A stretch of 64,000 nucleotides of DNA, taken from contig CANPYW010000009.1 of NCBI GenBank assembly GCA_947588745.1, forward strand, positions 1 to 64,000. Reading direction: 5' to 3'. This stretch comes from Candidatus Gastranaerophilales bacterium (GTDB taxonomy: Bacteria > Cyanobacteriota > Vampirovibrionia > Gastranaerophilales > Gastranaerophilaceae). Below, piece after piece: positions 1-64,000 of the stretch (positions are counted from its first letter, which is position 1; each line of letters opens with the position of its first letter). The position numbers were made by a program, and so were the translations under genes. Below the pieces are notes generated by a model. The model ran no database searches and was not told the origin of the DNA. It saw only the letters and a program-made list of their open reading frames with translations.

Positions 1-254
1 TTCGCCGAGTTTACAGATATCATTAGCCTTGAACGGAGTTCTATTTTTATTATTTTTTTATTTTCCTTAATTTAAAATTTTAAAGAATAAGAATAACAAA
101 AGAAATTGAAATCAATTGCGGAGTGTAGTTAAAATTGTTTACCAAAACAACTATGAAGCGTGCGTATTTTAGCACGCTTTGGGTTGAGGTTAACAATTTA
201 CTATACGTAGCTTCTTGATTGAAATTTATTTTGTTATTCGTTTTGCTTAAAAAT

Positions 255-340
255 TAAAAATAAAAGCCGCAAAATTGCGGCAATTCGATTTCCAAATCTC
301 CTCTCCCTAATTATTAATTAGGGCTATTTTGTTTAAGAAT
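255..340 (-). ncRNA. Candidate small structured RNA with intrinsic terminator
   Basis: Read on the minus strand, a possible -10 TATAAT (346-351) and -35 TTTACA (367-372, spacer only 15) precede three consecutive hairpins. They are a stem CCCTAAT/ATTAGGG (305-323), a small stem GATTT/AAATC near 285-298, and GCCGCAA/TTGCGGC (266-281) followed by a T-rich tract. The last looks like a Rho-independent terminator. The unit would be about 85 nt and has no convincing long reading frame, although a TTG-initiated 13-codon frame follows a GGAGAGGAG stretch. No known RNA family is recognised. It could also be a leader of a minus-strand gene lying left of the window. Confidence 0.35.
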
Positions 341-438
341 CGTTTATTATATTAAACCATTTTTATTGTAAATTGTACAGTTATTTTTTATCTAATTTTA
401 CTAAATTTTAAAAATGTTATAGTCAACAATCAGTTATA

Positions 439-470
439 TTAACAAATTTGTAGAGCAGCAAATTTGTTAA
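439..470. promoter_or_regulatory. 12-bp perfect inverted repeat upstream of the GH57 gene
   Basis: TTAACAAATTTG (439-450) and its exact reverse complement (459-470) are separated by 8 bases. There is no T-tract, so an operator or mRNA structure fits better than a terminator. Several TATAAT hexamers (483-488, 492-497, 513-518) lie between it and the gene start at 557, so it sits where a regulator of that gene would bind. Function is inferred from position only. Confidence 0.35.
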
Positions 471-556
471 AAAACTTAACAATATAATACATATAATAAT
501 TTAATAAGGTTGTATAATTGGTCGTAAAATGATATTATAAATAGGCAGGAAAAAGT

Positions 557-2812
557 ATGCATAAAGAATTATCAGTTGCTTTTATATGGCATTTTCATCA
601 GCCTAACTATCAGACCCAGCCTAATGGTATCCGTTTAATGCCCTGGGCAAGACTTCATGCTGTCAAAGATTATTTAGATATGCTGCTTGTACTTGATAAA
701 TTTCCCGCTTTAAAGCTGAATTTCAGTATAGTACCTGCATTATTGGATGCAATAGAAGATTATTCGAAAGATGCACACGATATTCATTCTAAAATTACGG
801 TAACACCCGTAGAAGAATTGACGGATGATGATAAACTATATATTCTAAATTATTTTTTTGATGCCAATTATGAAAATTTTATCTCAAAAAACGAGCGTTA
901 TAATGAACTATATATAAAACGATACAGTAAAACCGATATCGGAATTAATGATTTTACGCCGCAGGAGTATTCCGATATTATGTTTTTATTTAATTTTGTT
1001 TGGTTTGACACAATATGGTTTGATGTATATCCCGAATTAAAAGAGTATGCGGATAAGAAATCGGGATACACATACCGAGACAGATTAAATATTATTGAAC
1101 TTGAACGAAAAATAATAAGGCAAATAATACCATCATTTAAAAAATATCTGGATGAGGGAAGAATAGAAATACTTACAAGTCCTTATTATCATCCGATTTT
1201 ACCTATATTGTTAAATCCAAATGATTTTAAGACACCGGCATTAAAGTATCAGATGCCCGATTGCAAAATTGCACTTGCTCCCGATGCAAAAGAGCAAATA
1301 AGAATGGCACAGCAAAAAATCAAAGACGTATTTGGTGTTGAACCGAAAGGAATTTGGCCAAGCGAGCATTGTATCAGCATGCGAACACTCGAGTTATTCT
1401 CACACATGGGTTTTGAATGGACGGTAACTGATGAAAGCGTACTTGCGAATTCAATAAACAAAGAGTTTATACGTGATTTCAGAGGTTGTTATGAAGACCC
1501 TTATGATGCGTGTTCTTTGTACCATTATACGACAAAGAAGAACAAGGATATAAGTATAGTTTTCAGAGATTCGTTAATTCCGAACCTTATAGGATTTGAA
1601 TATCCGCACCATGACAGTGTTGCCTGTGCAAACGATTTGTTTGACAGAATAAAAACCGTATATGATAAATTAAAGAATTCACCTGATGAAACACATCTTT
1701 TTACAATAGCTATGGATGGTGAAAACAGTTGGGAGAGCTATCCTAAAGACGGTGTAATATTCCTTGAAAAGCTATATTCATTGATAAATAACGACGACGT
1801 AATTAAAACCGTTTTGGTTAGCGAATATTTAAGCAAAAACAAAAAATCTTCAAAGCAATTAAAGCGGGTTACTCCGGGGTCTTGGGGCAATCAGGAGTTT
1901 CAATTGTGGATAGCCGAGCCTACAAAAAATCTTGCATGGCAGTACCTTATTCAAGCACGTGATATGATTAGAGAGGCAAGTAAATCCGAATTTATAACAA
2001 AAGAGCAGGTAAACGCAGCAAAATTAGAAATATATATTGCAGAGGGTTCGGACTGGTTCTGGTGGTACGGCGAACCGAATAATTCCGGTCAAGACCACAT
2101 TTTCGATTTCTTATTCAGAGAACATTTAAAGAATGTTTATAAAATTATGAATAGACCTGTTCCGAATTATTTAGAAATGCCGTTAATATCTATGATGGGC
2201 AAACCGCTTAAAGAGCCACAACGGAATATAACTCCAAAAATCAACGGTATTGCAAAAGATAATGACGAATGGATATATGCGGGATGTATAGACATTCCAG
2301 ACGGCCCTGTTTTGCAGGAAAACAAGCTTTATAACAGAATATATTTCGGTGTTGATTATGATAATTTATATTTAAGATTTGATATAAATAAATATATGCT
2401 TGAAAGCAAAGAGTGTTTCAAAGAATATTTTTCCATTTACATATACGTAAAAGCACACAATGAAGCATTAAATCAAACATCATCAGTAAGAACAACCAAT
2501 AAAGCAGATAACATTCTGCCTGTATTATTAGATTGCTATACAAATGAAATAAAAGTTGCAATAACAGGAATAAGAAAGTATCCGCTTCAATTTTCGAAGG
2601 CGGTAAAAGACGGATTATGGGAATTGCAATGGGGTCATCACGTAAAATTTGCACATAAAGAAATTTTGGAAATTTCTATACCGTTTGACGATTTAAGAGT
2701 AAAAGAAGGAGAAAGTTTCGATTTCTTCATATTAACCGGCTGCAGCGGTGTAACAGAGGGGGTATATCCTAAAGATATTCCGTTAACATTAACCCGCCCC
2801 CAAAAAGAGTAA
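557..2812 (+). CDS. Glycoside hydrolase family 57 glucan-active enzyme (alpha-amylase/glucanotransferase type)
   Basis: The protein has 751 residues and is expected to cleave or rearrange alpha-1,4-glucan, probably glycogen or maltodextrin, in the cytoplasm because no signal peptide is seen. GH57 signatures are visible: the N-terminal H-Q-P at residues 14-16, the nucleophile region GIWPSEHC with E270, and the acid region MDGENSWE with D387. The GH57 domain covers roughly residues 1-500. The remaining ~230 residues look like a beta-rich accessory domain that I cannot assign. The start is supported by an AGGCAGGA ribosome site at about 543-550. The gene stands alone in its strand block, without other glycogen genes nearby. 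Substrate within GH57 (amylase, glucanotransferase or branching-type) cannot be fixed by eye. Confidence 0.85.
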   Translation: MHKELSVAFIWHFHQPNYQTQPNGIRLMPWARLHAVKDYLDMLLVLDKFPALKLNFSIVPALLDAIEDYSKDAHDIHSKITVTPVEELTDDDKLYILNYFFDANYENFISKNERYNELYIKRYSKTDIGINDFTPQEYSDIMFLFNFVWFDTIWFDVYPELKEYADKKSGYTYRDRLNIIELERKIIRQIIPSFKKYLDEGRIEILTSPYYHPILPILLNPNDFKTPALKYQMPDCKIALAPDAKEQIRMAQQKIKDVFGVEPKGIWPSEHCISMRTLELFSHMGFEWTVTDESVLANSINKEFIRDFRGCYEDPYDACSLYHYTTKKNKDISIVFRDSLIPNLIGFEYPHHDSVACANDLFDRIKTVYDKLKNSPDETHLFTIAMDGENSWESYPKDGVIFLEKLYSLINNDDVIKTVLVSEYLSKNKKSSKQLKRVTPGSWGNQEFQLWIAEPTKNLAWQYLIQARDMIREASKSEFITKEQVNAAKLEIYIAEGSDWFWWYGEPNNSGQDHIFDFLFREHLKNVYKIMNRPVPNYLEMPLISMMGKPLKEPQRNITPKINGIAKDNDEWIYAGCIDIPDGPVLQENKLYNRIYFGVDYDNLYLRFDINKYMLESKECFKEYFSIYIYVKAHNEALNQTSSVRTTNKADNILPVLLDCYTNEIKVAITGIRKYPLQFSKAVKDGLWELQWGHHVKFAHKEILEISIPFDDLRVKEGESFDFFILTGCSGVTEGVYPKDIPLTLTRPQKE

Positions 2813-2818
2813 AGAAAA

Positions 2819-2838
2819 CCCTTCTTATAAAAGAAGGG
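2819..2838. terminator. Hairpin after the GH57 gene
   Basis: CCCTTCTT (2819-2826) pairs with AAGAAGGG (2831-2838) around a 4-base loop, 7 bases after the GH57 stop. No T-tract follows on plus. On minus the hairpin is followed by a T-rich stretch. It may be a weak or bidirectional terminator. Confidence 0.4.
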
Positions 2839-3006
2839 GATGAGCACTAAGAATAAGCAATCAGAAGAGTTGAGGATTTACCTTTTTATAATAAATTATT
2901 ATGCGTGTTTCTTCATTGTACGTAATAACTATATTTTTAAGTTATACTTTTGTTTAAAAAGAATAATATAGTATATTAATTAAAAGTAGAGATAAAGTGA
3001 GAAAAT

Positions 3007-3579
3007 ATGAAAGAAAAAGAACTTGAAGGGATAAAAAAAGAGTGCTGTAGCTGCTTTAAATGCAGTTTAGGCAAAACAAGGAAAAATGTCGTATTTTCAG
3101 ACGGCAATGCCGATGCCAAAATATTATTGATAGGAGAAGCCCCCGGTGCAGATGAAGATGCAACAGGTATTCCGTTTGTGGGTCGTGCAGGCAAGCTGCT
3201 TACTAAATTAATAGAAGAAAGCGGATTATCCCGTCAAAAAGATTTCTATATTTGTAATACGGTAAAATGCAGACCGCCTGAAAACAGAGTGCCTACCGAC
3301 GAAGAAAAGAAAATTTGTGAAAATTATTTAATAAATCAAATCAAGACGGTAAATCCGAAAGTAATTGTGCTTTGCGGTGCAACAAGTGCAAAATCGTTTT
3401 TGGGTAATAAAATAAAAATTTCAGAAGTAAGAGGCAAGTGGTATAAGCTTTTTGATAACATAGATGCTACCGTAATATTTCATCCGTCTTATTTATTAAG
3501 AAATCACTCGGAGCTTGAGGGTTCACCAAGATGGCTAACAAAGCAAGATTTATATAAAATAAAAGAATTTATAAAGTAA
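3007..3579 (+). CDS. Uracil-DNA glycosylase, family 4 (iron-sulfur type)
   Basis: This 190-residue enzyme removes uracil from DNA as the first step of base-excision repair. The family 4 pattern is clear. Cysteines C16 and C19, then C88 and C104, are spaced as the [4Fe-4S] ligands. Motif 1 GEAPGADEDATG (43-54) is the active-site loop, and H-P-S-Y near the C-terminus is the second catalytic motif. Length matches family members of about 190-220 residues. The start ATG follows a purine-rich AAAGTGAGAAAAT stretch with no strong Shine-Dalgarno. The flanking intergenic gaps of about 160 bp suggest its own promoter. It is one of two unrelated UDG-superfamily enzymes in this window, the other being near 50.1-50.6 kb. 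Confidence 0.92.
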   Translation: MKEKELEGIKKECCSCFKCSLGKTRKNVVFSDGNADAKILLIGEAPGADEDATGIPFVGRAGKLLTKLIEESGLSRQKDFYICNTVKCRPPENRVPTDEEKKICENYLINQIKTVNPKVIVLCGATSAKSFLGNKIKISEVRGKWYKLFDNIDATVIFHPSYLLRNHSELEGSPRWLTKQDLYKIKEFIK

Positions 3580-3741
3580 TAAACTTAAACATTTGTAATA
3601 TTTTTTATTTTAAAATTTGAGTGATAGTAAGGATTTTAGCTTATAGGGGATAAAGTATCAAAAAATAGAGGACAGTTTGTGCCGTAATGATATAAATTTG
3701 ATAAAATAAAATTATAATGTCGGAAAATTAGAGAGTAAAAA

Positions 3742-6700
3742 ATGTCAAACGATAATAATTATGATGAAATTTTTGAAGATGTTTATAACAAGATTGATAA
3801 ACTCGATAAAATTGATGAAATGGATGAGAATTTAGTTGAGCGTGATAAGAAGAAAGCGGCAAAACACAAAGATAAAAAGGCGGCAGCCGCAGGTCTTGAT
3901 GAGTTAAAAGAGGCTGTATCATCAGTAGAAGCATTCATTGATGAAACCAGAGCTTCGTTAAATTTAGATGACATAAAAGAAAAGCTTGAAGATATTTCGC
4001 TTCAAGTAGACGGGTGCAACAAAACTGTTTTAACAGATTTATACAGCGATATAAATTCTCTGAAAGAATTGACCGATAAAGTTGGAAAGAATATAGAAGA
4101 TTTACAAAATGCCCAAAATACAGCATTAACGAGTGCTGAATTTGATGAATATCAAAAGCAGCAACTTGATTTGGCTTTAAAAACCAATGAAAACATAATA
4201 AAAGAAATAGAAAAAATACAAGAAAATTCTAAAACTATCAATAATCAGATAGAAAGTTTACAAAATGTACAAAATTTAGCATTAACAAGTGCCGAATTTT
4301 CTGATTATCAAAAACGTCAATTAGATTTAGCTTTAAAAACAAATGATAATATATTTAAGGAATTAAAAGACCTAAAAGCAGTATCAGAAAATGCCAATAG
4401 TGCTAACATTGACAATTTAAAAGAACAGCTTGAAAGTCTGCATAAAAGTCTTAAAGAATACATAAAACAAATTACGGACAAAATTGGAGAAACTCCGAAT
4501 TTAGATGATATTAGTTCAATTATTTCGGATTTATCAAGTGTACATCAAAAAAGCATAAAGCAAACAAATACGCTTATAAAAGACTTACAGTCAAATTTTG
4601 ATAAGTTTGAAAAGGATTTTCAAAATAAAGATTTCGAAAAGCAGATTATCAAAATCAGCGAAATATATGACAGTTTAAACATGATAAATGCCTGGATTGA
4701 AAAAGTAGGATATATAAATCAATCCATAGAAAATGTTTATTCAAGATTGGGCGAAAATATTGATTTTGATGACTTAGCAGAAAAAGTAGACATAGTTTAC
4801 GATAATATATCCGCATTAAATGATTGGACAAAGAAGGTTGATAATATTGACGGAACCGTATCTGAAGTTCAATCAAAATTATCATCTTTAAATGTATGCA
4901 TAGAAAATACCAGAAACATAGCAAATACATTAAATACAGTTAAAGAGTTTATAGATAACACTTTTTCTCCGGAAATTGATTTAGAAGATATTTCAAATAA
5001 AATTGATATCGTTTATGAAAATTTATCTTCCATAAACGAATGGGCAAATAAAGCTGATAATATTTCTACTGATATATCAAAATTAAGTGCTTCGTTTGAA
5101 GAAGGTGAAATAGCGGGAACAATAAAAAATATATCCGAAAAGGTTTCAAATATTGATGATGCTATTTCAAATGAAATGGTAGCATCTAAAATAGACCTCA
5201 TTTATGAAAACATAGGGCTTTTAAATGAGTGGGTAAGCAAAATAGACGGAATTGCACATAAAAGCGAAGAACTCGACTTAAAATATACAAAAGCAAATGA
5301 CGGTCTTAATATAAAAATTGATGAAATGGCAGAAACACTTGCTAATGCAAGTAAAATCATTCAAGATGTCCCCAATATGAAAGATAAACTTGAAGAATTA
5401 TCAGGTGAATTACACGCCATTACTTGCACAACAACAAAAGATGATACAGAATCATATATATATACATTATTAGATATCGAATCAGACTTTTTAAAACTAC
5501 ACAAAGTTTTGGACGATAATGCAAAGATTACAACTCAAGATATAAATTCTTTAAAAGAATGTTTTGCCGAATTAACTGACGATATTTCAAGCATAAGCAT
5601 AAGAACTAACAAATTAATCCTATCAGCAGATGATGCAAATAAAGAATTTAAAACCTGTTTGGATGAATTCAGAACCGTAATTGGCGAATTAGAAGAAAAA
5701 CAAAAGACATATAATCCAGAACATAAATATATAATTCTTGAAAGCAAAATGCATAGTATGATAATGCTATTGCAAAAAAGCATTATTACAAGTAAAAATC
5801 TAAATTCTGCTTTTACATATTTAGCTGAATGGATTGATGCAACAGGCGTTATCTTCAACAATATCCAAAATGATATATCCGCAGTCAAAGAAGAACAGAA
5901 AAAAGAACCCAAAGTTCCTTATGCTACATTTGACGATATGAAAGTATTAGCGGAAGGACTCGATAATGTCAACGAAAATATTTATGGTTTAAACAAAAAT
6001 ATTTCTGAACTTCAAAATAATTCAATGGTAATGCTAAAAAGCACTGACAGCTTATTATCATTAAAAGACAATGTAAATAATATTGATGCAAAAGTAGACA
6101 ATATTTCAGGAATAATTCCGAGTTTAGAAAATATAGAAAAAAATGTACAACAAACATTAAATCTAGAACAAAAAATTGATAATATCGCAAATATAATTCC
6201 TTCAGTCAATGATATCGAAGAAAATTCAAAGTCTATATCTACCATAGAACAAAAATTAGACGATATAGCAAATACAATCCCCAGTGCTAAAGATGTGGAA
6301 GAAAACTCAAAGTCTATATCAAGCTTGGAACAAAAAATAAACAATTTTGTAAATGTAATTTCGAGTGCAATTGATGATGAGGAAAACTCAAAAGCAGTAT
6401 CAAATATAGAAGAAAAATTGGATAATATTTCTAATTTACTTACAAATGCAATAAAAGATGAAAGAAATTCAAAGTCTATATTAAACTTAGAACAAAAACT
6501 TGATAATATTACAAATATAATTAAAAAAGAAATAGAAGATGAAAAGAATTCAAAATCTTTATCAAGCATAGAACAAAAACTTGATAATATTACAAGTTTA
6601 ATTCCGAACGAAGAAGATAAAGAAAAAAATAGACAGATATTATCTAATGTTGAAAATAAAGTAAACAGCATTTCGGAAATAATTCCGAACATAAAAAATA

Positions 6701-7428
6701 TAGATAATAACTTTGAACAAGTTCGATTAATAGAACAAAAAATAGATAAATTTAGGAATGTAATACCTTATGTAAAACATATAGCAGAAAATGCTCAAAT
6801 TGCAGCCGGAGTAAAAAAGACTATGGATGACTTATCTCAAGACATAGTCGAGGTAAAAGAACTAAATCCCGTAGTTGTTGAAATGGCATTAGAGCTAAAA
6901 AATAACACTTTGCAGGTAGAAGAATTTAAAAAAGGCATTATAGGCTTATCAAACAATATATCAAAGTTAGAAGATGCTTATGACCAGTATAAAACAGATA
7001 ACAATTCAGAATTAAAAAGTATGATAACGGGAGTAATGGTACAATTAAATACCGCACTTACCCCCGAAATAGATACTTTAAATGAAAAAATCGATAAAAT
7101 AACCGAAGAAAACGGCAATAAATTTACCGAACTTGAAACTTTGATGAAAGACAAAATTGAAATTCAAGCGAAACAAATAAATGTGCTTGAAGAAAAAATT
7201 GAAAATTTAAGCGGTAAATTTGATAAATTAATAGAGGCCATGAGCGAAAATAATATAAACTTTGAAATAAAAGATGTATTAGGCTACATAGCAGCACAAG
7301 TATCGGCAGCGAATGAAGCAATTAAAAATCAATCTGAATCAAAGGAAACTATACAAAAAGTTGCGGATAAATTAACGAGTTTTGATACAAATATCAACAA
7401 AATCGTTTCATATATTGAAGAAGAATAA
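3742..7428 (+). CDS. 1228-residue coiled-coil repeat protein of unknown function
   Basis: I do not recognise a family. The protein is acidic and rich in N, K, E, I and S, with no signal peptide, membrane segment or catalytic motif visible. Repeats of three kinds are present. Two ~45-residue copies around LALTSAEF and LDLALKTN lie near residues 120-205. About four copies of a segment resembling KIDIVYENLSSINEW lie near residues 300-505. A run of roughly 27-residue repeats (81-nt period) resembling NSKSISTIEQKLDDI lies near residues 780-995. The pattern predicts long coiled-coil rods. A basic patch (KKKAAKHKDKKAAAA) sits near residues 38-52. It ends 35 bp before recA on the same strand, so co-transcription is possible. 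A structural or chromosome/cytoskeletal role is only a guess. Confidence 0.75.
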   Translation: MSNDNNYDEIFEDVYNKIDKLDKIDEMDENLVERDKKKAAKHKDKKAAAAGLDELKEAVSSVEAFIDETRASLNLDDIKEKLEDISLQVDGCNKTVLTDLYSDINSLKELTDKVGKNIEDLQNAQNTALTSAEFDEYQKQQLDLALKTNENIIKEIEKIQENSKTINNQIESLQNVQNLALTSAEFSDYQKRQLDLALKTNDNIFKELKDLKAVSENANSANIDNLKEQLESLHKSLKEYIKQITDKIGETPNLDDISSIISDLSSVHQKSIKQTNTLIKDLQSNFDKFEKDFQNKDFEKQIIKISEIYDSLNMINAWIEKVGYINQSIENVYSRLGENIDFDDLAEKVDIVYDNISALNDWTKKVDNIDGTVSEVQSKLSSLNVCIENTRNIANTLNTVKEFIDNTFSPEIDLEDISNKIDIVYENLSSINEWANKADNISTDISKLSASFEEGEIAGTIKNISEKVSNIDDAISNEMVASKIDLIYENIGLLNEWVSKIDGIAHKSEELDLKYTKANDGLNIKIDEMAETLANASKIIQDVPNMKDKLEELSGELHAITCTTTKDDTESYIYTLLDIESDFLKLHKVLDDNAKITTQDINSLKECFAELTDDISSISIRTNKLILSADDANKEFKTCLDEFRTVIGELEEKQKTYNPEHKYIILESKMHSMIMLLQKSIITSKNLNSAFTYLAEWIDATGVIFNNIQNDISAVKEEQKKEPKVPYATFDDMKVLAEGLDNVNENIYGLNKNISELQNNSMVMLKSTDSLLSLKDNVNNIDAKVDNISGIIPSLENIEKNVQQTLNLEQKIDNIANIIPSVNDIEENSKSISTIEQKLDDIANTIPSAKDVEENSKSISSLEQKINNFVNVISSAIDDEENSKAVSNIEEKLDNISNLLTNAIKDERNSKSILNLEQKLDNITNIIKKEIEDEKNSKSLSSIEQKLDNITSLIPNEEDKEKNRQILSNVENKVNSISEIIPNIKNIDNNFEQVRLIEQKIDKFRNVIPYVKHIAENAQIAAGVKKTMDDLSQDIVEVKELNPVVVEMALELKNNTLQVEEFKKGIIGLSNNISKLEDAYDQYKTDNNSELKSMITGVMVQLNTALTPEIDTLNEKIDKITEENGNKFTELETLMKDKIEIQAKQINVLEEKIENLSGKFDKLIEAMSENNINFEIKDVLGYIAAQVSAANEAIKNQSESKETIQKVADKLTSFDTNINKIVSYIEEE

Positions 7429-7463
7429 TAATATAATGTATTTGTAATAATAAGGAATATAAA

Positions 7464-8543
7464 ATGGCAATAAAAGAAGAAGATAAATCAGAAAAAACCG
7501 AAAAAACACAAAAGCCTGCTAAAGAAGAAAAACAAGAAACTACAAACAGTATTTCAGAAGAAAGAAAAAAAGCATTAAAAACAGCTATAGATAAAATAGA
7601 AAAAGATTTCGGCAAAGGTTCGATAATGCGTTTGGGCGATAAACCGGCAGTTAATGTGGAAACAATACCAACGGGTGCATTATCGTTGGACGTTGCATTA
7701 GGAATTGGCGGTGTGCCGAGAGGCAGAATAATAGAAGTATACGGCCCCGAAGCAAGCGGAAAGACGACTTTAGCACAGCATATAGTTGCAGAATGCCAGA
7801 AAAAAGGTGGAATAGCCGCATTTGTTGATGCGGAACACGCTTTAGACCCCGAATACGCTAAGAATTTAGGCGTAAATGTTGATGAACTACTTATTTCTCA
7901 GCCGGATACGGGAGAGCAGGCACTTGAAATTACGGAAGAACTTGTTCGTTCCGCTGCCGTAGATATAGTAGTAGTTGACTCTGTAGCCGCATTAGTACCG
8001 AAAGATGAAATTGAAGGTGCTATGGAAGATAAACAAATGGGCTTGCAGGCAAGATTAATGTCAAAGGCTTTGCGTAAATTAACGGGGATTGTAAGCAAAA
8101 CAAACACTACGGTTATATTCATCAACCAATTAAGACAAAAAATAGGCGTAATGTTTGGAAACCCGGAAACAACGACAGGCGGTAATGCACTTAAATATTA
8201 TGCGAGTATAAGACTTGATATAAGAAGAATTGAAACTTTGAAAAAAGATGATAAGGAAATAGGAAACAGAGTAAAAGTAAAAGTCGTAAAAAACAAGGTT
8301 GCACCTCCGTTCAGACTTGCGGAATTCGATATTATATACGGAAAAGGAATCAGTAAAGCCGGATGCATACTTGATATGGCGGTAAATTTGGATATTGTCA
8401 AAAAATCGGGTGCGTGGTTCAGTTATAACGACGAAAAACTGGGTCAGGGGCGTGATAAAGTAAAAGACCTTTTTGAAGAAAATCCGCAGCTTCAATCCGA
8501 AATCGAGATGAAAGTAAGAGAAGCATTAAAGGAAAAAGAATAA
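7464..8543 (+). CDS. recA: Recombinase RecA
   Basis: RecA forms ATP-dependent filaments on single-stranded DNA, catalysing strand exchange and LexA-type co-cleavage. Walker [10 protein letters not shown] is at residues 94-102. The [11 protein letters not shown] Walker B region, the [11 protein letters not shown] loop and the [14 protein letters not shown] segment are all present. It is 359 residues, near normal. The N-terminus carries about 28 extra residues, highly charged and rich in K, E, T and Q, before the usual start of the RecA core at [10 protein letters not shown]. The start is set by an AAGGA site 7 bases upstream. A strong hairpin terminator follows at 8565-8602. Confidence 0.98.
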
Positions 8544-8564
8544 AATCTAATAAACGATACAATA

Positions 8565-8602
8565 AAAAAGCTATCTGAATTTAAAAGATAGCTTTTTATT
8601 TT
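8565..8602. terminator. Bidirectional intrinsic terminator between recA and the convergent small gene
   Basis: AAAAAGCTATCT (8565-8576) pairs with AGATAGCTTTTT (8586-8597) around a 9-base loop. A-tract and T-tract flanks make it a terminator in both directions. The stop codon of the minus-strand gene lies inside the right arm. Confidence 0.85.
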
Positions 8603-8952
8603 TTATGCTTATTTTTGTTTTGATTTTTTTCTTTAACTTCTTTCTTGCCGGTATTTCGAAGTTTTTCAAGATAATCTTCATCATCAAAAAGAACACTGCT
8701 TTTTCGATTATTTTGCCTTAAAAGTGAAACCACATTCAAAAGTGCAAGAGAGTTCAAAGAAGCACGAAGCTGAATGCTTCGGTCAACAAAATCAGGCGAA
8801 GAAGCCTGTTGTTCTTCTTCTTGCATAAAGTATTCAGTACCCTGACTTGCTCTGTCATCAGCAGTTTTAGCTGCTGTTCCGGAAATATCACCGCTTTTAA
8901 AGTTGATGCCTCCGGCAATACCAAAAGCACCTGCCGACCTATTGTCAACCAC
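8596..8952 (-). CDS. Small uncharacterised protein with an INFKSG-type N-terminus
   Basis: This 118-residue protein is of unknown family. The start is a GTG at 8950-8952 placed by a good AAGGAG site 8 bases upstream. There is no in-frame ATG. The N-terminus (G-A-F-G-I-A-G-G-I-N-F-K-S-G) is small-residue rich and followed by a disordered Q/E segment. Residues ~55-85 could form a helix (RASLNSLALLNVVSLLRQ). The C-terminal 20 residues are strongly basic (K/N rich), which suggests nucleic-acid or membrane-surface contact. The N-x-F-K-S/G motif resembles the N-termini of other proteins here (16585, 59748, 62588). It shares the terminator with recA. Confidence 0.6.
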   Translation of the reverse strand: MVDNRSAGAFGIAGGINFKSGDISGTAAKTADDRASQGTEYFMQEEEQQASSPDFVDRSIQLRASLNSLALLNVVSLLRQNNRKSSVLFDDEDYLEKLRNTGKKEVKEKNQNKNKHKK

Positions 8953-9078
8953 TTACTTCTCTCCTTATATTCTCAAGCTGTATTTTACTATTATATAATA
9001 AAATTTAGTTTTTCACAACTCGGCATTAATACAAAACACAAAGAAAAAAAAATTTGCCACTGAAAATTAAAAAAGTAA

Positions 9079-9101
9079 AAAGCGGGATTTTCTCCCGCTT
9101 T
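9079..9101 (-). terminator. Terminator of gpmI
   Basis: GCGGGA (9082-9087) and TCCCGC (9093-9098) form a stem flanked by A and T runs. On the minus strand it is followed by a T-rich tract and lies just after the gpmI stop. Confidence 0.75.
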
Positions 9102-9104
9102 AAC

Positions 9105-10625
9105 TTATATTAATAAAGAATTTCCGTCCATTTCTTTTGGTTTGGGGATGTTGAGCAAATCAAGAACGGTAGGTGCAATGTCACACAAAGCACCTGTTTC
9201 TTTAAGCCTGATATCTCCCGCATTCATAATAAAGAGCGGAACTTGATTTGTGGTATGTGCAGTATATGGAGCGTGTGTAACGGCGTCTTCCATACATTCA
9301 GCGTTTCCGTGGTCTGCTGTTAAAATAACCGCTACATCATTTTCTTTTGCTTTCGCAACAATTTTTCCGACACAAGTATCAACCGTTTCGCAAGCTTTAA
9401 CTGCGGCTTCCAAAACACCGGTATGACCGACCATATCAGGGTTTGCGAAGTTTACCAGAATAAAGCCGTAATCTTTATTATCCAATGCTTTTAAAACTTC
9501 TTCACAAACGGCATTTGCACTCATTTCGGGCTGTAAATCGTAAGTTGCGACTTTAGGCGAATTAATTAAAACTCTGGTTTCAAGTTTATTCGGTTCATCG
9601 ATACCGCCGTTAAAAAAGAATGTAATGTGTGCATACTTTTCGGTTTCAGCCGTTCTGAACTGTTTAATACCGTTTTTATCAAGCACTTCACCGAGCAGAT
9701 TAACAAGCGGTTGAGGCTCAAATGCTACAGGAAACGGAAATGAAGCATCATATTGCTTAAACGTAACATAATAAATATTTTTACGAACCGCTTTTCTTTT
9801 AAATCCGTCAAAATCGGCAAAATTAATCGCTTTAGATATTTCTCTCGCTCTGTCGGGTCTAAAATTAAAGAATATTATAGCATCATTATCCCGTATTCTT
9901 GAATTAGGAACATTAATAACCGTCGGTTCGACAAATTCATCGGTAACGCCGTTTTCATAAGAAGCTTTAATGGCTTCAACAGCTGAATTTGCTTTATTAC
10001 CTTCACCAAGAAGAAGCATATTATATGCTTTTTCAACTCTATCCCAGCGATTATCCCTGTCCATAGCATAATATCTTCCGGTTACGGAAGCAATAGGGGG
10101 TAATGAAGCTTCTTTAAGTTTTTCTTCAATCGGAGTAACAAATTCCAATGCACTTTTAGGCGGAGTATCACGTCCGTCCAAAAATGCGTGAAGATAAACT
10201 TTTTTTAATCCCTGTCTTTTTGCGAATTCAATTAAAGCGTAAATATGTTCCAAAGAGCTGTGAACACCGCCCGGTGAAACCAAACCGAACATGTGGAGAG
10301 ATGAATTGTTACTTTTAACGTGCTTAACGGCATTTAAAAATTTTTCGTTGGTGAAAAAATCACCGTCTTTAATGGATTTGTTAATTCTTGTTAAATCCTG
10401 ATAAACAATTCTGCCGGCACCGATATTTAAGTGTCCCACTTCGGAATTTCCCATTTGACCTTTCGGCAGACCGACGTGTTCACCGTCCGCATAAATTCTG
10501 ATATTTTTTTCCTGCTTATAAAATTTGTCCAAATTAGGGGTATTGGCAATTTTTGTAGCATCTTTAATACTGCAATCGCTAATTCCCCAACCGTCCATAA
10601 TACAAAGTAATACTCTTTTTGACAT
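9105..10625 (-). CDS. gpmI: 2,3-bisphosphoglycerate-independent phosphoglycerate mutase
   Basis: This cytoplasmic glycolytic enzyme interconverts 3- and 2-phosphoglycerate with two Mn ions and a phosphoserine intermediate. It has 506 residues, the usual length. The N-terminal metal motif MDGWG has D11, and the catalytic serine is S61 in GNSEVGHLNIGAGR. DGRDTPP, the ADHGNAE metal site and THAPYTAHT in the C-terminal phosphatase-like half are all visible. A GGGG-containing site precedes the ATG. It is divergent from proS, with about 170 bp between starts holding both promoters. With pgk at 44.2-45.4 kb it supports lower glycolysis. Confidence 0.97.
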   Translation of the reverse strand: MSKRVLLCIMDGWGISDCSIKDATKIANTPNLDKFYKQEKNIRIYADGEHVGLPKGQMGNSEVGHLNIGAGRIVYQDLTRINKSIKDGDFFTNEKFLNAVKHVKSNNSSLHMFGLVSPGGVHSSLEHIYALIEFAKRQGLKKVYLHAFLDGRDTPPKSALEFVTPIEEKLKEASLPPIASVTGRYYAMDRDNRWDRVEKAYNMLLLGEGNKANSAVEAIKASYENGVTDEFVEPTVINVPNSRIRDNDAIIFFNFRPDRAREISKAINFADFDGFKRKAVRKNIYYVTFKQYDASFPFPVAFEPQPLVNLLGEVLDKNGIKQFRTAETEKYAHITFFFNGGIDEPNKLETRVLINSPKVATYDLQPEMSANAVCEEVLKALDNKDYGFILVNFANPDMVGHTGVLEAAVKACETVDTCVGKIVAKAKENDVAVILTADHGNAECMEDAVTHAPYTAHTTNQVPLFIMNAGDIRLKETGALCDIAPTVLDLLNIPKPKEMDGNSLLI

Positions 10626-10796
10626 GGTAATCCCCTTTTATCTGTTATATATTAATTATCCATTGTAAAAAAAAAACTTAAAGCATAATATTAAATTGTG
10701 ATAGAATTATTTTAAACAGCTTAAAGTTGATATGAAATAACTTAGGGGTTGTGTATCAATTGAATATAAAAATTAGTGATTGAGGTTATAAATTGT

Positions 10797-12524
10797 ATGA
10801 GAATGTCAAAATTATTTGTGCAAACTCTTAGAGAGTTTCCCTCCGATGCGGAGGTTATCAGCCATAAACTGCTTGTTCGTGCAGGTTATATAAGAAAGCT
10901 TGCCAACGGAATTTATAATTACTTGCCTCTTATGTGGCGTGTATTAAAGAAAGTGGAAAATATAGTACGTGAAGAAATGGATGCGGCAGGGGCTCAGGAA
11001 CTTTTGATGCCGTTTGTTCAGCCGGCAGAATTATGGCAGGAATCGGGCAGATGGGATGTATACGGCAAAGAACTGATGAGATTAAAAGACAGACATACAA
11101 GAGAAATGTGTTTGGGGCCTACTCACGAAGAAGTAATTACATCGATTGGCAGAGAGGGAATACACTCATATAAACAGCTCCCCGTTAATTTGTATCAAAT
11201 TCAATCAAAATTTAGAGATGAAATAAGACCGAGATTTGGGCTTTTAAGAGGACGTGAATTTATTATGAAAGACGCCTACAGCTTTGATGCGGATGAAGCG
11301 GGTCTTGATAAATCTTATGAAATAATGGCAGAAGCTTACAGAAAAATTTTTGAAAGATGCGGACTTGAAACAAAAATGGTTCAATCGGATTCGGGAGCTA
11401 TAGGTGGAAGTGTTTCACACGAATTTATGGTGCTTGTAAATGAAGATGCGGAAAGTAATGCAGGTGAAAATGATGTATTTTATTGCCCCGAATGCGGATA
11501 TAGTGCTAATTCAAACCACGCAGTTTCGGTTTTAAAAGAAGTACAGACTGACGGTAAGTTCGAAAAAGCACAAATTATCGATACTCCGAATACCAAAACT
11601 ATAGAAGAACTTGCAAAATTCTTAAACATAAACGCTTCGGTTATATGCAAAACATTAATTTATGTTGTGGACGGCAAGTATGTTGCGGCTATGATAAGAG
11701 GCGACAGAACAATTGAAGAAACAAAATTAATGAATGTATTTGCAGGCAATGATATTAGAATTGCAAGAAATGATGAAATCGAAGAAATAATGAAAGATAG
11801 CGGATTAAACGCTATTGCGGGTTTTATAGGCCCTAAAGGACTTAAAAATATTCAAATTGTTGCGGATGAAACGGTTAAATCGTTAAAGAATTTTGTTATA
11901 GGCTGTAATCAAACGGATAAACATTTGGTCGGTGCAAATTGGGGAGTGGATGTTGAGCTTCCTCAAACAATTAAAGATATTTGTTTGGTTGAAAAAGATG
12001 ATAAATGCATCCACTGCGGTGCAAATTTAAAAGTTACGAAAGGTATAGAAGTCGGCAATATATTTAAGCTCGGAACAAAATATTCAAAAGCAATGAATGC
12101 AACGTTTACTGATAAAGACGGACAGGAAAAACCCTTTATTATGGGTTGCTACGGCATAGGTATTTCAAGAACGGCTGCGGCAGCAGTAGAAAGACATCAC
12201 GATGAACATGGCATAAAATGGCCGCTTGCAATTGCACCTTATACGGTAATAGTTGTACCCGTCAGCGACAGGGATGAAGTTCAAATGAAAATGGCTGAAG
12301 ATATTTATAAAAAATTGTGTGATAATAAAGTTGAAGCTTTAATTGATGACAGAGCCGAAAGAGCCGGTGTTAAACTGAAAGATGCCGATTTAATAGGTAT
12401 TCCGTACAGAATAACGATAGGAAAAGATATCAAAGATAATTTGGTAGAATTTAAAACACGTGCCGATGATGTAACCGAATTGATTACACCCGATGAAGCG
12501 GTTAAAAGAATTTTGGCACTGTAA
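10797..12524 (+). CDS. proS: Prolyl-tRNA synthetase (bacterial, with editing insertion)
   Basis: This class II synthetase charges tRNA-Pro. I start it at ATG 10797 (protein beginning MRMSKLF), because bacterial ProRS begins this way and a GAGG lies 11 bases upstream. An in-frame GTG at 10776 would add seven residues. The product is 575 residues, the size of the long bacterial form. Class II motif 2 (FRDEIRPRFGLLRGREFIMKD, quoted here as its core REFIMKD), the INS editing domain in the middle (NINASVICKTLIYVVDG) and the C-terminal anticodon-binding domain are recognisable. A strong terminator follows at 12543-12570. Confidence 0.97.
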   Translation: MRMSKLFVQTLREFPSDAEVISHKLLVRAGYIRKLANGIYNYLPLMWRVLKKVENIVREEMDAAGAQELLMPFVQPAELWQESGRWDVYGKELMRLKDRHTREMCLGPTHEEVITSIGREGIHSYKQLPVNLYQIQSKFRDEIRPRFGLLRGREFIMKDAYSFDADEAGLDKSYEIMAEAYRKIFERCGLETKMVQSDSGAIGGSVSHEFMVLVNEDAESNAGENDVFYCPECGYSANSNHAVSVLKEVQTDGKFEKAQIIDTPNTKTIEELAKFLNINASVICKTLIYVVDGKYVAAMIRGDRTIEETKLMNVFAGNDIRIARNDEIEEIMKDSGLNAIAGFIGPKGLKNIQIVADETVKSLKNFVIGCNQTDKHLVGANWGVDVELPQTIKDICLVEKDDKCIHCGANLKVTKGIEVGNIFKLGTKYSKAMNATFTDKDGQEKPFIMGCYGIGISRTAAAAVERHHDEHGIKWPLAIAPYTVIVVPVSDRDEVQMKMAEDIYKKLCDNKVEALIDDRAERAGVKLKDADLIGIPYRITIGKDIKDNLVEFKTRADDVTELITPDEAVKRILAL

Positions 12525-12542
12525 AATCAGTTATTTTAAATA

Positions 12543-12570
12543 AAAAGGACAGCTGTATGCTGTCCTTTTA
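12543..12570 (+). terminator. Intrinsic terminator after proS
   Basis: AAAAGGACAGC (12543-12553) pairs with GCTGTCCTTTT (12559-12569) around a 5-base loop. The right arm ends in a T run, 18 bases after the proS stop. Confidence 0.9.
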
Positions 12571-12650
12571 TAACTGTTTTAAGATTTGTATAAAACAGGT
12601 TTTATTTAATTAAATCGGCTAAAATATAATTGAGAGGGTAGTGTATAACA

Positions 12651-14711
12651 ATGTCAAAAGTGGTTTTGATATCAGATAATGAAGCGAGAATAAATAAAAT
12701 CAGGCAATTTACCTTTCCGGATTTTGTTGAACTTGTTATAATGTCAAATTCGGATGAAATAGAGAATTCTTTGCCCTCCGATGATACAGATATAGTCATT
12801 TATGACTACGAGAGTAAAAACATAAATATAATTTCTTTAATAACAAAATATAAACTGATATTTCAGACAAAAGACATTCGTTCGATAGTTATTCTTCCCG
12901 AAAAAAATACGGATTATAATATTTTAAAGTATGTAAACTCTTATATACTATCACCCGTAAATGAAAATTTATTTATTGCTCAAATTAATTCCAATCTGCA
13001 ATTGAGAGATACACTGAGAATTTTATCAAAAAACAATAATGATTTGGCAAAAAGTCTGTATCAATTAAACGTGCTATACACAACAAGCACACAGCTTGCG
13101 GGTTCACTCGATAAATTAAAATTAATCGAAATAATGGACGACGGAATGGACCAAAGTTTAGCACTGTCATTAAGTTATGCATTAATTTTGAATGATGTTA
13201 ACGATATTAAATTAATAATAAAATCACTGTTTCCCATTACATCAAAGCTGGAGAATGCAATAAAATTAAGGGCATTATTAAATTTCAAAAATTTATTTTC
13301 AATAAATCCGCAAATGGGAGATATAAAAGTAATAAAAAATTCCAAAGATAAATTCGGCGAATATGACTTGAATGTATTTAATTATGATAACCTTTTTGCC
13401 CCTATTAACATAAAAAATAAATTTTACGGAATTGTGGAAGTATTCAGAGAAAGCGATTTTACGCAGGATGATACAAAATGTTTTAATACGCTGGTAAAGC
13501 AGGTATCTTTGCCATTGGAAAGTGCCATTTTGTATGAAGAAATAAAAGATACAAATATAAAATTGGAAAAACTCGAAAGATTAAAATCGGAATTTATATC
13601 AATAGTTTCTCACGAATTGAAAACACCGTTAACCTCGGTTAACAGTGCATTGGATATCATATTAAACGGAACGGCGGGGGAAATCAATCAGGCGACAGAG
13701 AAGTTTTTAAAACTGGCAAAAAGGAATGTAACAAGACTTTCTGCCATTATATATGATTTACTCGATTTATCCAAAATTGAAGCAGGTAAAATGGAATTCA
13801 GATTTGAAAAAACCAATATTAATCTGCCTGTAGAACTTGTTAAAAATACGCTTGAAAGCTGGGCAAAAGAGCAAAAAGTCAGTATAGTGCTTAATTTAGA
13901 TAATACATTGGAAAATGTATATATAGATACACAAAGGATGGAGCAGGTAATAACCAATTTAATATCAAATGCCATAAAATTTACGGGTGAGAACGGAGTT
14001 ATAGAAGTAACCACATCAAAGATTTCGGGAGATAATATTAAAAATAATCCGTTTTTTGATTACGAATTGGGAAATTTAAAGAAAGAATATGTTCAAATTA
14101 AGGTAAAAGATAACGGAATAGGTATTGCCAAAGAGAATTGGACAAAGGTATTTGAGCAATTTAAGCAGATAGAAAACTCGTTAAGCAGAAAAGTAGGCGG
14201 GTCGGGGCTTGGATTACCCATAGCAAAAAGACTTATAGATGCACATAAGGGATTTATTTGGCTAAACAGTGAATTAAATAAAGGTTCTACATTCTTTATA
14301 GCAATTCCCATTTTAAACGAAGAAGAAATCTTTCAGATGTCACTTGAACAGGAAATCCAGAAAAATAAACAGGAGCATATAAATATAGGTCTTATTTTTT
14401 TGTGCGAAAATTTAGTTGAAGGAAAATCTTTAATAGATAAAATATTATCAGAAGATATAATTAGAAAAACGTCTGAATTCAAAGAATATTCGTGTATAAA
14501 AGAGGGGAAAAGGTATTATTACTCATATACGGTGGATATCGAGTCTTTTGTGTTTGATTTTGAGGTTAGAAAACTTGAAACATTTATAAAAGAAAATCAA
14601 AAGGAGTATGCCCAAAACGATTTGGAATATTCGGCGGTATTATACCCGCAGGATTTTACGGATAATACGGAAATATCGGATGTAATTAATAAATTTGAAA
14701 AAGTAAAATAA
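12651..14711 (+). CDS. Cytoplasmic sensor histidine kinase with N-terminal receiver-like domain
   Basis: This 686-residue kinase has no membrane segment, so it should sense an internal signal. Residues ~1-120 look like a receiver fold whose phospho-acceptor motif is not clearly conserved. Residues ~140-300 fit a GAF-like sensor. The HisKA box SHELKTPL carries the phospho-accepting H321. The HATPase domain shows the N box (NLISNAIKFTG), G1 (DNGIGI) and G2 (GGSGLGLPIAKRLI). About 120 C-terminal residues are unassigned. It is followed 18 bases later by a receiver-only protein, then by a GspE-like ATPase, so one operon and one signalling chain are likely. Confidence 0.88.
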   Translation: MSKVVLISDNEARINKIRQFTFPDFVELVIMSNSDEIENSLPSDDTDIVIYDYESKNINIISLITKYKLIFQTKDIRSIVILPEKNTDYNILKYVNSYILSPVNENLFIAQINSNLQLRDTLRILSKNNNDLAKSLYQLNVLYTTSTQLAGSLDKLKLIEIMDDGMDQSLALSLSYALILNDVNDIKLIIKSLFPITSKLENAIKLRALLNFKNLFSINPQMGDIKVIKNSKDKFGEYDLNVFNYDNLFAPINIKNKFYGIVEVFRESDFTQDDTKCFNTLVKQVSLPLESAILYEEIKDTNIKLEKLERLKSEFISIVSHELKTPLTSVNSALDIILNGTAGEINQATEKFLKLAKRNVTRLSAIIYDLLDLSKIEAGKMEFRFEKTNINLPVELVKNTLESWAKEQKVSIVLNLDNTLENVYIDTQRMEQVITNLISNAIKFTGENGVIEVTTSKISGDNIKNNPFFDYELGNLKKEYVQIKVKDNGIGIAKENWTKVFEQFKQIENSLSRKVGGSGLGLPIAKRLIDAHKGFIWLNSELNKGSTFFIAIPILNEEEIFQMSLEQEIQKNKQEHINIGLIFLCENLVEGKSLIDKILSEDIIRKTSEFKEYSCIKEGKRYYYSYTVDIESFVFDFEVRKLETFIKENQKEYAQNDLEYSAVLYPQDFTDNTEISDVINKFEKVK

Positions 14712-14729
14712 AATATTAAGAGGGAAATA

Positions 14730-15092
14730 ATGAAAAAAGTATTAATAGTTGATGATGAAGCTGATATAATAGAAATTCTTCAATTTGTGCTGGAGGCTCA
14801 GGGGTATGAGTGTATAACGGCTTTTGACGGAGAAGAAGGATTAAGATTGGCAAAAGAAGCAAAACCCGACTTAATATTACTGGATGTTATGATGCCCAAA
14901 ATAAACGGATATAAAATAAGCAGACTGCTAAAATATGACAGCAAATATAAAGATATACCCATATTAATGCTTACGGCACGTTCACAGGATGAAGATAAAA
15001 TTCTGGGCGAAGAAACGGGTGCGGATGAATATATTACAAAGCCATTTAAAGTTGATTATGTTGTTGAAAAAGTAAAAGAATATTTAGGGTAA
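14730..15092 (+). CDS. Single-domain response regulator (CheY-like receiver)
   Basis: This 120-residue stand-alone receiver has acidic pocket residues D8 and D9, phospho-acceptor D52 in LLDVMMPK, T82 and K104, so it should be active. There is no output domain, and it must act by protein contact or in a phosphorelay. An AGAGGG site lies 7 bases before the ATG. It lies between the histidine kinase and the GspE-like ATPase, 4 bases from the latter. That suggests the ATPase or a pilus component as partner (inference). Confidence 0.93.
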   Translation: MKKVLIVDDEADIIEILQFVLEAQGYECITAFDGEEGLRLAKEAKPDLILLDVMMPKINGYKISRLLKYDSKYKDIPILMLTARSQDEDKILGEETGADEYITKPFKVDYVVEKVKEYLG

Positions 15093-15096
15093 TAAC

Positions 15097-16479
15097 ATGG
15101 AAACCGTAACAAATAAAACCCTTGAAAAATTAAAATATGATTTGGTTCGTGACGGACTTGTAAGCTATGAAGATATCGAAAAAGCTCATGAACTTGCGAT
15201 ATCACAGAATGTAAACATCGGTCAGATATTAATAAAATCCAATTTAATAACGGAAGAAGTTTTACTTAAATTTTTGGAAAGTAAGCTTCATATTCCTTAT
15301 GTGGATTTAAAAGACTATACTTTGGATACAAGATGCTTATCATATATAAATTTTAACGATGCCCAAAAGTATAAAATCATACCGCTGTTTAAAATAGAAA
15401 ACGTTTTAACAGTTGCAATGGCTGACCCGCTTGATTTATTTGCCATTGATAAAATAGTTGAGAAAACAGGGTGCGAGATAGACCCGGTAATTTCTGCCGA
15501 AACACTAGTATTAAAAAAGATTGAGGAATATTATAATTCGGACAGCTCGGTAGGCGAGATAAATTTAGAGAATTCCGAAGTAAAATTCGATTGGAGAGAA
15601 GAATTACACAACGATGTATTATCGGACGAGCATACGCAAATATTAATCAGAGCCATATTAAAACAGGCAATAATTAATAATGTCCACGAAATGTTCTTTG
15701 AACATGTTCCAAACGGATTAAGCGTTAACTTCAGATACGGAACGGAAATAGTAAATACGGGGCAAATTCCCTCGGTACTTGTAGTTGCATTTATATCAAA
15801 ATTAAAAACATTATCCGCATTGGATGCAAATGTATGCGAATTGCCCCAGCTCGGAAAACTTGTATTTAAAGTTGATGATATACTGTTAACGGCAAGTATT
15901 TCGGCATTTCCGACAATAAACGGCGAAAGAATTTCATTAAAAATATATAAACCGCCAAAACGGTTAAGCGAAATAGGATTTACCGAAACTCAAATAAATA
16001 CAATATTAACCGAAACGGAACGCCCCGGAATAACACTCGTTTGCGGTTCTAACCTCTCCGGCAAAACGCATATAGTTTATTCCATATTACTTGAGCTTGC
16101 AAATTCCAAAAAGAATATAATGACCATTGAGTCGATAGCAAAATACAATTTAGCAAACGTAAATCAGTGTGAGCTAAACGAAAATATCGGATTTGATATA
16201 GATAAAGCCATGCGGTTTATCGAGTTTCAATCTCCCGATTTGATTTATTTTGAGGGAATAACAAGTAAAAATGCACTGGATTATTTCAGCTCGCTGGTGT
16301 TCAAAAACAAAGTATTGATAACGGAATTTTTAGCCGATAATATGGCCGATTTGAACAAAAAACTGTCATACAATGATTTTGAAATGTTCAGACCACTTAT
16401 AACAACAATAATATTTGTTCACGGTAAAAATAAAATAGAAGTTTTTGACAGACAAGATTTGAAGAAATTTATAAGATAA
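15097..16479 (+). CDS. Degenerate GspE/PilB-type secretion ATPase
   Basis: The 460 residues begin with a GspE N-terminal (MshEN-like) domain, residues ~1-150, the type that can bind c-di-GMP in other proteins. A PilB/GspE-like ATPase core follows. Walker A GSNLSGKT is intact at 317-324. The Walker B/Asp-box region, which in GspE reads roughly QDPD-x4-GE-IRD, is here QSPDLIYFEGITS. The His box typical of TLHTN is replaced by ITEF. Family members are usually ~560 residues and carry a four-cysteine zinc site, which is absent. It may bind ATP but hydrolyse poorly, so a regulatory ATPase is plausible. It is the third gene of the kinase-receiver operon. Confidence 0.8.
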   Translation: METVTNKTLEKLKYDLVRDGLVSYEDIEKAHELAISQNVNIGQILIKSNLITEEVLLKFLESKLHIPYVDLKDYTLDTRCLSYINFNDAQKYKIIPLFKIENVLTVAMADPLDLFAIDKIVEKTGCEIDPVISAETLVLKKIEEYYNSDSSVGEINLENSEVKFDWREELHNDVLSDEHTQILIRAILKQAIINNVHEMFFEHVPNGLSVNFRYGTEIVNTGQIPSVLVVAFISKLKTLSALDANVCELPQLGKLVFKVDDILLTASISAFPTINGERISLKIYKPPKRLSEIGFTETQINTILTETERPGITLVCGSNLSGKTHIVYSILLELANSKKNIMTIESIAKYNLANVNQCELNENIGFDIDKAMRFIEFQSPDLIYFEGITSKNALDYFSSLVFKNKVLITEFLADNMADLNKKLSYNDFEMFRPLITTIIFVHGKNKIEVFDRQDLKKFIR

Positions 16480-16584
16480 TGTAATCAGGGATTGGATTGT
16501 AACATTATCGTAACATGGTTTTAAATAACTGTATAAAAAAATTTTGGTGTGTTTTAGAGCAAAAAGAATGTAAAAGGTAACAAA

Positions 16585-19548
16585 ATGCAAATCTCTAAAA
16601 TATTATCAATCCCCCAAATAAATCCGATAAAAATAAAAAAAACAAGTTTTAAAAGCAGCGAAAATCAAACTAATCCGATTGAAAACAGTACGTTTTACAA
16701 CGGATATTACGGCAGGGAACTTATTAAACCTCAAAATCTTGATTTTGAAAACACTGTAAGCAAAAACTATTTTAAACTCCCTGAAGGTGCAAGCCCCGAT
16801 ACTTTTCAAAAAGAATCAGCAAAAGCATTATTAAAAGGATACGACGTACTTGCGGGAGCACCAACCGGAACAGGCAAAACAGCAATTGCACATTATGTAG
16901 TTTCCAAAAATATGAATGAGGGCAAAAAAACATTCTATACCACCCCCATTAAGGCTTTAAGCAACCAGAAATTAAACGAATTTAGACAAGTATACGGAGA
17001 TGAAAATGTTGGTATATTAACGGGTGACAGACGTGAAAATGTTGAAGCCCCTATCATAATTATGACTACCGAAGTATATCGAAATATGGTCTTATCTGAT
17101 ATGTACGGTGAAAAAAATCCTATTATGGATAATTTGAAAACTGTTATATTTGACGAATTCCACTATTTGGGAGATGAATCAAGAGGCCCTGTATGGGAAG
17201 AAGCCGTTATGATGACACCTCAAAATGTTCAAAAATTAGCATTAAGTGCAACAATAGGTAATTTTGACAGCCTAAACAGCTGGTTTAACGAGCTTTCTTC
17301 ATCAAAATCAGAATTAGTTACAATACCAGAAAAAGACAGGCATGTTCCGCTTAATTTTGATGAAATGCCGACAAGTTCATATAAACAGGAAGAAAAACGC
17401 ATAAAAAAGAGTATTAAAAAGACGGGTGAAGTAAAATTGGGCGTTATGTCGGGCAACGTTACAAAACCTCTGCTTAGTGATTTTAAATACGCCATTTATA
17501 AATTAAATAAAAAAGAGCAGCTTCCCGCAATTTTGTTTGTATTCAGCAAAAAATATTCAAGGGAATTACTTGAATACCTGAATGAAGAAGGCGAAGATTT
17601 AACGACTTATGAAGAAAAAGCACAAATTGAAAAAATAGTTAATGAATACAAAACAAAAAAGAAATACATCGGTTCAGATTTGGATTTAGATGCATTAAAA
17701 AAAGGATATGCCATTCATAACGCAGGAATTATTCCCGCACAAAAAGAATTAATAGAAGAATTATTCCAGAAAAAACTTATAAAAGCTGTAATTGCTACGG
17801 AAACACTTGCGGCAGGCATAAACATGCCCGCAAAAACGGTAGTAATTTCAAGCCCTTATAAACCATGTGATGATGAAGCACCCGAAGCTTACGGTGGTCG
17901 TCCTTTAACCGCAAACGAATTTAAGCAAATGGCTGGCAGAGCGGGAAGACGTGGAATTGATACAATAGGCTACGTATATACAATGCCGACATCAAAAGAA
18001 GCGGAAGCAGTATTTAAAAATCTTGAATTATCGCAGAGTAATCCCGTAAACAGTCATTATAGTCCGGATTATGCGTTTTTGGCAGGATATTTTGAGCATA
18101 ATGATGATACCTTAAAATTAAAAGAAATATATGATAAATCATTTTATGTACATTCTGATGATGAAATTGTGCGTGAAAATAAGCTGGAAGAACTATTACA
18201 TGAAACCGATAAAAAAATGCACATTATGCAAAAACGTGGATTAATAAAAGATAATAACGGCAAAATCGAACTTACGAATACGGGATACATGGCTTCAAAA
18301 GTCAGAGGATATAATTCCATAGTTTTAGCAGAAACAATTCAATCAAAAGCGTTCGATAAAATATCTCCGGAAGCACTTGCAATGATTGCGGCAGGTATTG
18401 CGAACCCTGCTTCATACAGCGAAACATCAATAAATTTAAACACAGATTTCAGTCCTTTGCTTGAATCAACTCAAGATAACATAGATAGTGTATATAATAG
18501 ACTTTACGGCAGAGTAAACAAATCGCTGATGAGACTGGGTAAAAATATAAACAGCTTTTCATCTTACGATGAGATAATCGATTTTGTTAAATCGATAGAA
18601 AAACCGCAAATAGATGATACAAGTGAATTAAATGAGTATTTTTTAACATTAAAAGAAAAAATGGCAAAATTAAATATTATTGAATCCCAAGAAAAATATT
18701 CGCAAGAAAGTTTATTTAATGATTTAAGAGCCGGAAAAACAATTCCCATGCAGGTATTAGAGGAAGCTTCCGAACAAATAAAAGAATATCAATCCTCCTT
18801 AAAAGATAAAAATATTGATGAATATATTGAACGCTTAGAAAATGAATTAAATTCTTTAAGTGAACAAAAAGGTAATAAATCAAAATTATTAACAGAAAAA
18901 AAACGCATAAAAATTCAAAATGATATAGAAAAAGCAAAAGAGATGAAATATCTTTCAGTTCGTGTAAAAGGAGAGATTAATAAAAACAACCAATATCTTG
19001 CTGAAAATAAAACATTGAAATCAGATTATAGAGAATGTGAAAAATTAATCATTAAATTAACATCAAATGATGTGCTGCTATCTATGGTAAAAGGTTTAAA
19101 AAGCATTGATGAATATCAATTTGAACACGATATGTTAAACGATAACTTCCAAAACTATATAAAAGTAAGCGGATGTTTTAAAGAACTACTTACACGAAAT
19201 GCGGAATTATTCTCCGACGAAATGAATGAGGGCATAGAACAATCTCCTGACAAATATAATAAAAATGCATTGCGGCACGTATATACCTGGGCAATATTAA
19301 ACCGTATTAATTCTGATGGAATGTCCAATTGGAAACAGGTTATAAACTCTACGCACGATGAAACTCAAGAAGGCGTAATATATCGTGAAATACTTCAAAG
19401 TGCCGATTTATTAAGCCAAATAGGCGAAATAGCTCAGGCGGGATATGAAAAAGCAGATAATGAAGCTGATTTACAATATTACGCACAACTGAAAGAAACA
19501 GCCGCAAATGCAAGAAAATTACTTATAAATGAACCCGTAACCGTTTAA
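16585..19548 (+). CDS. Ski2-like SF2 RNA/DNA helicase with atypical N-terminal leader
   Basis: This 987-residue DExH helicase has motif I GAPTGTGKT (91-99), motif Ia TTPIKALSNQK, motif Ib TTEVYRNM, motif II DEFH (190-193), motif III LSATIGN and motif VI QMAGRAGRRGID. The ATETLAAGINMPAKT segment is typical of the Ski2/Mtr4/Hel308 group. After the helicase core come a winged-helix-like region and a charged coiled coil (~690-830). The first ~60 residues precede the core and are disordered (MQISKI, then P, K and a TSFKS motif). AAGG lies before the ATG. The likely role is RNA turnover or ribosome/RNP remodelling. A YhaM-like nuclease follows 93 bp downstream. Confidence 0.88.
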   Translation: MQISKILSIPQINPIKIKKTSFKSSENQTNPIENSTFYNGYYGRELIKPQNLDFENTVSKNYFKLPEGASPDTFQKESAKALLKGYDVLAGAPTGTGKTAIAHYVVSKNMNEGKKTFYTTPIKALSNQKLNEFRQVYGDENVGILTGDRRENVEAPIIIMTTEVYRNMVLSDMYGEKNPIMDNLKTVIFDEFHYLGDESRGPVWEEAVMMTPQNVQKLALSATIGNFDSLNSWFNELSSSKSELVTIPEKDRHVPLNFDEMPTSSYKQEEKRIKKSIKKTGEVKLGVMSGNVTKPLLSDFKYAIYKLNKKEQLPAILFVFSKKYSRELLEYLNEEGEDLTTYEEKAQIEKIVNEYKTKKKYIGSDLDLDALKKGYAIHNAGIIPAQKELIEELFQKKLIKAVIATETLAAGINMPAKTVVISSPYKPCDDEAPEAYGGRPLTANEFKQMAGRAGRRGIDTIGYVYTMPTSKEAEAVFKNLELSQSNPVNSHYSPDYAFLAGYFEHNDDTLKLKEIYDKSFYVHSDDEIVRENKLEELLHETDKKMHIMQKRGLIKDNNGKIELTNTGYMASKVRGYNSIVLAETIQSKAFDKISPEALAMIAAGIANPASYSETSINLNTDFSPLLESTQDNIDSVYNRLYGRVNKSLMRLGKNINSFSSYDEIIDFVKSIEKPQIDDTSELNEYFLTLKEKMAKLNIIESQEKYSQESLFNDLRAGKTIPMQVLEEASEQIKEYQSSLKDKNIDEYIERLENELNSLSEQKGNKSKLLTEKKRIKIQNDIEKAKEMKYLSVRVKGEINKNNQYLAENKTLKSDYRECEKLIIKLTSNDVLLSMVKGLKSIDEYQFEHDMLNDNFQNYIKVSGCFKELLTRNAELFSDEMNEGIEQSPDKYNKNALRHVYTWAILNRINSDGMSNWKQVINSTHDETQEGVIYREILQSADLLSQIGEIAQAGYEKADNEADLQYYAQLKETAANARKLLINEPVTV

Positions 19549-19641
19549 ATATCCATATTTTTAAGTTCTTTTACTAAACATTTATTTGATTTTGTTGTAT
19601 AATTCAAATACATTAATTCAGATAAAACTAGAAAGAAAAAT

Positions 19642-20472
19642 ATGCTTGACTTAAATGCGGTTTATGAAGTAATAACATTTGCAATCGGGGATACCAAAGC
19701 AGGTTCGAAAATGGGAAAACTTCAAGTAAGAAATCTTGATGATAATTCGCTGCTCAATTGTATTTTATGGGAAGAAACACTAAACAGGCTTGATTCAAAA
19801 CTGTTTCGAACAAATAATTATATAAAAATTACAAATGGAACATATAATGAAAAATATAATAACTGTTTAGTTTCCGATATAGAACTTGTAAAAGAGGCTA
19901 AATTAGGCTTAAGTGAAGAACAAAGAGATACACTTTTTTCAGAAATACTCGACTATGTAAATAATATATCAAATAAAAATCTGTCTGAATTTTTATCGTC
20001 ATTGCTTTTTGAGTACGAAAACAGATTTAAAAATGCACCGGCGGCAAAATTAATGCACCATAATTATATAGGCGGGCTTTTACAGCACACTTATGAATGC
20101 TTGGAGTTCGCTAAAATCGTATTAACAAAGTGCAACAATAAACTAAATGACGATAAAGTTTATGCCGCATGTATCTTGCACGATTTCGGAAAAATATTCG
20201 AATATAGTGTTGATTTGGAAACCGGTTTAATTGAATATAATGAAGATTTCAGAAAAGATTGGCGAAGCCACTCACAATGGGGTTTTTCAGTATGTATGAG
20301 CAAGGGATTTAAAGATATCGCTAAAATGATTGCAGCACACCACGGCAGAGCTGAATGGGGTGCACTTATTGATTTAAACGAAAAAGATACAGAACCTTTT
20401 ATGTATATTATTCATCACGTTGATGATTTATCTGCAAAATTTGGTAAAATATCAATATCAGATATAGATTAG
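19642..20472 (+). CDS. HD-domain 3'-5' exoribonuclease, YhaM-like
   Basis: In its 276 residues an N-terminal OB-fold-like region (~1-90) is followed by an HD metal-dependent phosphohydrolase domain. The H of MHHNYIGGLLQHTYE, HD in ILHDFGKI and the later AAHHGRAEWG are the expected metal ligands and YhaM-type signature. YhaM of Firmicutes is ~310 residues, so this is a little shorter. It likely degrades RNA or short DNA from the 3' end. The gene follows the Ski2-like helicase on the same strand. A helicase-exonuclease partnership is attractive but inferred. A TATAAT lies about 40 bases upstream, so it may have its own promoter. Confidence 0.83.
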   Translation: MLDLNAVYEVITFAIGDTKAGSKMGKLQVRNLDDNSLLNCILWEETLNRLDSKLFRTNNYIKITNGTYNEKYNNCLVSDIELVKEAKLGLSEEQRDTLFSEILDYVNNISNKNLSEFLSSLLFEYENRFKNAPAAKLMHHNYIGGLLQHTYECLEFAKIVLTKCNNKLNDDKVYAACILHDFGKIFEYSVDLETGLIEYNEDFRKDWRSHSQWGFSVCMSKGFKDIAKMIAAHHGRAEWGALIDLNEKDTEPFMYIIHHVDDLSAKFGKISISDID

Positions 20473-20481
20473 AGGTTGAGA

Positions 20482-21183
20482 ATGAAAAAAATATTAACTT
20501 TAATAATTATTTTAACTGCATTTTTTACTTATATGCCAATGTGTGCAAATGCTGAAATAAGCAAAAAAATTAATGCAAATATAAAAACTAAAAGAGTTCC
20601 CGAAGGTACTGTTTTAAAATTGAAAGTTCTTGATTCTGTCAGTTCCGGTTCGGCTTCTTTAGGCGACCAATTCGATATGATGGTAATTGATAACATTAAA
20701 GTAAATAACGATATAGTTATTCCAAAAGGAAGCGTAATAAGAGGTTCCGTTGAAGAAGTACAAGCTCCTAAAATGCTTTATAAAGGTGGAGTTATAAGAT
20801 TATATTTTGACCATATAGTAAGTGCAACAGGTAAGCAAGTTCCTTTTTATGCCGGTATTTGCAACAATAAAGCGGTTACCTATGACGGAGCATTAAGTTC
20901 AAAAACAACTTATTCCACTGCATTACAAAAAACAGCAAATACCACAAAAAATATCGTTGTAACCCCCACAACCCGTGCTTGGGAAATGGGGGAAGATTTG
21001 GGAAGTGTTCCTAAGTATATATTTGCACCAATTACCGCAATTGTTACAGTACCTATAGCGGGTATATATTTTGCAGGCGGTGCAATTGCAGATATATTCA
21101 AAAAAGGTGAAGATATTTCACTCATTCAAGGTGATATAATTCAGGTTCAGCTTTTAAAACCTATCGACATGCCGGTCTACTAG
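20482..21183 (+). CDS. Exported protein with TrbI/VirB10-like beta module
   Basis: The start is put at ATG 20482 with AGAGG 6 bases upstream; an in-frame TTG at 20476 is less likely. The 233-residue product has a signal peptide with probable cleavage after ANA near residue 26. The mature part reads VPEGTVLKLKVLD...IVIPKGSVIRGSVEEV, a pattern like the VirB10/TrbI beta-barrel or an envelope-stress beta domain. It shares this pattern with the C-terminus of the SLH protein at 52160-53317. A Gly/Ala-rich hydrophobic segment near residue 180 (PITAIVTVPIAGIYFAGG) could be a membrane hairpin. It lies 1 base before pncC, so it is probably co-translated. Confidence 0.65.
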   Translation: MKKILTLIIILTAFFTYMPMCANAEISKKINANIKTKRVPEGTVLKLKVLDSVSSGSASLGDQFDMMVIDNIKVNNDIVIPKGSVIRGSVEEVQAPKMLYKGGVIRLYFDHIVSATGKQVPFYAGICNNKAVTYDGALSSKTTYSTALQKTANTTKNIVVTPTTRAWEMGEDLGSVPKYIFAPITAIVTVPIAGIYFAGGAIADIFKKGEDISLIQGDIIQVQLLKPIDMPVY

Positions 21184-21184
21184 T

Positions 21185-21733
21185 ATGTTTTTAGAGAAAT
21201 TCTTCGTAAATCTCTTATTCATAGTGCATAATTTTTATAGATTTGTTTCTTTTAAAAAAGAAAAAGAAATTGCGGAGTTGCTTATAAAAAATGCCTTAAA
21301 AATTTCTTCGGCAGAATCCTGTACGGGTGGACTTTTAAGTTCAAGACTTACGGATATATCGGGTTCTAGTGCATATATTTTTCAAAATTTTGTTACTTAT
21401 GCAAATTCGGCAAAAGTGGAAATATTGGGAGTAAATTCGGAAACAATAAATAAAAACGGAGTGGTAAGCCCGGACGTTGCACATGAAATGGTTAAGGGCT
21501 TACTTTCGGGCTATGATTGTTCGGTTGCGATATCAACAACAGGCATAGCAGGGCCGTTAGGTGCTTCCGAAACAAAACCAATCGGGCTTGTATATATAGG
21601 GATAGGGAATGATAAAATACAAAAATCGTATAAGTATGAAGCAAATCCGCTGTTAATTCGTCCGATTATGAAATATGCATTTGCATTTAAGGCTTTAGAT
21701 TTACTGCTTCAATTTTTGAAAGAAAACTATTAA
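21185..21733 (+). CDS. pncC: Nicotinamide-nucleotide amidohydrolase PncC (CinA C-terminal domain)
   Basis: This 182-residue protein matches the CinA C-terminal domain, which deamidates NMN in pyridine-nucleotide salvage. The family motifs ISSAESCTGGLLSSRLTDISGS (core AESCTGG), FVTYANSAK and STTGIAGP are intact, with S and K of the catalytic set present. Stand-alone PncC is typically 160-170 residues. The extra ~25 residues at the start are hydrophobic (FFVNLLFIVHNFYRF), perhaps a membrane-associated segment or a wrongly extended start. The CinA N-terminal domain is absent. No Shine-Dalgarno is visible, which fits coupling to the preceding gene, whose stop is 1 base away. Confidence 0.9.
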   Translation: MFLEKFFVNLLFIVHNFYRFVSFKKEKEIAELLIKNALKISSAESCTGGLLSSRLTDISGSSAYIFQNFVTYANSAKVEILGVNSETINKNGVVSPDVAHEMVKGLLSGYDCSVAISTTGIAGPLGASETKPIGLVYIGIGNDKIQKSYKYEANPLLIRPIMKYAFAFKALDLLLQFLKENY

Positions 21734-21755
21734 AATTACAATATTAAGATATATC

Positions 21756-21793
21756 AAAAAACGAATTAACATAATAATGTAATTCGTTTTTTT
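21756..21793. terminator. Bidirectional terminator between pncC and the GGDEF gene
   Basis: ACGAATTA (21761-21768) pairs with TAATTCGT (21780-21787), with flanking A6 and T7 runs. It serves both convergent genes. Confidence 0.85.
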
Positions 21794-21820
21794 AACTCGC
21801 TTAATTTATCGTATTTATTT

Positions 21821-23458
21821 TTAAATTTGATTACTATTTAATAGTTCAGGGGTGAATTTTGTAAAATTACCGTCAAAATATATGTGAATACAATTTTTGC
21901 CGTTTTCTTTAGACATATATAATGCTTTATCGGCATAGTCAATAAGCTCTTTGATATCTTCGGAAGCATTCGGATATTCAGATAAACCTATGCTTACAGT
22001 AGGTCTTATTACTGTATTATCATCCACTTTAACTTCAATTTCGCTAATTTTTTGTCTTACTCTTTCCGCAATAATCATGGCATTTTTAACAGCAGTTTCG
22101 GGCAGAATAACCGTAAATTCTTCACCGCCGTAACGAGCGGGTATATCAACGTGACGTATTGTTTTTTGAATTGTTGAGGCAATTTCCTTAAGTACAATAT
22201 CACCGATTAAATGCCCGTATGTATCATTAACGTGCTTAAAGTTATCAATATCCATCATTAATAATGACAGTACGTGACGATATCTTTGAACACGTTTCAT
22301 TTCCGTTTCAAGTAAGAAATAGAAATGTCTGTGGATATACAATTTTGTTAAACCGTCTTTTGTTGCGAGTTCGTACAATTGAGCATTATCAACAGCAATA
22401 GCCGCCTGATTTGCCAAAGCTTCAATAAACTCCAAATCTTTTTTATTAAAGAGTTTTCCGTTCTTTTTATTTGTGATGTTAATAATACCGATACATTCGC
22501 CTTTTGCAATCAAAGGTACGCAAATTAAAGAGGAAATATTTGTATCGCCCGTATATTGATTAAACCTTGGGTCTTGTCCTCCTAAATTTGTAATGATTGA
22601 TTTCTTTTCGGTAAATACTTTACCCGCAATACCGCTTTCGGGGCTCATTTTCTGACATTCAATAATCCCGTTATTAATGTCATTTTCTTGTTTTTTATCC
22701 TTTAACCCGTATACAACTTTAACTTGCAAAGTATTATCACTAGAATCATACAACATCAATGAGCCTTTTTCGGCATTAACGGTTTCAATGGCTTTATCAA
22801 GAATTACGCTGATTAAACGTTTTAAATCATCAATAAAGTTAACCGCCTGTGAAATATTATAAAGAATTGAAAGATTATGAAGTGTTTTATTTAAAGTTTG
22901 AATTTTTTCTTCTTGCTCTTGATTTTTAATAAATTTTCTTAAAATAGGTTCAATACAGTTAAATACCTGTTCAAAGTATTTAAAATCGTTTTCGGTAAAA
23001 TCTGTTTCATCAGCTTTTTTGCTTATTGTACAAACACAATAAGGAACTTCTTCGTCGTTATAAAATATTTTGATATATTCACATTGAAGCCCGAATAAAT
23101 TATTGGAATTCCAAAACGCCTTATAAATATAGCTTCCGTCATTATTCGTAACTTTAATCAATTCGTTATTTACACTCTGTAAGAAAGGTGCATTATCAGC
23201 ATCAAATTCAAAATCTAAATCACATTCCGTAGTTATGTTTTTTGTTTGAAATGTTCCGCCGTTATTAGTAAAAAATCTTATTTCTTTTAAATTAATAGAT
23301 GATTTAATTAAAAAAGATACTTTTGAAAGAAGTTCTTCTATTGAATGAGATTGATTTGCCGCCAAGTTTAAATCAAAAAGGTTATGAAGCTCAAGCACGC
23401 TTCTTTGTAAATTGTATACTTTATCAGTTAAATCTTTAGTTATATCTGTATTTGTCAT
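21821..23458 (-). CDS. GAF-GGDEF diguanylate cyclase
   Basis: This 545-residue soluble protein should make cyclic di-GMP from two GTP. Residues ~1-180 hold a first sensor-like region. A GAF domain follows (~200-360). The GGDEF domain (~375-530) contains the active-site YGGEEFTVILPE and an inhibitory I-site RHVD exactly upstream, as in feedback-regulated cyclases. No membrane segment is seen. No strong Shine-Dalgarno precedes the ATG. In this genome c-di-GMP could act on the MshEN-like domain of the ATPase at 15097 and on PilT-driven pili (inference). It follows the small membrane gene by 28 bases. Confidence 0.93.
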   Translation of the reverse strand: MTNTDITKDLTDKVYNLQRSVLELHNLFDLNLAANQSHSIEELLSKVSFLIKSSINLKEIRFFTNNGGTFQTKNITTECDLDFEFDADNAPFLQSVNNELIKVTNNDGSYIYKAFWNSNNLFGLQCEYIKIFYNDEEVPYCVCTISKKADETDFTENDFKYFEQVFNCIEPILRKFIKNQEQEEKIQTLNKTLHNLSILYNISQAVNFIDDLKRLISVILDKAIETVNAEKGSLMLYDSSDNTLQVKVVYGLKDKKQENDINNGIIECQKMSPESGIAGKVFTEKKSIITNLGGQDPRFNQYTGDTNISSLICVPLIAKGECIGIINITNKKNGKLFNKKDLEFIEALANQAAIAVDNAQLYELATKDGLTKLYIHRHFYFLLETEMKRVQRYRHVLSLLMMDIDNFKHVNDTYGHLIGDIVLKEIASTIQKTIRHVDIPARYGGEEFTVILPETAVKNAMIIAERVRQKISEIEVKVDDNTVIRPTVSIGLSEYPNASEDIKELIDYADKALYMSKENGKNCIHIYFDGNFTKFTPELLNSNQI

Positions 23459-23486
23459 ATAAATTAGTTCCGTTTGTCTTGTTATT

Positions 23487-23789
23487 TTAATTACCGTCTG
23501 TTATATAATTCTCAAATATTGCTGTTACGGCTGATGATACCAGTAATATGGGAATAAATATACGTGCATTATTTTTTAGTGTTTTTGTTAAGGGAATTTT
23601 ATGACTTTTGGTTTGTACCAGACTTATTGCTGCGGCAGAGCCAATGAGCAAAGGAGCTTCTTCAGCCGTATTTTTTACAAAACTGTCAACTAACGTTATT
23701 CCACCTTTTTTTGTTTGAGGTATCATATTATCCGGTTTTGAAAATTTCAGCTGACCTAGTCTGTCATTTATTGAAACAGCCTGAATCAT
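23487..23789 (-). CDS. Small membrane protein of unknown function
   Basis: This 100-residue protein begins with a ~30-residue polar segment (I-N-D-R-L-G-Q-L-K-F-S). Two hydrophobic stretches follow, near residues 45-60 (APLLIGSAAAISLV) and 75-92 (RIFIPILLVSSAVTAIF). The start is supported by AAAGGGA. The N-terminal K-F-S resembles the F-K-S/G motif seen in other small proteins of the window. It is the gene between ribD and the GGDEF cyclase, 22 bases from ribD. I cannot name it. Confidence 0.6.
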   Translation of the reverse strand: MIQAVSINDRLGQLKFSKPDNMIPQTKKGGITLVDSFVKNTAEEAPLLIGSAAAISLVQTKSHKIPLTKTLKNNARIFIPILLVSSAVTAIFENYITDGN

Positions 23790-23811
23790 TTTTCCCTTTC
23801 TAACTTTCTTA

Positions 23812-24900
23812 TTAATGTAAAAAAGTTCCAGTTATAATTATATCGTTTTTTAGCCGTTTCGTCGAGAGTATGGTTAAATTGTTACATTGTGAAATTTCAT
23901 TTCTTGTTTCTCCTTCTGCAATATTTATTCCCGCTTTATCCGCAAGAATTTTAGGAGCGGTAAATTGAATTAATTTATCTGCCAATCCGGTCTGAATAAA
24001 TACATTGTTCAATGTTCCGCCAGCCTCTGTCATTATACTGTAAATACCCCGTTCATATAATTTTTTAACAGCCCAATTTATATCAATATGTTTGTTAATT
24101 ACCGGACACTCAATAATTTCAACATATTTGGGGTATTTTTTATTTTTATTTTTTTTTGTTAAAATAATAACTTTTGTTCCGTCATCATTGTATATTTTGC
24201 TGTCGGCAGCAGTCTTAAGATTAGTATCCAATACTATTCTTACAGGGTTTCTTCCCGATTTTAATCTGCAAGTCATGGCTGGATTATCATTTATAACGGT
24301 ATTTGAGCTTGTTAAAATTGAATCATAGCGGTTTCTTAATTTCTGAACTTCTTTTCTCGAATATTCATCCGTTATCCATTTTGATGAACCGGTTGATGTA
24401 GCAATTTTGCCGTCAAGCGTGCATGCTGTTTTTATTGCGATAAAAGGCAGATTTTTTTCCTGATTTTTTATAAAAATTTCATTCAAAAGCCTGCACTCGT
24501 TTTCCAAAACTCCGGTTATTACTTCAATTCCGGCATTTTTAAGCTTTTTTATTCCATTTCCTGCTACTTTCGGGTTAGGGTCTATCATTCCCACTATAAC
24601 TTTTTTTATTCCGGTTTTTATAATCAAATCAGCACACGGAGGAGTTTTTCCAAAATGCGAACAGGGTTCTAAATTCACTATTAAATTTTTCCCCGCAAGA
24701 TTTTCTTTAGCATTGAGTATTGCATTTCGTTCGGCATGGTTTTCGCCGTATTTTTGATGATATCCTTTTGAAATTATTCTGAAATCATCGTCAAATATAA
24801 TCGAACCAACCAAAGGATTAGGCGAAACTCTGCCTTCACCTTTTTTTGCAAGTATTATACATTGCCGCATCAGTTTTTCGTATGCTTTTTGCTGCATCAT
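23812..24900 (-). CDS. ribD: Riboflavin biosynthesis bifunctional deaminase/reductase RibD
   Basis: The protein performs the deamination and ribose reduction steps of riboflavin synthesis. The cytidine-deaminase-type zinc site shows H55-A-E57 and C80/C89 (PCSHFGKTPPC) in the N-terminal half. The C-terminal RibD_C reductase half contains KTACTLDGKIATSTGSSKWIT (core DGKIA) and the TEAGGTLN region. At 362 residues it is complete. Its ATG overlaps the stop of the preceding gene in an ATGA arrangement, so the two are translationally coupled. No FMN riboswitch is visible upstream, and no other rib genes lie in the window. Confidence 0.95.
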   Translation of the reverse strand: MMQQKAYEKLMRQCIILAKKGEGRVSPNPLVGSIIFDDDFRIISKGYHQKYGENHAERNAILNAKENLAGKNLIVNLEPCSHFGKTPPCADLIIKTGIKKVIVGMIDPNPKVAGNGIKKLKNAGIEVITGVLENECRLLNEIFIKNQEKNLPFIAIKTACTLDGKIATSTGSSKWITDEYSRKEVQKLRNRYDSILTSSNTVINDNPAMTCRLKSGRNPVRIVLDTNLKTAADSKIYNDDGTKVIILTKKNKNKKYPKYVEIIECPVINKHIDINWAVKKLYERGIYSIMTEAGGTLNNVFIQTGLADKLIQFTAPKILADKAGINIAEGETRNEISQCNNLTILSTKRLKNDIIITGTFLH

Positions 24901-25499
24901 TTAACTTTCTTATAGAATGCTTCCGTAATAATTTGAGAATATTTACCTTTTTTATTTGCGGAAATAACTATTAAATTTTTACCGTCTTTTGACTGTGCAA
25001 CACCAATAATACCTTCCATATCTTTGAATGGAAGATTAGAAATTTCCACTTCTACTTTAGCAAAAGGAATTTTTTGTCCAAATCCTTCAAATTCACTTCT
25101 TTTGGTTACTTCAAGTCTGTCAAATTTAATTATTTGATATTTTGCGTTTGTTAAGAAGTTATTGATTTTTTCCTGAAGTTTATCATCTTGAATATCTTGT
25201 TTTGTAAGAATTGTTTCATCTTTAGGCTCAATAATAATCATTTTTTGTCCGCTTGCTTTATGTTCCGCAACAATCATTCTGTTTTTTAAGAATTTCATAT
25301 TTCTTTCAACGGAATACTCGTCGTCAATTTGAGATAAATCGACAACATCTTTTGTTTTATCCAAAATTTCTTCCTGCGAGGTGCTTTTGTTTTCATTAAT
25401 TTTATCTTTTATAAAATCTATAACCCCCAGATGAAGCAAACCGAAAAAGACAAGGATTAATATAACCAATTTAACAATTAAACTTAAACAACCTTTCAT
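24897..25499 (-). CDS. Membrane-anchored protein of unknown function upstream of ribD
   Basis: I start this at ATG 25499 (protein MKGCLSLIVK), which has a perfect AAGGAG site 6 bases upstream. An in-frame upstream ATG would overlap the mutS promoter. The 200 residues have one N-terminal transmembrane helix (~6-25) and a soluble domain expected outside the cytoplasm. A repetitive K/E/D region follows (NENKSTSQEEILDKTKD). No catalytic motif is recognised. The stop codon overlaps the ribD start. It is divergent from mutS with ~70 bp between starts. Confidence 0.7.
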   Translation of the reverse strand: MKGCLSLIVKLVILILVFFGLLHLGVIDFIKDKINENKSTSQEEILDKTKDVVDLSQIDDEYSVERNMKFLKNRMIVAEHKASGQKMIIIEPKDETILTKQDIQDDKLQEKINNFLTNAKYQIIKFDRLEVTKRSEFEGFGQKIPFAKVEVEISNLPFKDMEGIIGVAQSKDGKNLIVISANKKGKYSQIITEAFYKKVK

Positions 25500-25569
25500 T
25501 AAAACTCCTTTACTAAAAAATATGTTTTTATTGAAATTATGTAAAAATTGTAATACATTAAGTATAGCT

Positions 25570-28146
25570 ATGATAAATGAAGAAATCAAGAATTCAAATA
25601 GTTTTGATGTTGATTATGAACAAGCAACACCTATGTTCAAACAGTTTCTTGATATTAAAAGAAAATATAGAGAAGTTGTATTATTGTATCGAATGGGTGA
25701 TTTTTACGAAGGTTTTTTTGAAGATGCCATTCTTTTTGCAAAAGAATTAGGTCTTACCCTAACCCACAAAGACGGAGGAAACATCGGAAAAGTGCCTATG
25801 GCAGGCATTCCCGTCAAATCACTTAACACATACATTCCAAAACTTTTAAATAAAAATATCAAAGTTGCCGTTTGTGAACAACTTGAAAATCCCAAAGAAG
25901 TTAAAGGACTCGTTAAACGTGATATTGTTAAAACAATTACGGCAGGCACAATTACGGAATTAAATCTGTTAGAGCCGACAGGGAACAATTTTCTGGCCTC
26001 GGTTATAAATGTTAATAACGTATTCGGATTGGCTTATACCGATATTTCAACCGGTGAATTCAAAGTTACAAAAGGTTCACTTGATGAAATCTTATCGGAA
26101 CTCGCAAGAATAAAACCATCCGAACTTTTAACTCCGACAAAAAAGCAAAAGTTACAACCGTTTCAAATAGTTCCCGAGGAAAAAATCGATTTACCAGAAG
26201 AAATTACTTCCGTTTATCCTTGTACAAAAATGAGTGCTTCTTCATTCAATGAGGACAGGGCAGTTCAAAATATAAAACAGCTGTTTAATGTTGTTTCATT
26301 GGAAGCATTCGGATATGATGAGTTTAAACCCGCATTCTGTGCTGCGGGTGCTGTTATTGAGTATATTATAGAAACTCAAAAAGGCAATCTTCCAAAGTTT
26401 GATGTCATAAAACCATATTCTATATCCGAATTCGTTTCTATAGATGCAAATACAAGAAGAAATCTTGAGCTTGTCGAAACATCAAGAGATAAACAAAAAT
26501 ACGGAAGTTTATATTGGACTTTGGACAAGGTAAGAACCCCAATGGGTTCAAGGTTATTAAAATCGTGGATTACTCAGCCCGTAAAAAATATTGACGAAAT
26601 TACAAAACGCCTTAATGCCGTAGAAGAACTTTTAAATTATCCCGAATATAAAATGGAGCTTGAAAATCTGCTTGATAAAATAACGGATATCGAGCGGCTT
26701 GCTATAAAATTAAGCAACGGCAATATAAATCCACGTGATTTTTTATCTTTTAAAAGTTCGTTTGTTTTGTTCCCTAATTTTGAACGGATTACAAAATGTT
26801 TTAAAAACGAATACCTTACAAATTTTATTGATAAAGTTAAAGATTTGGTTGAATTTGCTTCTATTATAGAACGTACGATTAAAGAAGAACCGCCCGTTTC
26901 GGTTAAAGACGGCGGTGCAATTAAAGATAACTTGAGTGCGGAGCTTGATTATTTCAGGAGTCTTATTAACGGTGGAGAAGATTGGCTGAAAGAGTATGAA
27001 GCAAAACAAAAAGAAATTACGGGAATTAAGAATTTAAGAGTCGGATATAACAGAAATTTCGGATTCTTTATTGAAATTACAAAGGCAAACATCAATCAAG
27101 TTCCCATGAATTATGTACGCAAACAGACTTTGATTAATGTGGAAAGATATATTACCGAAGAACTTAAAAAGCACGAAAATGATGTTTTTTCTGCCCAATT
27201 CAAGATAATCGAACTGGAACAGAAAATATACAATGATTTGATTGAATATTCAAAATCATTTGTTGATGTTATTAAAGAAGCTTCTCATTTTATTGCCAGA
27301 CTTGATGTTTTAATATCATTTGCAGCTTGTGCAGCCGAATATAATTACGTTAAACCCGAAATTACGGATACAAACGAGTTATATATAAAAGAAGGACGTC
27401 ATCCGGTCGTGGAAAAAATTCTGCCTATGGGTCAGTTTGTTGCCAATGATTTAAAATTGCAAGCCGATAGCGATAATCCCGAAGATACCCAATTTATGAT
27501 TTTAACAGGCCCTAATATGGCTGGAAAATCTACATATATGCGTCAAAATGCTTTAATTGTCCTTATGGCTCAAATAGGTTCTTATGTTCCGGCTTCTTAC
27601 GCACGTATAGGTATTGTTGATAAGATTTTTACAAGAGTAGGTGCAGTCGACGATTTATCGCTGGGGCAATCTACCTTTATGGTGGAAATGAACGAAACGG
27701 CATTTATTTTAAACAGTGCCACCGAAAAAAGCTTAATTCTGCTTGATGAAATCGGAAGAGGAACTTCCACTTATGATGGAGTTGCAATAGCCTGGTCTGT
27801 TGCGGAATATATTGCAACAAAAATTAAGGCAAGAACAATCTTTGCCACTCATTATCACGAGCTTAATGTTATGCCTAATTCAATTGACAGAATTAAAAAT
27901 TACAGAATTACACTTGCGGAAGAAAACGGACAAATTCAGTTTTTAAGAAAAGTTGTGGAAGGCAGTGCAAGTAAGAGTTACGGTATTCATGTCGCTCAAA
28001 TGGCGGGGCTTCCCGACGATGTTATTTCTAAAGCAAAAAATATCATGAATAAAATGCAGCACGATTATTCCAAAGATTTATCATATAAAAAATCAAAAAC
28101 ATCCGTACAAGTACCTCAATTGACTTTGTCGTTTGACAAGGATTAA
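25570..28146 (+). CDS. mutS: DNA mismatch repair ATPase MutS
   Basis: MutS recognises mispaired bases and starts mismatch repair. I place the start at ATG 25570 (MINEEIKN, 858 residues), because the family's N-terminus begins only some 20 residues before TPMFKQFLDIK. An upstream ATG at 25522 would eat into the promoter region. The mismatch-wedging F45-Y46-E47 is present. The C-terminal ATPase shows Walker A GPNMAGKST from G647, DEIGRGTSTYDG and FATHYHEL. The glycosyltransferase gene starts 4 bases after the stop. mutL is not in the window. Confidence 0.97.
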   Translation: MINEEIKNSNSFDVDYEQATPMFKQFLDIKRKYREVVLLYRMGDFYEGFFEDAILFAKELGLTLTHKDGGNIGKVPMAGIPVKSLNTYIPKLLNKNIKVAVCEQLENPKEVKGLVKRDIVKTITAGTITELNLLEPTGNNFLASVINVNNVFGLAYTDISTGEFKVTKGSLDEILSELARIKPSELLTPTKKQKLQPFQIVPEEKIDLPEEITSVYPCTKMSASSFNEDRAVQNIKQLFNVVSLEAFGYDEFKPAFCAAGAVIEYIIETQKGNLPKFDVIKPYSISEFVSIDANTRRNLELVETSRDKQKYGSLYWTLDKVRTPMGSRLLKSWITQPVKNIDEITKRLNAVEELLNYPEYKMELENLLDKITDIERLAIKLSNGNINPRDFLSFKSSFVLFPNFERITKCFKNEYLTNFIDKVKDLVEFASIIERTIKEEPPVSVKDGGAIKDNLSAELDYFRSLINGGEDWLKEYEAKQKEITGIKNLRVGYNRNFGFFIEITKANINQVPMNYVRKQTLINVERYITEELKKHENDVFSAQFKIIELEQKIYNDLIEYSKSFVDVIKEASHFIARLDVLISFAACAAEYNYVKPEITDTNELYIKEGRHPVVEKILPMGQFVANDLKLQADSDNPEDTQFMILTGPNMAGKSTYMRQNALIVLMAQIGSYVPASYARIGIVDKIFTRVGAVDDLSLGQSTFMVEMNETAFILNSATEKSLILLDEIGRGTSTYDGVAIAWSVAEYIATKIKARTIFATHYHELNVMPNSIDRIKNYRITLAEENGQIQFLRKVVEGSASKSYGIHVAQMAGLPDDVISKAKNIMNKMQHDYSKDLSYKKSKTSVQVPQLTLSFDKD

Positions 28147-28150
28147 TCAA

Positions 28151-29671
28151 ATGTTAAAATTATTCAAAAAAGATTTAGCGTTTATATGTTTAATCGTTGC
28201 GGTTTTTGCGATTTTGGTTCCCGTCTTTTATCTTCATCAGGGGCTTTTGCTTATTGATACTGGGCGTGAGTTTTATATCCCCGTTCAAATGCTTCAAGGT
28301 CAAGTCCTTTATAAAGATATTTATAATATATACGGGGCATTATCTTATCAGATTAATGCGGTTTTATTTTTTCTGTTCGGGCAAAAAATAAACGTTTTAT
28401 ATATTTCGGGAATAATAAGTTCACTGATAATTGTTGTGACATGCTATTTGCTCTCACGTGAATTCTTAAACAAAAAATTATCTTGTTTATTGTCCTTTTT
28501 AATTATGTTTGCTCTTGTTTTCAGAACTTTTTTATACAATTCTGTTTTAACATACGCTTTTGCAATAGTTTATGCCCTCTTAGCTTTTTTATTATCCGTA
28601 TTGTTTTTAATAAAATATTTAAAAACGGATAATAAATCTCAAGCATATTTATCCTGCCTTTTTGCGGGAATAAGTATTGCCAATAAATATGAATTTTCAC
28701 TTTATATATTTTTATTGTTCGGCGTTCTTTTATTTATTAAACCGATTGGTAAATCGGGTTTTATTAAATCACTTGGTGCATTTGGCATTATACCGCTATT
28801 AAGTTTTGGAAGTCTTATTATTCAAGGACTTAACATCAATGATATAATTCAAACGGTTAAATTGACTCAAAATTTAGTGCATGCACCTTTATTAAAGTTA
28901 TTTTTTAATCATTTCGGAGCTTTCCCCGATTTAAAAGGATTATTTTTACTCGTATTAACAAATAAAATATTCGGCATTTTTGCTTTTCTTCCCATTTTAA
29001 ACATTATTTTGTTTATTCATCAATTTAAAGATTTATATAAAGATAAACCGTTATTTATTTTTATTTTATGCTCGATTATAGCGTGTGCAAAAAATTTATT
29101 TTATTTAAACGTTAATCACATGGGAGTTTTTCTGTTTCCCGTCTGCATTATAGCTTCAATTATACTTTTAAAAAGATATATTAATAAATTTCTGCCGATT
29201 TTACTTTGTGCCGGCATGGTAATTTTTTTATCGGATGATTTTGCGGGTTTAAAATATAAAAATTACCTGCTTAAAACGGATAAAGGCAATATTTATACGT
29301 ATCAAAAAGACGGTATACCGATTAAATATGCCGCTGATTTTATATTAAACAACACTAATAAAGATGATAAAGTCGTTATCATGCCCGAAGGAAGCTTTAT
29401 TAATTACATTACGGACAGGAAAGGAGATAATTTTTATTATAATTTAAGCCCGCTTTTCTATATTGATGTATTAAAAGAAGAAAATATTATTCCGCATTTT
29501 GAGAAAAATATGCCGGAATATTTTATAATTTTGCCCATAGATAACAGTGAATACGGAAGTAAATTTTTCGGATTGGATTATGCACAAAATTTTTATAATT
29601 TGATTGTTAATAATTATGATTTAATAAAAGAAGAAAATAATATACAAATTTTTAAGAGAAAGAAAATATAA
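28151..29671 (+). CDS. Multi-pass membrane glycosyltransferase-like protein (GT-C/GT39 type)
   Basis: The start is put at ATG 28151 with AAGGA 8 bases upstream; a TTG at 28133 inside mutS is the alternative. The 506 residues contain about ten hydrophobic helices. Its N-terminal layout matches GT-C transferases: a first helix, then D-T-G-R-E-F-Y in the first outer loop and a QGQVLYKDIYNIYG segment. GT-C enzymes use polyprenyl-phosphate sugars at the outer membrane face of the cytoplasmic membrane. The C-terminal ~130 residues form a soluble domain. It is in one operon with mutS and rimO, with no obvious functional link. Confidence 0.75.
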   Translation: MLKLFKKDLAFICLIVAVFAILVPVFYLHQGLLLIDTGREFYIPVQMLQGQVLYKDIYNIYGALSYQINAVLFFLFGQKINVLYISGIISSLIIVVTCYLLSREFLNKKLSCLLSFLIMFALVFRTFLYNSVLTYAFAIVYALLAFLLSVLFLIKYLKTDNKSQAYLSCLFAGISIANKYEFSLYIFLLFGVLLFIKPIGKSGFIKSLGAFGIIPLLSFGSLIIQGLNINDIIQTVKLTQNLVHAPLLKLFFNHFGAFPDLKGLFLLVLTNKIFGIFAFLPILNIILFIHQFKDLYKDKPLFIFILCSIIACAKNLFYLNVNHMGVFLFPVCIIASIILLKRYINKFLPILLCAGMVIFLSDDFAGLKYKNYLLKTDKGNIYTYQKDGIPIKYAADFILNNTNKDDKVVIMPEGSFINYITDRKGDNFYYNLSPLFYIDVLKEENIIPHFEKNMPEYFIILPIDNSEYGSKFFGLDYAQNFYNLIVNNYDLIKEENNIQIFKRKKI

Positions 29672-30973
29672 ATGAAACAGATAGCTTTAATAAACCATGG
29701 ATGTGCGAAAAATTTGGTTGATTCGGAATTAATGCTCGGTAAACTCGTGCAGGAGGGCTATAAAATTACACTGGATGATACAAAATCAGATATTGTAATA
29801 GTTAATACCTGTTCATTTATTCATGATGCCGAAAAAGAATCGGTTCAATCAATATTTGAGATGATAAAAGCTGGAAAAAAAGTTATAATAACCGGATGTC
29901 TGGCTCAAAAATACAAAAAAGAGCTTCAAGAATTAATACCCGAAGCATCAGCTTTTTTAGGTACATCTGAAATTGATAAAATAACTGATGTTATAAAAAA
30001 TTTGAATAAAAATACTTCTTTTTATGATGTTAATGACAAACCGACCTATGTCTATCCTGAAAATATTGAACGCCAACAGATAACAATGGGAGCAAGTTCT
30101 TATATAAAAATAGCTGACGGATGTGATTTTCAGTGCGGATATTGTGTAATTCCTCAATTAAGAGGTGCTTATAGGTCTAGGAAAATTGAAAATATAGTTA
30201 AAGAAGCTAAAGAACTTGCAAATAAAGGCGTTAATGAAATAGTTTTGATAGCACAAGATACAACAAGCTACGGAAAAGATATTTATAAAAAGCCTTCGTT
30301 AAAAGAACTATTGATTGAATTGAACAAAATCGAAAATATAAGCTGGATTAGAATTATGTATACCTATCCTTCTTTATTGGACGATGAACTTTTAAAAACA
30401 ATAAACAAATTGAATAAAGTGGTTAAATATATTGACATTCCGCTGCAGCACGTAAGCAAACACATGCTTGAACTTATGGCAAGACCCGTTTTGGACAACA
30501 AAGAGTTAATTAAAAGAATACGCAAATATATTCCGAATGCTGCCATAAGAACCACATTTATTGTAGGATACCCCGGAGAAACGGAAGAAGATTTTAACGA
30601 GTTATGTAATTTTATAACCAAGATGAAACTTGACAGAGTCGGCGTATTTGAATTTTCAAGAGAAAAAAATACGAAAGCATATTCCCTTAAACCTCAAATT
30701 CCCGCCAAAATAAAAAAACAAAGACGAAAAAAATTAATGGAATTGCAGCAGTCCGTTTCAAAAGAGATTAATAATAAACTTATCGGCAAAAAAATTGACT
30801 GCATAGTTGAAGCAATTTCTCAAACAGGTGAAGTTATTGCAAGAACTTATAAAGATGCACCTGAAGTGGACGGACTTATATATATAGATACAACAACTCC
30901 CGTTACACCCGGTGATATAATCACCGTTAAAGTAACGGGAGCTGTTGAATACGATTTAATCGCTAAATTTTAG
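29672..30973 (+). CDS. rimO: Ribosomal protein S12 methylthiotransferase RimO
   Basis: This radical SAM enzyme methylthiolates an aspartate of ribosomal protein S12. The UPF0004 N-terminal domain has cysteines C11 (HGCAKN), one in VNTCSF and one in TGCLAQK for the auxiliary cluster. The radical SAM cluster is C151-x3-C155-x2-C158 (CDFQCGYC). A C-terminal TRAM domain ends the 433-residue protein. RimO is preferred over MiaB because of the HGCAKNLVDSE start. The ATG directly follows the previous stop. Its 3' end overlaps the convergent metalloprotease gene by 11 bases. Confidence 0.95.
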   Translation: MKQIALINHGCAKNLVDSELMLGKLVQEGYKITLDDTKSDIVIVNTCSFIHDAEKESVQSIFEMIKAGKKVIITGCLAQKYKKELQELIPEASAFLGTSEIDKITDVIKNLNKNTSFYDVNDKPTYVYPENIERQQITMGASSYIKIADGCDFQCGYCVIPQLRGAYRSRKIENIVKEAKELANKGVNEIVLIAQDTTSYGKDIYKKPSLKELLIELNKIENISWIRIMYTYPSLLDDELLKTINKLNKVVKYIDIPLQHVSKHMLELMARPVLDNKELIKRIRKYIPNAAIRTTFIVGYPGETEEDFNELCNFITKMKLDRVGVFEFSREKNTKAYSLKPQIPAKIKKQRRKKLMELQQSVSKEINNKLIGKKIDCIVEAISQTGEVIARTYKDAPEVDGLIYIDTTTPVTPGDIITVKVTGAVEYDLIAKF

Positions 30974-32567
30974 AAGTTATTTTTACTCTTGATTGTGACT
31001 TATATCTTGCAACTCTTCTGTCATAAATAGCTTGAGGATTATTTGATATTAATTTATCTATAGTTGCATCCTGAGATTTTTGGTCTTCTTTCTTAAAATA
31101 TACTTCAACCAGTTTTAAAGCAACTTCTATATTATCAGGATAACTCTTTTGAAGTGCAATTAATTTCTTTTCAGCAGTGTCTAATTTATACTTATTATTT
31201 GTTTTATTGAATTCTTTAACATCAAGAAACGCATCTAATAATTGAGTATCAAAATCATCACCCAGTTGTACAGCTAAATCCAAATATTTTCTTGAATTAT
31301 AATAATCTTTCATTTTATAGAAGTTAGCAGACATATTATATAATACAACAAATTGGTTTTGAAAATCAGTGCTTACAAGCGGTAATATATTTTCCAAAAT
31401 ATAGTTTGAACGTGAATAATCTCTCAAAAATCCGTAATTTATAGCTAAATCTACCCACGCTGCTATGTTTCCTTTATCTTGTCTTAATAATTCAACTATT
31501 CTTTGAATATCCTTTTCAAAGTTTTCGCCTGCATAAGAGGTTAATATATTGTGGAAATATAAATTCGACAACTGTTCAGGAGCTAACGGTTTATCTATAA
31601 TATCCGGATTCATCCTGTATACGGCTCTTAATGTATTCAAATCTCTTGTCGTAATCATCTTTGGATTATGATTTCCGCTTAAATCACCGTCATAATACAT
31701 AACATCACTACTATCAGCACTGTGTCCCCACAAACCTAATGCGTGTCCTATTTCGTGCTGAGCTATGTTAAAGACTTCGTTTCTGTCCATATTTAAACCG
31801 GTTTGATCTGACGGTTTTATATAAATATCAACTTTATTTAACATATTATTATTTATAGAAGGTATTGAACTTCCTGATTGCCTTTTATCAAGTGCAGGAG
31901 TATTGGTTTTTAACGAGTTTGTAAATGAAACTGTTATATTAGCATTTGTATTTCCGGGTGTATCTCTGAATGAAATTTCACCATTTGTAGCATTCTGCCA
32001 GTTTTGGAAAGCTTCTCTAACAGCATCTATATACTCGGGAGGCGTATTTCCATTATAAGAAATCGAATATGTTATGGGTTCTCTGTTATTCCATCTTATT
32101 AAACGTTCTTCATACAATACGTTATCTACAAAGTTTGCACCTATTTCATTATTTAAGTTTTGTCTTATTTGAGAAAGTACCTGCTCAGCTCTTTCTGTTG
32201 CGGCATCAAAATCATCATATTGCGATATTTCATATAACGCTTTTTGGTTTTCATAAGTCGGCGGTAATTTTGACAATGCTTCTACCTGATAATTCACGGG
32301 TCTTTCATCCAACGGAAGCATGTTGGCTACTGTATCAAACATACCTAATGCTTTTTTATAATTACCTGACTGCATATAACTGATACCACGTTGTAACAAG
32401 ATATCGGGCATGTAGTTTTTGATGTATATAAATACACCTGCTATCAAAATAAGTAAAACAGCTAAAACAATATAGGTTGTTTTACTGCTTTTGTTTGGTT
32501 TTTTCCTATTCCTACCGGAAGAATAGCCATTCTGTTCATCATAACTTTCGCTTATTTCGTCTGTCAT
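30963..32567 (-). CDS. Membrane-anchored matrixin-like zinc metalloprotease with TPR-like tail
   Basis: The 534-residue protein has a disordered N-terminus and one transmembrane helix (~32-52). A TPR-like region (~60-120) precedes a metzincin catalytic domain. That domain has the complete zinc motif HEIGHALGLWGH at 271-282 and a likely Met-turn at SDVMYYD. More TPR-like repeats follow (~330-520). AAGGAG is placed 7 bases before the ATG. The orientation (N-in, C-out) suggests a periplasmic or surface protease. It is the last gene of the smc-scpA-scpB strand block, 11 bases after scpB. Its substrate is unknown. Confidence 0.85.
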   Translation of the reverse strand: MTDEISESYDEQNGYSSGRNRKKPNKSSKTTYIVLAVLLILIAGVFIYIKNYMPDILLQRGISYMQSGNYKKALGMFDTVANMLPLDERPVNYQVEALSKLPPTYENQKALYEISQYDDFDAATERAEQVLSQIRQNLNNEIGANFVDNVLYEERLIRWNNREPITYSISYNGNTPPEYIDAVREAFQNWQNATNGEISFRDTPGNTNANITVSFTNSLKTNTPALDKRQSGSSIPSINNNMLNKVDIYIKPSDQTGLNMDRNEVFNIAQHEIGHALGLWGHSADSSDVMYYDGDLSGNHNPKMITTRDLNTLRAVYRMNPDIIDKPLAPEQLSNLYFHNILTSYAGENFEKDIQRIVELLRQDKGNIAAWVDLAINYGFLRDYSRSNYILENILPLVSTDFQNQFVVLYNMSANFYKMKDYYNSRKYLDLAVQLGDDFDTQLLDAFLDVKEFNKTNNKYKLDTAEKKLIALQKSYPDNIEVALKLVEVYFKKEDQKSQDATIDKLISNNPQAIYDRRVARYKSQSRVKITSKI

Positions 32568-32578
32568 ATTCTCTCCTT

Positions 32579-33094
32579 TTATTTATTTAATTCCAATAAT
32601 TCGGATAATTTTTGCGTTTCGAGCTTGGAAAGCAGCTCCGAGTTACCTTTGATTTTAAAGTATTCCTCAAATTTAGGCGTGGTCTTTAAATTGAAAGATT
32701 TCCCGTTTTTATCTTTTTTTCTGCTTATTAACCCTTTTTCCACAAGCTCCTTAACATGTTCATAAGCATTTGCACCTCTTAATTCTTTTAATTCCGTTTG
32801 TCTGATTGGGCCTTTTAATGCAATTACGGTTAATGTTTTTAAAACCGCATTTGATATATCAACCGGGCATAATTTTTCGACAATATCCATATATTCGTCT
32901 TTTACCTGTAATATATACCCGTTTTCATCATCAATTTCCAAAGCACCACCACGTGATGAATAATCAACTATTAAAGAGAGCATTGCCTCCTCCGTTTCCT
33001 GTTCATCCGTTTCCAAAATTTTTGAAATCTCTTTTATATCTACAGCTCTGCCCGTTACAAATAATACAGCTTCAATTCTCGATTTTAAATCCAT
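32579..33094 (-). CDS. scpB: Segregation and condensation protein ScpB
   Basis: ScpB is the winged-helix (kite) subunit of the bacterial condensin SMC-ScpAB. The 171 residues show two winged-helix regions, with the typical start KSRIEAVLFVTGRAVDIKEI and ALKGPIRQTELKELRGAN in the second. Length is normal, near 170-200. It is 12 bases downstream of scpA in the smc operon. Confidence 0.95.
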   Translation of the reverse strand: MDLKSRIEAVLFVTGRAVDIKEISKILETDEQETEEAMLSLIVDYSSRGGALEIDDENGYILQVKDEYMDIVEKLCPVDISNAVLKTLTVIALKGPIRQTELKELRGANAYEHVKELVEKGLISRKKDKNGKSFNLKTTPKFEEYFKIKGNSELLSKLETQKLSELLELNK

Positions 33095-33106
33095 ATTATT
33101 GCACCT

Positions 33107-33970
33107 CTATGCCGTTTCTTCATCCGGCTGCGATTTTATGACGTATAAATCGGAATAAAACTCTTTTTGTTCAAGCTGAAATTCTGAAGATTTAACGGTT
33201 AAAAATAACAGTGCTATATATGCCGATACCTTATCAAGCCCAAGCAGCGTTAATGTATTTAACTCTACTTTTTCTTCTTTTTCAAATATTTTTATCAAAT
33301 TTTCGTGTAATATTTTTACGCTGTTTTCTATATATTCTTCCTGAGTCAGATTTATTATGTCATCGGAAGATAAATTTGCATAACTTCTTACTCTTTTTTT
33401 TGCACGCTCAAGTGAATTTTGAACGGATTGCTTTTTATCCAGCCGTTCATAAAATTCCAGCTGTCTGATTAAATCTTTTAATGTTACTATTCTGTTTCTG
33501 TTCTGTTTAATACTTGTACGTCTTTGAATAATACTGTCAATCGGTATTACATTATCTCCAAAATCATAATTTTGATAGTATAAATCATCTGAAAATCTTG
33601 AATCATCACTATCATCATATTCGGCATCAACCGGCTGTTCTTCTTCAAATTGCATCGGGTCTATTCCGACAAGAATATTAGATTTAAGCTTTAACAGTAC
33701 TGCCAGAAAAAATAATGCACGCCCGCTTAATCTTAAATTATTCGATTTATTTTCGGCGAGATGCAGCATGTATTTATCTGCTATATCCGCTATATCTATA
33801 TTCCAAGGGTCAATTTTACCTTGTTTTGCCATTTGCACAAGCACTTCAATCCCGTCTAACTCATCATTAGGCTTATCCAATATGTCATCGGGAGTAAACC
33901 CTAAATCTTGCACATAGGATTTATTTGAGCTTTCTATATAAAATTTTTCGGTTTCCTTTGGGTTTAACAT
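33107..33970 (-). CDS. scpA: Segregation and condensation protein ScpA
   Basis: ScpA is the kleisin that bridges SMC heads and binds ScpB. The GIEVLVQMAKQGKIDPWNIDIADIADKY segment (core KIDPWNID) is the family hallmark, here near residues 45-70. The protein has 287 residues. The acidic middle (~120-150, EEEQPVDAEYDDSDD) is a flexible linker, followed by a C-terminal winged helix that binds the SMC cap. It begins 4 bases after the smc stop. Confidence 0.95.
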   Translation of the reverse strand: MLNPKETEKFYIESSNKSYVQDLGFTPDDILDKPNDELDGIEVLVQMAKQGKIDPWNIDIADIADKYMLHLAENKSNNLRLSGRALFFLAVLLKLKSNILVGIDPMQFEEEQPVDAEYDDSDDSRFSDDLYYQNYDFGDNVIPIDSIIQRRTSIKQNRNRIVTLKDLIRQLEFYERLDKKQSVQNSLERAKKRVRSYANLSSDDIINLTQEEYIENSVKILHENLIKIFEKEEKVELNTLTLLGLDKVSAYIALLFLTVKSSEFQLEQKEFYSDLYVIKSQPDEETA

Positions 33971-33974
33971 CTGC

Positions 33975-36900
33975 TTAATCTCTGAGTTTAACGCCTGTTA
34001 CACATGTTTTTCCTCGGTCTTTTTGAGTCACACCGATTGTCCTATTAGCTGATTCTATCATAGAATGCTTGTGACTGACTACTATAAATTGCGTATTTTT
34101 TGCTTGCTCCTGTATCATATTTGCAAGTAAATTTACATTTATTCCGTCTAAACTTGCATCAACTTCATCCAATGCATAAAACGGTGCGGGCTGATACTTT
34201 TGGATTGAAAATACCAATGCAAGTGCGGTTAAAGATTTTTCTCCGCCCGATAATGCCCCAAGCTTTTGTTTTTGCTTATCTCTTATTTGAGCTTTTATTG
34301 TTAATCCGCCCTCAAAAGGATTTTCGGGGTTTTCGAGCATTAAAGTGCCTTCACCTTCCGATAATTGAGCAAAAATACTCTTGAAATTCTCGTTTATTCC
34401 GTTATATGCTCTCATGAAGCTTTCTTTTTTAATCTGCTCATATCCGTTCATTTTATCAAGTATATCTTTACGCTCGTTTGTTAATGTTGAAATTTGCTCC
34501 TTTAGGGCATCTTCTCTTGCTTTAACTTCATCATATCTTTGTATTGCAAGCATGTTAACAGGTTCCATGTCTTCCATTTTTTTCTGAAGTTTTTGGATTT
34601 TTCCCGTAATTTCTTCCGTGGATATTTCGGTCGGAATAAGAGTATTTGTATCTATATTATTTTCTTTTAATACATTTTTTATTTCTTCAAATTCCGGTTC
34701 AAGCTCTCTTCTTCTTGCTTTGAATGATTCTATCTGCTCCGATATTTTATCCGTTTCGTTTGTAAGCTTATTTTTATTGTTTTGAGTAGCCAAAAGTTCT
34801 TCCTGAACCAAATCTCTTTGTTTTTGAAGCTCTATTAATTTTTCACCCAAATTTTTAATCTTTTCTTCCAGCTCATTTGCTTTTATTTCAATTTCTTTTA
34901 TTTCGTTTGCAAACCGCTCTTTATCTGACTGAGATAATTCATTATCTTTCAGCAGTTTTTGTATTTGTTCTTCCTTTTGCTTAATTAATTCATTATTAAA
35001 ATCAATATTTCTTTTTGCGTCATTAATTTCGTTATTACATCTTAAAATTCTGCCTTGATAATCTTTTATTGTATTTTCAATCGCAGCTGTCATTTCTTTA
35101 AGCTTTTTAAGCTCACCTTCCGTCATTTTTGATTCGATTTCGGTAATTCTATCTTGAAGCACAAGCATTTTATCGTTCAAATCAACAAGTTTTATCTCTG
35201 TTTTTTCAAGCTTATCTTCCAGTTGTTTAGCTTTGGGTTCCGCTTCCGAAAGAATTTTTTGATTTTCGCTTATTTTTTGTTCCGTACTTTCAGCCGTTTT
35301 ATTTAAGTTATTTAATTCAATTTTAGCACTGTTTAATGCGGTCATTGTGTTTGAATAATTTATTCTTATTTTTTCCTGTCTTGCTTCAAGCTCTTTTCTC
35401 GCTTTTTCGCAATCGGAATATTTTTGTTGGAGTTCTTTAAAACGTGTTTTATATTTCGTTAATTCTTCATCCTGATTTTGACTGAATTTTAACCCTGTAT
35501 CACGTCTTTCACCGCCCGTTATCGCACCCGATTTTTCAAGTAAACTGCCATCAAGCGTTACCAAACGATATTTGCCTATCAACTTTTTGGCACAATCATA
35601 ATCTTCCACTATTAAAGTGTCACCAAGTGCATAAAAAAACGCATCCAAATATATGTCATCAAAATCAACAAGGTTTATCGCAAAATCTATTACACCTTTA
35701 TCTTTAGGTATTCTTAAACCCGACGGTGCTTTTTTCATTTTGTTTAACGGTAAAAATGTTGCACTTCCGGCTCTTGCGGATTTCAAATAATCTATACAAT
35801 TTTTCGCAACATCTTCATCATCTACAACTATATTTTTCATTCTGCCGCCCATTGCGACTTCAAGTGCGGTTGAATATTCTCTGTCAACACTCCCGAGCTG
35901 CAATAAAGGAGCATGGACTCCGCTTATTTTAGCTTTCATTATTGCTTCTATGGAACGACCAAGGTTTATTTCCTCATAAGCACTCTTTTGAGCCTCCATG
36001 GTCACAATCTTTTTTTGTGCTGTTTGAATATCAAACATTATATCCGATAACTCGTTTTTATTTTTATCAAGATTGTATACAATATTTTCCTGTGCTATTT
36101 TAAAATCGTTAAGCTCTTTTTGAAGTTCTTCCGTTTCCAAGCTTAATTTATCTTTGTTATCTTTAAAATTGGCTTTAAAATTCGCCAAATCATTTAACGT
36201 CTTTTTTGCAAGCTCTATATCTTTTTTTGTTGAAACAAGCTCTGTTTCAAGCGGTATGGAATTCGATTTTATGCTCCATTCTTCTTCTTTCAGCTTTTCG
36301 AGTTCTTTTTTAAGATTATTTCTTTCCTCAAGCTGTTTATCGGCATTTTTATTCAAACCGGATACTTCTTCCAATATTTTAGATAATTCAATCTCTTGAA
36401 GCTTAATATTTGCCTCTATTTGTGCAATTTCGGCTTTCTTTTCTTCAATATTCGCATTGATTTTTACTATTTTTTCTTTATGATTTTCAATCCCGTTTTT
36501 GGAATTTTCTATTGTTCTTAAGTTATCATGAATTGTCTTTTCGGCAGCACTTATTGCCAAATTTTTTCTCGATATTTGACCTTTCAATTCTTCAAGCTGC
36601 TTTTTTGTTTCTATTTGCTCGGCTTCACCGTTATTTTTAACAAGCTCCGAAACTTCATTATATCTTTTTCTTATTTCGATTAATTGTTCCTCAAGCTGTT
36701 TTAACTTATATTCTTCTTCCTTTTTCTTTTTATTAAATTCAAGAATATTTTGATGTGTAAGTTCTAAATTTCTTTTAATATCGAAATATTTAACCGTAGT
36801 AATTTGACTTTCAAGCTGAAGTTTTTCATTTTTTAATTTTTCGTATTTTAAAGCGGTTTCTTTATCCTGTGCCAAACGCTCTATAGAAGAACTTATTTCG

Positions 36901-37472
36901 GTTAACAAAAGATTTGCTTTATCTACTCTGTCCTCTACGGTCAGTAATTCTTCTTTTGCCTTGTCAATTCTACGGTTAAAGTCAGCCACTCCTGCAATTT
37001 CATCTATTATTTTACGGCGTTCCGTATTGGAACAATTTACTATTCCCATTACATCATTTTGCATCATTACATTATAACTGTTGGGAGTTATATGATATTT
37101 TTCAAGCTTTGCGTGAATATCCGTAAGCGTTGAAACCTTATCATTCATATAATATATACTGCTGTAACCCTGTGATGATTTTTTTAAACGTCTGGCTACG
37201 CTTATTTGTTCTTCCTCTTTATTATCGGGTTCAAATACAACTTTTACATAAGCTTCGTTTTTCTTTGTATGTGTGGAAATAAAATCCGACAATTGTTCCG
37301 TACGCAAATTCCTTGCACTTGCTAAACCGAGTGCAAATAACACACTGTCTATTATATTGCTTTTGCCAGAACCGTTCGGCCCCGCTATGATTGTAAATCC
37401 TTTTAAAAACGGAATTTTTATATTTTCTGCAAATGATTTAAAATTGTCTACTTCAAGTTCTTTTATATACAT
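33975..37472 (-). CDS. smc: Chromosome partition ATPase SMC
   Basis: SMC forms the ring motor of bacterial condensin. I start it at ATG 37472 (MYIKELEVDNFKSF), because SMC always begins this way. Upstream in-frame codons would add a hydrophobic stretch unlike the family. The 1165 residues contain Walker A GPNGSGKS (31-38), two long coiled coils, a central hinge, the signature LSGGEKSL and Walker B/D-loop YALDEVDASLD. AGGT lies about 13 bases upstream. It heads the smc-scpA-scpB operon and is divergent from pilT. Confidence 0.97.
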   Translation of the reverse strand: MYIKELEVDNFKSFAENIKIPFLKGFTIIAGPNGSGKSNIIDSVLFALGLASARNLRTEQLSDFISTHTKKNEAYVKVVFEPDNKEEEQISVARRLKKSSQGYSSIYYMNDKVSTLTDIHAKLEKYHITPNSYNVMMQNDVMGIVNCSNTERRKIIDEIAGVADFNRRIDKAKEELLTVEDRVDKANLLLTEISSSIERLAQDKETALKYEKLKNEKLQLESQITTVKYFDIKRNLELTHQNILEFNKKKKEEEYKLKQLEEQLIEIRKRYNEVSELVKNNGEAEQIETKKQLEELKGQISRKNLAISAAEKTIHDNLRTIENSKNGIENHKEKIVKINANIEEKKAEIAQIEANIKLQEIELSKILEEVSGLNKNADKQLEERNNLKKELEKLKEEEWSIKSNSIPLETELVSTKKDIELAKKTLNDLANFKANFKDNKDKLSLETEELQKELNDFKIAQENIVYNLDKNKNELSDIMFDIQTAQKKIVTMEAQKSAYEEINLGRSIEAIMKAKISGVHAPLLQLGSVDREYSTALEVAMGGRMKNIVVDDEDVAKNCIDYLKSARAGSATFLPLNKMKKAPSGLRIPKDKGVIDFAINLVDFDDIYLDAFFYALGDTLIVEDYDCAKKLIGKYRLVTLDGSLLEKSGAITGGERRDTGLKFSQNQDEELTKYKTRFKELQQKYSDCEKARKELEARQEKIRINYSNTMTALNSAKIELNNLNKTAESTEQKISENQKILSEAEPKAKQLEDKLEKTEIKLVDLNDKMLVLQDRITEIESKMTEGELKKLKEMTAAIENTIKDYQGRILRCNNEINDAKRNIDFNNELIKQKEEQIQKLLKDNELSQSDKERFANEIKEIEIKANELEEKIKNLGEKLIELQKQRDLVQEELLATQNNKNKLTNETDKISEQIESFKARRRELEPEFEEIKNVLKENNIDTNTLIPTEISTEEITGKIQKLQKKMEDMEPVNMLAIQRYDEVKAREDALKEQISTLTNERKDILDKMNGYEQIKKESFMRAYNGINENFKSIFAQLSEGEGTLMLENPENPFEGGLTIKAQIRDKQKQKLGALSGGEKSLTALALVFSIQKYQPAPFYALDEVDASLDGINVNLLANMIQEQAKNTQFIVVSHKHSMIESANRTIGVTQKDRGKTCVTGVKLRD

Positions 37473-37628
37473 TAATTTTGATAATACCTTTTTAGCGTAT
37501 ATATAGTTAATTACACAACAAATAGACGTAATAGTCAAAAACATTAAATAATATTAACTTTTTAGGGGCAATTTTTTGTAATTTACTAAAAGTGATATAC
37601 TATTGTAAAAACATATAGGAGTAGTTCA

Positions 37629-38720
37629 ATGAGTGAGTTTGATATAAATATGTTATTAAAAAAGGCTGTAGAGATTAAAGCTTCGGATGTTCATTTTATT
37701 GTGGGGGAGGTTCCTTCATTTCGTATTGACGGTAAAATAATTAAATCAAAGCTTCCTCCGGTTACGGAAAATGATATGCTGAAATCTATTGATGACATTG
37801 CACCGGTATCTATGCGTGATAAAATATTTAAGTCTTATGATTCTGATTTTCCCTACGAAATAGAAGGAATTTCACGTTACAGAGTTAACCTTGCAATGAC
37901 TTTCGGTTATCATTCCATGACTATTCGTCTTGTTCCTTATGATATTCCGACTTTTGAACAATTGAAATTACCTAAAAATATTGAAAATTTTTCTAAAGCG
38001 GATAATGGTATTATTCTTGTAACAGGAGTCGCAGGTTCAGGTAAATCCACCACAATTGCTTCAATGCTTGAACATATTAATTTAACTCAAAAAAAACATA
38101 TTGTAACCATTGAGGACCCTATCGAATATGTTTATAAAAGTAAAAAATCCATTTTTACCCAGCGTCAAATCGGTGTCGATACTTCAGGTTATTTAGACGG
38201 ACTTAAATTTGCTTTAAGACAAGACCCTGATGTTATTCTTATAGGTGAAATAAGAGATATGGATACTGTTCAAAGTGCATTACACGCAGCTGAAACAGGG
38301 CATTTAGTTTTTGCAACACTCCATACATTTAATGCAATTCAGACCATCAATCGTATTTTAAGCTTTTTTCAGCCTACGGAGCGTGATGCCGTACGTGGAC
38401 AATTTGCTGAAGTTTTCAGAGGTTCTATTTCTCAAAGACTTTTGCCGTTAGCTCAAGGCAGCGGCAGAATTCCTGCCGTTGAAATGCTCTTTTCGACTGC
38501 CACAATCAAAGATTTTATTATTAAAAATGAACTTGAAGAAATCTACAAGCTTGTTCAAAAAGGTTCTTACGATGATATGATTACGTTTAATATGTCTTTA
38601 TATAATTTGTATAAAAAAGGATTAATCACAAAAGAAGCCGCTATGGCCAACAGTGATTCTCCAAATGAGCTTATGCACTACATAAGAGGTGTTTATTCAG
38701 GCAGCGATTCCGGTTTTTAA
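37629..38720 (+). CDS. pilT: Type IV pilus retraction ATPase PilT-like
   Basis: This hexameric ATPase should power pilus retraction. Its 363 residues match PilT/PilU length. Walker A is GVAGSGKST at 133-141. The Asp box (TIEDPIEYVY), Walker B (DPDVILIGEIRD) and His box (TLHTFNAIQTINRIL) are complete. The C-terminal half is typical of retraction rather than extension motors, though the usual AIRNLIRE motif is altered to IKDFIIKNEL. AGGAG is near the ATG. It leads a plus-strand run with recO (3 bases) and deoC (1 base), an operon without obvious functional logic. Confidence 0.9.
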   Translation: MSEFDINMLLKKAVEIKASDVHFIVGEVPSFRIDGKIIKSKLPPVTENDMLKSIDDIAPVSMRDKIFKSYDSDFPYEIEGISRYRVNLAMTFGYHSMTIRLVPYDIPTFEQLKLPKNIENFSKADNGIILVTGVAGSGKSTTIASMLEHINLTQKKHIVTIEDPIEYVYKSKKSIFTQRQIGVDTSGYLDGLKFALRQDPDVILIGEIRDMDTVQSALHAAETGHLVFATLHTFNAIQTINRILSFFQPTERDAVRGQFAEVFRGSISQRLLPLAQGSGRIPAVEMLFSTATIKDFIIKNELEEIYKLVQKGSYDDMITFNMSLYNLYKKGLITKEAAMANSDSPNELMHYIRGVYSGSDSGF

Positions 38721-38722
38721 TT

Positions 38723-39487
38723 ATGAAAGAACAATTTACAACAAATGCTATCAATTTAAAATCGTACAGTATTAGTGAAGCCGATAAGATAATTGTTATG
38801 TATTCAAAAGAAAAGGGCATTATCAAAGGCGTTGCAAAAGGAATTAAAAAGACAACCAGCAGGCTTGGCGGTCGTATGGATTTATTTGTGGCAAATAAAA
38901 TGATGCTAAATAAAGGTAAATCTCTTGATACAATTTGTCAGGCAGAAGCTTTAAACACTTTTTTGAACCTAAGAACAGACATGAACAAGCTTTTTTATGC
39001 CATGTATTGCTCCGAAATTGTTTCTAATTTCGGCATTGAAAATGACCCTAACAGCTCGGAAATATATGAGTTATTCTACAAATTACTCGATAATCTGTCA
39101 AAATCACGCACTATCGTGAAATCTATGCTTTCCGTTATAAAGTTTCAGCTTAAAATTATGGATATTACGGGTTATTCAATAGAACTTGAACGTTGCGTTA
39201 AATGCTTAAAGCCCTTGAATGACACTGATATTTATTTTTCAATCGAACAAGGCGGTATTTTATGCGGAAACTGTGCTTTTGAAATTACAAAAAAAGTCAA
39301 AATTCATAATAAAATCAGGATATTTTTAAATACTTTATTAAAAGAAGATTTTGACATAACTACAAAATATGATGAACTTGCTAATGAAAAAGTATGTTCA
39401 ATCTGTTTGAATTTATTAAAAAATTATATTGAATATTATTCACCTAAAAGGTTTAAAACTACACAAATATTGGAGAATATAGGTTAA
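38723..39487 (+). CDS. recO: DNA repair protein RecO
   Basis: RecO loads RecA on SSB-coated gaps together with RecR. The 254 residues begin with an OB fold (TTNAINLKSYSISEADKIIVMYSKEKG, core LKSYSISEADKI). A helical domain with a C4 zinc site follows: CVKC and CGNC around residues 155-185. It is the standard size. It begins 3 bases after the pilT stop, so translation is probably coupled. Confidence 0.93.
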   Translation: MKEQFTTNAINLKSYSISEADKIIVMYSKEKGIIKGVAKGIKKTTSRLGGRMDLFVANKMMLNKGKSLDTICQAEALNTFLNLRTDMNKLFYAMYCSEIVSNFGIENDPNSSEIYELFYKLLDNLSKSRTIVKSMLSVIKFQLKIMDITGYSIELERCVKCLKPLNDTDIYFSIEQGGILCGNCAFEITKKVKIHNKIRIFLNTLLKEDFDITTKYDELANEKVCSICLNLLKNYIEYYSPKRFKTTQILENIG

Positions 39488-39488
39488 A

Positions 39489-40151
39489 ATGAAATTAGAA
39501 CAATTTATAGAACACACTTTATTAAAACAGGATGCAACGAAATCGGAACTTAAAAAGTTATTCGATGAAGCCGTAAAATATAACTTTTTTGGAGTTTGTG
39601 TTAACGGCTCAAATGTTAAATATGCAAAAGAATATTTAAAAAATACGAAAGTTAAGGTTATTTGCGTGGTAGGATTTCCTTTAGGTGCATGTTTAACCGA
39701 AGTTAAAGCATTTGAGGCTCAAAAAGCAATAGAATCGGGTGCCGATGAAATAGATATGGTTATTTCCGTTCAATCTTTAAAAGATAAAGATTACGAATAT
39801 ACTTTAAATGATATAAAAACAGTAAAGTCCGTATGCGAACAAATTCCGCTTAAAGTTATAATTGAAACCGATTTATTGACTAAAGATGAAATTGTAAAGG
39901 CTTGCGAAATAATTATTCAGGCAAAAGCCGATTTTGCAAAGACATCCACCGGTTTTGTAAAAAACGGAGTCGGTGCAAAAACGGAAGACATAAAACTGAT
40001 GTATGAAACTTTAAAAGGCTCAAATGTTAAAATTAAAGCATCCGGAGGAATTAAAGACGGACAAAAAGCCCTGGAACTTATTAATGCCGGAGCTTCAAGA
40101 CTGGGTACAAGTTCCGGTGTTCAAATTGTAACAACCTCTGATATTATATAA
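39489..40151 (+). CDS. deoC: Deoxyribose-phosphate aldolase
   Basis: DeoC cleaves 2-deoxyribose-5-phosphate to glyceraldehyde-3-phosphate and acetaldehyde in deoxynucleoside catabolism. It has 220 residues, the usual TIM-barrel length. The Schiff-base lysine is K151 in DFAKTSTGF. EHTLLKQDAT, VVGFPLGA and the KASGGIKD phosphate site are all in place. The start follows recO by 1 base. With the cytidine deaminase at 55.1 kb it gives a partial nucleoside salvage set. Confidence 0.96.
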   Translation: MKLEQFIEHTLLKQDATKSELKKLFDEAVKYNFFGVCVNGSNVKYAKEYLKNTKVKVICVVGFPLGACLTEVKAFEAQKAIESGADEIDMVISVQSLKDKDYEYTLNDIKTVKSVCEQIPLKVIIETDLLTKDEIVKACEIIIQAKADFAKTSTGFVKNGVGAKTEDIKLMYETLKGSNVKIKASGGIKDGQKALELINAGASRLGTSSGVQIVTTSDII

Positions 40152-40261
40152 TCAATAAAATTTCATTACGTTCAAAATGTTTTAAATTAAAAGAACCATA
40201 AGTTTTAATTTCAGTTATAATTATGATATTATTTATTAATAAATAGTAAGAAATTGCAGAT

Positions 40262-40945
40262 ATGGAAAATAAATCAAGATTAAATCAATCGCATAATTTA
40301 CCCGGTACGCTTGTTTGCGTTGAGGGTATTGACGGTTCTGGCAAATCAACACAATTAATTATATTAAGGGATTGGCTTAAATCACTTAAGCAGGATGTTA
40401 TTTTTACCGAATGGAATTCTTCCGATTTGATTTCTCAGACAACAAAATTAGCCAAAAAGAAAAACCTGCTTAGTCCCAGAACTTTTTCGCTTCTGCACGC
40501 CGTCGATTTTGCAGATAGACTTGAACAGGTTATTATTCCCGCATTAAAAGCAGGGTTTATAGTGCTTGCAGACAGATATGTCTATACGGCTTTTGCACGT
40601 GATGTTGCAAGAGGTGTTGACAGAAACTGGGTTCGTAAAGTATACGGATTTGCCGTAAAACCTGATTTAACCTTATATTTTAGAGTAACGGAAGATGTTT
40701 CTTTGGAAAGAATTTGTTCAAATCGTGCACCAAAGTTTTACGAAGCAGGTATGGATTTGAAAATAAGCAGCGACCCTTACGAAAGTTATAAAATTTTTCA
40801 AAAAAGGGTAAATGATGAATATAAAAGTATGATAAACGAATACGGGCTTGTTGAAATCGATGCAAATGAAAGTATTCATAATAAGCAGGTATTTTTTAGA
40901 GAAAAAGTAAAAGAAGTTTTATCACAAAAAGGAATTTTTCTGTAA
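40262..40945 (+). CDS. Thymidylate-kinase-like nucleotide kinase, first of a tandem pair
   Basis: This 227-residue P-loop kinase has GIDGSGKST (22-30), as in dTMP kinase. DRYVYTAFARD corresponds to the DRY motif. A region FADRLEQVIIPAL replaces the usual substrate helix. The canonical TREPGGT loop of thymidylate kinase is absent; TEWNSSDL stands in its place. It may therefore be a diverged dTMP kinase or a kinase with another nucleotide substrate. No strong Shine-Dalgarno is seen. The second copy begins directly after its stop. Confidence 0.75.
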   Translation: MENKSRLNQSHNLPGTLVCVEGIDGSGKSTQLIILRDWLKSLKQDVIFTEWNSSDLISQTTKLAKKKNLLSPRTFSLLHAVDFADRLEQVIIPALKAGFIVLADRYVYTAFARDVARGVDRNWVRKVYGFAVKPDLTLYFRVTEDVSLERICSNRAPKFYEAGMDLKISSDPYESYKIFQKRVNDEYKSMINEYGLVEIDANESIHNKQVFFREKVKEVLSQKGIFL

Positions 40946-41605
40946 ATGACGGGATATAAATCAAAACATGGCTATGACGGCTTATTAATAGTAATTGAAG
41001 GTACTGACGGTTCGGGTAAATCAACTCAAATCAGCAGGCTTAAACGCTGGATTGAAGACCAATCTTACGGTGCCATGGTTAGCGAATGGAAAACTTCCAA
41101 ATTTATTGCCGATGCTATTAATGATGCCAAGGATAGAAATCTGTTAAATGCAACAACATTTTCTCTTTTATATGCGGCAGATTTTGCGGACAGATTGGAG
41201 CAGGTTATTATTCCCGCATTAAAAGCAGGGTTTGTTGTAATTTTGGACAGATATATTTATACCGCTTATGCTCGTGATACCGTAAGAGGTCATGATATTG
41301 AATGGCTCAAAAATCTTTATGATTATGCACCTGAACCTGATATGGTTTTTTATCTTGATGTTCCCGTTGAAATTCTTTTAAAAAGAATTATAGGTACAAC
41401 AGGGCTTGATTATTGGGAATCCGGCAGGGATATCGGTTTAAGCAACGATTTTTACAAAAGTTTTCAAATTTATCAAAGCAAATGTCTTGAACAATATCAT
41501 AAAATGATTGATGAATATAATTTTATTTCCATTGACGGAACTTTAAGCGAAAAAGATATTCATAAAAAAATTATTGAAAAAGTTGAAAATATTTTAGAAA
41601 TTTAA
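40946..41605 (+). CDS. Thymidylate-kinase-like nucleotide kinase, second of a tandem pair
   Basis: The 219 residues are about half identical by eye to the gene just upstream. The P-loop is GTDGSGKST (19-27), the DRY region is DRYIYTAYARD, and it shares the FADRLEQVIIPALKAGF block. Again TREPGG is replaced, here by SEWKTSKF. The ATG touches the previous stop. The pair probably arose by duplication and may act as a heterodimer or on different substrates. dTMP kinase is essential, so at least one copy might fill that role unless a canonical tmk exists elsewhere. Confidence 0.78.
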   Translation: MTGYKSKHGYDGLLIVIEGTDGSGKSTQISRLKRWIEDQSYGAMVSEWKTSKFIADAINDAKDRNLLNATTFSLLYAADFADRLEQVIIPALKAGFVVILDRYIYTAYARDTVRGHDIEWLKNLYDYAPEPDMVFYLDVPVEILLKRIIGTTGLDYWESGRDIGLSNDFYKSFQIYQSKCLEQYHKMIDEYNFISIDGTLSEKDIHKKIIEKVENILEI

Positions 41606-41655
41606 TTTGTTAATTTTTTGGAAAAAATGTTAAGATATATTATAATTAATATACT

Positions 41656-41982
41656 ATGAAAAAAATAGATTATTCTAACTTTGAACTAATAGAAAATATA
41701 ATTAAAGATATTAATTTTAATTATAAAAAGGACAGTTATGAAAAATTAGATAATATTAAATATTACTGGATTGAAACCATTGGTAATAAAATTTCAAAAT
41801 TAACTAAAGTTTACAAAATAACGGACGATAATATACTTACAATAATATGTGCAGATTCTTATGCGGCAAATGAATTATATTTATCTAAAGAAAAAATAAT
41901 TAAAATTTTGAATGAAAAAATTGAAAAAATGGGAATTAAAATAGAAGATATAATATTTAGTTATAAACAATGGAAAGAATAA
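41656..41982 (+). CDS. DUF721/DciA-like protein
   Basis: This 108-residue protein has the DUF721 layout: WIETIGNKISKLTK near residue 35, then a K-homology-like beta-alpha segment with LTIICADSYAANELYLSKEKI (core ADSYAANEL), and a final KMGIKIEDIIF strand. In many bacteria DciA recruits or loads the replicative helicase in place of DnaC. Members lacking the C-terminal tail, as here, also exist. Its stop lies close to the start of the pseudopilin gene (41985). Confidence 0.75.
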   Translation: MKKIDYSNFELIENIIKDINFNYKKDSYEKLDNIKYYWIETIGNKISKLTKVYKITDDNILTIICADSYAANELYLSKEKIIKILNEKIEKMGIKIEDIIFSYKQWKE

Positions 41983-41984
41983 AC

Positions 41985-44150
41985 ATGAGCAACAAAAATA
42001 AAAAAGGATTTTCTCTTGCAGAACTTTTAATATCATTACTTATTATAAGTTTGGTATTATCTGCTGCAATACCTACAATAACAAAGCGTTCCGGATCAAG
42101 TAGAGAGCAAATATGGCATTGGGTTGAAGCAAATTCTGATATTTTTTATGGTACAGGAGAAGAACAAACTGCAATATTAGGCTTTCAAGCTTTACCTGCT
42201 AGTATGACTTATTTTTTTAGTCAATATGGTGATGAACCAACTATAAATGCCGATGCGGATAAACTTGCTATCTTTCAACAAATTCAAGATGGTAAAAGAG
42301 TTTTTGAAAAATCTCAGATAGGTTTTTATACGGTTAATAAAAATTCCGGTTCTTCAGGAGGAAACGATATTAAATATGCAGGAAGATTAGCCTTAGATAG
42401 AACTAATATGGCACTTGGTATAGGCTCACTTCAATCACTAGAAAATAATGTTTCAAGCAATACAGCATTAGGTCATTATGCTTTATATCATAATGATAAA
42501 GGAGGTTCAAATACTGCCGTTGGTTATTATTCACTTGCTAATTTAAGTCGTGCTGCTGATACTAACAGTAATAAGGCTAATACTGCTATTGGTATGGGTG
42601 CTTGTTCAAGTATTTCTAACGGAAGTAACAACATTTGTTTGGGTAATTATTCGGGGTATGATCCTAATGGTGGAGAATTTACCGTTAAACCGGGTATTGT
42701 TTACACAAATAATATAAGCAACAGAATATTTATAGGAAATAATAATATTAAAACTGATGGTTCGCCGGAATATTATAATGCCGATATAATAACCGGCTAT
42801 ACATATTATTTAAACGGAAAATATGATAAAGAATTAGATGTTAATACAAAAAAATTCCAAGTAAGAACATTTGACGGCATGCAGCCAATGTTTAGCTTAA
42901 TAGCCGATAGAGGTTCTATAACGAGTGATGATGATATAAGCAAAATAGGTATAGGTTATAATAATACCCAAAATGAATACAAAGGTAAATCCGAATTCAA
43001 ATATTATATAAACGGAAATTCAATAGAATCACCTGCAAGTAAAATAGAAACTACCGGTTCAGGTAATGAAATTAGAGTCAAAACATTCTTTGCCTCTTCA
43101 GCATCTGATCCAAACTTAAAAAAATATAAAGGTTCTATTAATATAAATGATAACGCTTTATCTTATCAATTTACAGATTCTACAAAAGATCCAACAAAAA
43201 AGAAATATAAAGTTGAAATGAGTTCAGATTATGAACTTGGTATTTCTTCTTTAAATTCTTCCGTTGATATTGGTGCTAAAGACGAAATGAATTTAATAGC
43301 TAGTTCTTCTACAACTGCAAGTGCAGGAATTTTATTATCTTCAACATCAACAGAAAATAAAATCGAAGTAAAAGCTTCAAATAATGATTTTATGAAATTA
43401 TCATCCAAAACAGATGAAGGATTTAAAGTTTCTACAAACCAAAAAATTAATCTATTTGCTGCAAAAGATAATAATATCAGTGGTAAATCTGTTAACATAG
43501 CAACTTCAGGTAAAGACGACGGAAATGATATAAACCTTTCTTCTGAAAGAAATGTAAATATCAGTTCCAAAAACGCAAGCAATATTAGTTTATCTTCAGC
43601 AAAAGATATTAACTTAATAACAACAGACGGAAAATATATAAACATAGGTTCTCAATCAAATCACATTAACATTGTAGATAGGAAAATTGATAACGTTGCA
43701 GATGTAATGATTAACAACTTAGGTTCTGTTAAAACAAAACTTAACGAGCTTTTACAGAATTATTATTCCGATATTAGATTAAAAGAGAATATCAGCGATA
43801 ATAATGCCGGTTTAAAAGAAATAAACGAGTTAAAGGTTAAAAATTACACTTATAAAGATGATAAAGAAAAAATTCCTCACGTAGGTGTAATTGCTCAAGA
43901 TTTGCAAAAAGTATTTCCTAATTCGGTTACCGAAGATAAAAATACTGGGTTCTTAAAAATCAGAAAAGAAGAAATATTCTATGCAATGGTTAACTCCATT
44001 AAAGAATTATTCTCTCAACTTCAAGAATTAACAGCAAAAATAACAGGGCTAGATAAACGCATTACGGAACTTGAAAAAGAAAATCAAATGCTCAAAAAAC
44101 AAAATGAAGATTTTGAAAAACGTTTATCAAAACTTGAAAGTAAAAAGTAA
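41985..44150 (+). CDS. Pseudopilin carrying a C-terminal peptidase S74 chaperone domain
   Basis: I start it at ATG 41985 with GGAAAGA 7 bases upstream (721 residues). The N-terminus is a class III prepilin signal: KKG|FSLAELLISLLIISLVLSA, with cleavage after G8 and the conserved glutamate E13. The middle carries repeats of the NTALGHYALYHNDKG / NTAVGYYSLAN type (~160-235), as in trimeric autotransporter heads and phage tail fibres. Many short repeats rich in S, N, I and D follow (~430-570). The C-terminus matches peptidase S74 (SDIRLKENI..., HVGVIAQDLQKVFP), a self-cleaving trimerisation chaperone of tail spikes, and ends with a coiled coil. No clear TM besides the pilin helix. Confidence 0.85.
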   Translation: MSNKNKKGFSLAELLISLLIISLVLSAAIPTITKRSGSSREQIWHWVEANSDIFYGTGEEQTAILGFQALPASMTYFFSQYGDEPTINADADKLAIFQQIQDGKRVFEKSQIGFYTVNKNSGSSGGNDIKYAGRLALDRTNMALGIGSLQSLENNVSSNTALGHYALYHNDKGGSNTAVGYYSLANLSRAADTNSNKANTAIGMGACSSISNGSNNICLGNYSGYDPNGGEFTVKPGIVYTNNISNRIFIGNNNIKTDGSPEYYNADIITGYTYYLNGKYDKELDVNTKKFQVRTFDGMQPMFSLIADRGSITSDDDISKIGIGYNNTQNEYKGKSEFKYYINGNSIESPASKIETTGSGNEIRVKTFFASSASDPNLKKYKGSININDNALSYQFTDSTKDPTKKKYKVEMSSDYELGISSLNSSVDIGAKDEMNLIASSSTTASAGILLSSTSTENKIEVKASNNDFMKLSSKTDEGFKVSTNQKINLFAAKDNNISGKSVNIATSGKDDGNDINLSSERNVNISSKNASNISLSSAKDINLITTDGKYINIGSQSNHINIVDRKIDNVADVMINNLGSVKTKLNELLQNYYSDIRLKENISDNNAGLKEINELKVKNYTYKDDKEKIPHVGVIAQDLQKVFPNSVTEDKNTGFLKIRKEEIFYAMVNSIKELFSQLQELTAKITGLDKRITELEKENQMLKKQNEDFEKRLSKLESKK

Positions 44151-44168
44151 AAAAAGAAAAATATAAAT

Positions 44169-44206
44169 AAAAAAAGAGTTAAGAAATAAATCTTAACTCT
44201 TTTTTA
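44169..44206. terminator. Bidirectional terminator between the pseudopilin and pgk
   Basis: AAAAAAGAGTTAAGA (44170-44184) pairs with TCTTAACTCTTTTTT (44191-44205) around a 6-base loop, between convergent stops. Confidence 0.9.
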
Positions 44207-44229
44207 TAATAACAATTAAGGAATAATAA

Positions 44230-45426
44230 TTATTTATCATCCAAAGCAGCTACACCCGGTAATACTTTACCTTCAATAAATTCCAAAGAAGCACCGCCGC
44301 CTGTTGAAACGTGTGTAAAATCTTCCGTTTTAAAGAACTTCTTAGCGGCACTTACACTATCACCGCCGCCGATAACGGATATTGCACCATTTTTAGTAGC
44401 TTCAACAACCGCAGTTAAAACAGCCTTTGTACCTTCTGCAAATTTAGGATTTTCAAAAGCACCTACAGGCCCGTTCATCAATATTGTTTTTGAAGATTTT
44501 AGAACATCCGCAAAAGCTTTTCTTGAGTCATTACCTGCATCTACGCCTTCAAAACCGTCCGGAATTTCACTTATTTTAACAAATTTATTAGTTCCGTTAC
44601 CCGAAAAATCATCCGTAACAAGAACATCTGTTGCCATAACAAGCTTAACACCTTTATCTTTAGCTTTCTTTTCAATTGCTTTTGCAACATCAAGCTGGTC
44701 ATCTTCGCAAATTGAATTACCTATTTTTCCGCCGTTTGCTTTTACGAATGTATAAGCCATTCCACCGCCTATAATAAGGTTATCTACTTTATCAATCAAG
44801 TTTTCCAAAACACCTATTTTTGAAGAAACTTTTGCACCGCCGACTACCGCAGTAAAAGGTCTTACAGGGTTATCAAGTGCTTGAGATAAACATCTCAATT
44901 CTTTTTCCATTAATAAACCCGAAACGGCAGGTTTTAAAACCTTAGCTAATTTTGCGGTTGAAGTATGATTTCTGTGAGCAGCACCAAAAGCATCATTTAC
45001 ATAAAAATCACCTAATTTTGCAAGTTCGTTTGCAAATGTCATATCATCGTCCTTAGCCTCTTCAGCCTTGTAATATCTGATATTTTCAAGTAAAGCTACC
45101 TGACCGTCTTTTAAATTAGCAATCATTTTTTCGGCATCTGAAATATCGGGAATAAACATAACTTCTTCACCCAAAATTTTAGACATATATTTAGCTACGG
45201 GAGCCAATGAAAATTCAGGATTTTTTTCACCTTTCGGACGTCCTAAATGAGCCATTAATATAATTTTTGCACCTTTTTCTTTTAATAAATTTAAAGTAGG
45301 TAAAATTGCCTGAATACGTGTATCATCCGTAACATTTTTATCAGCATCCAAAGGAACATTAATATCAACTCTGACAAGAGCTTTTTTTCCTTTAATATCC
45401 GTCAAATCTTTAATGGATTTTTTCAT
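44230..45426 (-). CDS. pgk: Phosphoglycerate kinase
   Basis: Pgk makes ATP and 3-phosphoglycerate from 1,3-bisphosphoglycerate. The 398 residues are standard. RVDINVPLD, the substrate-binding HLGRPKGE, KVSSKIGVLENL and the nucleotide-binding GGGDSVSAAKK are present. It is the last gene of a dnaN-thrB-pgk run, 12 bases after thrB, in which spacing suggests one operon. Confidence 0.97.
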   Translation of the reverse strand: MKKSIKDLTDIKGKKALVRVDINVPLDADKNVTDDTRIQAILPTLNLLKEKGAKIILMAHLGRPKGEKNPEFSLAPVAKYMSKILGEEVMFIPDISDAEKMIANLKDGQVALLENIRYYKAEEAKDDDMTFANELAKLGDFYVNDAFGAAHRNHTSTAKLAKVLKPAVSGLLMEKELRCLSQALDNPVRPFTAVVGGAKVSSKIGVLENLIDKVDNLIIGGGMAYTFVKANGGKIGNSICEDDQLDVAKAIEKKAKDKGVKLVMATDVLVTDDFSGNGTNKFVKISEIPDGFEGVDAGNDSRKAFADVLKSSKTILMNGPVGAFENPKFAEGTKAVLTAVVEATKNGAISVIGGGDSVSAAKKFFKTEDFTHVSTGGGASLEFIEGKVLPGVAALDDK

Positions 45427-45438
45427 TTTTCCTCTCCT

Positions 45439-46365
45439 TTATATTACTTTAGTACCCTCATTTTCAACGCTTAAAGTTTTTATATCACAACTTACATTTA
45501 AACTTTCAAATAAGTTATTTACATCATTCTCAACTTTTTCAAAAGCATTATTTTTCGAAATAACAAGTATTGTAGGGCCTGAACCTGATATTACACAACC
45601 TAAAATATCTTCATTATTATCTAAAAGACTATTTAATTCTTTAAATCCTTTAATAAATTTTTCCCTGTAGGGTTGATGAAGTTTATCTTTTAAACATTTT
45701 TTCATTTGTTCCGCATCTTGTCTGTAAACGGCATCAACAAGCATTGCACATTTTCTTAAATTAAATGCGGCATCCTGCAAGGAAATTTTTTCAGGTAATA
45801 CAGACCTTGAAATTTTAGTATCCAGCTCATAATCAGGAATTATAACGGTTAATTTCCAATTTTCGGGCCACTGAATTTTAGAATAAACCACACTTCCGTC
45901 ATCTTCCATAGAAGCAAGACAAAAACCGCCAAACATAGCAGGTGCAGCATTATCAGGATGACCTTCAACCTCGGAAGCTATTGATAGTAATACGGCATCA
46001 TCAGCGGGATTACCCAAAAGTTTATTTGCAGCCATTAACCCGCCTACTATAACAGAAGCACTGCTTCCTAAACCTCTTGCGACAGGTATACCGGTCTTAA
46101 TTGTAATCTTAATATCGCTTGCAGTTTGACCTATAAAATTATATAAAAGTTCTATAGCTTTATATGCAATGTTATTTTTGTCTTTTGGTACTGATAAAAT
46201 ATCATAAGAATTTGTATTTTCAATAATATTAATTTCAATGCCGCTACCCGGCATAACGGTTTCTTCAACAGTTATTTCATTATAAATAGGCAACGCAAGA
46301 CCCAAACAATCAAAGCCCGGCCCTAAATTTGCTGATGTTGCAGGAACTTTTACACTAACTTTCAT
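45439..46365 (-). CDS. thrB: Homoserine kinase
   Basis: ThrB phosphorylates homoserine in threonine synthesis and belongs to the GHMP kinases. The PATSANLGPGFDCLGLAL start and the ATP-binding motif RGLGSSASVIVGG are clear, as is the C-terminal SGSGPTILV motif 3. Length is 308, normal. It lies 9 bases downstream of dnaN and 12 bases upstream of pgk. thrC and hom are not in the window. Confidence 0.95.
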   Translation of the reverse strand: MKVSVKVPATSANLGPGFDCLGLALPIYNEITVEETVMPGSGIEINIIENTNSYDILSVPKDKNNIAYKAIELLYNFIGQTASDIKITIKTGIPVARGLGSSASVIVGGLMAANKLLGNPADDAVLLSIASEVEGHPDNAAPAMFGGFCLASMEDDGSVVYSKIQWPENWKLTVIIPDYELDTKISRSVLPEKISLQDAAFNLRKCAMLVDAVYRQDAEQMKKCLKDKLHQPYREKFIKGFKELNSLLDNNEDILGCVISGSGPTILVISKNNAFEKVENDVNNLFESLNVSCDIKTLSVENEGTKVI

Positions 46366-46374
46366 AAATTAACC

Positions 46375-47490
46375 TTATCTTATCTGTATTGGCATAATTA
46401 AACAGATATAGTCTTCATCACTTTCGGGTTTAAATACGGTTGCGGATAAACTGCCGTTTAATCCTATTTTTACATTTTTCGCATCCATTGTTTTTATTGA
46501 ATCTAAAACATATTTATAGTTAAATGCAATAACAAGTTCATCACCCGAATATTCACAATCTATAACATCTTCACTCATACCGGAATTGGGAGTTTCGGCT
46601 TTTAACAAGAGTTTATTATCGTTAAATGAAAATTTAACTATGCTTGTTCTATCATTAACCATTGTTGAAACTCTGTCTAAAGCAGAAATTAAATCATCTC
46701 TTGAAACAACGGAGTTATTTGCGGTTGTTTTTGGTATTAATTGTGTATAAGGAGGATATTGTCCTTCTATTAACCTTGAATTAATTGAAAAACTCATTGT
46801 TTTTAAAATTAATCTTGATTTATCAACAATAAATATAACATTTTCTTCTGAAACAAAAGAAGATATTCTTACAAATTCGTTTAAAGTTTTAGACGGAATA
46901 ACCAGTTTTGCCGTTTTATCATTTATATTTTTTATATTTTCAATAATTCTTGTAAGTCTGTTACCGTCAGTTGCCGCCATTTCAAGTTTATTGCCTTGAA
47001 TTAAACAAAAAACGCCCGAAATAACATTTCTATTTTCATAATTTGCCGCAGCATAAACCGTATTTTTAATTGATTTTAATAATGGTTCGGTTTCTATTTC
47101 TATTTCGGTACCATTTTCAATATTATCTTCTATTTTAGGAAATTCCTGAGCAGAAATACCTATAATTTCAAACTTAGAATTACCGCAGGTTATATTTACA
47201 ATATTTGTATCTTCGTTAAGATTAAATTCAACGGGTTTATCGGGAAGTTTTGCCGCAATTTCGAGTAATTTTTTTGCGGGTAACGTAATACTTCCTTCTT
47301 TTTTAACCGCAACTGTTGTTTGAGCTTTAACTGATATTTCCAAATCTGTTGCACTTAAGTTTAAAATGCTGTCTTTAACCTCAAATAAAACATTTGCAAG
47401 AACGGGCTGTACATTACCTCTTTGTGCGGTTACTTTTTCAACTATTTTTAGTTTATTTACCAAAGAATCTTTATCTATTGTAAAAAACAT
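46375..47490 (-). CDS. dnaN: DNA polymerase III sliding clamp (beta subunit)
   Basis: DnaN dimerises into the ring that tethers polymerase III. The 371 residues contain the three clamp folds. Markers are NVLFEVKDSILNLSATDLEISV, AATDGNRLTR in the second domain and the C-terminal IMPIQIR. Upstream lies ~530 bp of non-coding AT-rich DNA with DnaA-box-like repeats. dnaA is not adjacent. dnaN next to an origin without dnaA is the arrangement known from cyanobacteria. Confidence 0.97.
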   Translation of the reverse strand: MFFTIDKDSLVNKLKIVEKVTAQRGNVQPVLANVLFEVKDSILNLSATDLEISVKAQTTVAVKKEGSITLPAKKLLEIAAKLPDKPVEFNLNEDTNIVNITCGNSKFEIIGISAQEFPKIEDNIENGTEIEIETEPLLKSIKNTVYAAANYENRNVISGVFCLIQGNKLEMAATDGNRLTRIIENIKNINDKTAKLVIPSKTLNEFVRISSFVSEENVIFIVDKSRLILKTMSFSINSRLIEGQYPPYTQLIPKTTANNSVVSRDDLISALDRVSTMVNDRTSIVKFSFNDNKLLLKAETPNSGMSEDVIDCEYSGDELVIAFNYKYVLDSIKTMDAKNVKIGLNGSLSATVFKPESDEDYICLIMPIQIR

Positions 47491-47559
47491 ACTATAATCC
47501 TTATTATATTACATTCTTATTATATAAGAAAAATAAAAAAATGATATTATTATAAACAA

Positions 47560-47900
47560 TACTTTAAAACAGACTTTTTAATTTTTTTTTTGTTTTTAAA
47601 CATTATTTTTATATTAACTAATTATTATTATTTTATATATATATATTTATAACAGTAGTAATAAGTAATTCATTTTATTGTATAAAACTATCTGAAATAC
47701 TGTTTATTATTGAATTTTAAGCCTGTATAAAACCTGTTTAAATTAATTCAAATTGTGTATAAAATTTGTAGAAAATCATTTTTTTATTCAAATTTGAATT
47801 AAGTTTTGAACAGAAAAAATAATTTTGAACAAGTTATTAAATAGTTTTCTACAGGTTTTCTACAAAGTTATTAAATAATTCAGTGTAAATTTTTGATACA
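47560..47900. other. Candidate replication origin (AT-rich region with DnaA-box-like 9-mers)
   Basis: The gap 47491-48017 has no gene. It contains TGTATAAAA at 47679-47687, 47724-47732 and 47756-47764, and TGTAGAAAA at 47767-47775. Its reverse complement TTTTCTACA occurs at 47845-47853 and 47856-47864, 11 bases apart. TGTGTATAA (47754-47762, TTATACACA on minus) fits the general DnaA box TTATNCACA. TTTTCTACA is one base from TTTTCCACA, the cyanobacterial-type box. A 13-mer AAGTTATTAAATA flanks the pair (47831-47843, 47865-47877). TTTTGAACA occurs at 47804-47812 and 47823-47831 and inverted at 47991-47999. A pure A/T run near 47615-47652 could be the unwinding element. Confidence 0.55.
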
Positions 47901-47904
47901 AAAA

Positions 47905-47935
47905 AGGCATGTAAACATGCTATTTTACTGTTTTT
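47905..47935 (-). terminator. Possible terminator of the small gene at 48018
   Basis: GCATG (47907-47911) and CATGC (47916-47920) form a short stem. On the minus strand it is followed by a CTTTTTT tract. It lies ~100 bases after the stop of the minus-strand gene, inside the candidate origin region. Confidence 0.4.
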
Positions 47936-48017
47936 TTATTATTTTGTATTTTTCAAAAAAAGTCATGTTTTTAAGGTTTATTTTTTTACCTGTTCAAAAC
48001 TTTTAAATAATAATTTT

Positions 48018-48314
48018 TTACTTATTAAAATCATTAGATTTTTTATTATGAAGAAATTTTGCCAATTTATACTGTTCAAAGCTTAATGCAAAATTATATA
48101 AAGCTTTTAAAAGAGTTCTTCCCGTTTCACTTTTGGCTATTATTAAGGTTTTTTCATTATTGTTTTTAAGAAAATACAGTTCGGTTTTTAAAATATTATC
48201 AACTTTGTTTAACGATGGTTTTTGTAGTCTTTCGATTATCCATTCGTTTAATAAATTAAGCGAATTTTTATCTTTATTTTCTTGCAGATATTTAGAAAAT
48301 TCTTTAAGTATCAT
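48018..48314 (-). CDS. Hypothetical 98-residue protein
   Basis: No family is recognised. The protein is basic and largely helical in character (K, L, N and E rich), with no signal peptide or membrane segment. The only weak feature is KTLIIAKSETGRTLLKALYNFALSF near residues 55-80. No clear ribosome site precedes the ATG. Its position between the candidate origin and the GT2 gene, in a long open frame at low GC, supports it modestly. It could be spurious. Confidence 0.4.
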   Translation of the reverse strand: MILKEFSKYLQENKDKNSLNLLNEWIIERLQKPSLNKVDNILKTELYFLKNNNEKTLIIAKSETGRTLLKALYNFALSFEQYKLAKFLHNKKSNDFNK

Positions 48315-48369
48315 AATAAATTATTATACTCAAAATTTATTTTATTTATAATATCTAAAGAGGTGGAAT

Positions 48370-49446
48370 ATGAGTGTAAAAGTTTCAATAATTTTAGCCG
48401 TTTATAATGTCGAAAAATATATAAGACAAACCCTGAACAGTGTTGTAAATCAAACTTTTAAAGATATTGAAATAATTGTTGTAGATAATAAATCTACCGA
48501 TAAAACTTTGGAAATTGTTAATGAATTTGCAAAAAATGACAAAAGATTTGTTATATATAAAAATACCGAAAATTTAAAACAGGGTATAGCAAGAAATTTC
48601 GGTGTTCAAATGGCAAGGGGCGAATACATTTTTTTTATAGACGGTGACGATTATATGGAGCTTAATGCCATTGAAAAACTTTATGAAAAAATAACTCAAA
48701 CAAATTCGGATATAGTGCTTTTTACCTGGAATCAGTTTGATGATTTAACGGGTAAGATTGATAAAAATCATGTTTATGCAAAATTAAAACAAATTCCCGA
48801 AGAATTTGACAATAAAACATTTAATTGGCGTGATATTAAATATTCCGTTTTTTGGCAAACAAGCGTACCCTGGGATAAAATGTACAAACGTGATTTTCTT
48901 ATAAAAAAAGATGTTAAATTTCCGGGCGGAATTTACTTTGAAGATAATGTTTTTGTTTATGATGCTCTTTTTAAAGCGGAAAAAATGTCCGTTTTAAGAG
49001 AAGATTTAATGTTTTACCGCTGTAACAGGAAAAATGCCGTTACAAATTCAAGAAATCATTTGTTTTTTGATTACTTTAAAATCTTTAATTTAATAGGTGA
49101 AAATCTTAAAAAAATTAATTTATTTGATGAAATGAAATATTTTTACTGGGATTATAAAGTTATAACCTTATATTGGTGGTTTATGAAAGTTAGACTTCCT
49201 TATAAAAAAAAGTTTTTTAATATGATGAAAGAAGATTTTAAAAACCTTGGTATGAAAGATGAGGATAAAGAATTTGTCAGAAACAGAACTTTATTTTTAA
49301 TGGATAGGTTCATAAATTTACCGTTTTTTGTTTATTATCCTTTATTTTTCTTTTTTGATAAAATTTTCAGAATAGAAAAAGGCGTAAATAATTACGCCCT
49401 TATATTCTTTTCTACGTACGAAAAATGGTACAATTATAAAAAATAA
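48370..49446 (+). CDS. Family 2 glycosyltransferase
   Basis: This 358-residue cytoplasmic enzyme transfers a sugar from a nucleotide-sugar donor, probably for surface polysaccharide. The GT-A start VSIILAVYNVEKYIRQTLNSV, VDNKSTDKT and the metal-binding D-x-D in FFIDGDDYME are visible. The C-terminal ~100 residues are aromatic and basic, perhaps membrane-associated. GAGGTGGA lies just before the ATG. It is a single gene with an intergenic region on each side. With the GT-C protein (28151) and the TupA-like protein (57923) it gives three dispersed surface-glycan genes. Confidence 0.92.
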   Translation: MSVKVSIILAVYNVEKYIRQTLNSVVNQTFKDIEIIVVDNKSTDKTLEIVNEFAKNDKRFVIYKNTENLKQGIARNFGVQMARGEYIFFIDGDDYMELNAIEKLYEKITQTNSDIVLFTWNQFDDLTGKIDKNHVYAKLKQIPEEFDNKTFNWRDIKYSVFWQTSVPWDKMYKRDFLIKKDVKFPGGIYFEDNVFVYDALFKAEKMSVLREDLMFYRCNRKNAVTNSRNHLFFDYFKIFNLIGENLKKINLFDEMKYFYWDYKVITLYWWFMKVRLPYKKKFFNMMKEDFKNLGMKDEDKEFVRNRTLFLMDRFINLPFFVYYPLFFFFDKIFRIEKGVNNYALIFFSTYEKWYNYKK

Positions 49447-49468
49447 AAAGGTTTAAAAAAAATTCAAA

Positions 49469-50086
49469 CTAGCGTATAAAATGAGTGAAAACGGTATCTT
49501 CCTGTTTTGGCAGTCCGAATTTTTCTTTTCCCAATTCGATACTACGCATTAAGAAAGTCATATTTTCGGCTAATGTACGCATTGTCTGTAAACCTTCCAA
49601 ATCCTGTTCGGCTTCTCCTTGAGTTCTTCCGTGTACGCTGTTCCAATATTGGCTTGAAGCAATAGGCATGCCCGTAATTGTAAAAAATTTATTTAATTCG
49701 TCAAAGGTTGATGAACATCCTCCTCGCCTTGCAACCGTAACACTTGCACCTACTTTCATTTTTTTACTGAAAGGAGTTGAGAAAAATAATCTTTGAATTA
49801 GTGCAACCAAAGTGGCATTTGCGGAAGCATAATATACCGGACTTGCAATTATTAAACCGTTTGCCTGTTCAAATTTTGGTGCTATTTCATTAACAATGTC
49901 ATTGAATACGCATTTTCCTATTTCTTTACATTTACCGCAGGCTATACATCCTCTTATATCTTTATTTCCGACTTGGATAATTTCCGTATCAATATTATTT
50001 TTGCTAAAAGTTTTTTCAAGTTCTTTAACTGCAATTGAAGTATTACCGTTAACTCTGGGGCTTCCGTTTAATATTAATACTTTCAT
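49469..50086 (-). CDS. NAD(P)H-dependent FMN reductase / iron-sulfur flavoprotein-type oxidoreductase
   Basis: This 205-residue flavodoxin-fold protein begins with the FMN phosphate loop LILNGSPRVNGNTS. It contains the cysteine set GCIACGKCKEIGKC (residues ~49-62), which in related iron-sulfur flavoproteins binds a cluster. SPVYYASANATLVALIQR is the typical second FMN segment. Substrate is unknown. An AAGGAG-like site is upstream. It is divergent from the hypoxanthine-DNA glycosylase gene, with ~50 bp between starts. Confidence 0.85.
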   Translation of the reverse strand: MKVLILNGSPRVNGNTSIAVKELEKTFSKNNIDTEIIQVGNKDIRGCIACGKCKEIGKCVFNDIVNEIAPKFEQANGLIIASPVYYASANATLVALIQRLFFSTPFSKKMKVGASVTVARRGGCSSTFDELNKFFTITGMPIASSQYWNSVHGRTQGEAEQDLEGLQTMRTLAENMTFLMRSIELGKEKFGLPKQEDTVFTHFIR

Positions 50087-50135
50087 TATAAATCTCCTTA
50101 TTTTAAATTTACCAAATTTATTATATTCTAAATAT

Positions 50136-50627
50136 ATGAATATATGTAAGAGTTTTTTGCCTCAAATAAATAATAAGTCTAAAATACTTATTTTAGGCTC
50201 AATGCCCGGAATTAAATCGCTTGAAATGCAGCAGTATTACGCTCATCCTCAAAACAGATTTTGGAAAATCATGGCTTTAATTTGTGATTGTGAAAATTTG
50301 AATAATATGAAATATGAGGATAAAATAAAAACGCTTTTATCAAATAAAATTGCTCTGTGGGATGTTATAGCCGATTGTAACAGAACGGGAAGTTTGGATT
50401 CCGATATAGAAAATGAAATTCCGAATAAAATTCCCGAATTATTGGAAAAATATACCGGGATAAAAAAAATTTGCTTTAACGGAAGTAAATCTTACATCGA
50501 ATTTAAAAAAAATTTTCCCGAATTGTTAAAAGAATACGAATGTCTTAAAATGCCTTCCACAAGCCCTGCTAATGCAAAATTTAGTTTAAATGATTTGTAT
50601 AACGAATGGATTAAAATAAAAAAATAA
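50136..50627 (+). CDS. Hypoxanthine-DNA glycosylase (UDG superfamily, DNA-deoxyinosine type)
   Basis: I start this at ATG 50136 (MNICKSFLPQ, 163 residues). Longer in-frame versions would run through the divergent reductase gene. The family motif LGSMPGIKSLEMQQYYAHPQNRFWKI (core GSMPG...YYAHPQNRFW) near residues 22-47 is the active-site region. LWDVIADCNRTGSLD and STSPANA near the C-terminus are further landmarks. It should remove hypoxanthine from deaminated adenine in DNA. A strong terminator follows at 50620-50653. Confidence 0.88.
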   Translation: MNICKSFLPQINNKSKILILGSMPGIKSLEMQQYYAHPQNRFWKIMALICDCENLNNMKYEDKIKTLLSNKIALWDVIADCNRTGSLDSDIENEIPNKIPELLEKYTGIKKICFNGSKSYIEFKKNFPELLKEYECLKMPSTSPANAKFSLNDLYNEWIKIKK

Positions 50628-50653
50628 CCGTACAATAAATACGGTTATTTTTT
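50620..50653. terminator. Bidirectional terminator
   Basis: AAATAACCGTA (50622-50632) pairs with TACGGTTATTT (50640-50650) around a 7-base loop. It lies between the hypoxanthine-DNA glycosylase (plus) and rubredoxin (minus) stops. Confidence 0.9.
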
Positions 50654-50670
50654 AAATTCTTTGAAATCAA

Positions 50671-50835
50671 TTAAACATCAACTTCTTCAAACATATCTTT
50701 GCCTACGGCACATAAAGGGCAAACCCAATCTTCCGGTAAATCTTCGAATTTTGTTCCTGGTGCTATACCGAAATCCGCATCTCCTTCTTCAGGAATGTAT
50801 TCATAATGACATACTTTACAAACGTATTTTTTCAT
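50671..50835 (-). CDS. Rubredoxin
   Basis: This 54-residue gene is too short for many gene finders. The product is a complete rubredoxin with cysteines C6 and C9 (VCKVC) and C39 and C42 (VCPLC) ligating one iron, plus the usual EEGD and [11 protein letters not shown] loop. AAGGAG lies 8 bases before the ATG. It starts 11 bases after the flavodiiron gene, so the two form an operon. Rubredoxin should pass electrons to the flavodiiron enzyme for O2 or NO reduction. Confidence 0.95.
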
Positions 50836-50846
50836 AATAAACTCCT

Positions 50847-52055
50847 TTACTTCTTTAGTGATTGTACTATATTATCCGCAAGTTTTTCAAGTTCAATTCT
50901 TCCGTTATTGTTTAATGCCGATTTAACAGTTAAAGGTTCACTGTTTATAAACTCCGTACCTTCTAATTTTTCAAGCATTGTTTTAATCTGATTTCCGCAA
51001 ACGGGTGCCCAGGAACCGTTTTGTATTAATGCATATTTTCTGTTCTTTAAATTATGAGCCGTTAATGAATTAATAAATGTTTCCATCGTTTCAAAAATAC
51101 CCGCATTATAAGTTGTGGAAGCAATTACGATATGAGAAACTCTGAATGCCTCCGCAATGATATATGAAGGATGTGTTACCGATGTATCATACATTTTAAT
51201 ATTTTTTATGCCCTTTTCGGCTAATTTATATGCTAAAACATTAACAATATTTTCCGTTCCGCCGTAAACAGAAGAATAAGCTATTATAACTTCATTATCT
51301 TCAGGCTCGTAACTCGACCATTTTATGTATTTATCAAGAAACAAAGGGATACTTTCCGTTAAAATTAAACCGTGGAGCGGACATATCATTTTAATATCCA
51401 AAGATGATGCCTTTTTTAACAGCATTTGTACTTGAAGCCCGTATTTACCGACAATGTTTGTAAAATATCTTCTTGCTTCTTTAATATATTCTTCGTCAAT
51501 TTTTGTTTCATAATCAAACATATTGCCGTTTAAAGCACCGAATGAGCCGAATGCGTCTGCGGCAAACAATATTTTGCTTGTTTTATCGTAACTTACCATA
51601 ACTTCGGGCCAATGAACCATAGATGCCGCAACGAATGCAAGCTCATGACGACCTAATTTTAACGTATCATTTTCTTTTATTATTAAGAAATTATCTTTAT
51701 TTTTTATTTCGAAGAAATTTAAAATCATAGCTTGAGCTTTTTGTGAGCATACAATTTTAACGTCGGGATATCTTCTTGTAATTTCACCGACCAAAGCTGC
51801 GTGGTCGGGCTCCATGTGCTGAACAATCAAATAATCCAATTTTCTTTCTTTTAATACTTCTTCCAAGTTTTCAAAAAATTGTTTCGCACAGTGTAAATCA
51901 ACCGTATCCAAAAGTGCGGTTTTTTCATCCGTAATTATGTATGAATTGTATGAAACCCCGTTATTTAAAGGATATACACCCTCAAAAATGTTTAATTTTC
52001 TCTCCGAACTTCCGATGTTATATATATCATCGGTAACTTTTCTGTAATTGTACAT
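50847..52055 (-). CDS. Flavodiiron protein (A-type flavoprotein, O2/NO reductase)
   Basis: The 402 residues comprise a metallo-beta-lactamase-like diiron domain and a C-terminal flavodoxin domain. The diiron ligand motif HMEPDHAAL is complete, with later H, D and H ligands ([20 protein letters not shown]). The flavodoxin loop is [11 protein letters not shown]. It has no extra C-terminal rubredoxin or reductase module, which agrees with the separate rubredoxin gene next door. It should protect an anaerobe by reducing O2 to water or NO to N2O. Confidence 0.95.
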
Positions 52056-52159
52056 AATTTATCCTTTTCAAACTATCATAATTAACCTGTAACATAAACA
52101 ATATTATATAACAAAAATAATATTTCACTAATACTGTAATATCTGATAGAATTATAAAT

Positions 52160-53317
52160 ATGACGAAAATAAAATTAAAAATTTCAATAATCTTATCCGT
52201 TTTTTTGCTTTTTAGTGTTCAAAGTGCAAAATCTTTGGAATTTAAAGATATTCCGCAAGGTTTTTGGGCATATAAGCAAATAGATAAGTTAACCGACGAA
52301 AATATTATAGCGGGTTATCCCGATAATACTTTTTTGCCATCTAAATATATAACAAGGGCAGAATACGCTTCCATGGTTATAAAAGTTATAGGTCGTGAGA
52401 ATATGCCCGTTGATGTAATGTATTCTTTTGAAGATATAAATGTTAATCATTGGGCGTGGAATTATGTAATAAGAGCAGTTAATCTGGATATTATAAAACC
52501 CGTTAACAACAATTATTTTTATCCCGATGATTATGTAACAAGAAGTGATGTAATTACTTTTTTGGTAAATATATTAAAGACGGAAGATATAACAAAAAAA
52601 GAAGCAATTAATGCACTTCAAAATGCTTATGATGATTTTGACGATATACCCGATTGGTTTAAAGTAACGGCAGGTAAAGCCGAGGTAATAAATGTTATAG
52701 CAAAAGAACCCAAGCGTGAAAGATATTTGGATTATGATAAATATGTTACACGTGCTCAAATTTCGGTCTTTTTGTATAACTTAAAACAAACCATAGAAGG
52801 CTATAAACAGGAAAAAATTAAAGCCGCAATTACCCCTAAAAAGGGTGAGGGAATTGCGATTGAAAATGTTTTATATGATGATGATGTGGTTACAATTCCC
52901 GCAAAAACGGTGCTTCCCATTTATGTGACGGGACAGATAAGCTCTAAAGACTCAAGTGAGGGAAGCATGTTCCATGCTAAATTTGTCAATAATATCGTAG
53001 ATTATGAGCATAATATACTTTTATCAAAAGATACAATACTCATAGGAAAAATTTTGGATATTGATAAAGCAAAATACTTTATAAAAAACGGAAGTTTGCT
53101 TTTTGAGCTTTCTGCAGCCAATAAAAATAATAATTATACAAGGATTATGGCTGTTGCAGATTGTGAACCCGCACAAACCGAATTTAATAAAATAGCAAGA
53201 ACCGCAAAAAGCATAGTAAAAGGAAAAAACTTTACCGCAAAAGACGGTCAAATATTATATATAAAACTTTATAAACCTATAAGAGTTAATATAGTAACGG
53301 GCGAAATTCTGGATTAA
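52160..53317 (+). CDS. Exported S-layer-homology protein with TrbI-like C-terminal module
   Basis: The 385-residue protein has a signal peptide (~1-25, LSVFLLFSVQSAKSLE). At least two, probably three, SLH repeats follow (FKDIPQGFWAYKQIDKL, FEDINVNHWAWNYVIRAV, and a weaker third near 150-195). SLH domains bind secondary cell-wall or peptidoglycan-linked polymers. The C-terminal ~150 residues read VTIPAKTVLPIYVTGQISS...ILLSKDTILIGKILD. This resembles the secreted protein at 20482. Its 3' end overlaps the convergent gene by 4 bases. Confidence 0.85.
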   Translation: MTKIKLKISIILSVFLLFSVQSAKSLEFKDIPQGFWAYKQIDKLTDENIIAGYPDNTFLPSKYITRAEYASMVIKVIGRENMPVDVMYSFEDINVNHWAWNYVIRAVNLDIIKPVNNNYFYPDDYVTRSDVITFLVNILKTEDITKKEAINALQNAYDDFDDIPDWFKVTAGKAEVINVIAKEPKRERYLDYDKYVTRAQISVFLYNLKQTIEGYKQEKIKAAITPKKGEGIAIENVLYDDDVVTIPAKTVLPIYVTGQISSKDSSEGSMFHAKFVNNIVDYEHNILLSKDTILIGKILDIDKAKYFIKNGSLLFELSAANKNNNYTRIMAVADCEPAQTEFNKIARTAKSIVKGKNFTAKDGQILYIKLYKPIRVNIVTGEILD

Positions 53318-53643
53318 TTAAGACTTTCTTTTTTATGAATACCCATATCATTAAGTGCTTTCAAAAAACTTTGAGCAGTCGCTTTTTGAACATCAGGAGG
53401 CACAACCCTTAAAAGCTCAACGGTTCTTGAAATAACAGGGTCTTTATCATACCATCTGTTACAGACTTTTGGTCTTACCATTTCATAAAACTTATCAATA
53501 GCTTCTTTAGAAACTTTCTTTTCGATTTCCTGCAAAAAAACTTCTGCTTGAGCTTTAAGCTCGGTTTGATAATCTTGTAAAAGATTAATTACCTCAAGCA
53601 AAACAGGATCATGATCATACCATCTTTTATAATTTTGACTCAC
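53314..53643 (-). CDS. Small protein with duplicated RWYDxDP motif
   Basis: This 109-residue soluble protein is of unknown family. It contains two copies, 56 residues apart, of an arrangement starting R-W-Y-D-x-D-P (residues 7-13 and 63-69), each followed by a helix. It overlaps murA by 17 bases at its 5' end and the SLH gene by 4 bases at its 3' end, so it has no space for its own promoter and must be read through from murA. One internal cysteine is present. I do not know its function. Confidence 0.65.
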   Translation of the reverse strand: MSQNYKRWYDHDPVLLEVINLLQDYQTELKAQAEVFLQEIEKKVSKEAIDKFYEMVRPKVCNRWYDKDPVISRTVELLRVVPPDVQKATAQSFLKALNDMGIHKKESLN

Positions 53644-54952
53644 TTAAATTTCCTTTATTTTGATTAACAACATCGGGTTCATCATCATTAAATCTTACAA
53701 TATCTGCACCTATCATTCTGAACTTTTGCTCTAAAAGTTCATAACCTCTGTCTATATGATAAATGTTATCGATAATGCTCTCGCCGTTAGCCATAAGAGC
53801 GGCAATAACAAGAGAAGCTCCGGCTCTTAAATCGCTTGCTCTTAAGTTTGCACTTGTTAAGCTTTTAACACCTTTTATAAGAGCGTGATTACGCTCCTGA
53901 TGAATATCCGCACCCATTTTTCTGAGCTCGGGTACTTGCATAAATCTGTTTTCATATAAACTTTCGGTAATTATACTTACTCCGTTTGCAACGGTGGCTA
54001 AAGCCATTGCCATTGATTGTAAATCTGTAGGAAACCCCGGATATGGCTGCGTTATGATATTTACAGCTTCTAAACGCTTTTTACAGCTTACTTCTATGGA
54101 TGTAGGGTCTAATAATTTAATATCAGCCCCCATTTTAGTAAGCTTGGACGTATAAAATGTTAAATGTCCCGGAAAAATATTTTTTATAATTCCCTTGCCT
54201 TTTGTGGCAATAAATGCCGTAGCATAAGTGCCGGCTTCTATTCTGTCGGGAATTGTCGTATATTCCACGCCATGTAAATCTGATTGTTTAACTCCGTTAA
54301 TAAGTATTTCTGATGTACCTGCACCGTTAACATCAGCTCCCATTGCATTAAGGAAATTAGCTAAATCAACAATTTCAGGCTCTTGAGCGGCATTTTGAAT
54401 TCTTGTTGCACCTTCCGCTAAAACAGCGGCAAGCATAATATTTTCGGTAGCTCCGACTGACGGAATATCTAAATATATATCTCCACCGATTAATTTTTTA
54501 GCTTTGGCATGAACGTATCCGTTTTCTATTTTTACCGTGGTACCGAGAGTTTCAAGCCCTTTAATATGAAAATCGACTTTTCTTTCGCCTATTGCACATC
54601 CGCCCGGCAAGGCAACAACTGCTTCTTTACATCTTCCAACCAATGCACCCAAAACAACAAACGAAGCTCTCATTCTGCTGACAAGTTCATAGCTTGCTCT
54701 TACGCCCGTAAGGTTTTCCGCATTAATTACAATGGATTTTTCAATTTTATTATATTGAACTTTTGCACCTAATTGTTCCAAAACATTAAGCATGATAATA
54801 ACATCGGTAAGCTCCGGAACATTATAAAGTTTGGTTTCGCTTTTAGCAAGAAGTGCTGCAGCCATAAGTTTTAGTACAGCATTTTTTGCACCGCTGACAG
54901 AAACTTCGCCTTTTAATTGTTTTCCACCTATTATCCTAATCTTTTCAGTCAA
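53627..54952 (-). CDS. murA: UDP-N-acetylglucosamine 1-carboxyvinyltransferase MurA
   Basis: MurA adds enolpyruvate to UDP-GlcNAc as the first committed step of peptidoglycan synthesis. I choose the TTG at 54952 as start, because a GGAGGA ribosome site ends 4 bases before it and the protein then begins MTEKIRIIGG like its family. A TTG at 54979 would add nine residues. The 441 residues include K23-N24 in GAKNAV and catalytic C119 in PGGCAIGERKVDFHI, so fosfomycin sensitivity is expected. It is normal length (MurA ~420-440). Confidence 0.95.
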   Translation of the reverse strand: MTEKIRIIGGKQLKGEVSVSGAKNAVLKLMAAALLAKSETKLYNVPELTDVIIMLNVLEQLGAKVQYNKIEKSIVINAENLTGVRASYELVSRMRASFVVLGALVGRCKEAVVALPGGCAIGERKVDFHIKGLETLGTTVKIENGYVHAKAKKLIGGDIYLDIPSVGATENIMLAAVLAEGATRIQNAAQEPEIVDLANFLNAMGADVNGAGTSEILINGVKQSDLHGVEYTTIPDRIEAGTYATAFIATKGKGIIKNIFPGHLTFYTSKLTKMGADIKLLDPTSIEVSCKKRLEAVNIITQPYPGFPTDLQSMAMALATVANGVSIITESLYENRFMQVPELRKMGADIHQERNHALIKGVKSLTSANLRASDLRAGASLVIAALMANGESIIDNIYHIDRGYELLEQKFRMIGADIVRFNDDEPDVVNQNKGNLSESKL

Positions 54953-55144
54953 TGTTCCTCCGCAGCAATTCAAGTTCAAAATTCTTTTCCGATTATAATT
55001 TTAATCCTATACTATAATAATATAACTTATTGCTATTATGGTAAATAGATTAACTATTGTAAACACAATATAATTATATCATTCAAATACACTATATTCT
55101 AACGTTATATTTGATTATAAAATATTCTATAAAAGGATTTAATA

Positions 55145-55540
55145 ATGATTTCAAATGAAGAACTGTTAAAAATTGCAAAAGAAGCTTCAGAAAATTCATA
55201 TTCTCCATATTCAAATTTTCCGGTAGGTGCTGCCGCTTTATTTGAAAGCGGAAATGTTTACAGCGGATGTAATATTGAAAATTCAAGCTACGGACTTACA
55301 TTATGTGCTGAAAGAAATGCTATATCAACGGCAATAGCTTCTAAAGAAACCGGTAAGCTTATTAAAATAGCAATTTATTCTCCCAAATCGGCAAAATGTT
55401 TTCCTTGCGGAGCTTGCAGACAATGGATACAAGAATTTTCCAAAGGGTATAACAGTGAAATTATACTCGAAAATGATGATGCTTCAATTTCGATTTATTA
55501 TATTAACGATTTATTACCTAATTCATTTGTACTTAAATAA
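55145..55540 (+). CDS. cdd: Cytidine deaminase
   Basis: This 131-residue enzyme deaminates cytidine and deoxycytidine. The zinc site is C-A-E-R-N-A (CAERNAI) with C and C in FPCGACRQ. SPYSNFPVGAA and NIENSSYGLTLC are the usual substrate segments. AAGGA lies 7 bases upstream. It is a free-standing gene before the sigma factor gene. Confidence 0.95.
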   Translation: MISNEELLKIAKEASENSYSPYSNFPVGAAALFESGNVYSGCNIENSSYGLTLCAERNAISTAIASKETGKLIKIAIYSPKSAKCFPCGACRQWIQEFSKGYNSEIILENDDASISIYYINDLLPNSFVLK

Positions 55541-55639
55541 TATGGTATAATCAAGTAAAGTTTTCTATAAAATAATGAAATTGGTGGAAGTATGCAGAAT
55601 TGTATAAAAAATTATAATAAAGAGAGAGGTAGATGGTTA

Positions 55640-56443
55640 ATGCCTGAATATACCATTAATTATGATGAAATTGGCGAGTGGCTTAATTTATATAAAACAA
55701 CTAAGGATGAAAAACAAAAAAAACATTTACAAAATATTATAGTGGTTGCCGCTATGCCATTGGTAAAAAAAATTGCAAGAGGTCTTGCCAGAAGAAATAC
55801 AGACCCTGTTGAAGATATTATTCAAGTGGGCAGTGTAGGACTCGTTAAGGCTATTCAGCTTTATAACCCCAAAGTTAGCAATAATTTCAGAACCTATGCT
55901 ACTTATCTTATAACGGGTGAAATAAGGCATTATTTAAGAGATAAAGTTTCAATGATAAAAGCTCCACGTGAAATTTATGAGCTTGCATATCGTGTTAATA
56001 AACTTATGCAGCAGCTTAAAGATGCAGAAGGTAATGAACCTTCCGAAACTATTCTGGCTGAAGAACTCGGTACATCCGTAGGCAAAATAAAAGAAGTTAT
56101 TGACGTTGAAAGAAGAAAACAGACTATTTCTTTAGATCAAATTATTACTACGGGAAATGATGAATCTCTATCTTTGTTTGATAAGATTGCGGACGATAAT
56201 CATTACAATCTTGAAACATTTCAGGAAGATAAAATTTTAATTAACGATGCAATTCAAAAATTGGATGAAAAACTTCAAAAAGTTGTTATTATGAATTATT
56301 TTGAGGATTTAAGCCAAACGCAAATCGCCGCAAAACTCGGTATTTCTCAAATGCAGGTTTCAAGGAGGCTTAAAAAAGCATTAAACATGCTTTTAAATAT
56401 ACTTTCAGAAAAAGAAAACAAAAGAAATGATGAAAGATTATGA
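55640..56443 (+). CDS. RNA polymerase sigma factor of the SigB/SigF/SigG (sigma-70 group 3) type
   Basis: I prefer ATG 55640 (267 residues, MPEYTINYDE) with GAGAGG 10 bases upstream; ATG 55592 with GGTGGA only 3 bases away is the alternative. Region 2 (RNTDPVEDIIQVGSVGLVKAI, DxIQVGxxGLxKA), the -10-binding RTYATYLITGEIRHYLRD (core TYATYLITGEIRHYLRD), and region 4 (LSQTQIAAKLGISQMQVSRRL) are all intact. SigF of cyanobacteria, of this type, controls pilus genes. Its stop overlaps the start of the prepilin peptidase gene by 4 bases (ATGA-type), so the two are co-translated. No anti-sigma gene is adjacent. Confidence 0.93.
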   Translation: MPEYTINYDEIGEWLNLYKTTKDEKQKKHLQNIIVVAAMPLVKKIARGLARRNTDPVEDIIQVGSVGLVKAIQLYNPKVSNNFRTYATYLITGEIRHYLRDKVSMIKAPREIYELAYRVNKLMQQLKDAEGNEPSETILAEELGTSVGKIKEVIDVERRKQTISLDQIITTGNDESLSLFDKIADDNHYNLETFQEDKILINDAIQKLDEKLQKVVIMNYFEDLSQTQIAAKLGISQMQVSRRLKKALNMLLNILSEKENKRNDERL

Positions 56444-57642
56444 TTGAAATTATTTTAGTAATTTGTTTATTCGTATTTATTACAGGTGCGTGTATAGGGA
56501 GTTTTTTAAATGTAATTGCTCTGAGAGCATTATCAAAAGAATCTATAATTTTACCGCCTTCAAAATGTCCGAAATGTAAAGAGCATATTAAATGGTATGA
56601 TAATATTCCCATAATATCTTATTTTTTGATATTTAAAGGTAAATGCAGAAGTTGCGGATGTAAAGTCAGCATTCAATATCCGATTGTTGAATTTTTAACG
56701 GCAGTTATATTCTTATTAGTATACTGCTTTTACGGTTTTTCAATTAAATCTTTGTTATTGTTAATTTTATTATGTACATCAATTGTTATAATAATTACGG
56801 ATATTAAAGAAAATGCCGTTTTTGACCGTCACAGCTGGATATTAATAATAACGGCACTTATTTATTCCGTTTATATAAAGGGTATAGAAAATTATTCGTT
56901 TGCTGTTATAGGGCTTATAACAGGTGTTTTGGCTATGGAAATTATAGCCAGATTATCTTATTATTTGGTTAAGAAAAAAACGGTGGAAGATAAACCTCAA
57001 ATTGAAGAAAATACCGAAAAAGCTTCCGATTCTGATAATCAGGAACAAAATCAGCAGGCAGAATGTAAATCTGATAATGAACAAATTGTTGAGCAAAATA
57101 TAGAACAAAATGTTGAACAAAAAGAGGAACAAACTCCGGAACAAAACGATGAGCAGAATAATGATATTGACTTAAATATAAATGAATATGTAGAAAAAAA
57201 TAAACGTGCATTCGGAGAGGGTGATACATATATAGTTGCAGCTTCAGGTGCAATTTTAGGCTGGAAGTATTTACTTTTGACCCTATTTTGTTCAATAGTA
57301 TTACAGGCATTATGTATATTGCCCCAGTTTATTATGAATTTATACAGAAGTAAACAATACAGATTATTAATATCACTTTTAGGGTTTTTTGTATTTGCGG
57401 TTATTTATTTTACAATATCTAATATTATAACCATGAATGTATATATGGCAGTGGGTATAATTGTATTTTTAGTTTTCTTTGCGATTGATTCAATTGTAAA
57501 TCTAAAAAAGATGACAAATCAAGAAGGTTTTATAGCTATTCCGTTCGGGCCGGCTTTATTATTAACCACCTATATAGTATTGTTTTTCGGTAAGTATATC
57601 GCAGAATTCTTAAATAAACACGTGTTTATGATGATTGTCTAA
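56440..57642 (+). CDS. Type IV prepilin peptidase with an internal Glu/Gln/Asn-rich insertion
   Basis: This membrane aspartic protease cleaves and methylates prepilin signals. The cytoplasmic cysteine site (C43, C46, C69, C72) and first catalytic aspartate D121 (TDIKENAVFD) are present. The second catalytic site G-x-G-D has D262. Between them is a ~70-residue low-complexity stretch (~176-245, repeats like EQNIEQNVEQ). An extra C-terminal set of helices makes the protein 400 residues against ~250-290 usual. It is coupled to the preceding sigma factor gene and should process the pseudopilin at 41985. Confidence 0.9.
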   Translation: MIEIILVICLFVFITGACIGSFLNVIALRALSKESIILPPSKCPKCKEHIKWYDNIPIISYFLIFKGKCRSCGCKVSIQYPIVEFLTAVIFLLVYCFYGFSIKSLLLLILLCTSIVIIITDIKENAVFDRHSWILIITALIYSVYIKGIENYSFAVIGLITGVLAMEIIARLSYYLVKKKTVEDKPQIEENTEKASDSDNQEQNQQAECKSDNEQIVEQNIEQNVEQKEEQTPEQNDEQNNDIDLNINEYVEKNKRAFGEGDTYIVAASGAILGWKYLLLTLFCSIVLQALCILPQFIMNLYRSKQYRLLISLLGFFVFAVIYFTISNIITMNVYMAVGIIVFLVFFAIDSIVNLKKMTNQEGFIAIPFGPALLLTTYIVLFFGKYIAEFLNKHVFMMIV

Positions 57643-57673
57643 AAAATCTTAAAATACTTTGATAGGTTCGTAA

Positions 57674-57919
57674 TTAAGGTAAATAATAAGTATAACTATA
57701 ATGTTCTTCTACACAGTTATAACAGTAACCTTGAATAGTACCGTAAGGTGCACAAGAATCATAATAAGAACAATATCCATCTTTATAGCTGATACAACTA
57801 GCGTAAGATTCTCTATAACACGTTTTTAATGCCAATAAAGCACCGCCGGTTTCCAATACATCGTTATAAATTTCATTAACTTGCATATCATCTAAAAACC
57901 AAAAATCATTGTCGTCCAT
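57674..57919 (-). CDS. Cysteine- and tyrosine-rich miniprotein
   Basis: This 81-residue protein has seven cysteines and an unusual density of tyrosine in its C-terminal half (pairs such as YYDSC, CYNC, HYSYTYY). Its N-terminal half is acidic. No signal peptide is evident, so cysteines could bind metal rather than form disulfides. GAAGGG lies 9 bases upstream, supporting the start. It sits 4 bases after the TupA-like gene on the same strand. No family is recognised. Confidence 0.6.
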   Translation of the reverse strand: MDDNDFWFLDDMQVNEIYNDVLETGGALLALKTCYRESYASCISYKDGYCSYYDSCAPYGTIQGYCYNCVEEHYSYTYYLP

Positions 57920-57922
57920 TTA

Positions 57923-58876
57923 TTAAACCCTTCCATACCTACTATCCGCATTAATATCAAGCAATGAACCTAAATATTCATCTGTATTTTTATTCTTAAA
58001 CTCAAAAAATCCCGAAAAAGGTGTGAATGTCATTTCGTTAAAATAAAGCTTATCTTTACATTTCATCCAATCAACCCTTACAAGAGTATAATTTTCTGCC
58101 AGACTTGAAGAAAGTTTTACGGCTTCTTTTAAAAATTTATCAGGCTCTTTTTTAATTTTTGTATAACCGGGATTAAATTCAATATCTGATATTGAATAAT
58201 CTTTGTTAAATACGCAGCATACAGGCTGGTTTATGTATTTTATTTCTTGAAAAAACAGCGGCTCAGAGTTAAAACAATATATTTCAAACTCACAAGAATC
58301 ATCATCATTAATAGGCAGAAGTTCTTCAATTATAATTTGAGGCTCAATATCTTTGTATTGAAGTTCAAATCCGCAAAAAAGGTGGAATTTTTGAGACATC
58401 CAGCCGTCAAATCTGAATTTTACATAGTTGAAAATTCGTTTATTTTCTAAAAACTTTGTTTTATCTTTAATTTTATATTGCCATTTGCACCCGTTATTTG
58501 CCTTGATAATAAACCTATCAGGCAGATTATCAAACGGAATATTATTAAAATTTTTTCCAATCCATAAAACAGGTTTTAAATATTTATCGCCTATTTTTTC
58601 ACTAATCCAGCCTCTTACAAGAACTTTATCAGTTAAGAATGTCTTAAGCGGTGATAAATCATATAATTTTAACCATTGTATTTTTTCATTAAAAGTTTTA
58701 GGGCTATCTAAATTTAAACTGTAACCTGTTTTATATTTGAATATTTTTTTTAAATAATTAGGATAATCTTTTTCACTTAAATTGGCTAAAAGGCTATACG
58801 GATAAAGCAAATTTCCGGGGGGGGTATTTGTTAAATCGTTTTTAAATGTTGATATTAAATTTTTATCATTAAACAC
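57923..58876 (-). CDS. TupA-like ATP-grasp enzyme (polysaccharide/teichuronopeptide type)
   Basis: The 317 residues match the TupA-like ATP-grasp family seen near glycan clusters. Landmarks are SPKTFNEKIQWLKLYD, TDKVLVRGWISEKIGDKYLKPVL and FIIKANNGCKW. A C-terminal L-V-R-V-D-W segment is followed by FNEMTFTPFSG, as in metal-binding ATP-grasp active sites. It probably ligates an amino acid or modifies a surface polymer. The start is GTG at 58874-58876 with GAGG upstream. It precedes the Cys/Tyr-rich miniprotein by 4 bases. Confidence 0.85.
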   Translation of the reverse strand: MFNDKNLISTFKNDLTNTPPGNLLYPYSLLANLSEKDYPNYLKKIFKYKTGYSLNLDSPKTFNEKIQWLKLYDLSPLKTFLTDKVLVRGWISEKIGDKYLKPVLWIGKNFNNIPFDNLPDRFIIKANNGCKWQYKIKDKTKFLENKRIFNYVKFRFDGWMSQKFHLFCGFELQYKDIEPQIIIEELLPINDDDSCEFEIYCFNSEPLFFQEIKYINQPVCCVFNKDYSISDIEFNPGYTKIKKEPDKFLKEAVKLSSSLAENYTLVRVDWMKCKDKLYFNEMTFTPFSGFFEFKNKNTDEYLGSLLDINADSRYGRV

Positions 58877-59008
58877 TAATAGTAGCCTCTAGATAAAGTA
58901 TAATCTTTATAAACGTATCTAAATAATACAACAGGCTAAAATGAGATATTTTGTATAACTTATTTAGAAAGTTTATTCACAATAATTGAGTTTTCCAACT
59001 ATGAAAAT

Positions 59009-59051
59009 AACATAGCACACATCCATACCATTGTCAAACGTGTGCTATGTT
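59009..59051. repeat. 12-bp perfect inverted repeat with 19-base loop
   Basis: AACATAGCACAC (59009-59020) and GTGTGCTATGTT (59040-59051) are exact reverse complements. It lies ~55 bases beyond the stop of the minus-strand secreted-protein gene and could stabilise or end that mRNA. No long T-tract follows, so other roles (operator, small RNA) are open. The gap 58877-59105 holds nothing else seen. Confidence 0.5.
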
Positions 59052-59105
59052 ATATAATTTTATTCATATTTAATTTATAAGTTGTTTAAGCTTCAATCAA
59101 CTATA

Positions 59106-59579
59106 TTATTTTTCATACCCGACAGGTATTAATTTATCCGGACTTAATATAGTATCTTTTGTATAATAATCAGCTGCTTCTCTTGTATATATTTTAGAAA
59201 ATGGCGGATTATTTACAGTTGTTGTTATAACTGTTGGAGGTTGGTTTATTGTTGTGGTGTTTGTAGTTGTTGTTTGTGCTGCTTCTAAATTTGGATAATA
59301 CCACGTAGTACCAATTAGTTCACCTCTTATATTACTTTTTAAAAGTTTTAAATCGTCTAAATTTGGTTGAATAAACTGTCTGTTTCTGTTTATTTCAGTT
59401 CTTGTGGTTGTTGTTATATAACCGTCTCCATAATTTATATCGTTATAATTATAATATTCTTTTCCTGATGAACGTGAAGGAACGGTTCTATCAGAAGTAG
59501 AGTTAACGATTATTTTCATTGCATATACCGGAGCGGATGCAAATAACAAAAGTACTAACATTGAGAAAATCTTTTTCAT
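59106..59579 (-). CDS. Exported Thr/Asn-rich protein of unknown function
   Basis: The 157-residue protein has a signal peptide with cleavage near residue 20 (SAPVYA|MK). The mature part is polar, with Thr-rich runs (TTTTRTE, AQTTTTNTTTI) and prolines. It is likely extended and extracellular or periplasmic. The ATG is preceded by GAGGT. No domain is recognised. It is a stand-alone gene followed by a long inverted repeat. Confidence 0.7.
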   Translation of the reverse strand: MKKIFSMLVLLLFASAPVYAMKIIVNSTSDRTVPSRSSGKEYYNYNDINYGDGYITTTTRTEINRNRQFIQPNLDDLKLLKSNIRGELIGTTWYYPNLEAAQTTTTNTTTINQPPTVITTTVNNPPFSKIYTREAADYYTKDTILSPDKLIPVGYEK

Positions 59580-59747
59580 TTATTTTTACCTCTTTTATTT
59601 CTCTATTAAAGACTCTTATTACATTCTTTTCCACAATTTAATAAAACTTAAACACTTTAAAAAAAAAATTTTCTTAACAAATTTAACCAAATAGTAAATT
59701 TAGAGTAAAAAAAATACTTTATATATTTGGAAGAAAAAGGAATAAAT

Positions 59748-60968
59748 ATGATTAATTCTCTCAATTCAATTTCTGCAAATGGAGTTTCAACTAACAATAT
59801 TGATAGAAAAGAAAATATAAAAAAATTAATCAGGTATAAAAATAATACTGTTTTGAATGAAACACAGGATACATTTGTAGGTCAGACAAAAAGTGCTGCT
59901 TCAAGTGCTACATTTTTTGAGGGTATTCCTTTTATAAAATATTTACTGAATAATAAACGTGTTGAAGATACTTTTAAATCTTCAAAAATGATTGAACTTG
60001 ATAAAATAACCAAACAATCGCTTAAAAATGTATTTAAAGGTGAAGGCTCTTTAATTTCAAGAATAGGAAATTTTATAAGTACGGCAAATACAAATAAAAA
60101 TATATATCGTGATTTAAAAGATGAAACAAAATATGCGAGCAAGGCTTTAAAATTGAATAAAAAAGCTGCAAAAACAACAGCAAAACTTTCTAAGTATAAT
60201 TCTAAATTGGATATGGCTGCTCAAAAAGTTTTGGATGGTGAAATGCAAAAAAAATCATTCCAAAAATTAAATAATAAAGTTGCTAAAGTTACAAAAAAAC
60301 TGACAAAAAAATCAGGAAAAATTAATGAAGCAATAGTCAAAAATGCTTCTAAAGTAACTAAATCTACTGAAAATACAAGCAAGTTAATGAATGAAGTGCT
60401 GAATAAAGCGGGTAAAACTGCTGCTGAAAGTACAGGCGTGTTAAGCAAATTGGGAAAATTCGGTAAATTTATAAAATCCAGCGGAGCAGGTATGATGCTT
60501 GTATTTAGCGGAATATCAGAATTTTTAACCGAAGTTAAACCAACATTTAATGAACTTGGCAAAGAAAAAGGAATGAAACAGCTTGGTAAATCGGCTATAA
60601 AAGTTGCTGGTGATACATTCGGATTTATTGCAGGTGAACAAATAGGTACTGCAGTAGGAAGTGCCATAGGTACGGCAATATTCCCCGGAGTAGGTACTGC
60701 CGTTGGTGCTGTGGTCGGATTTATAGGCGGTTTATTAGGTTCATTTGCAGCCGGAAAATTAACAGGTGCAATAACTGGTAAAAGTGAACGTGAATTAGCA
60801 AAAGAAGAACAAGAAAATTCAGATGTTTTAAATGCCTTAAATAATAATGATGAATTACAAAAACTTAGAGATGAAGTATTTAATAAAATTAAATCTGATT
60901 TTAATTCCAATAATGGTCAATTGAGTAATGAGGCTTTGGAAATTTCAAATATAATCTATCAAACATAA
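59748..60968 (+). CDS. Glycine-zipper protein of unknown function with disordered N-terminus
   Basis: I start it at ATG 59748 with AAGGA 7 bases upstream; a TTG at 59727 is possible. The 406 residues have no classical signal peptide. The N-terminal ~45 residues are disordered and contain DTFVGQ, resembling other short leaders here. The middle (~110-220) is a Lys/Thr-rich helix (KVTKKLTKKSGKINEA). A long glycine-zipper region (~285-345; GTAVGSAIGTAI, GVGTAVGAVVGF) suggests membrane insertion, and a polar tail follows. Zipper segments occur in pore-forming toxins and membrane-anchored effectors, but no family is assigned. It is convergent with lepB, 2 bases from its stop. Confidence 0.6.
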   Translation: MINSLNSISANGVSTNNIDRKENIKKLIRYKNNTVLNETQDTFVGQTKSAASSATFFEGIPFIKYLLNNKRVEDTFKSSKMIELDKITKQSLKNVFKGEGSLISRIGNFISTANTNKNIYRDLKDETKYASKALKLNKKAAKTTAKLSKYNSKLDMAAQKVLDGEMQKKSFQKLNNKVAKVTKKLTKKSGKINEAIVKNASKVTKSTENTSKLMNEVLNKAGKTAAESTGVLSKLGKFGKFIKSSGAGMMLVFSGISEFLTEVKPTFNELGKEKGMKQLGKSAIKVAGDTFGFIAGEQIGTAVGSAIGTAIFPGVGTAVGAVVGFIGGLLGSFAAGKLTGAITGKSERELAKEEQENSDVLNALNNNDELQKLRDEVFNKIKSDFNSNNGQLSNEALEISNIIYQT

Positions 60969-60970
60969 TT

Positions 60971-61588
60971 TCAATTATTGTATTTTTTTATTCCAAAATA
61001 TTTAAAATGAGTGAAAGGCCAGAATAAAAGTTTGGCTCTTCCGATAAATCTGTTGCTTTTTAAAACACCCCAGTATCTTGAATCGGCAGAATGACCTCTG
61101 TTATCTCCCATCATAAAATATTCGTCATCACCCAAAACAATAGGCCCGCAAGTCATATCTTCATTGCATTTTGGATATTCAAATCTATCCATAATATATG
61201 GTTCATTAAGTATTTTATCGTTTATAAGAACGTCGCTTGAACCGTCGGCATTTTGAACGATTTCAATTTTCTCGCCCGGAAGCCCTATTACTCGTTTAAT
61301 ATATGCAATATCATTACAGAAAAACCCAGTTAAACGGGTAAAAATAGCTATAGGATTAATGGATAAATTTTCTTGCGGCGGATAAAATACCATTATATCG
61401 CCTCTTTCGGGTAATTTATAAAATCTGCTGACCCTTTCAACAAATACTCTGTCGCCTTCAATCAGTGTAGGTTTCATGGAAGCTGACGGAATCCATCTTA
61501 TTTCTCCCAAATAAAATCTTATGATAATAATTGAAATAACAACAAATACAACAGTTTCTACGATTTCTTTTATTACAGCTTTATTCAT
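60971..61588 (-). CDS. lepB: Signal peptidase I
   Basis: LepB removes Sec signal peptides at the outer face of the cytoplasmic membrane. The 205 residues have one N-terminal membrane helix. The catalytic serine is S37 in PSASMKPTL and the general-base lysine is K98 in YIKRVIGLPGE. GDNRGHSADSRYWG is the C-terminal signature. It begins 3 bases after the polyprenyl synthase stop, so both are co-transcribed. Confidence 0.96.
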   Translation of the reverse strand: MNKAVIKEIVETVVFVVISIIIIRFYLGEIRWIPSASMKPTLIEGDRVFVERVSRFYKLPERGDIMVFYPPQENLSINPIAIFTRLTGFFCNDIAYIKRVIGLPGEKIEIVQNADGSSDVLINDKILNEPYIMDRFEYPKCNEDMTCGPIVLGDDEYFMMGDNRGHSADSRYWGVLKSNRFIGRAKLLFWPFTHFKYFGIKKYNN

Positions 61589-61591
61589 AAT

Positions 61592-62491
61592 TTATACCTT
61601 ATAAAGATTTTTTGTAAGATTAATTATTTCTTGTTTATAATCATTATCCGGAATAAAATCTATTGCCGAAATAGCTTTGTCAGCATATTTTTTTATTAAT
61701 TCTATCGTCTTATCAAAGTATTTTTTGTTTGAATGTAATTTATTAATTATTTCTTTTTCCGATAAATCAAGAACATCTTGAACATCTTCGTTCAAATATA
61801 TTACTGGAGCAGTGAAAATTCCGTTATGAATATCACTTAATGCAGGCTTAGTATTATCAGTTTCCATAAGATTTAACAAATCATCCTTTATTTGAAATGC
61901 TATGCCGAAATTTGTTGCGAACTCATTTATTGAACTTTTTTCTTGTATATTGAAAATTTCAGCTAAAGAAACTAATGCTGCTTTGTATAACTCTGCAGTT
62001 TTATGCTCTGATTTTAAAATATATTCGTCTAAATCAGGAAGCAGCCCGATTGAAAAATTCTGATTGATTTCACCTCTGCACATAAAATATATGGAATTTG
62101 CAAAAGTCTCAATTGCAGCTATGTTTTGACATTTGACCAGCTCCTTTAATGCAATTGAAAGCAATGTATCTCCCGCAAGTACGCTAAGATTATTCCCAAG
62201 CTTAATGTTTAACGATATTTTCCCTCGTCTTGTATCTGCATTATCCAGTATATCATCGTGAACAAGTGTCGAATTATGAATAAGCTCTACAGCACACGCA
62301 AGAGTGTATATCTCTTTTGTTATTTTTATATCTAATGATTTAGCAAAAAGAAAAACTAAAGCCGGTCTTAAATGTTTCGATTTCGCATTCAAATAATCAC
62401 AAATTTCTTCTGAAATGTGGTTATTGCCATCAGACAAACATTCAATAATATGACTTTTTAAAAAATTTAATTCATTTTCTATTAATTTCAC
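61592..62491 (-). CDS. Polyprenyl diphosphate synthase
   Basis: This 299-residue prenyltransferase condenses isopentenyl diphosphate to make an isoprenoid chain. The first aspartate-rich motif is intact as DDILD (D79-D83). The second, normally DD-x-x-D, reads DDLLN, so its last aspartate is an asparagine. That change is seen in some functional family members but is worth noting. RRGK and the K-H-x-R-P start region (SKHLRPAL) are present. Chain length (octaprenyl-type, geranylgeranyl or other) cannot be called. It is upstream of lepB. Confidence 0.87.
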   Translation of the reverse strand: MKLIENELNFLKSHIIECLSDGNNHISEEICDYLNAKSKHLRPALVFLFAKSLDIKITKEIYTLACAVELIHNSTLVHDDILDNADTRRGKISLNIKLGNNLSVLAGDTLLSIALKELVKCQNIAAIETFANSIYFMCRGEINQNFSIGLLPDLDEYILKSEHKTAELYKAALVSLAEIFNIQEKSSINEFATNFGIAFQIKDDLLNLMETDNTKPALSDIHNGIFTAPVIYLNEDVQDVLDLSEKEIINKLHSNKKYFDKTIELIKKYADKAISAIDFIPDNDYKQEIINLTKNLYKV

Positions 62492-62587
62492 TATATATGC
62501 CTTTTTATCTTATAAACTAATAATAACAAAAAATTTTTTGTTTGAATATTTAATTAATTATAAATTTCTTCTAGGTGGAAAAAATCT

Positions 62588-62944
62588 ATGAATATTCTCA
62601 ATAATATTTACAATAAAACATCTGCTAACCAAAATTTAGTAAATCATAAAACTCAAATGCCGAATTATCAAAAAAATAAAGATGATATTATGGATATTTT
62701 TAGCAAAAAAGTTATAAATAAAAATGATTTGACTGATATGGTTACATTACCCCGTACAATTTTTAAAGGTTATTTGTGCTTCACCGCCGGTACTTCTTTA
62801 AATGCAATTGCCGGACTGCTGAAAGGTAAGAAAAAATCTTGCTTTTTAAAAACTGTTGGCTCTATTTTGACGATTTACGGTACTTATAATTTCGTAAAAC
62901 CGTATCTTATTAAAGATGATAGGTTGACTAAAAACGAAAAATAA
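62588..62944 (+). CDS. Small protein with central hydrophobic segment
   Basis: This 118-residue protein is of unknown family. The start follows a strong AGGTGG site 10 bases upstream. The N-terminal half is polar and asparagine/lysine rich, as in a disordered leader. It then has TIFKGYLCFTAGTSLNAIAGLL, a possible membrane segment, and a second short hydrophobic stretch (VGSILTIYGTYNFV). The F-K-G motif recalls N-termini of other proteins in the window. Confidence 0.55.
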   Translation: MNILNNIYNKTSANQNLVNHKTQMPNYQKNKDDIMDIFSKKVINKNDLTDMVTLPRTIFKGYLCFTAGTSLNAIAGLLKGKKKSCFLKTVGSILTIYGTYNFVKPYLIKDDRLTKNEK

Positions 62945-62981
62945 TTTATAACATGATAATAACAAAGAAAGGTTGATTATT

Positions 62982-63179
62982 ATGGGTAAATTGGTCGGAT
63001 GGATAGTCGTGTTGGCTGTACTATTTTTTGCATATCAGGCAGGATATTTTAATCCAATATTGGATTATTTCAAATTGTCGGCTGCAAAAGCAGGTCAAGA
63101 AGAAGTTATAGAGCATGAAGACGGCTCAATAACAACGGTTAGATATAGAAATATATTTAATATATTGTTTGATAAATAA
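62982..63179 (+). CDS. Small single-pass membrane protein
   Basis: The start is put at ATG 62982, with GGTTGA upstream at 62971-62976. The 65 residues have one hydrophobic helix (~4-22, LVGWIVVLAVLFFAYQAGYF) and a polar C-terminus ending RYRNIFNILFDK. It is 37 bases downstream of the 62588 gene and probably in the same transcript. No family is recognised. Confidence 0.6.
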   Translation: MGKLVGWIVVLAVLFFAYQAGYFNPILDYFKLSAAKAGQEEVIEHEDGSITTVRYRNIFNILFDK

Positions 63180-63231
63180 AAAAATACTTGAAATAAAAAA
63201 TTGTGTATGTATAATTAATACATACATAAGT

Positions 63232-63303
63232 GCGAGAGTAATTCAGTGGTAGAATGCTTCCTTGCCAAGGAAGATGTCGCGAGTTCGAGCCTCGTCTCTC
63301 GCT
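63232..63303 (+). tRNA. tRNA-Gly (anticodon GCC)
   Basis: A full cloverleaf is visible. The acceptor stem GCGAGAG (63232-63238) pairs with CTCTCGC (63296-63302), with discriminator T63303. The anticodon stem CTTCC/GGAAG carries loop TTGCCAA, anticodon GCC at 63264-63266. The TTCGAGC loop of the T arm is present. CCA is not encoded. A terminator follows at 63307. Confidence 0.97.
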
Positions 63304-63306
63304 AAT

Positions 63307-63338
63307 AAAAAAGCCATACTTTGAGTAGGGCTTTTTTA
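63307..63338 (+). terminator. Terminator after tRNA-Gly
   Basis: AAAAAAGCC (63307-63315) pairs with GGCTTTTTT (63329-63337), with an inner TACT/AGTA stem. The right arm ends in a T run. Confidence 0.85.
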
Positions 63339-63339
63339 T

Positions 63340-63690
63340 TGCGTTAATATAAATTAAGTGCAAGTGTGAGATGAGAGATTTTGGGCAAATATCCAAATAT
63401 ATAGCCATTCATGGCATTTTTGGAATGTTGAGATTTACTTGCACTATTAGGACTTTATCTGCACTTATTTACTAATTATTTGCACCCAATTTTTATCTTT
63501 TTAAAAATAAATTACTAATTTTGCCTCTATATTTGGCTTTTAGCCAAATAAAATTAGTGCAAGTAGATTTTTTACACAAGAATTGAGATTTTCATAAATA
63601 TCTTTGAGATTGAGATGGGACTTGACTTTTATCGGAACATGAGCAATTAATGTCATTGCACTAGGTCTTTATTTTTGGAAAAGGCATTCT
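63340..63690. promoter_or_regulatory. Non-coding region with repeated TGCAC-type sites (element edge/operator region)
   Basis: No gene is seen. GTGCAAGT or its complement ACTTGCAC occurs at 63358-63365, 63437-63444 and 63557-63564. Further TGCAC cores occur at 63460, 63481 and 63657, the last within TTGCACTA. A palindrome ATTTGGC-TTTTA-GCCAAAT spans 63531-63549. The cluster lies between tRNA-Gly and a phage-like gene, as expected for an att-proximal control region or operator array. The function is inference. Confidence 0.4.
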
Positions 63691-64000
63691 ATGAATAAAT
63701 TACATTTACTCAAAAAAGCAGAAAATTTGTATTGCATTGAAAATTATACTCCGGATATGATTGCTGAAAAATTAAATATTTCACGCAGAACTGTTTTTAA
63801 TTGGAAAAAGAAATATAAATGGAAAAATTCTAACCGAATAAAAGATTTTTCAAAACAGTTTACAGGCGAAATTTATTCTCTTGGTGCAAAATTGCTCAAG
63901 AAAATCAATGAAGATTTAGATAATAATAGGATTTTAAACAAACATTCAATTTGTGCTTTAGAAGAAATTATCAAAATTATAACTAAATATGAAAAAGAAC
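63691..64000 (+). CDS. Phage terminase small-subunit-like HTH protein (partial, runs off the window)
   Basis: The visible 103 residues begin MNKLHLLKKAENLYCIENYT and contain a helix-turn-helix DMIAEKLNISRRTVFNWKKKYKW, typical of phage DUF1804/gpP-type terminase small subunits and of transposase-like regulators. The rest is helical and charged. Its stop is beyond the window end. AAGG lies ~9 bases upstream of the ATG. It lies downstream of an intact tRNA-Gly, a usual integration target, so a prophage or related element is likely. Without the downstream genes this is a tentative call. Confidence 0.6.
   Translation, partial: MNKLHLLKKAENLYCIENYTPDMIAEKLNISRRTVFNWKKKYKWKNSNRIKDFSKQFTGEIYSLGAKLLKKINEDLDNNRILNKHSICALEEIIKIITKYEKE

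Follow-up and report, generated by a model that had tools for sequence, protein, structure and literature searches.

The window, as we call the whole 64,000 nt stretch of Candidatus Gastranaerophilales contig CANPYW010000009.1 that was analyzed, carries on its + strand a gene at 41985..44150 whose product of 721 amino acids was matched by both Pfam and NCBIfam models. Reading of the open frames of the window placed the start codon (ATG) at 41985 and the stop codon at 44148-44150, in agreement with the position given in an earlier note on this DNA. A second in-frame ATG at 41970, which falls within the upstream gene dciA, was disfavoured because short leaders are typical of relatives (5-10 residues in 68 of 88 related proteins, counted from the nearest upstream ATG). 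This one open reading frame joins a prepilin signal, NTAxG repeats, a divergent fibre region, a peptidase S74 domain and a coiled coil.

The dciA gene (41656..41982, + strand, Pfam DciA 5e-9) ends 2 nt before the S74 pilin gene, which sits in the housekeeping cluster tmk-tmk-dciA and outside any pilus operon. Neighbours matched by Pfam were the housekeeping genes tmk, tmk, dciA, recO, pgk, a GHMP kinase and dnaN. A 15-pair hairpin followed by a T-run (44170..44205, given here without strand but listed on the - strand by the consensus scan) is a candidate terminator between the S74 pilin gene and the convergent pgk; the scan was weak, with 2 found against 1.7 expected in shuffled sequence. A prophage gene at this locus was rejected in view of the housekeeping neighbours, and the phage records (ten listed of 66) match only the C-terminal stretch of the protein, residues 542-686.

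The N-terminus reads MSNKNKKG|FSLAE, with G8 at -1, F9 at +1 and E13 at +5. This class III prepilin signal, already recognized in the earlier note, was matched above cut-off by Pfam N_methyl (residues 4-29, E 7.5e-7, 28.9 bits against 21.2) and by NCBIfam TIGR02532 (22.3 bits against 16.3). With the signal and a domain not peculiar to type IV pilus biology (Peptidase_S74, 1.4e-17) in the same chain, the protein has the domain make-up of the modular type IV pilins. The leader peptide (residues 1-8, 41985..42008, + strand) ends at G8, and prepilin peptidase is predicted to cut between G8 and F9. The hydrophobic pilin helix which follows (residues 9-33, 42009..42083, + strand) is conserved among genus members, the mean pairwise identity of residues 1-33 being 0.82 in 25 of them. 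Residues 34-140 (42084..42404, + strand) form a putative pilin globular part or linker, with a mean identity of 0.42 and invariant W44 and W46 in the 25 genus proteins of set A1; Pfam gave no match above cut-off in this part.

Among 51 fused relatives, the window protein included, residue -1 was Gly in 36, Ala in 13 and Ser in two, and Phe occupied +1 in 47. Glu at +5 was demanded by the search pattern for the prepilin signal and was therefore not counted as evidence; likewise the 88-protein set, A1 (25 proteins) and A2 (46 proteins) were selected by the prepilin Glu and an SDx[RK]xK-like motif, and invariance of these in the three sets is by construction. Phe at +1 and Glu at +5 are features for filament packing.

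Between the two ends the earlier note had described NTAxG-type repeats, and four such motifs were found, beginning at residues 159, 176, 199 and 216 (spacing 17, 23 and 17) in a beta-roll-like region of mostly period 17 (residues 141-225, 42405..42659, + strand). The divergent fibre region (residues 226-594, 42660..43766, + strand) shows low identity among genus members. The window protein matched PHROGs tail-fibre families (up to 3e-18), and Pfam searches of it returned no YadA head or anchor at E<=1 and no recognizable ligand-binding domain.

The core of the S74 intramolecular chaperone (residues 595-650, 43767..43934, + strand) was matched by Pfam Peptidase_S74 over residues 595-648 with an E value of 1.4e-17 (64.1 bits against a curated cut-off of 22) and contains the motif SDIRLK (S595, K600). 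The S74 match seen in the earlier note is confirmed at the C-terminus, and SDxxxK is present; among the 60 open S74 reading frames followed by coordinate, SDxxxK was found in all and SDxRxK in 59. A cut is predicted just before S595, with S595/K600 as the dyad, and the released piece would be 127 residues long instead of the approximately 120 proposed earlier. The C-terminal part (residues 651-721, 43935..44147, + strand) contains a coiled coil whose heptad core positions (689-717) are conserved in the 25 genus members, with Asn700 and Asn707 (25/25) in 'a' positions and Leu or Phe in 'd'. A core of this kind is more familiar in parallel dimers than in trimers. In PDB the C-terminal part was matched best by the ICA domain of myelin regulatory factor (MYRF; 7dc3, 5.7e-5), which has an S74-type C-terminal domain in common with the window protein, and nothing was matched outside that part. 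Myelin regulatory factor is a eukaryotic transcription factor.

Genes for PilT, a GspE-like ATPase and a prepilin peptidase had also been placed in the window. A PilT-like ATPase (37629..38720, + strand, Pfam T2SSE 5.6e-43; the name PilT comes from reading of the protein, not from a PilT-specific model) and a prepilin peptidase-like protein (56440..57642, + strand, Pfam A24_N_bact 3.8e-30) bear this out, but the GspE-like paralogue (15097..16479, + strand, with MshEN) matches T2SSE only in part, over residues 177-383. It was rejected as the assembly ATPase, since a full-length one is encoded on another contig of the same genome. That genome also encodes a secretin, two T2SSF proteins and five other N_methyl matches.

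The fusion of pilin and S74 is a conserved gene family across the order, the middle of which changes very fast. Open S74 reading frames numbered 60 and came from 42 of 58 genomes of Candidatus Gastranaerophilales, an order of gut bacteria related to cyanobacteria, and kin; they were taken by coordinate, so their S74 features are unselected, and the prepilin signal was, even here, assessed with a pattern requiring Glu at +5. An in-frame prepilin signal was present in 51 of the 60, as the earlier reading of both domains in one protein would have it, six were cut by contig ends and three (G032:C4, G019 and G043) had no in-frame signal. In G032:C4 a prepilin signal lies upstream in another frame, and the G019 frame begins 121 nt from a contig end. 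Two 35-aa S74 fragments with stops (G028:C99, G015:C52) were left out of the 60. A wider family set, whose stretches were hand-picked from the family-level matches listed, had the signal in 46 of 54 S74 rows; in a count of 57 rows, again with 46 bearing the signal, seven were truncated at the end of a contig or stretch, one was a 179-aa piece and three, representing the two genes G076 and G086, were unfused. Six of the 46 signal-bearing rows lacked an in-frame ATG ahead of the signal. In other families of the phylum 12 S74 genes were found, and none of the eight with a visible 5' end was fused; two relatives on viral contigs were searched for a prepilin signal, which was absent. That prepilin signal and S74 share one open frame across many independent genomes rules out an assembly or annotation artefact. 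The two outcomes which the earlier note had named as refuting it, an insignificant S74 match and an artefact of one genome, were thus checked and excluded.

Copy number varied between lineages. A single open S74 frame was found in 33 of the 35 genomes of the window's genus, and 11-12 S74 matches each were present in G116, G332 and G404 among the family matches listed. Exactly three matches occurred in 16 of the 20 genomes listed for genus g23 (three others have four, at least one has none), and three tandem copies were seen in five of seven genomes of families f6 and f7. The paralogues are of unequal length. The S74 pilin gene adjoins dciA in 30 of the 35 genomes of the window's genus and also in G223, which belongs to a different genus. 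When 25 dciA loci were read, a prepilin frame was found just downstream in three (G008 and G032 of the window's genus, and G223, where it is a full fusion with S74); the other 22, some of them in S74-bearing genomes, had no prepilin frame after dciA. A prepilin-pattern match inside dciA of G112 was attributed to chance.

Mean identity among the 25 genus members was 0.26 for residues 226-330 and 0.17 for residues 331-590. In two sister genomes DNA identity was 96%-97% on both sides of the gene and 44% within the fibre; the four pairs compared in this way were chosen rather than drawn. The sharpest fibre difference was between the sister genomes G027 and G020. Each of these fibres still finds its closest match in the other, at about 40%, so a swap of unrelated modules is not demonstrated. 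Constant ends with a hypervariable fibre were also observed between copies within one genome, not only between species. For 78 of 88 fusions the variable part was matched by another fusion at E<=1e-3, the window protein being among the other 10. Fibre identity partly tracks species distance (Spearman 0.42 with tmk; locus L033 is cut, and the value it gives for tmk1 comes from a cross-match to tmk2). Shufflon-type inversion at the locus was unsupported: the inverted repeats were only imperfect and AT-rich, and no Shufflon_N was found by Pfam at E<=1. YadA_head, the head repeat of trimeric adhesins, was matched in 14 of the 46 wider relatives, the best at 1.1e-51; these 46 include several paralogues that share a genome.

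The combination of N_methyl and S74 is already in print. In the excerpts of Raynaud et al. 2021 (PMC8179133) the pair IPR012902-IPR030392, identical to that of the window protein, is among the 15 commonest modular-pilin architectures, so the suggestion of a new kind of fibre or adhesin in the earlier note is not supported. That class is listed there without study, with S74 taken as a peptidase function of pili, whereas we read S74 as a self-removing intramolecular chaperone and add data on conservation, copy number and hypervariability. Autocleavage by S74 in a bacterial fibre is described for Bd3182 of Bdellovibrio (PMC10769870). From what the excerpts of that source describe, the S74 subgroup of the MAT fibres resembles the present family, as we propose to read it, in being cellular, surface-exposed trimeric beta-fibres with a C-terminal S74 and SDxxxK, in a multi-member repertoire (13 S74 members) with a constant N-terminal part and a variable tip; by description they differ in having a signal peptide, followed by a conserved beta domain of ~130 aa, in place of the class III prepilin signal and helix (PMC10769870).

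Among pilins, TcpB and CofB are, like the protein proposed here, large minor pilins with a beta-rich C-terminal trimer, modelled with three pilin domains atop the pilus, but S74 and self-cleavage are unmentioned for them in the excerpts of the source (PMC9565799), and no sequence match to CofB or TcpB was found among PDB chains at E<=1. The PilV adhesins of IncI plasmids, which decide the target cells, are comparable as minor pilins with a constant N-terminal part and a variable adhesive C-terminal part; as the excerpts have it, their variation arises by DNA inversion through Rci (PMC9045228), whereas here constant parts flank the variable part on both sides. With the YadA trimeric autotransporters the family has in common the head repeats of the 14 relatives mentioned above, and it differs in its S74 C-terminus and N-terminal pilin signal, no YadA membrane anchor having been matched in the 46 at E<=0.01.

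We think it rather probable that the gene encodes a modular minor type IV pilin which carries a trimeric, self-maturing adhesin at the pilus tip. The trimer, both cleavages, incorporation into a pilus and a ligand are what we infer. The class III signal would insert the chain into the inner membrane, and prepilin peptidase would cut after G8, where its motif is observed. Three chains would meet through the C-terminal S74 and coiled-coil part, and the NTAxG repeats and beta-rich fibre would fold as a trimer in the periplasm, a step suggested by the S74 family and by the YadA_head repeats of relatives. Once folded correctly, the observed S595/K600 dyad would cut before S595 and shed the 127-residue chaperone, leaving a fibre chain of 586 residues (9-594). 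The three pilin helices may then sit on top of a type IV pilus, in the way modelled for TcpB/CofB trimers. That pilus, for which machinery genes are observed, would bring the fibre out to the surface by way of the secretin. There the exposed, fast-evolving fibre may bind glycans or other features of gut surfaces, as its hypervariability, the Bdellovibrio MAT fibres and the PilV adhesins suggest.

Constant ends, a hypervariable fibre and YadA_head in relatives fit a trimeric surface adhesin. Against one at the pilus tip stand the Asn 'a' core of the coiled coil, the locus outside a pilus operon, Ala or Ser at -1 in 15 of 51 relatives, the missing YadA_head of the window protein, the unmatched CofB/TcpB and the fact that no ligand-binding domain was recognized. 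The locus would also suit a membrane-anchored trimeric fibre outside the pilus, with the helix as anchor only and the fibre periplasmic or brought to the surface by another route. MYRF, matched best in PDB by the C-terminal part, is an S74-type protein which is membrane-anchored and self-cutting, and passage of very long fibres through a secretin could be hampered. We nevertheless regard such an anchor as rather unlikely, given Phe at +1 in 47 of 51, an assembly system with secretin in the genome and a hypervariability which fits exposure to the outside.

A DNA-capturing or pilus-initiating tip protein, whose fibre would serve as spacer instead of adhesin in a ComZ-like minor pilin role, would draw on the DNA-metabolism genes nearby (recO, dciA, tmk), on the dciA link in most of the genus and in G223, and on ComZ itself, described in the excerpts of PMC8179133 as a minor pilin with a DNA-binding beta-solenoid module. 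DNA being a constant ligand, one would not expect it to cause the fibres of sister genomes to diverge or many paralogues to arise, most dciA loci read have no prepilin frame after them, and we hold this role to be improbable. Slightly more doubtful still are heterotrimeric tips in some lineages, with three paralogous S74 pilins in one mixed trimer: the threefold matches in g23 and tandem triplets in f6 and f7 would suit them, but not the single frame in most of the window's genus, the 11-12 matches in three genomes or the unequal lengths of paralogues. That a prophage tail-fibre gene came to lie behind a pilin start through chance capture or misassembly is extremely improbable despite the S74 and PHROGs tail-fibre matches, in view of the fusion in 51 of 60 open frames, the same neighbours across most of the genus, the housekeeping character of those matched by Pfam and the two viral-contig relatives without a prepilin signal.

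As a tentative extension of the tip-adhesin reading, gut Melainabacteria might display on their pili a repertoire of receptor-binding fibres of phage type, in which S74 self-cleavage would serve as quality control and let only correctly folded trimers reach the tip. The fibre, diverging fast between its two constant ends, both at one locus and across as many as a dozen paralogues, would act as a diversity-generating adhesin system, an equivalent of the Bdellovibrio MAT fibres but pilin-anchored. If right, the tip-adhesin reading would show the pilus pathway placing a phage-type self-maturing trimer on the cell surface, and the S74 'peptidase' of S74 pilins would serve folding and release, not target digestion. 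It would also point to the molecules by which uncultured gut Melainabacteria choose their attachment targets, and sister genomes which differ mainly in the fibre would be expected to differ in binding.

The 721-residue product of the plus-strand gene at 41985-44150, the S74 modular pilin, starts with the class III prepilin signal that had been claimed for it, MSNKNKKG followed by FSLAELLISLLIISLVLSAAIPTITK, with a predicted cut after G8. Two models exceeded their cut-offs there, Pfam N_methyl at 7.5e-7 (28.9 bits; cut-off 21.2) and TIGR02532, the prepilin domain model of NCBIfam, at 22.3 bits (cut-off 16.3). The C-terminal peptidase S74 domain was confirmed by Pfam at residues 595-648 (1.4e-17, 64.1 bits, cut-off 22) and contains the motif SDIRLK, and the NTAxG-type repeats were located as motifs starting at residues 159, 176, 199 and 216, a spacing of 17 being the most frequent (eight proteins). 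PHROGs searches returned phage tail-fibre families (up to 3e-18), the top solved structure by sequence was the MYRF chaperone domain (5.7e-5), and a family-profile search added the phage tail fibre structure 8jov (1.1e-4). A coiled coil with core positions 689-717 lies C-terminal to S74.

Judged from its genus, the host probably falls in the gut order Candidatus Gastranaerophilales, which belongs to the Melainabacteria, a non-photosynthetic group; its 2.0 Mb assembly (94% complete; the window sits on contig C9) contained one S74 match. Across 58 genomes including this one, S74 was found in 42, including every one of the 35 genus members. The search gave 62 matches, from which two short fragments with stops were dropped and 60 ORFs were traced by coordinate. 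SDxxxK was present in all 60 and an in-frame prepilin signal in 51, the residue preceding the predicted cut being Gly in 36 of these, Ala in 13 and Ser in 2; six ORFs ended at contig ends and three had no in-frame signal. An assembly or annotation artefact in one genome was therefore ruled out, as the fusion recurs in related genomes. The three exceptions were in G019, where the ORF begins 121 nt from a contig end, in G043, from another family, and on contig G032:C4 (locus L040), where a prepilin signal stands in another frame 164 nt ahead of the start of a 954-aa S74 ORF; a frameshift, a sequencing error or a phase switch could each account for the last.

In a phylum-wide draw S74 was found in 107 of 386 genomes, with 11-12 matches per genome reached in G116, G332 and G404. 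A wider set of 40 stretches, hand-chosen from the listed rows of this draw, and 12 loci from other families gave 57 S74 ORF rows which satisfied the pattern used: 46 had the signal, seven were cut, one was a piece of 179 aa, and the remaining three, representing two genes, were unfused, both genes falling outside the order. No prepilin signal was found in the 12 S74 genes from other families of the phylum, the 5' end being visible in eight. Within the genomes searched, the fusion looks like a trait of the gut order, judging from these sequences. In most of the listed genomes of genus g23 (loci L202-L206) there were three S74 pilin paralogues, at loci such as L202 as two in a row and one convergent, and in five of seven genomes of families f6 and f7 three stood in tandem (L038, L043, L051, L065, L071); such triplets may form a heterotrimer or serve as three separate adhesins.

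Alignment of 25 genus members, in each of which Pfam matched S74 and N_methyl, revealed constant ends around a variable fibre. Mean pairwise identity was 0.82 over residues 1-33, then 0.42 over 34-140 and 0.47 across the NTAxG part; it sank to 0.26 in 226-330 and 0.17 in 331-590, and rose to 0.76 in the S74 core and 0.70 in the C-terminal part. At the 28 loci with all three markers mean identity was 0.90 for tmk and 0.18 for the fibre. Between genomes G027 and G020 the DNA flanks were 97.0% and 96.4% identical over 1800 bases each side of the gene, fibre identity fell to 0.44 (40-column windows) and S74 regained about 0.77. This difference is strong divergence or a related allele and not an unrelated module, because the two fibres remain mutual best matches at about 40%. 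In a second pair (L032/L034; flanks 86% and 84%) the fibre dropped to 0.35, and two further pairs showed a milder fall (lowest window 0.67 with flanks of 86-90%, and 0.71 with flanks of 93-94%). The constant-variable-constant shape was common to paralogues inside one genome: amino-acid identity for helix, fibre, S74 and C-terminal part was 0.96, 0.33, 0.92 and 0.96 among eight long copies in G332, and 0.96, 0.42, 0.87 and 0.78 among six copies in G116.

A Pfam search of 46 more diverse fusions, several of them paralogues from one genome, matched S74 in every one, N_methyl in 40 of them and YadA_head in 14, the best YadA_head match being at 1.1e-51. YadA heads are trimeric beta-rolls in adhesins. 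For the genus, YadA_head was not among the best 25 of 52 families. Since Pfam did not find it in the window protein itself, we infer a trimeric beta-roll there from the protein's repeats and its kin.

The S74 modular pilin gene stands outside any pilus operon, and dciA (41656-41982) ends 2 nt ahead of it. This helicase-loader gene is an odd neighbour for a pilin, and evolves fast in the genus: its mean identity is 0.55, while that of the two adjoining tmk genes is 0.90. It lies directly upstream of the S74 pilin in 30 of 35 genus genomes, preceded by tmk in 28. Among 25 dciA loci from other genomes, a prepilin ORF was found just 3' of dciA in three, two from the window's genus and one (L261, contig G223:C10) from another genus of the same family. 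The link thus predates the genus, since in G223 the ORF after dciA is again an S74 fusion, yet it is not general. The interval 40262-41605 contains two neighbouring genes that resemble thymidylate kinase (matches to Pfam Thymidylate_kin at 8.6e-25 and 1.7e-30); in most members of the genus the pair stands upstream of dciA.

The pilus genes which the earlier note had placed in the window were borne out for a PilT-like ATPase (37629-38720) and an A24-type prepilin peptidase-like protein (56440-57642), in which the N-terminal A24 domain was the sole domain matched at E<=1e-5; the latter gene has a long Glu/Gln/Asn-rich insert in its middle. The GspE-like ATPase with an MshEN domain (15097-16479) matched the T2SSE model in part only; it may be a paralogue, degenerate or regulatory, of the full ATPase encoded on contig C37. 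Elsewhere the genome encodes a single secretin match, whose cluster also includes a T2SSF protein and a T2SSE ATPase of full length, as well as a second T2SSF protein; N_methyl matches number six in the whole genome, including the S74 modular pilin. With secretin, T2SSE, T2SSF, PilT-like and A24-type genes present, a pilus or pseudopilus able to accept the S74 modular pilin is plausible. Type IV pili genes are reported for another Melainabacterium, Vampirovibrio chlorellavorus, in the portion of the source available (PMC4451040).

We propose that the protein is a modular minor pilin bearing a trimeric fibre. The sequences show both signals and the catalytic motif, the occurrence of the fusion across the order, a variable middle between constant ends, and genes for the machinery. 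The prepilin would be cleaved after G8, the fibre would form a trimer, S74 would cut before S595 to free 127 residues, and the product may stand at the pilus tip and serve adhesion. Against a trimeric adhesin count two conserved Asn residues (700 and 707) that occupy 'a' positions of the coiled coil, an arrangement more familiar from dimers, and the finding that Pfam recognised no ligand domain in the window protein. Each precedent for these steps comes, in our analysis, from a separate system, as described in the accessible parts of the reports. The minor pilins TcpB/CofB are homotrimers modelled with three pilin domains topping the pilus (PMC9565799), a precedent for the tip trimer; the bacterial fibre Bd3182 undergoes S74 autocleavage at the motif serine, abolished in S782A (PMC10769870), as suggested here for S595; and PilV minor pilins have variable adhesive ends (PMC9045228), resembling the variable fibre.

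The earlier note's observation held, and its reading held for a fusion present in the order; the suggestion of a new kind of fibre did not, the prepilin-S74 architecture having been listed previously. Searching InterPro for the prepilin motif with an extra domain, Raynaud et al. (2021) distinguished 264 architectures among more than 1,200 modular pilins (PMC8179133). The bare pairing is already in print, because the text available of that paper names IPR030392 (S74), read as 'peptidase activity', among the 15 commonest. Among open-licence PMC papers we found no dedicated study of the prepilin-S74 class, by phrase searches that can overlook papers (one also missed Raynaud et al.), and none of pili and adhesins in Gastranaerophilales or of tail fibres in Melainabacteria. 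The papers that did come up were the Bdellovibrio MAT-fibre paper and, judged by title and abstract, one on ETEC and a yeast probiotic and one on a Sinorhizobium phage. The present analysis adds that the fusion is conserved across the order, that the S74 matches form repertoires numbering up to a dozen, that relatives carry YadA-type heads, and that at a fixed locus the fibre is hypervariable while both ends stay constant.
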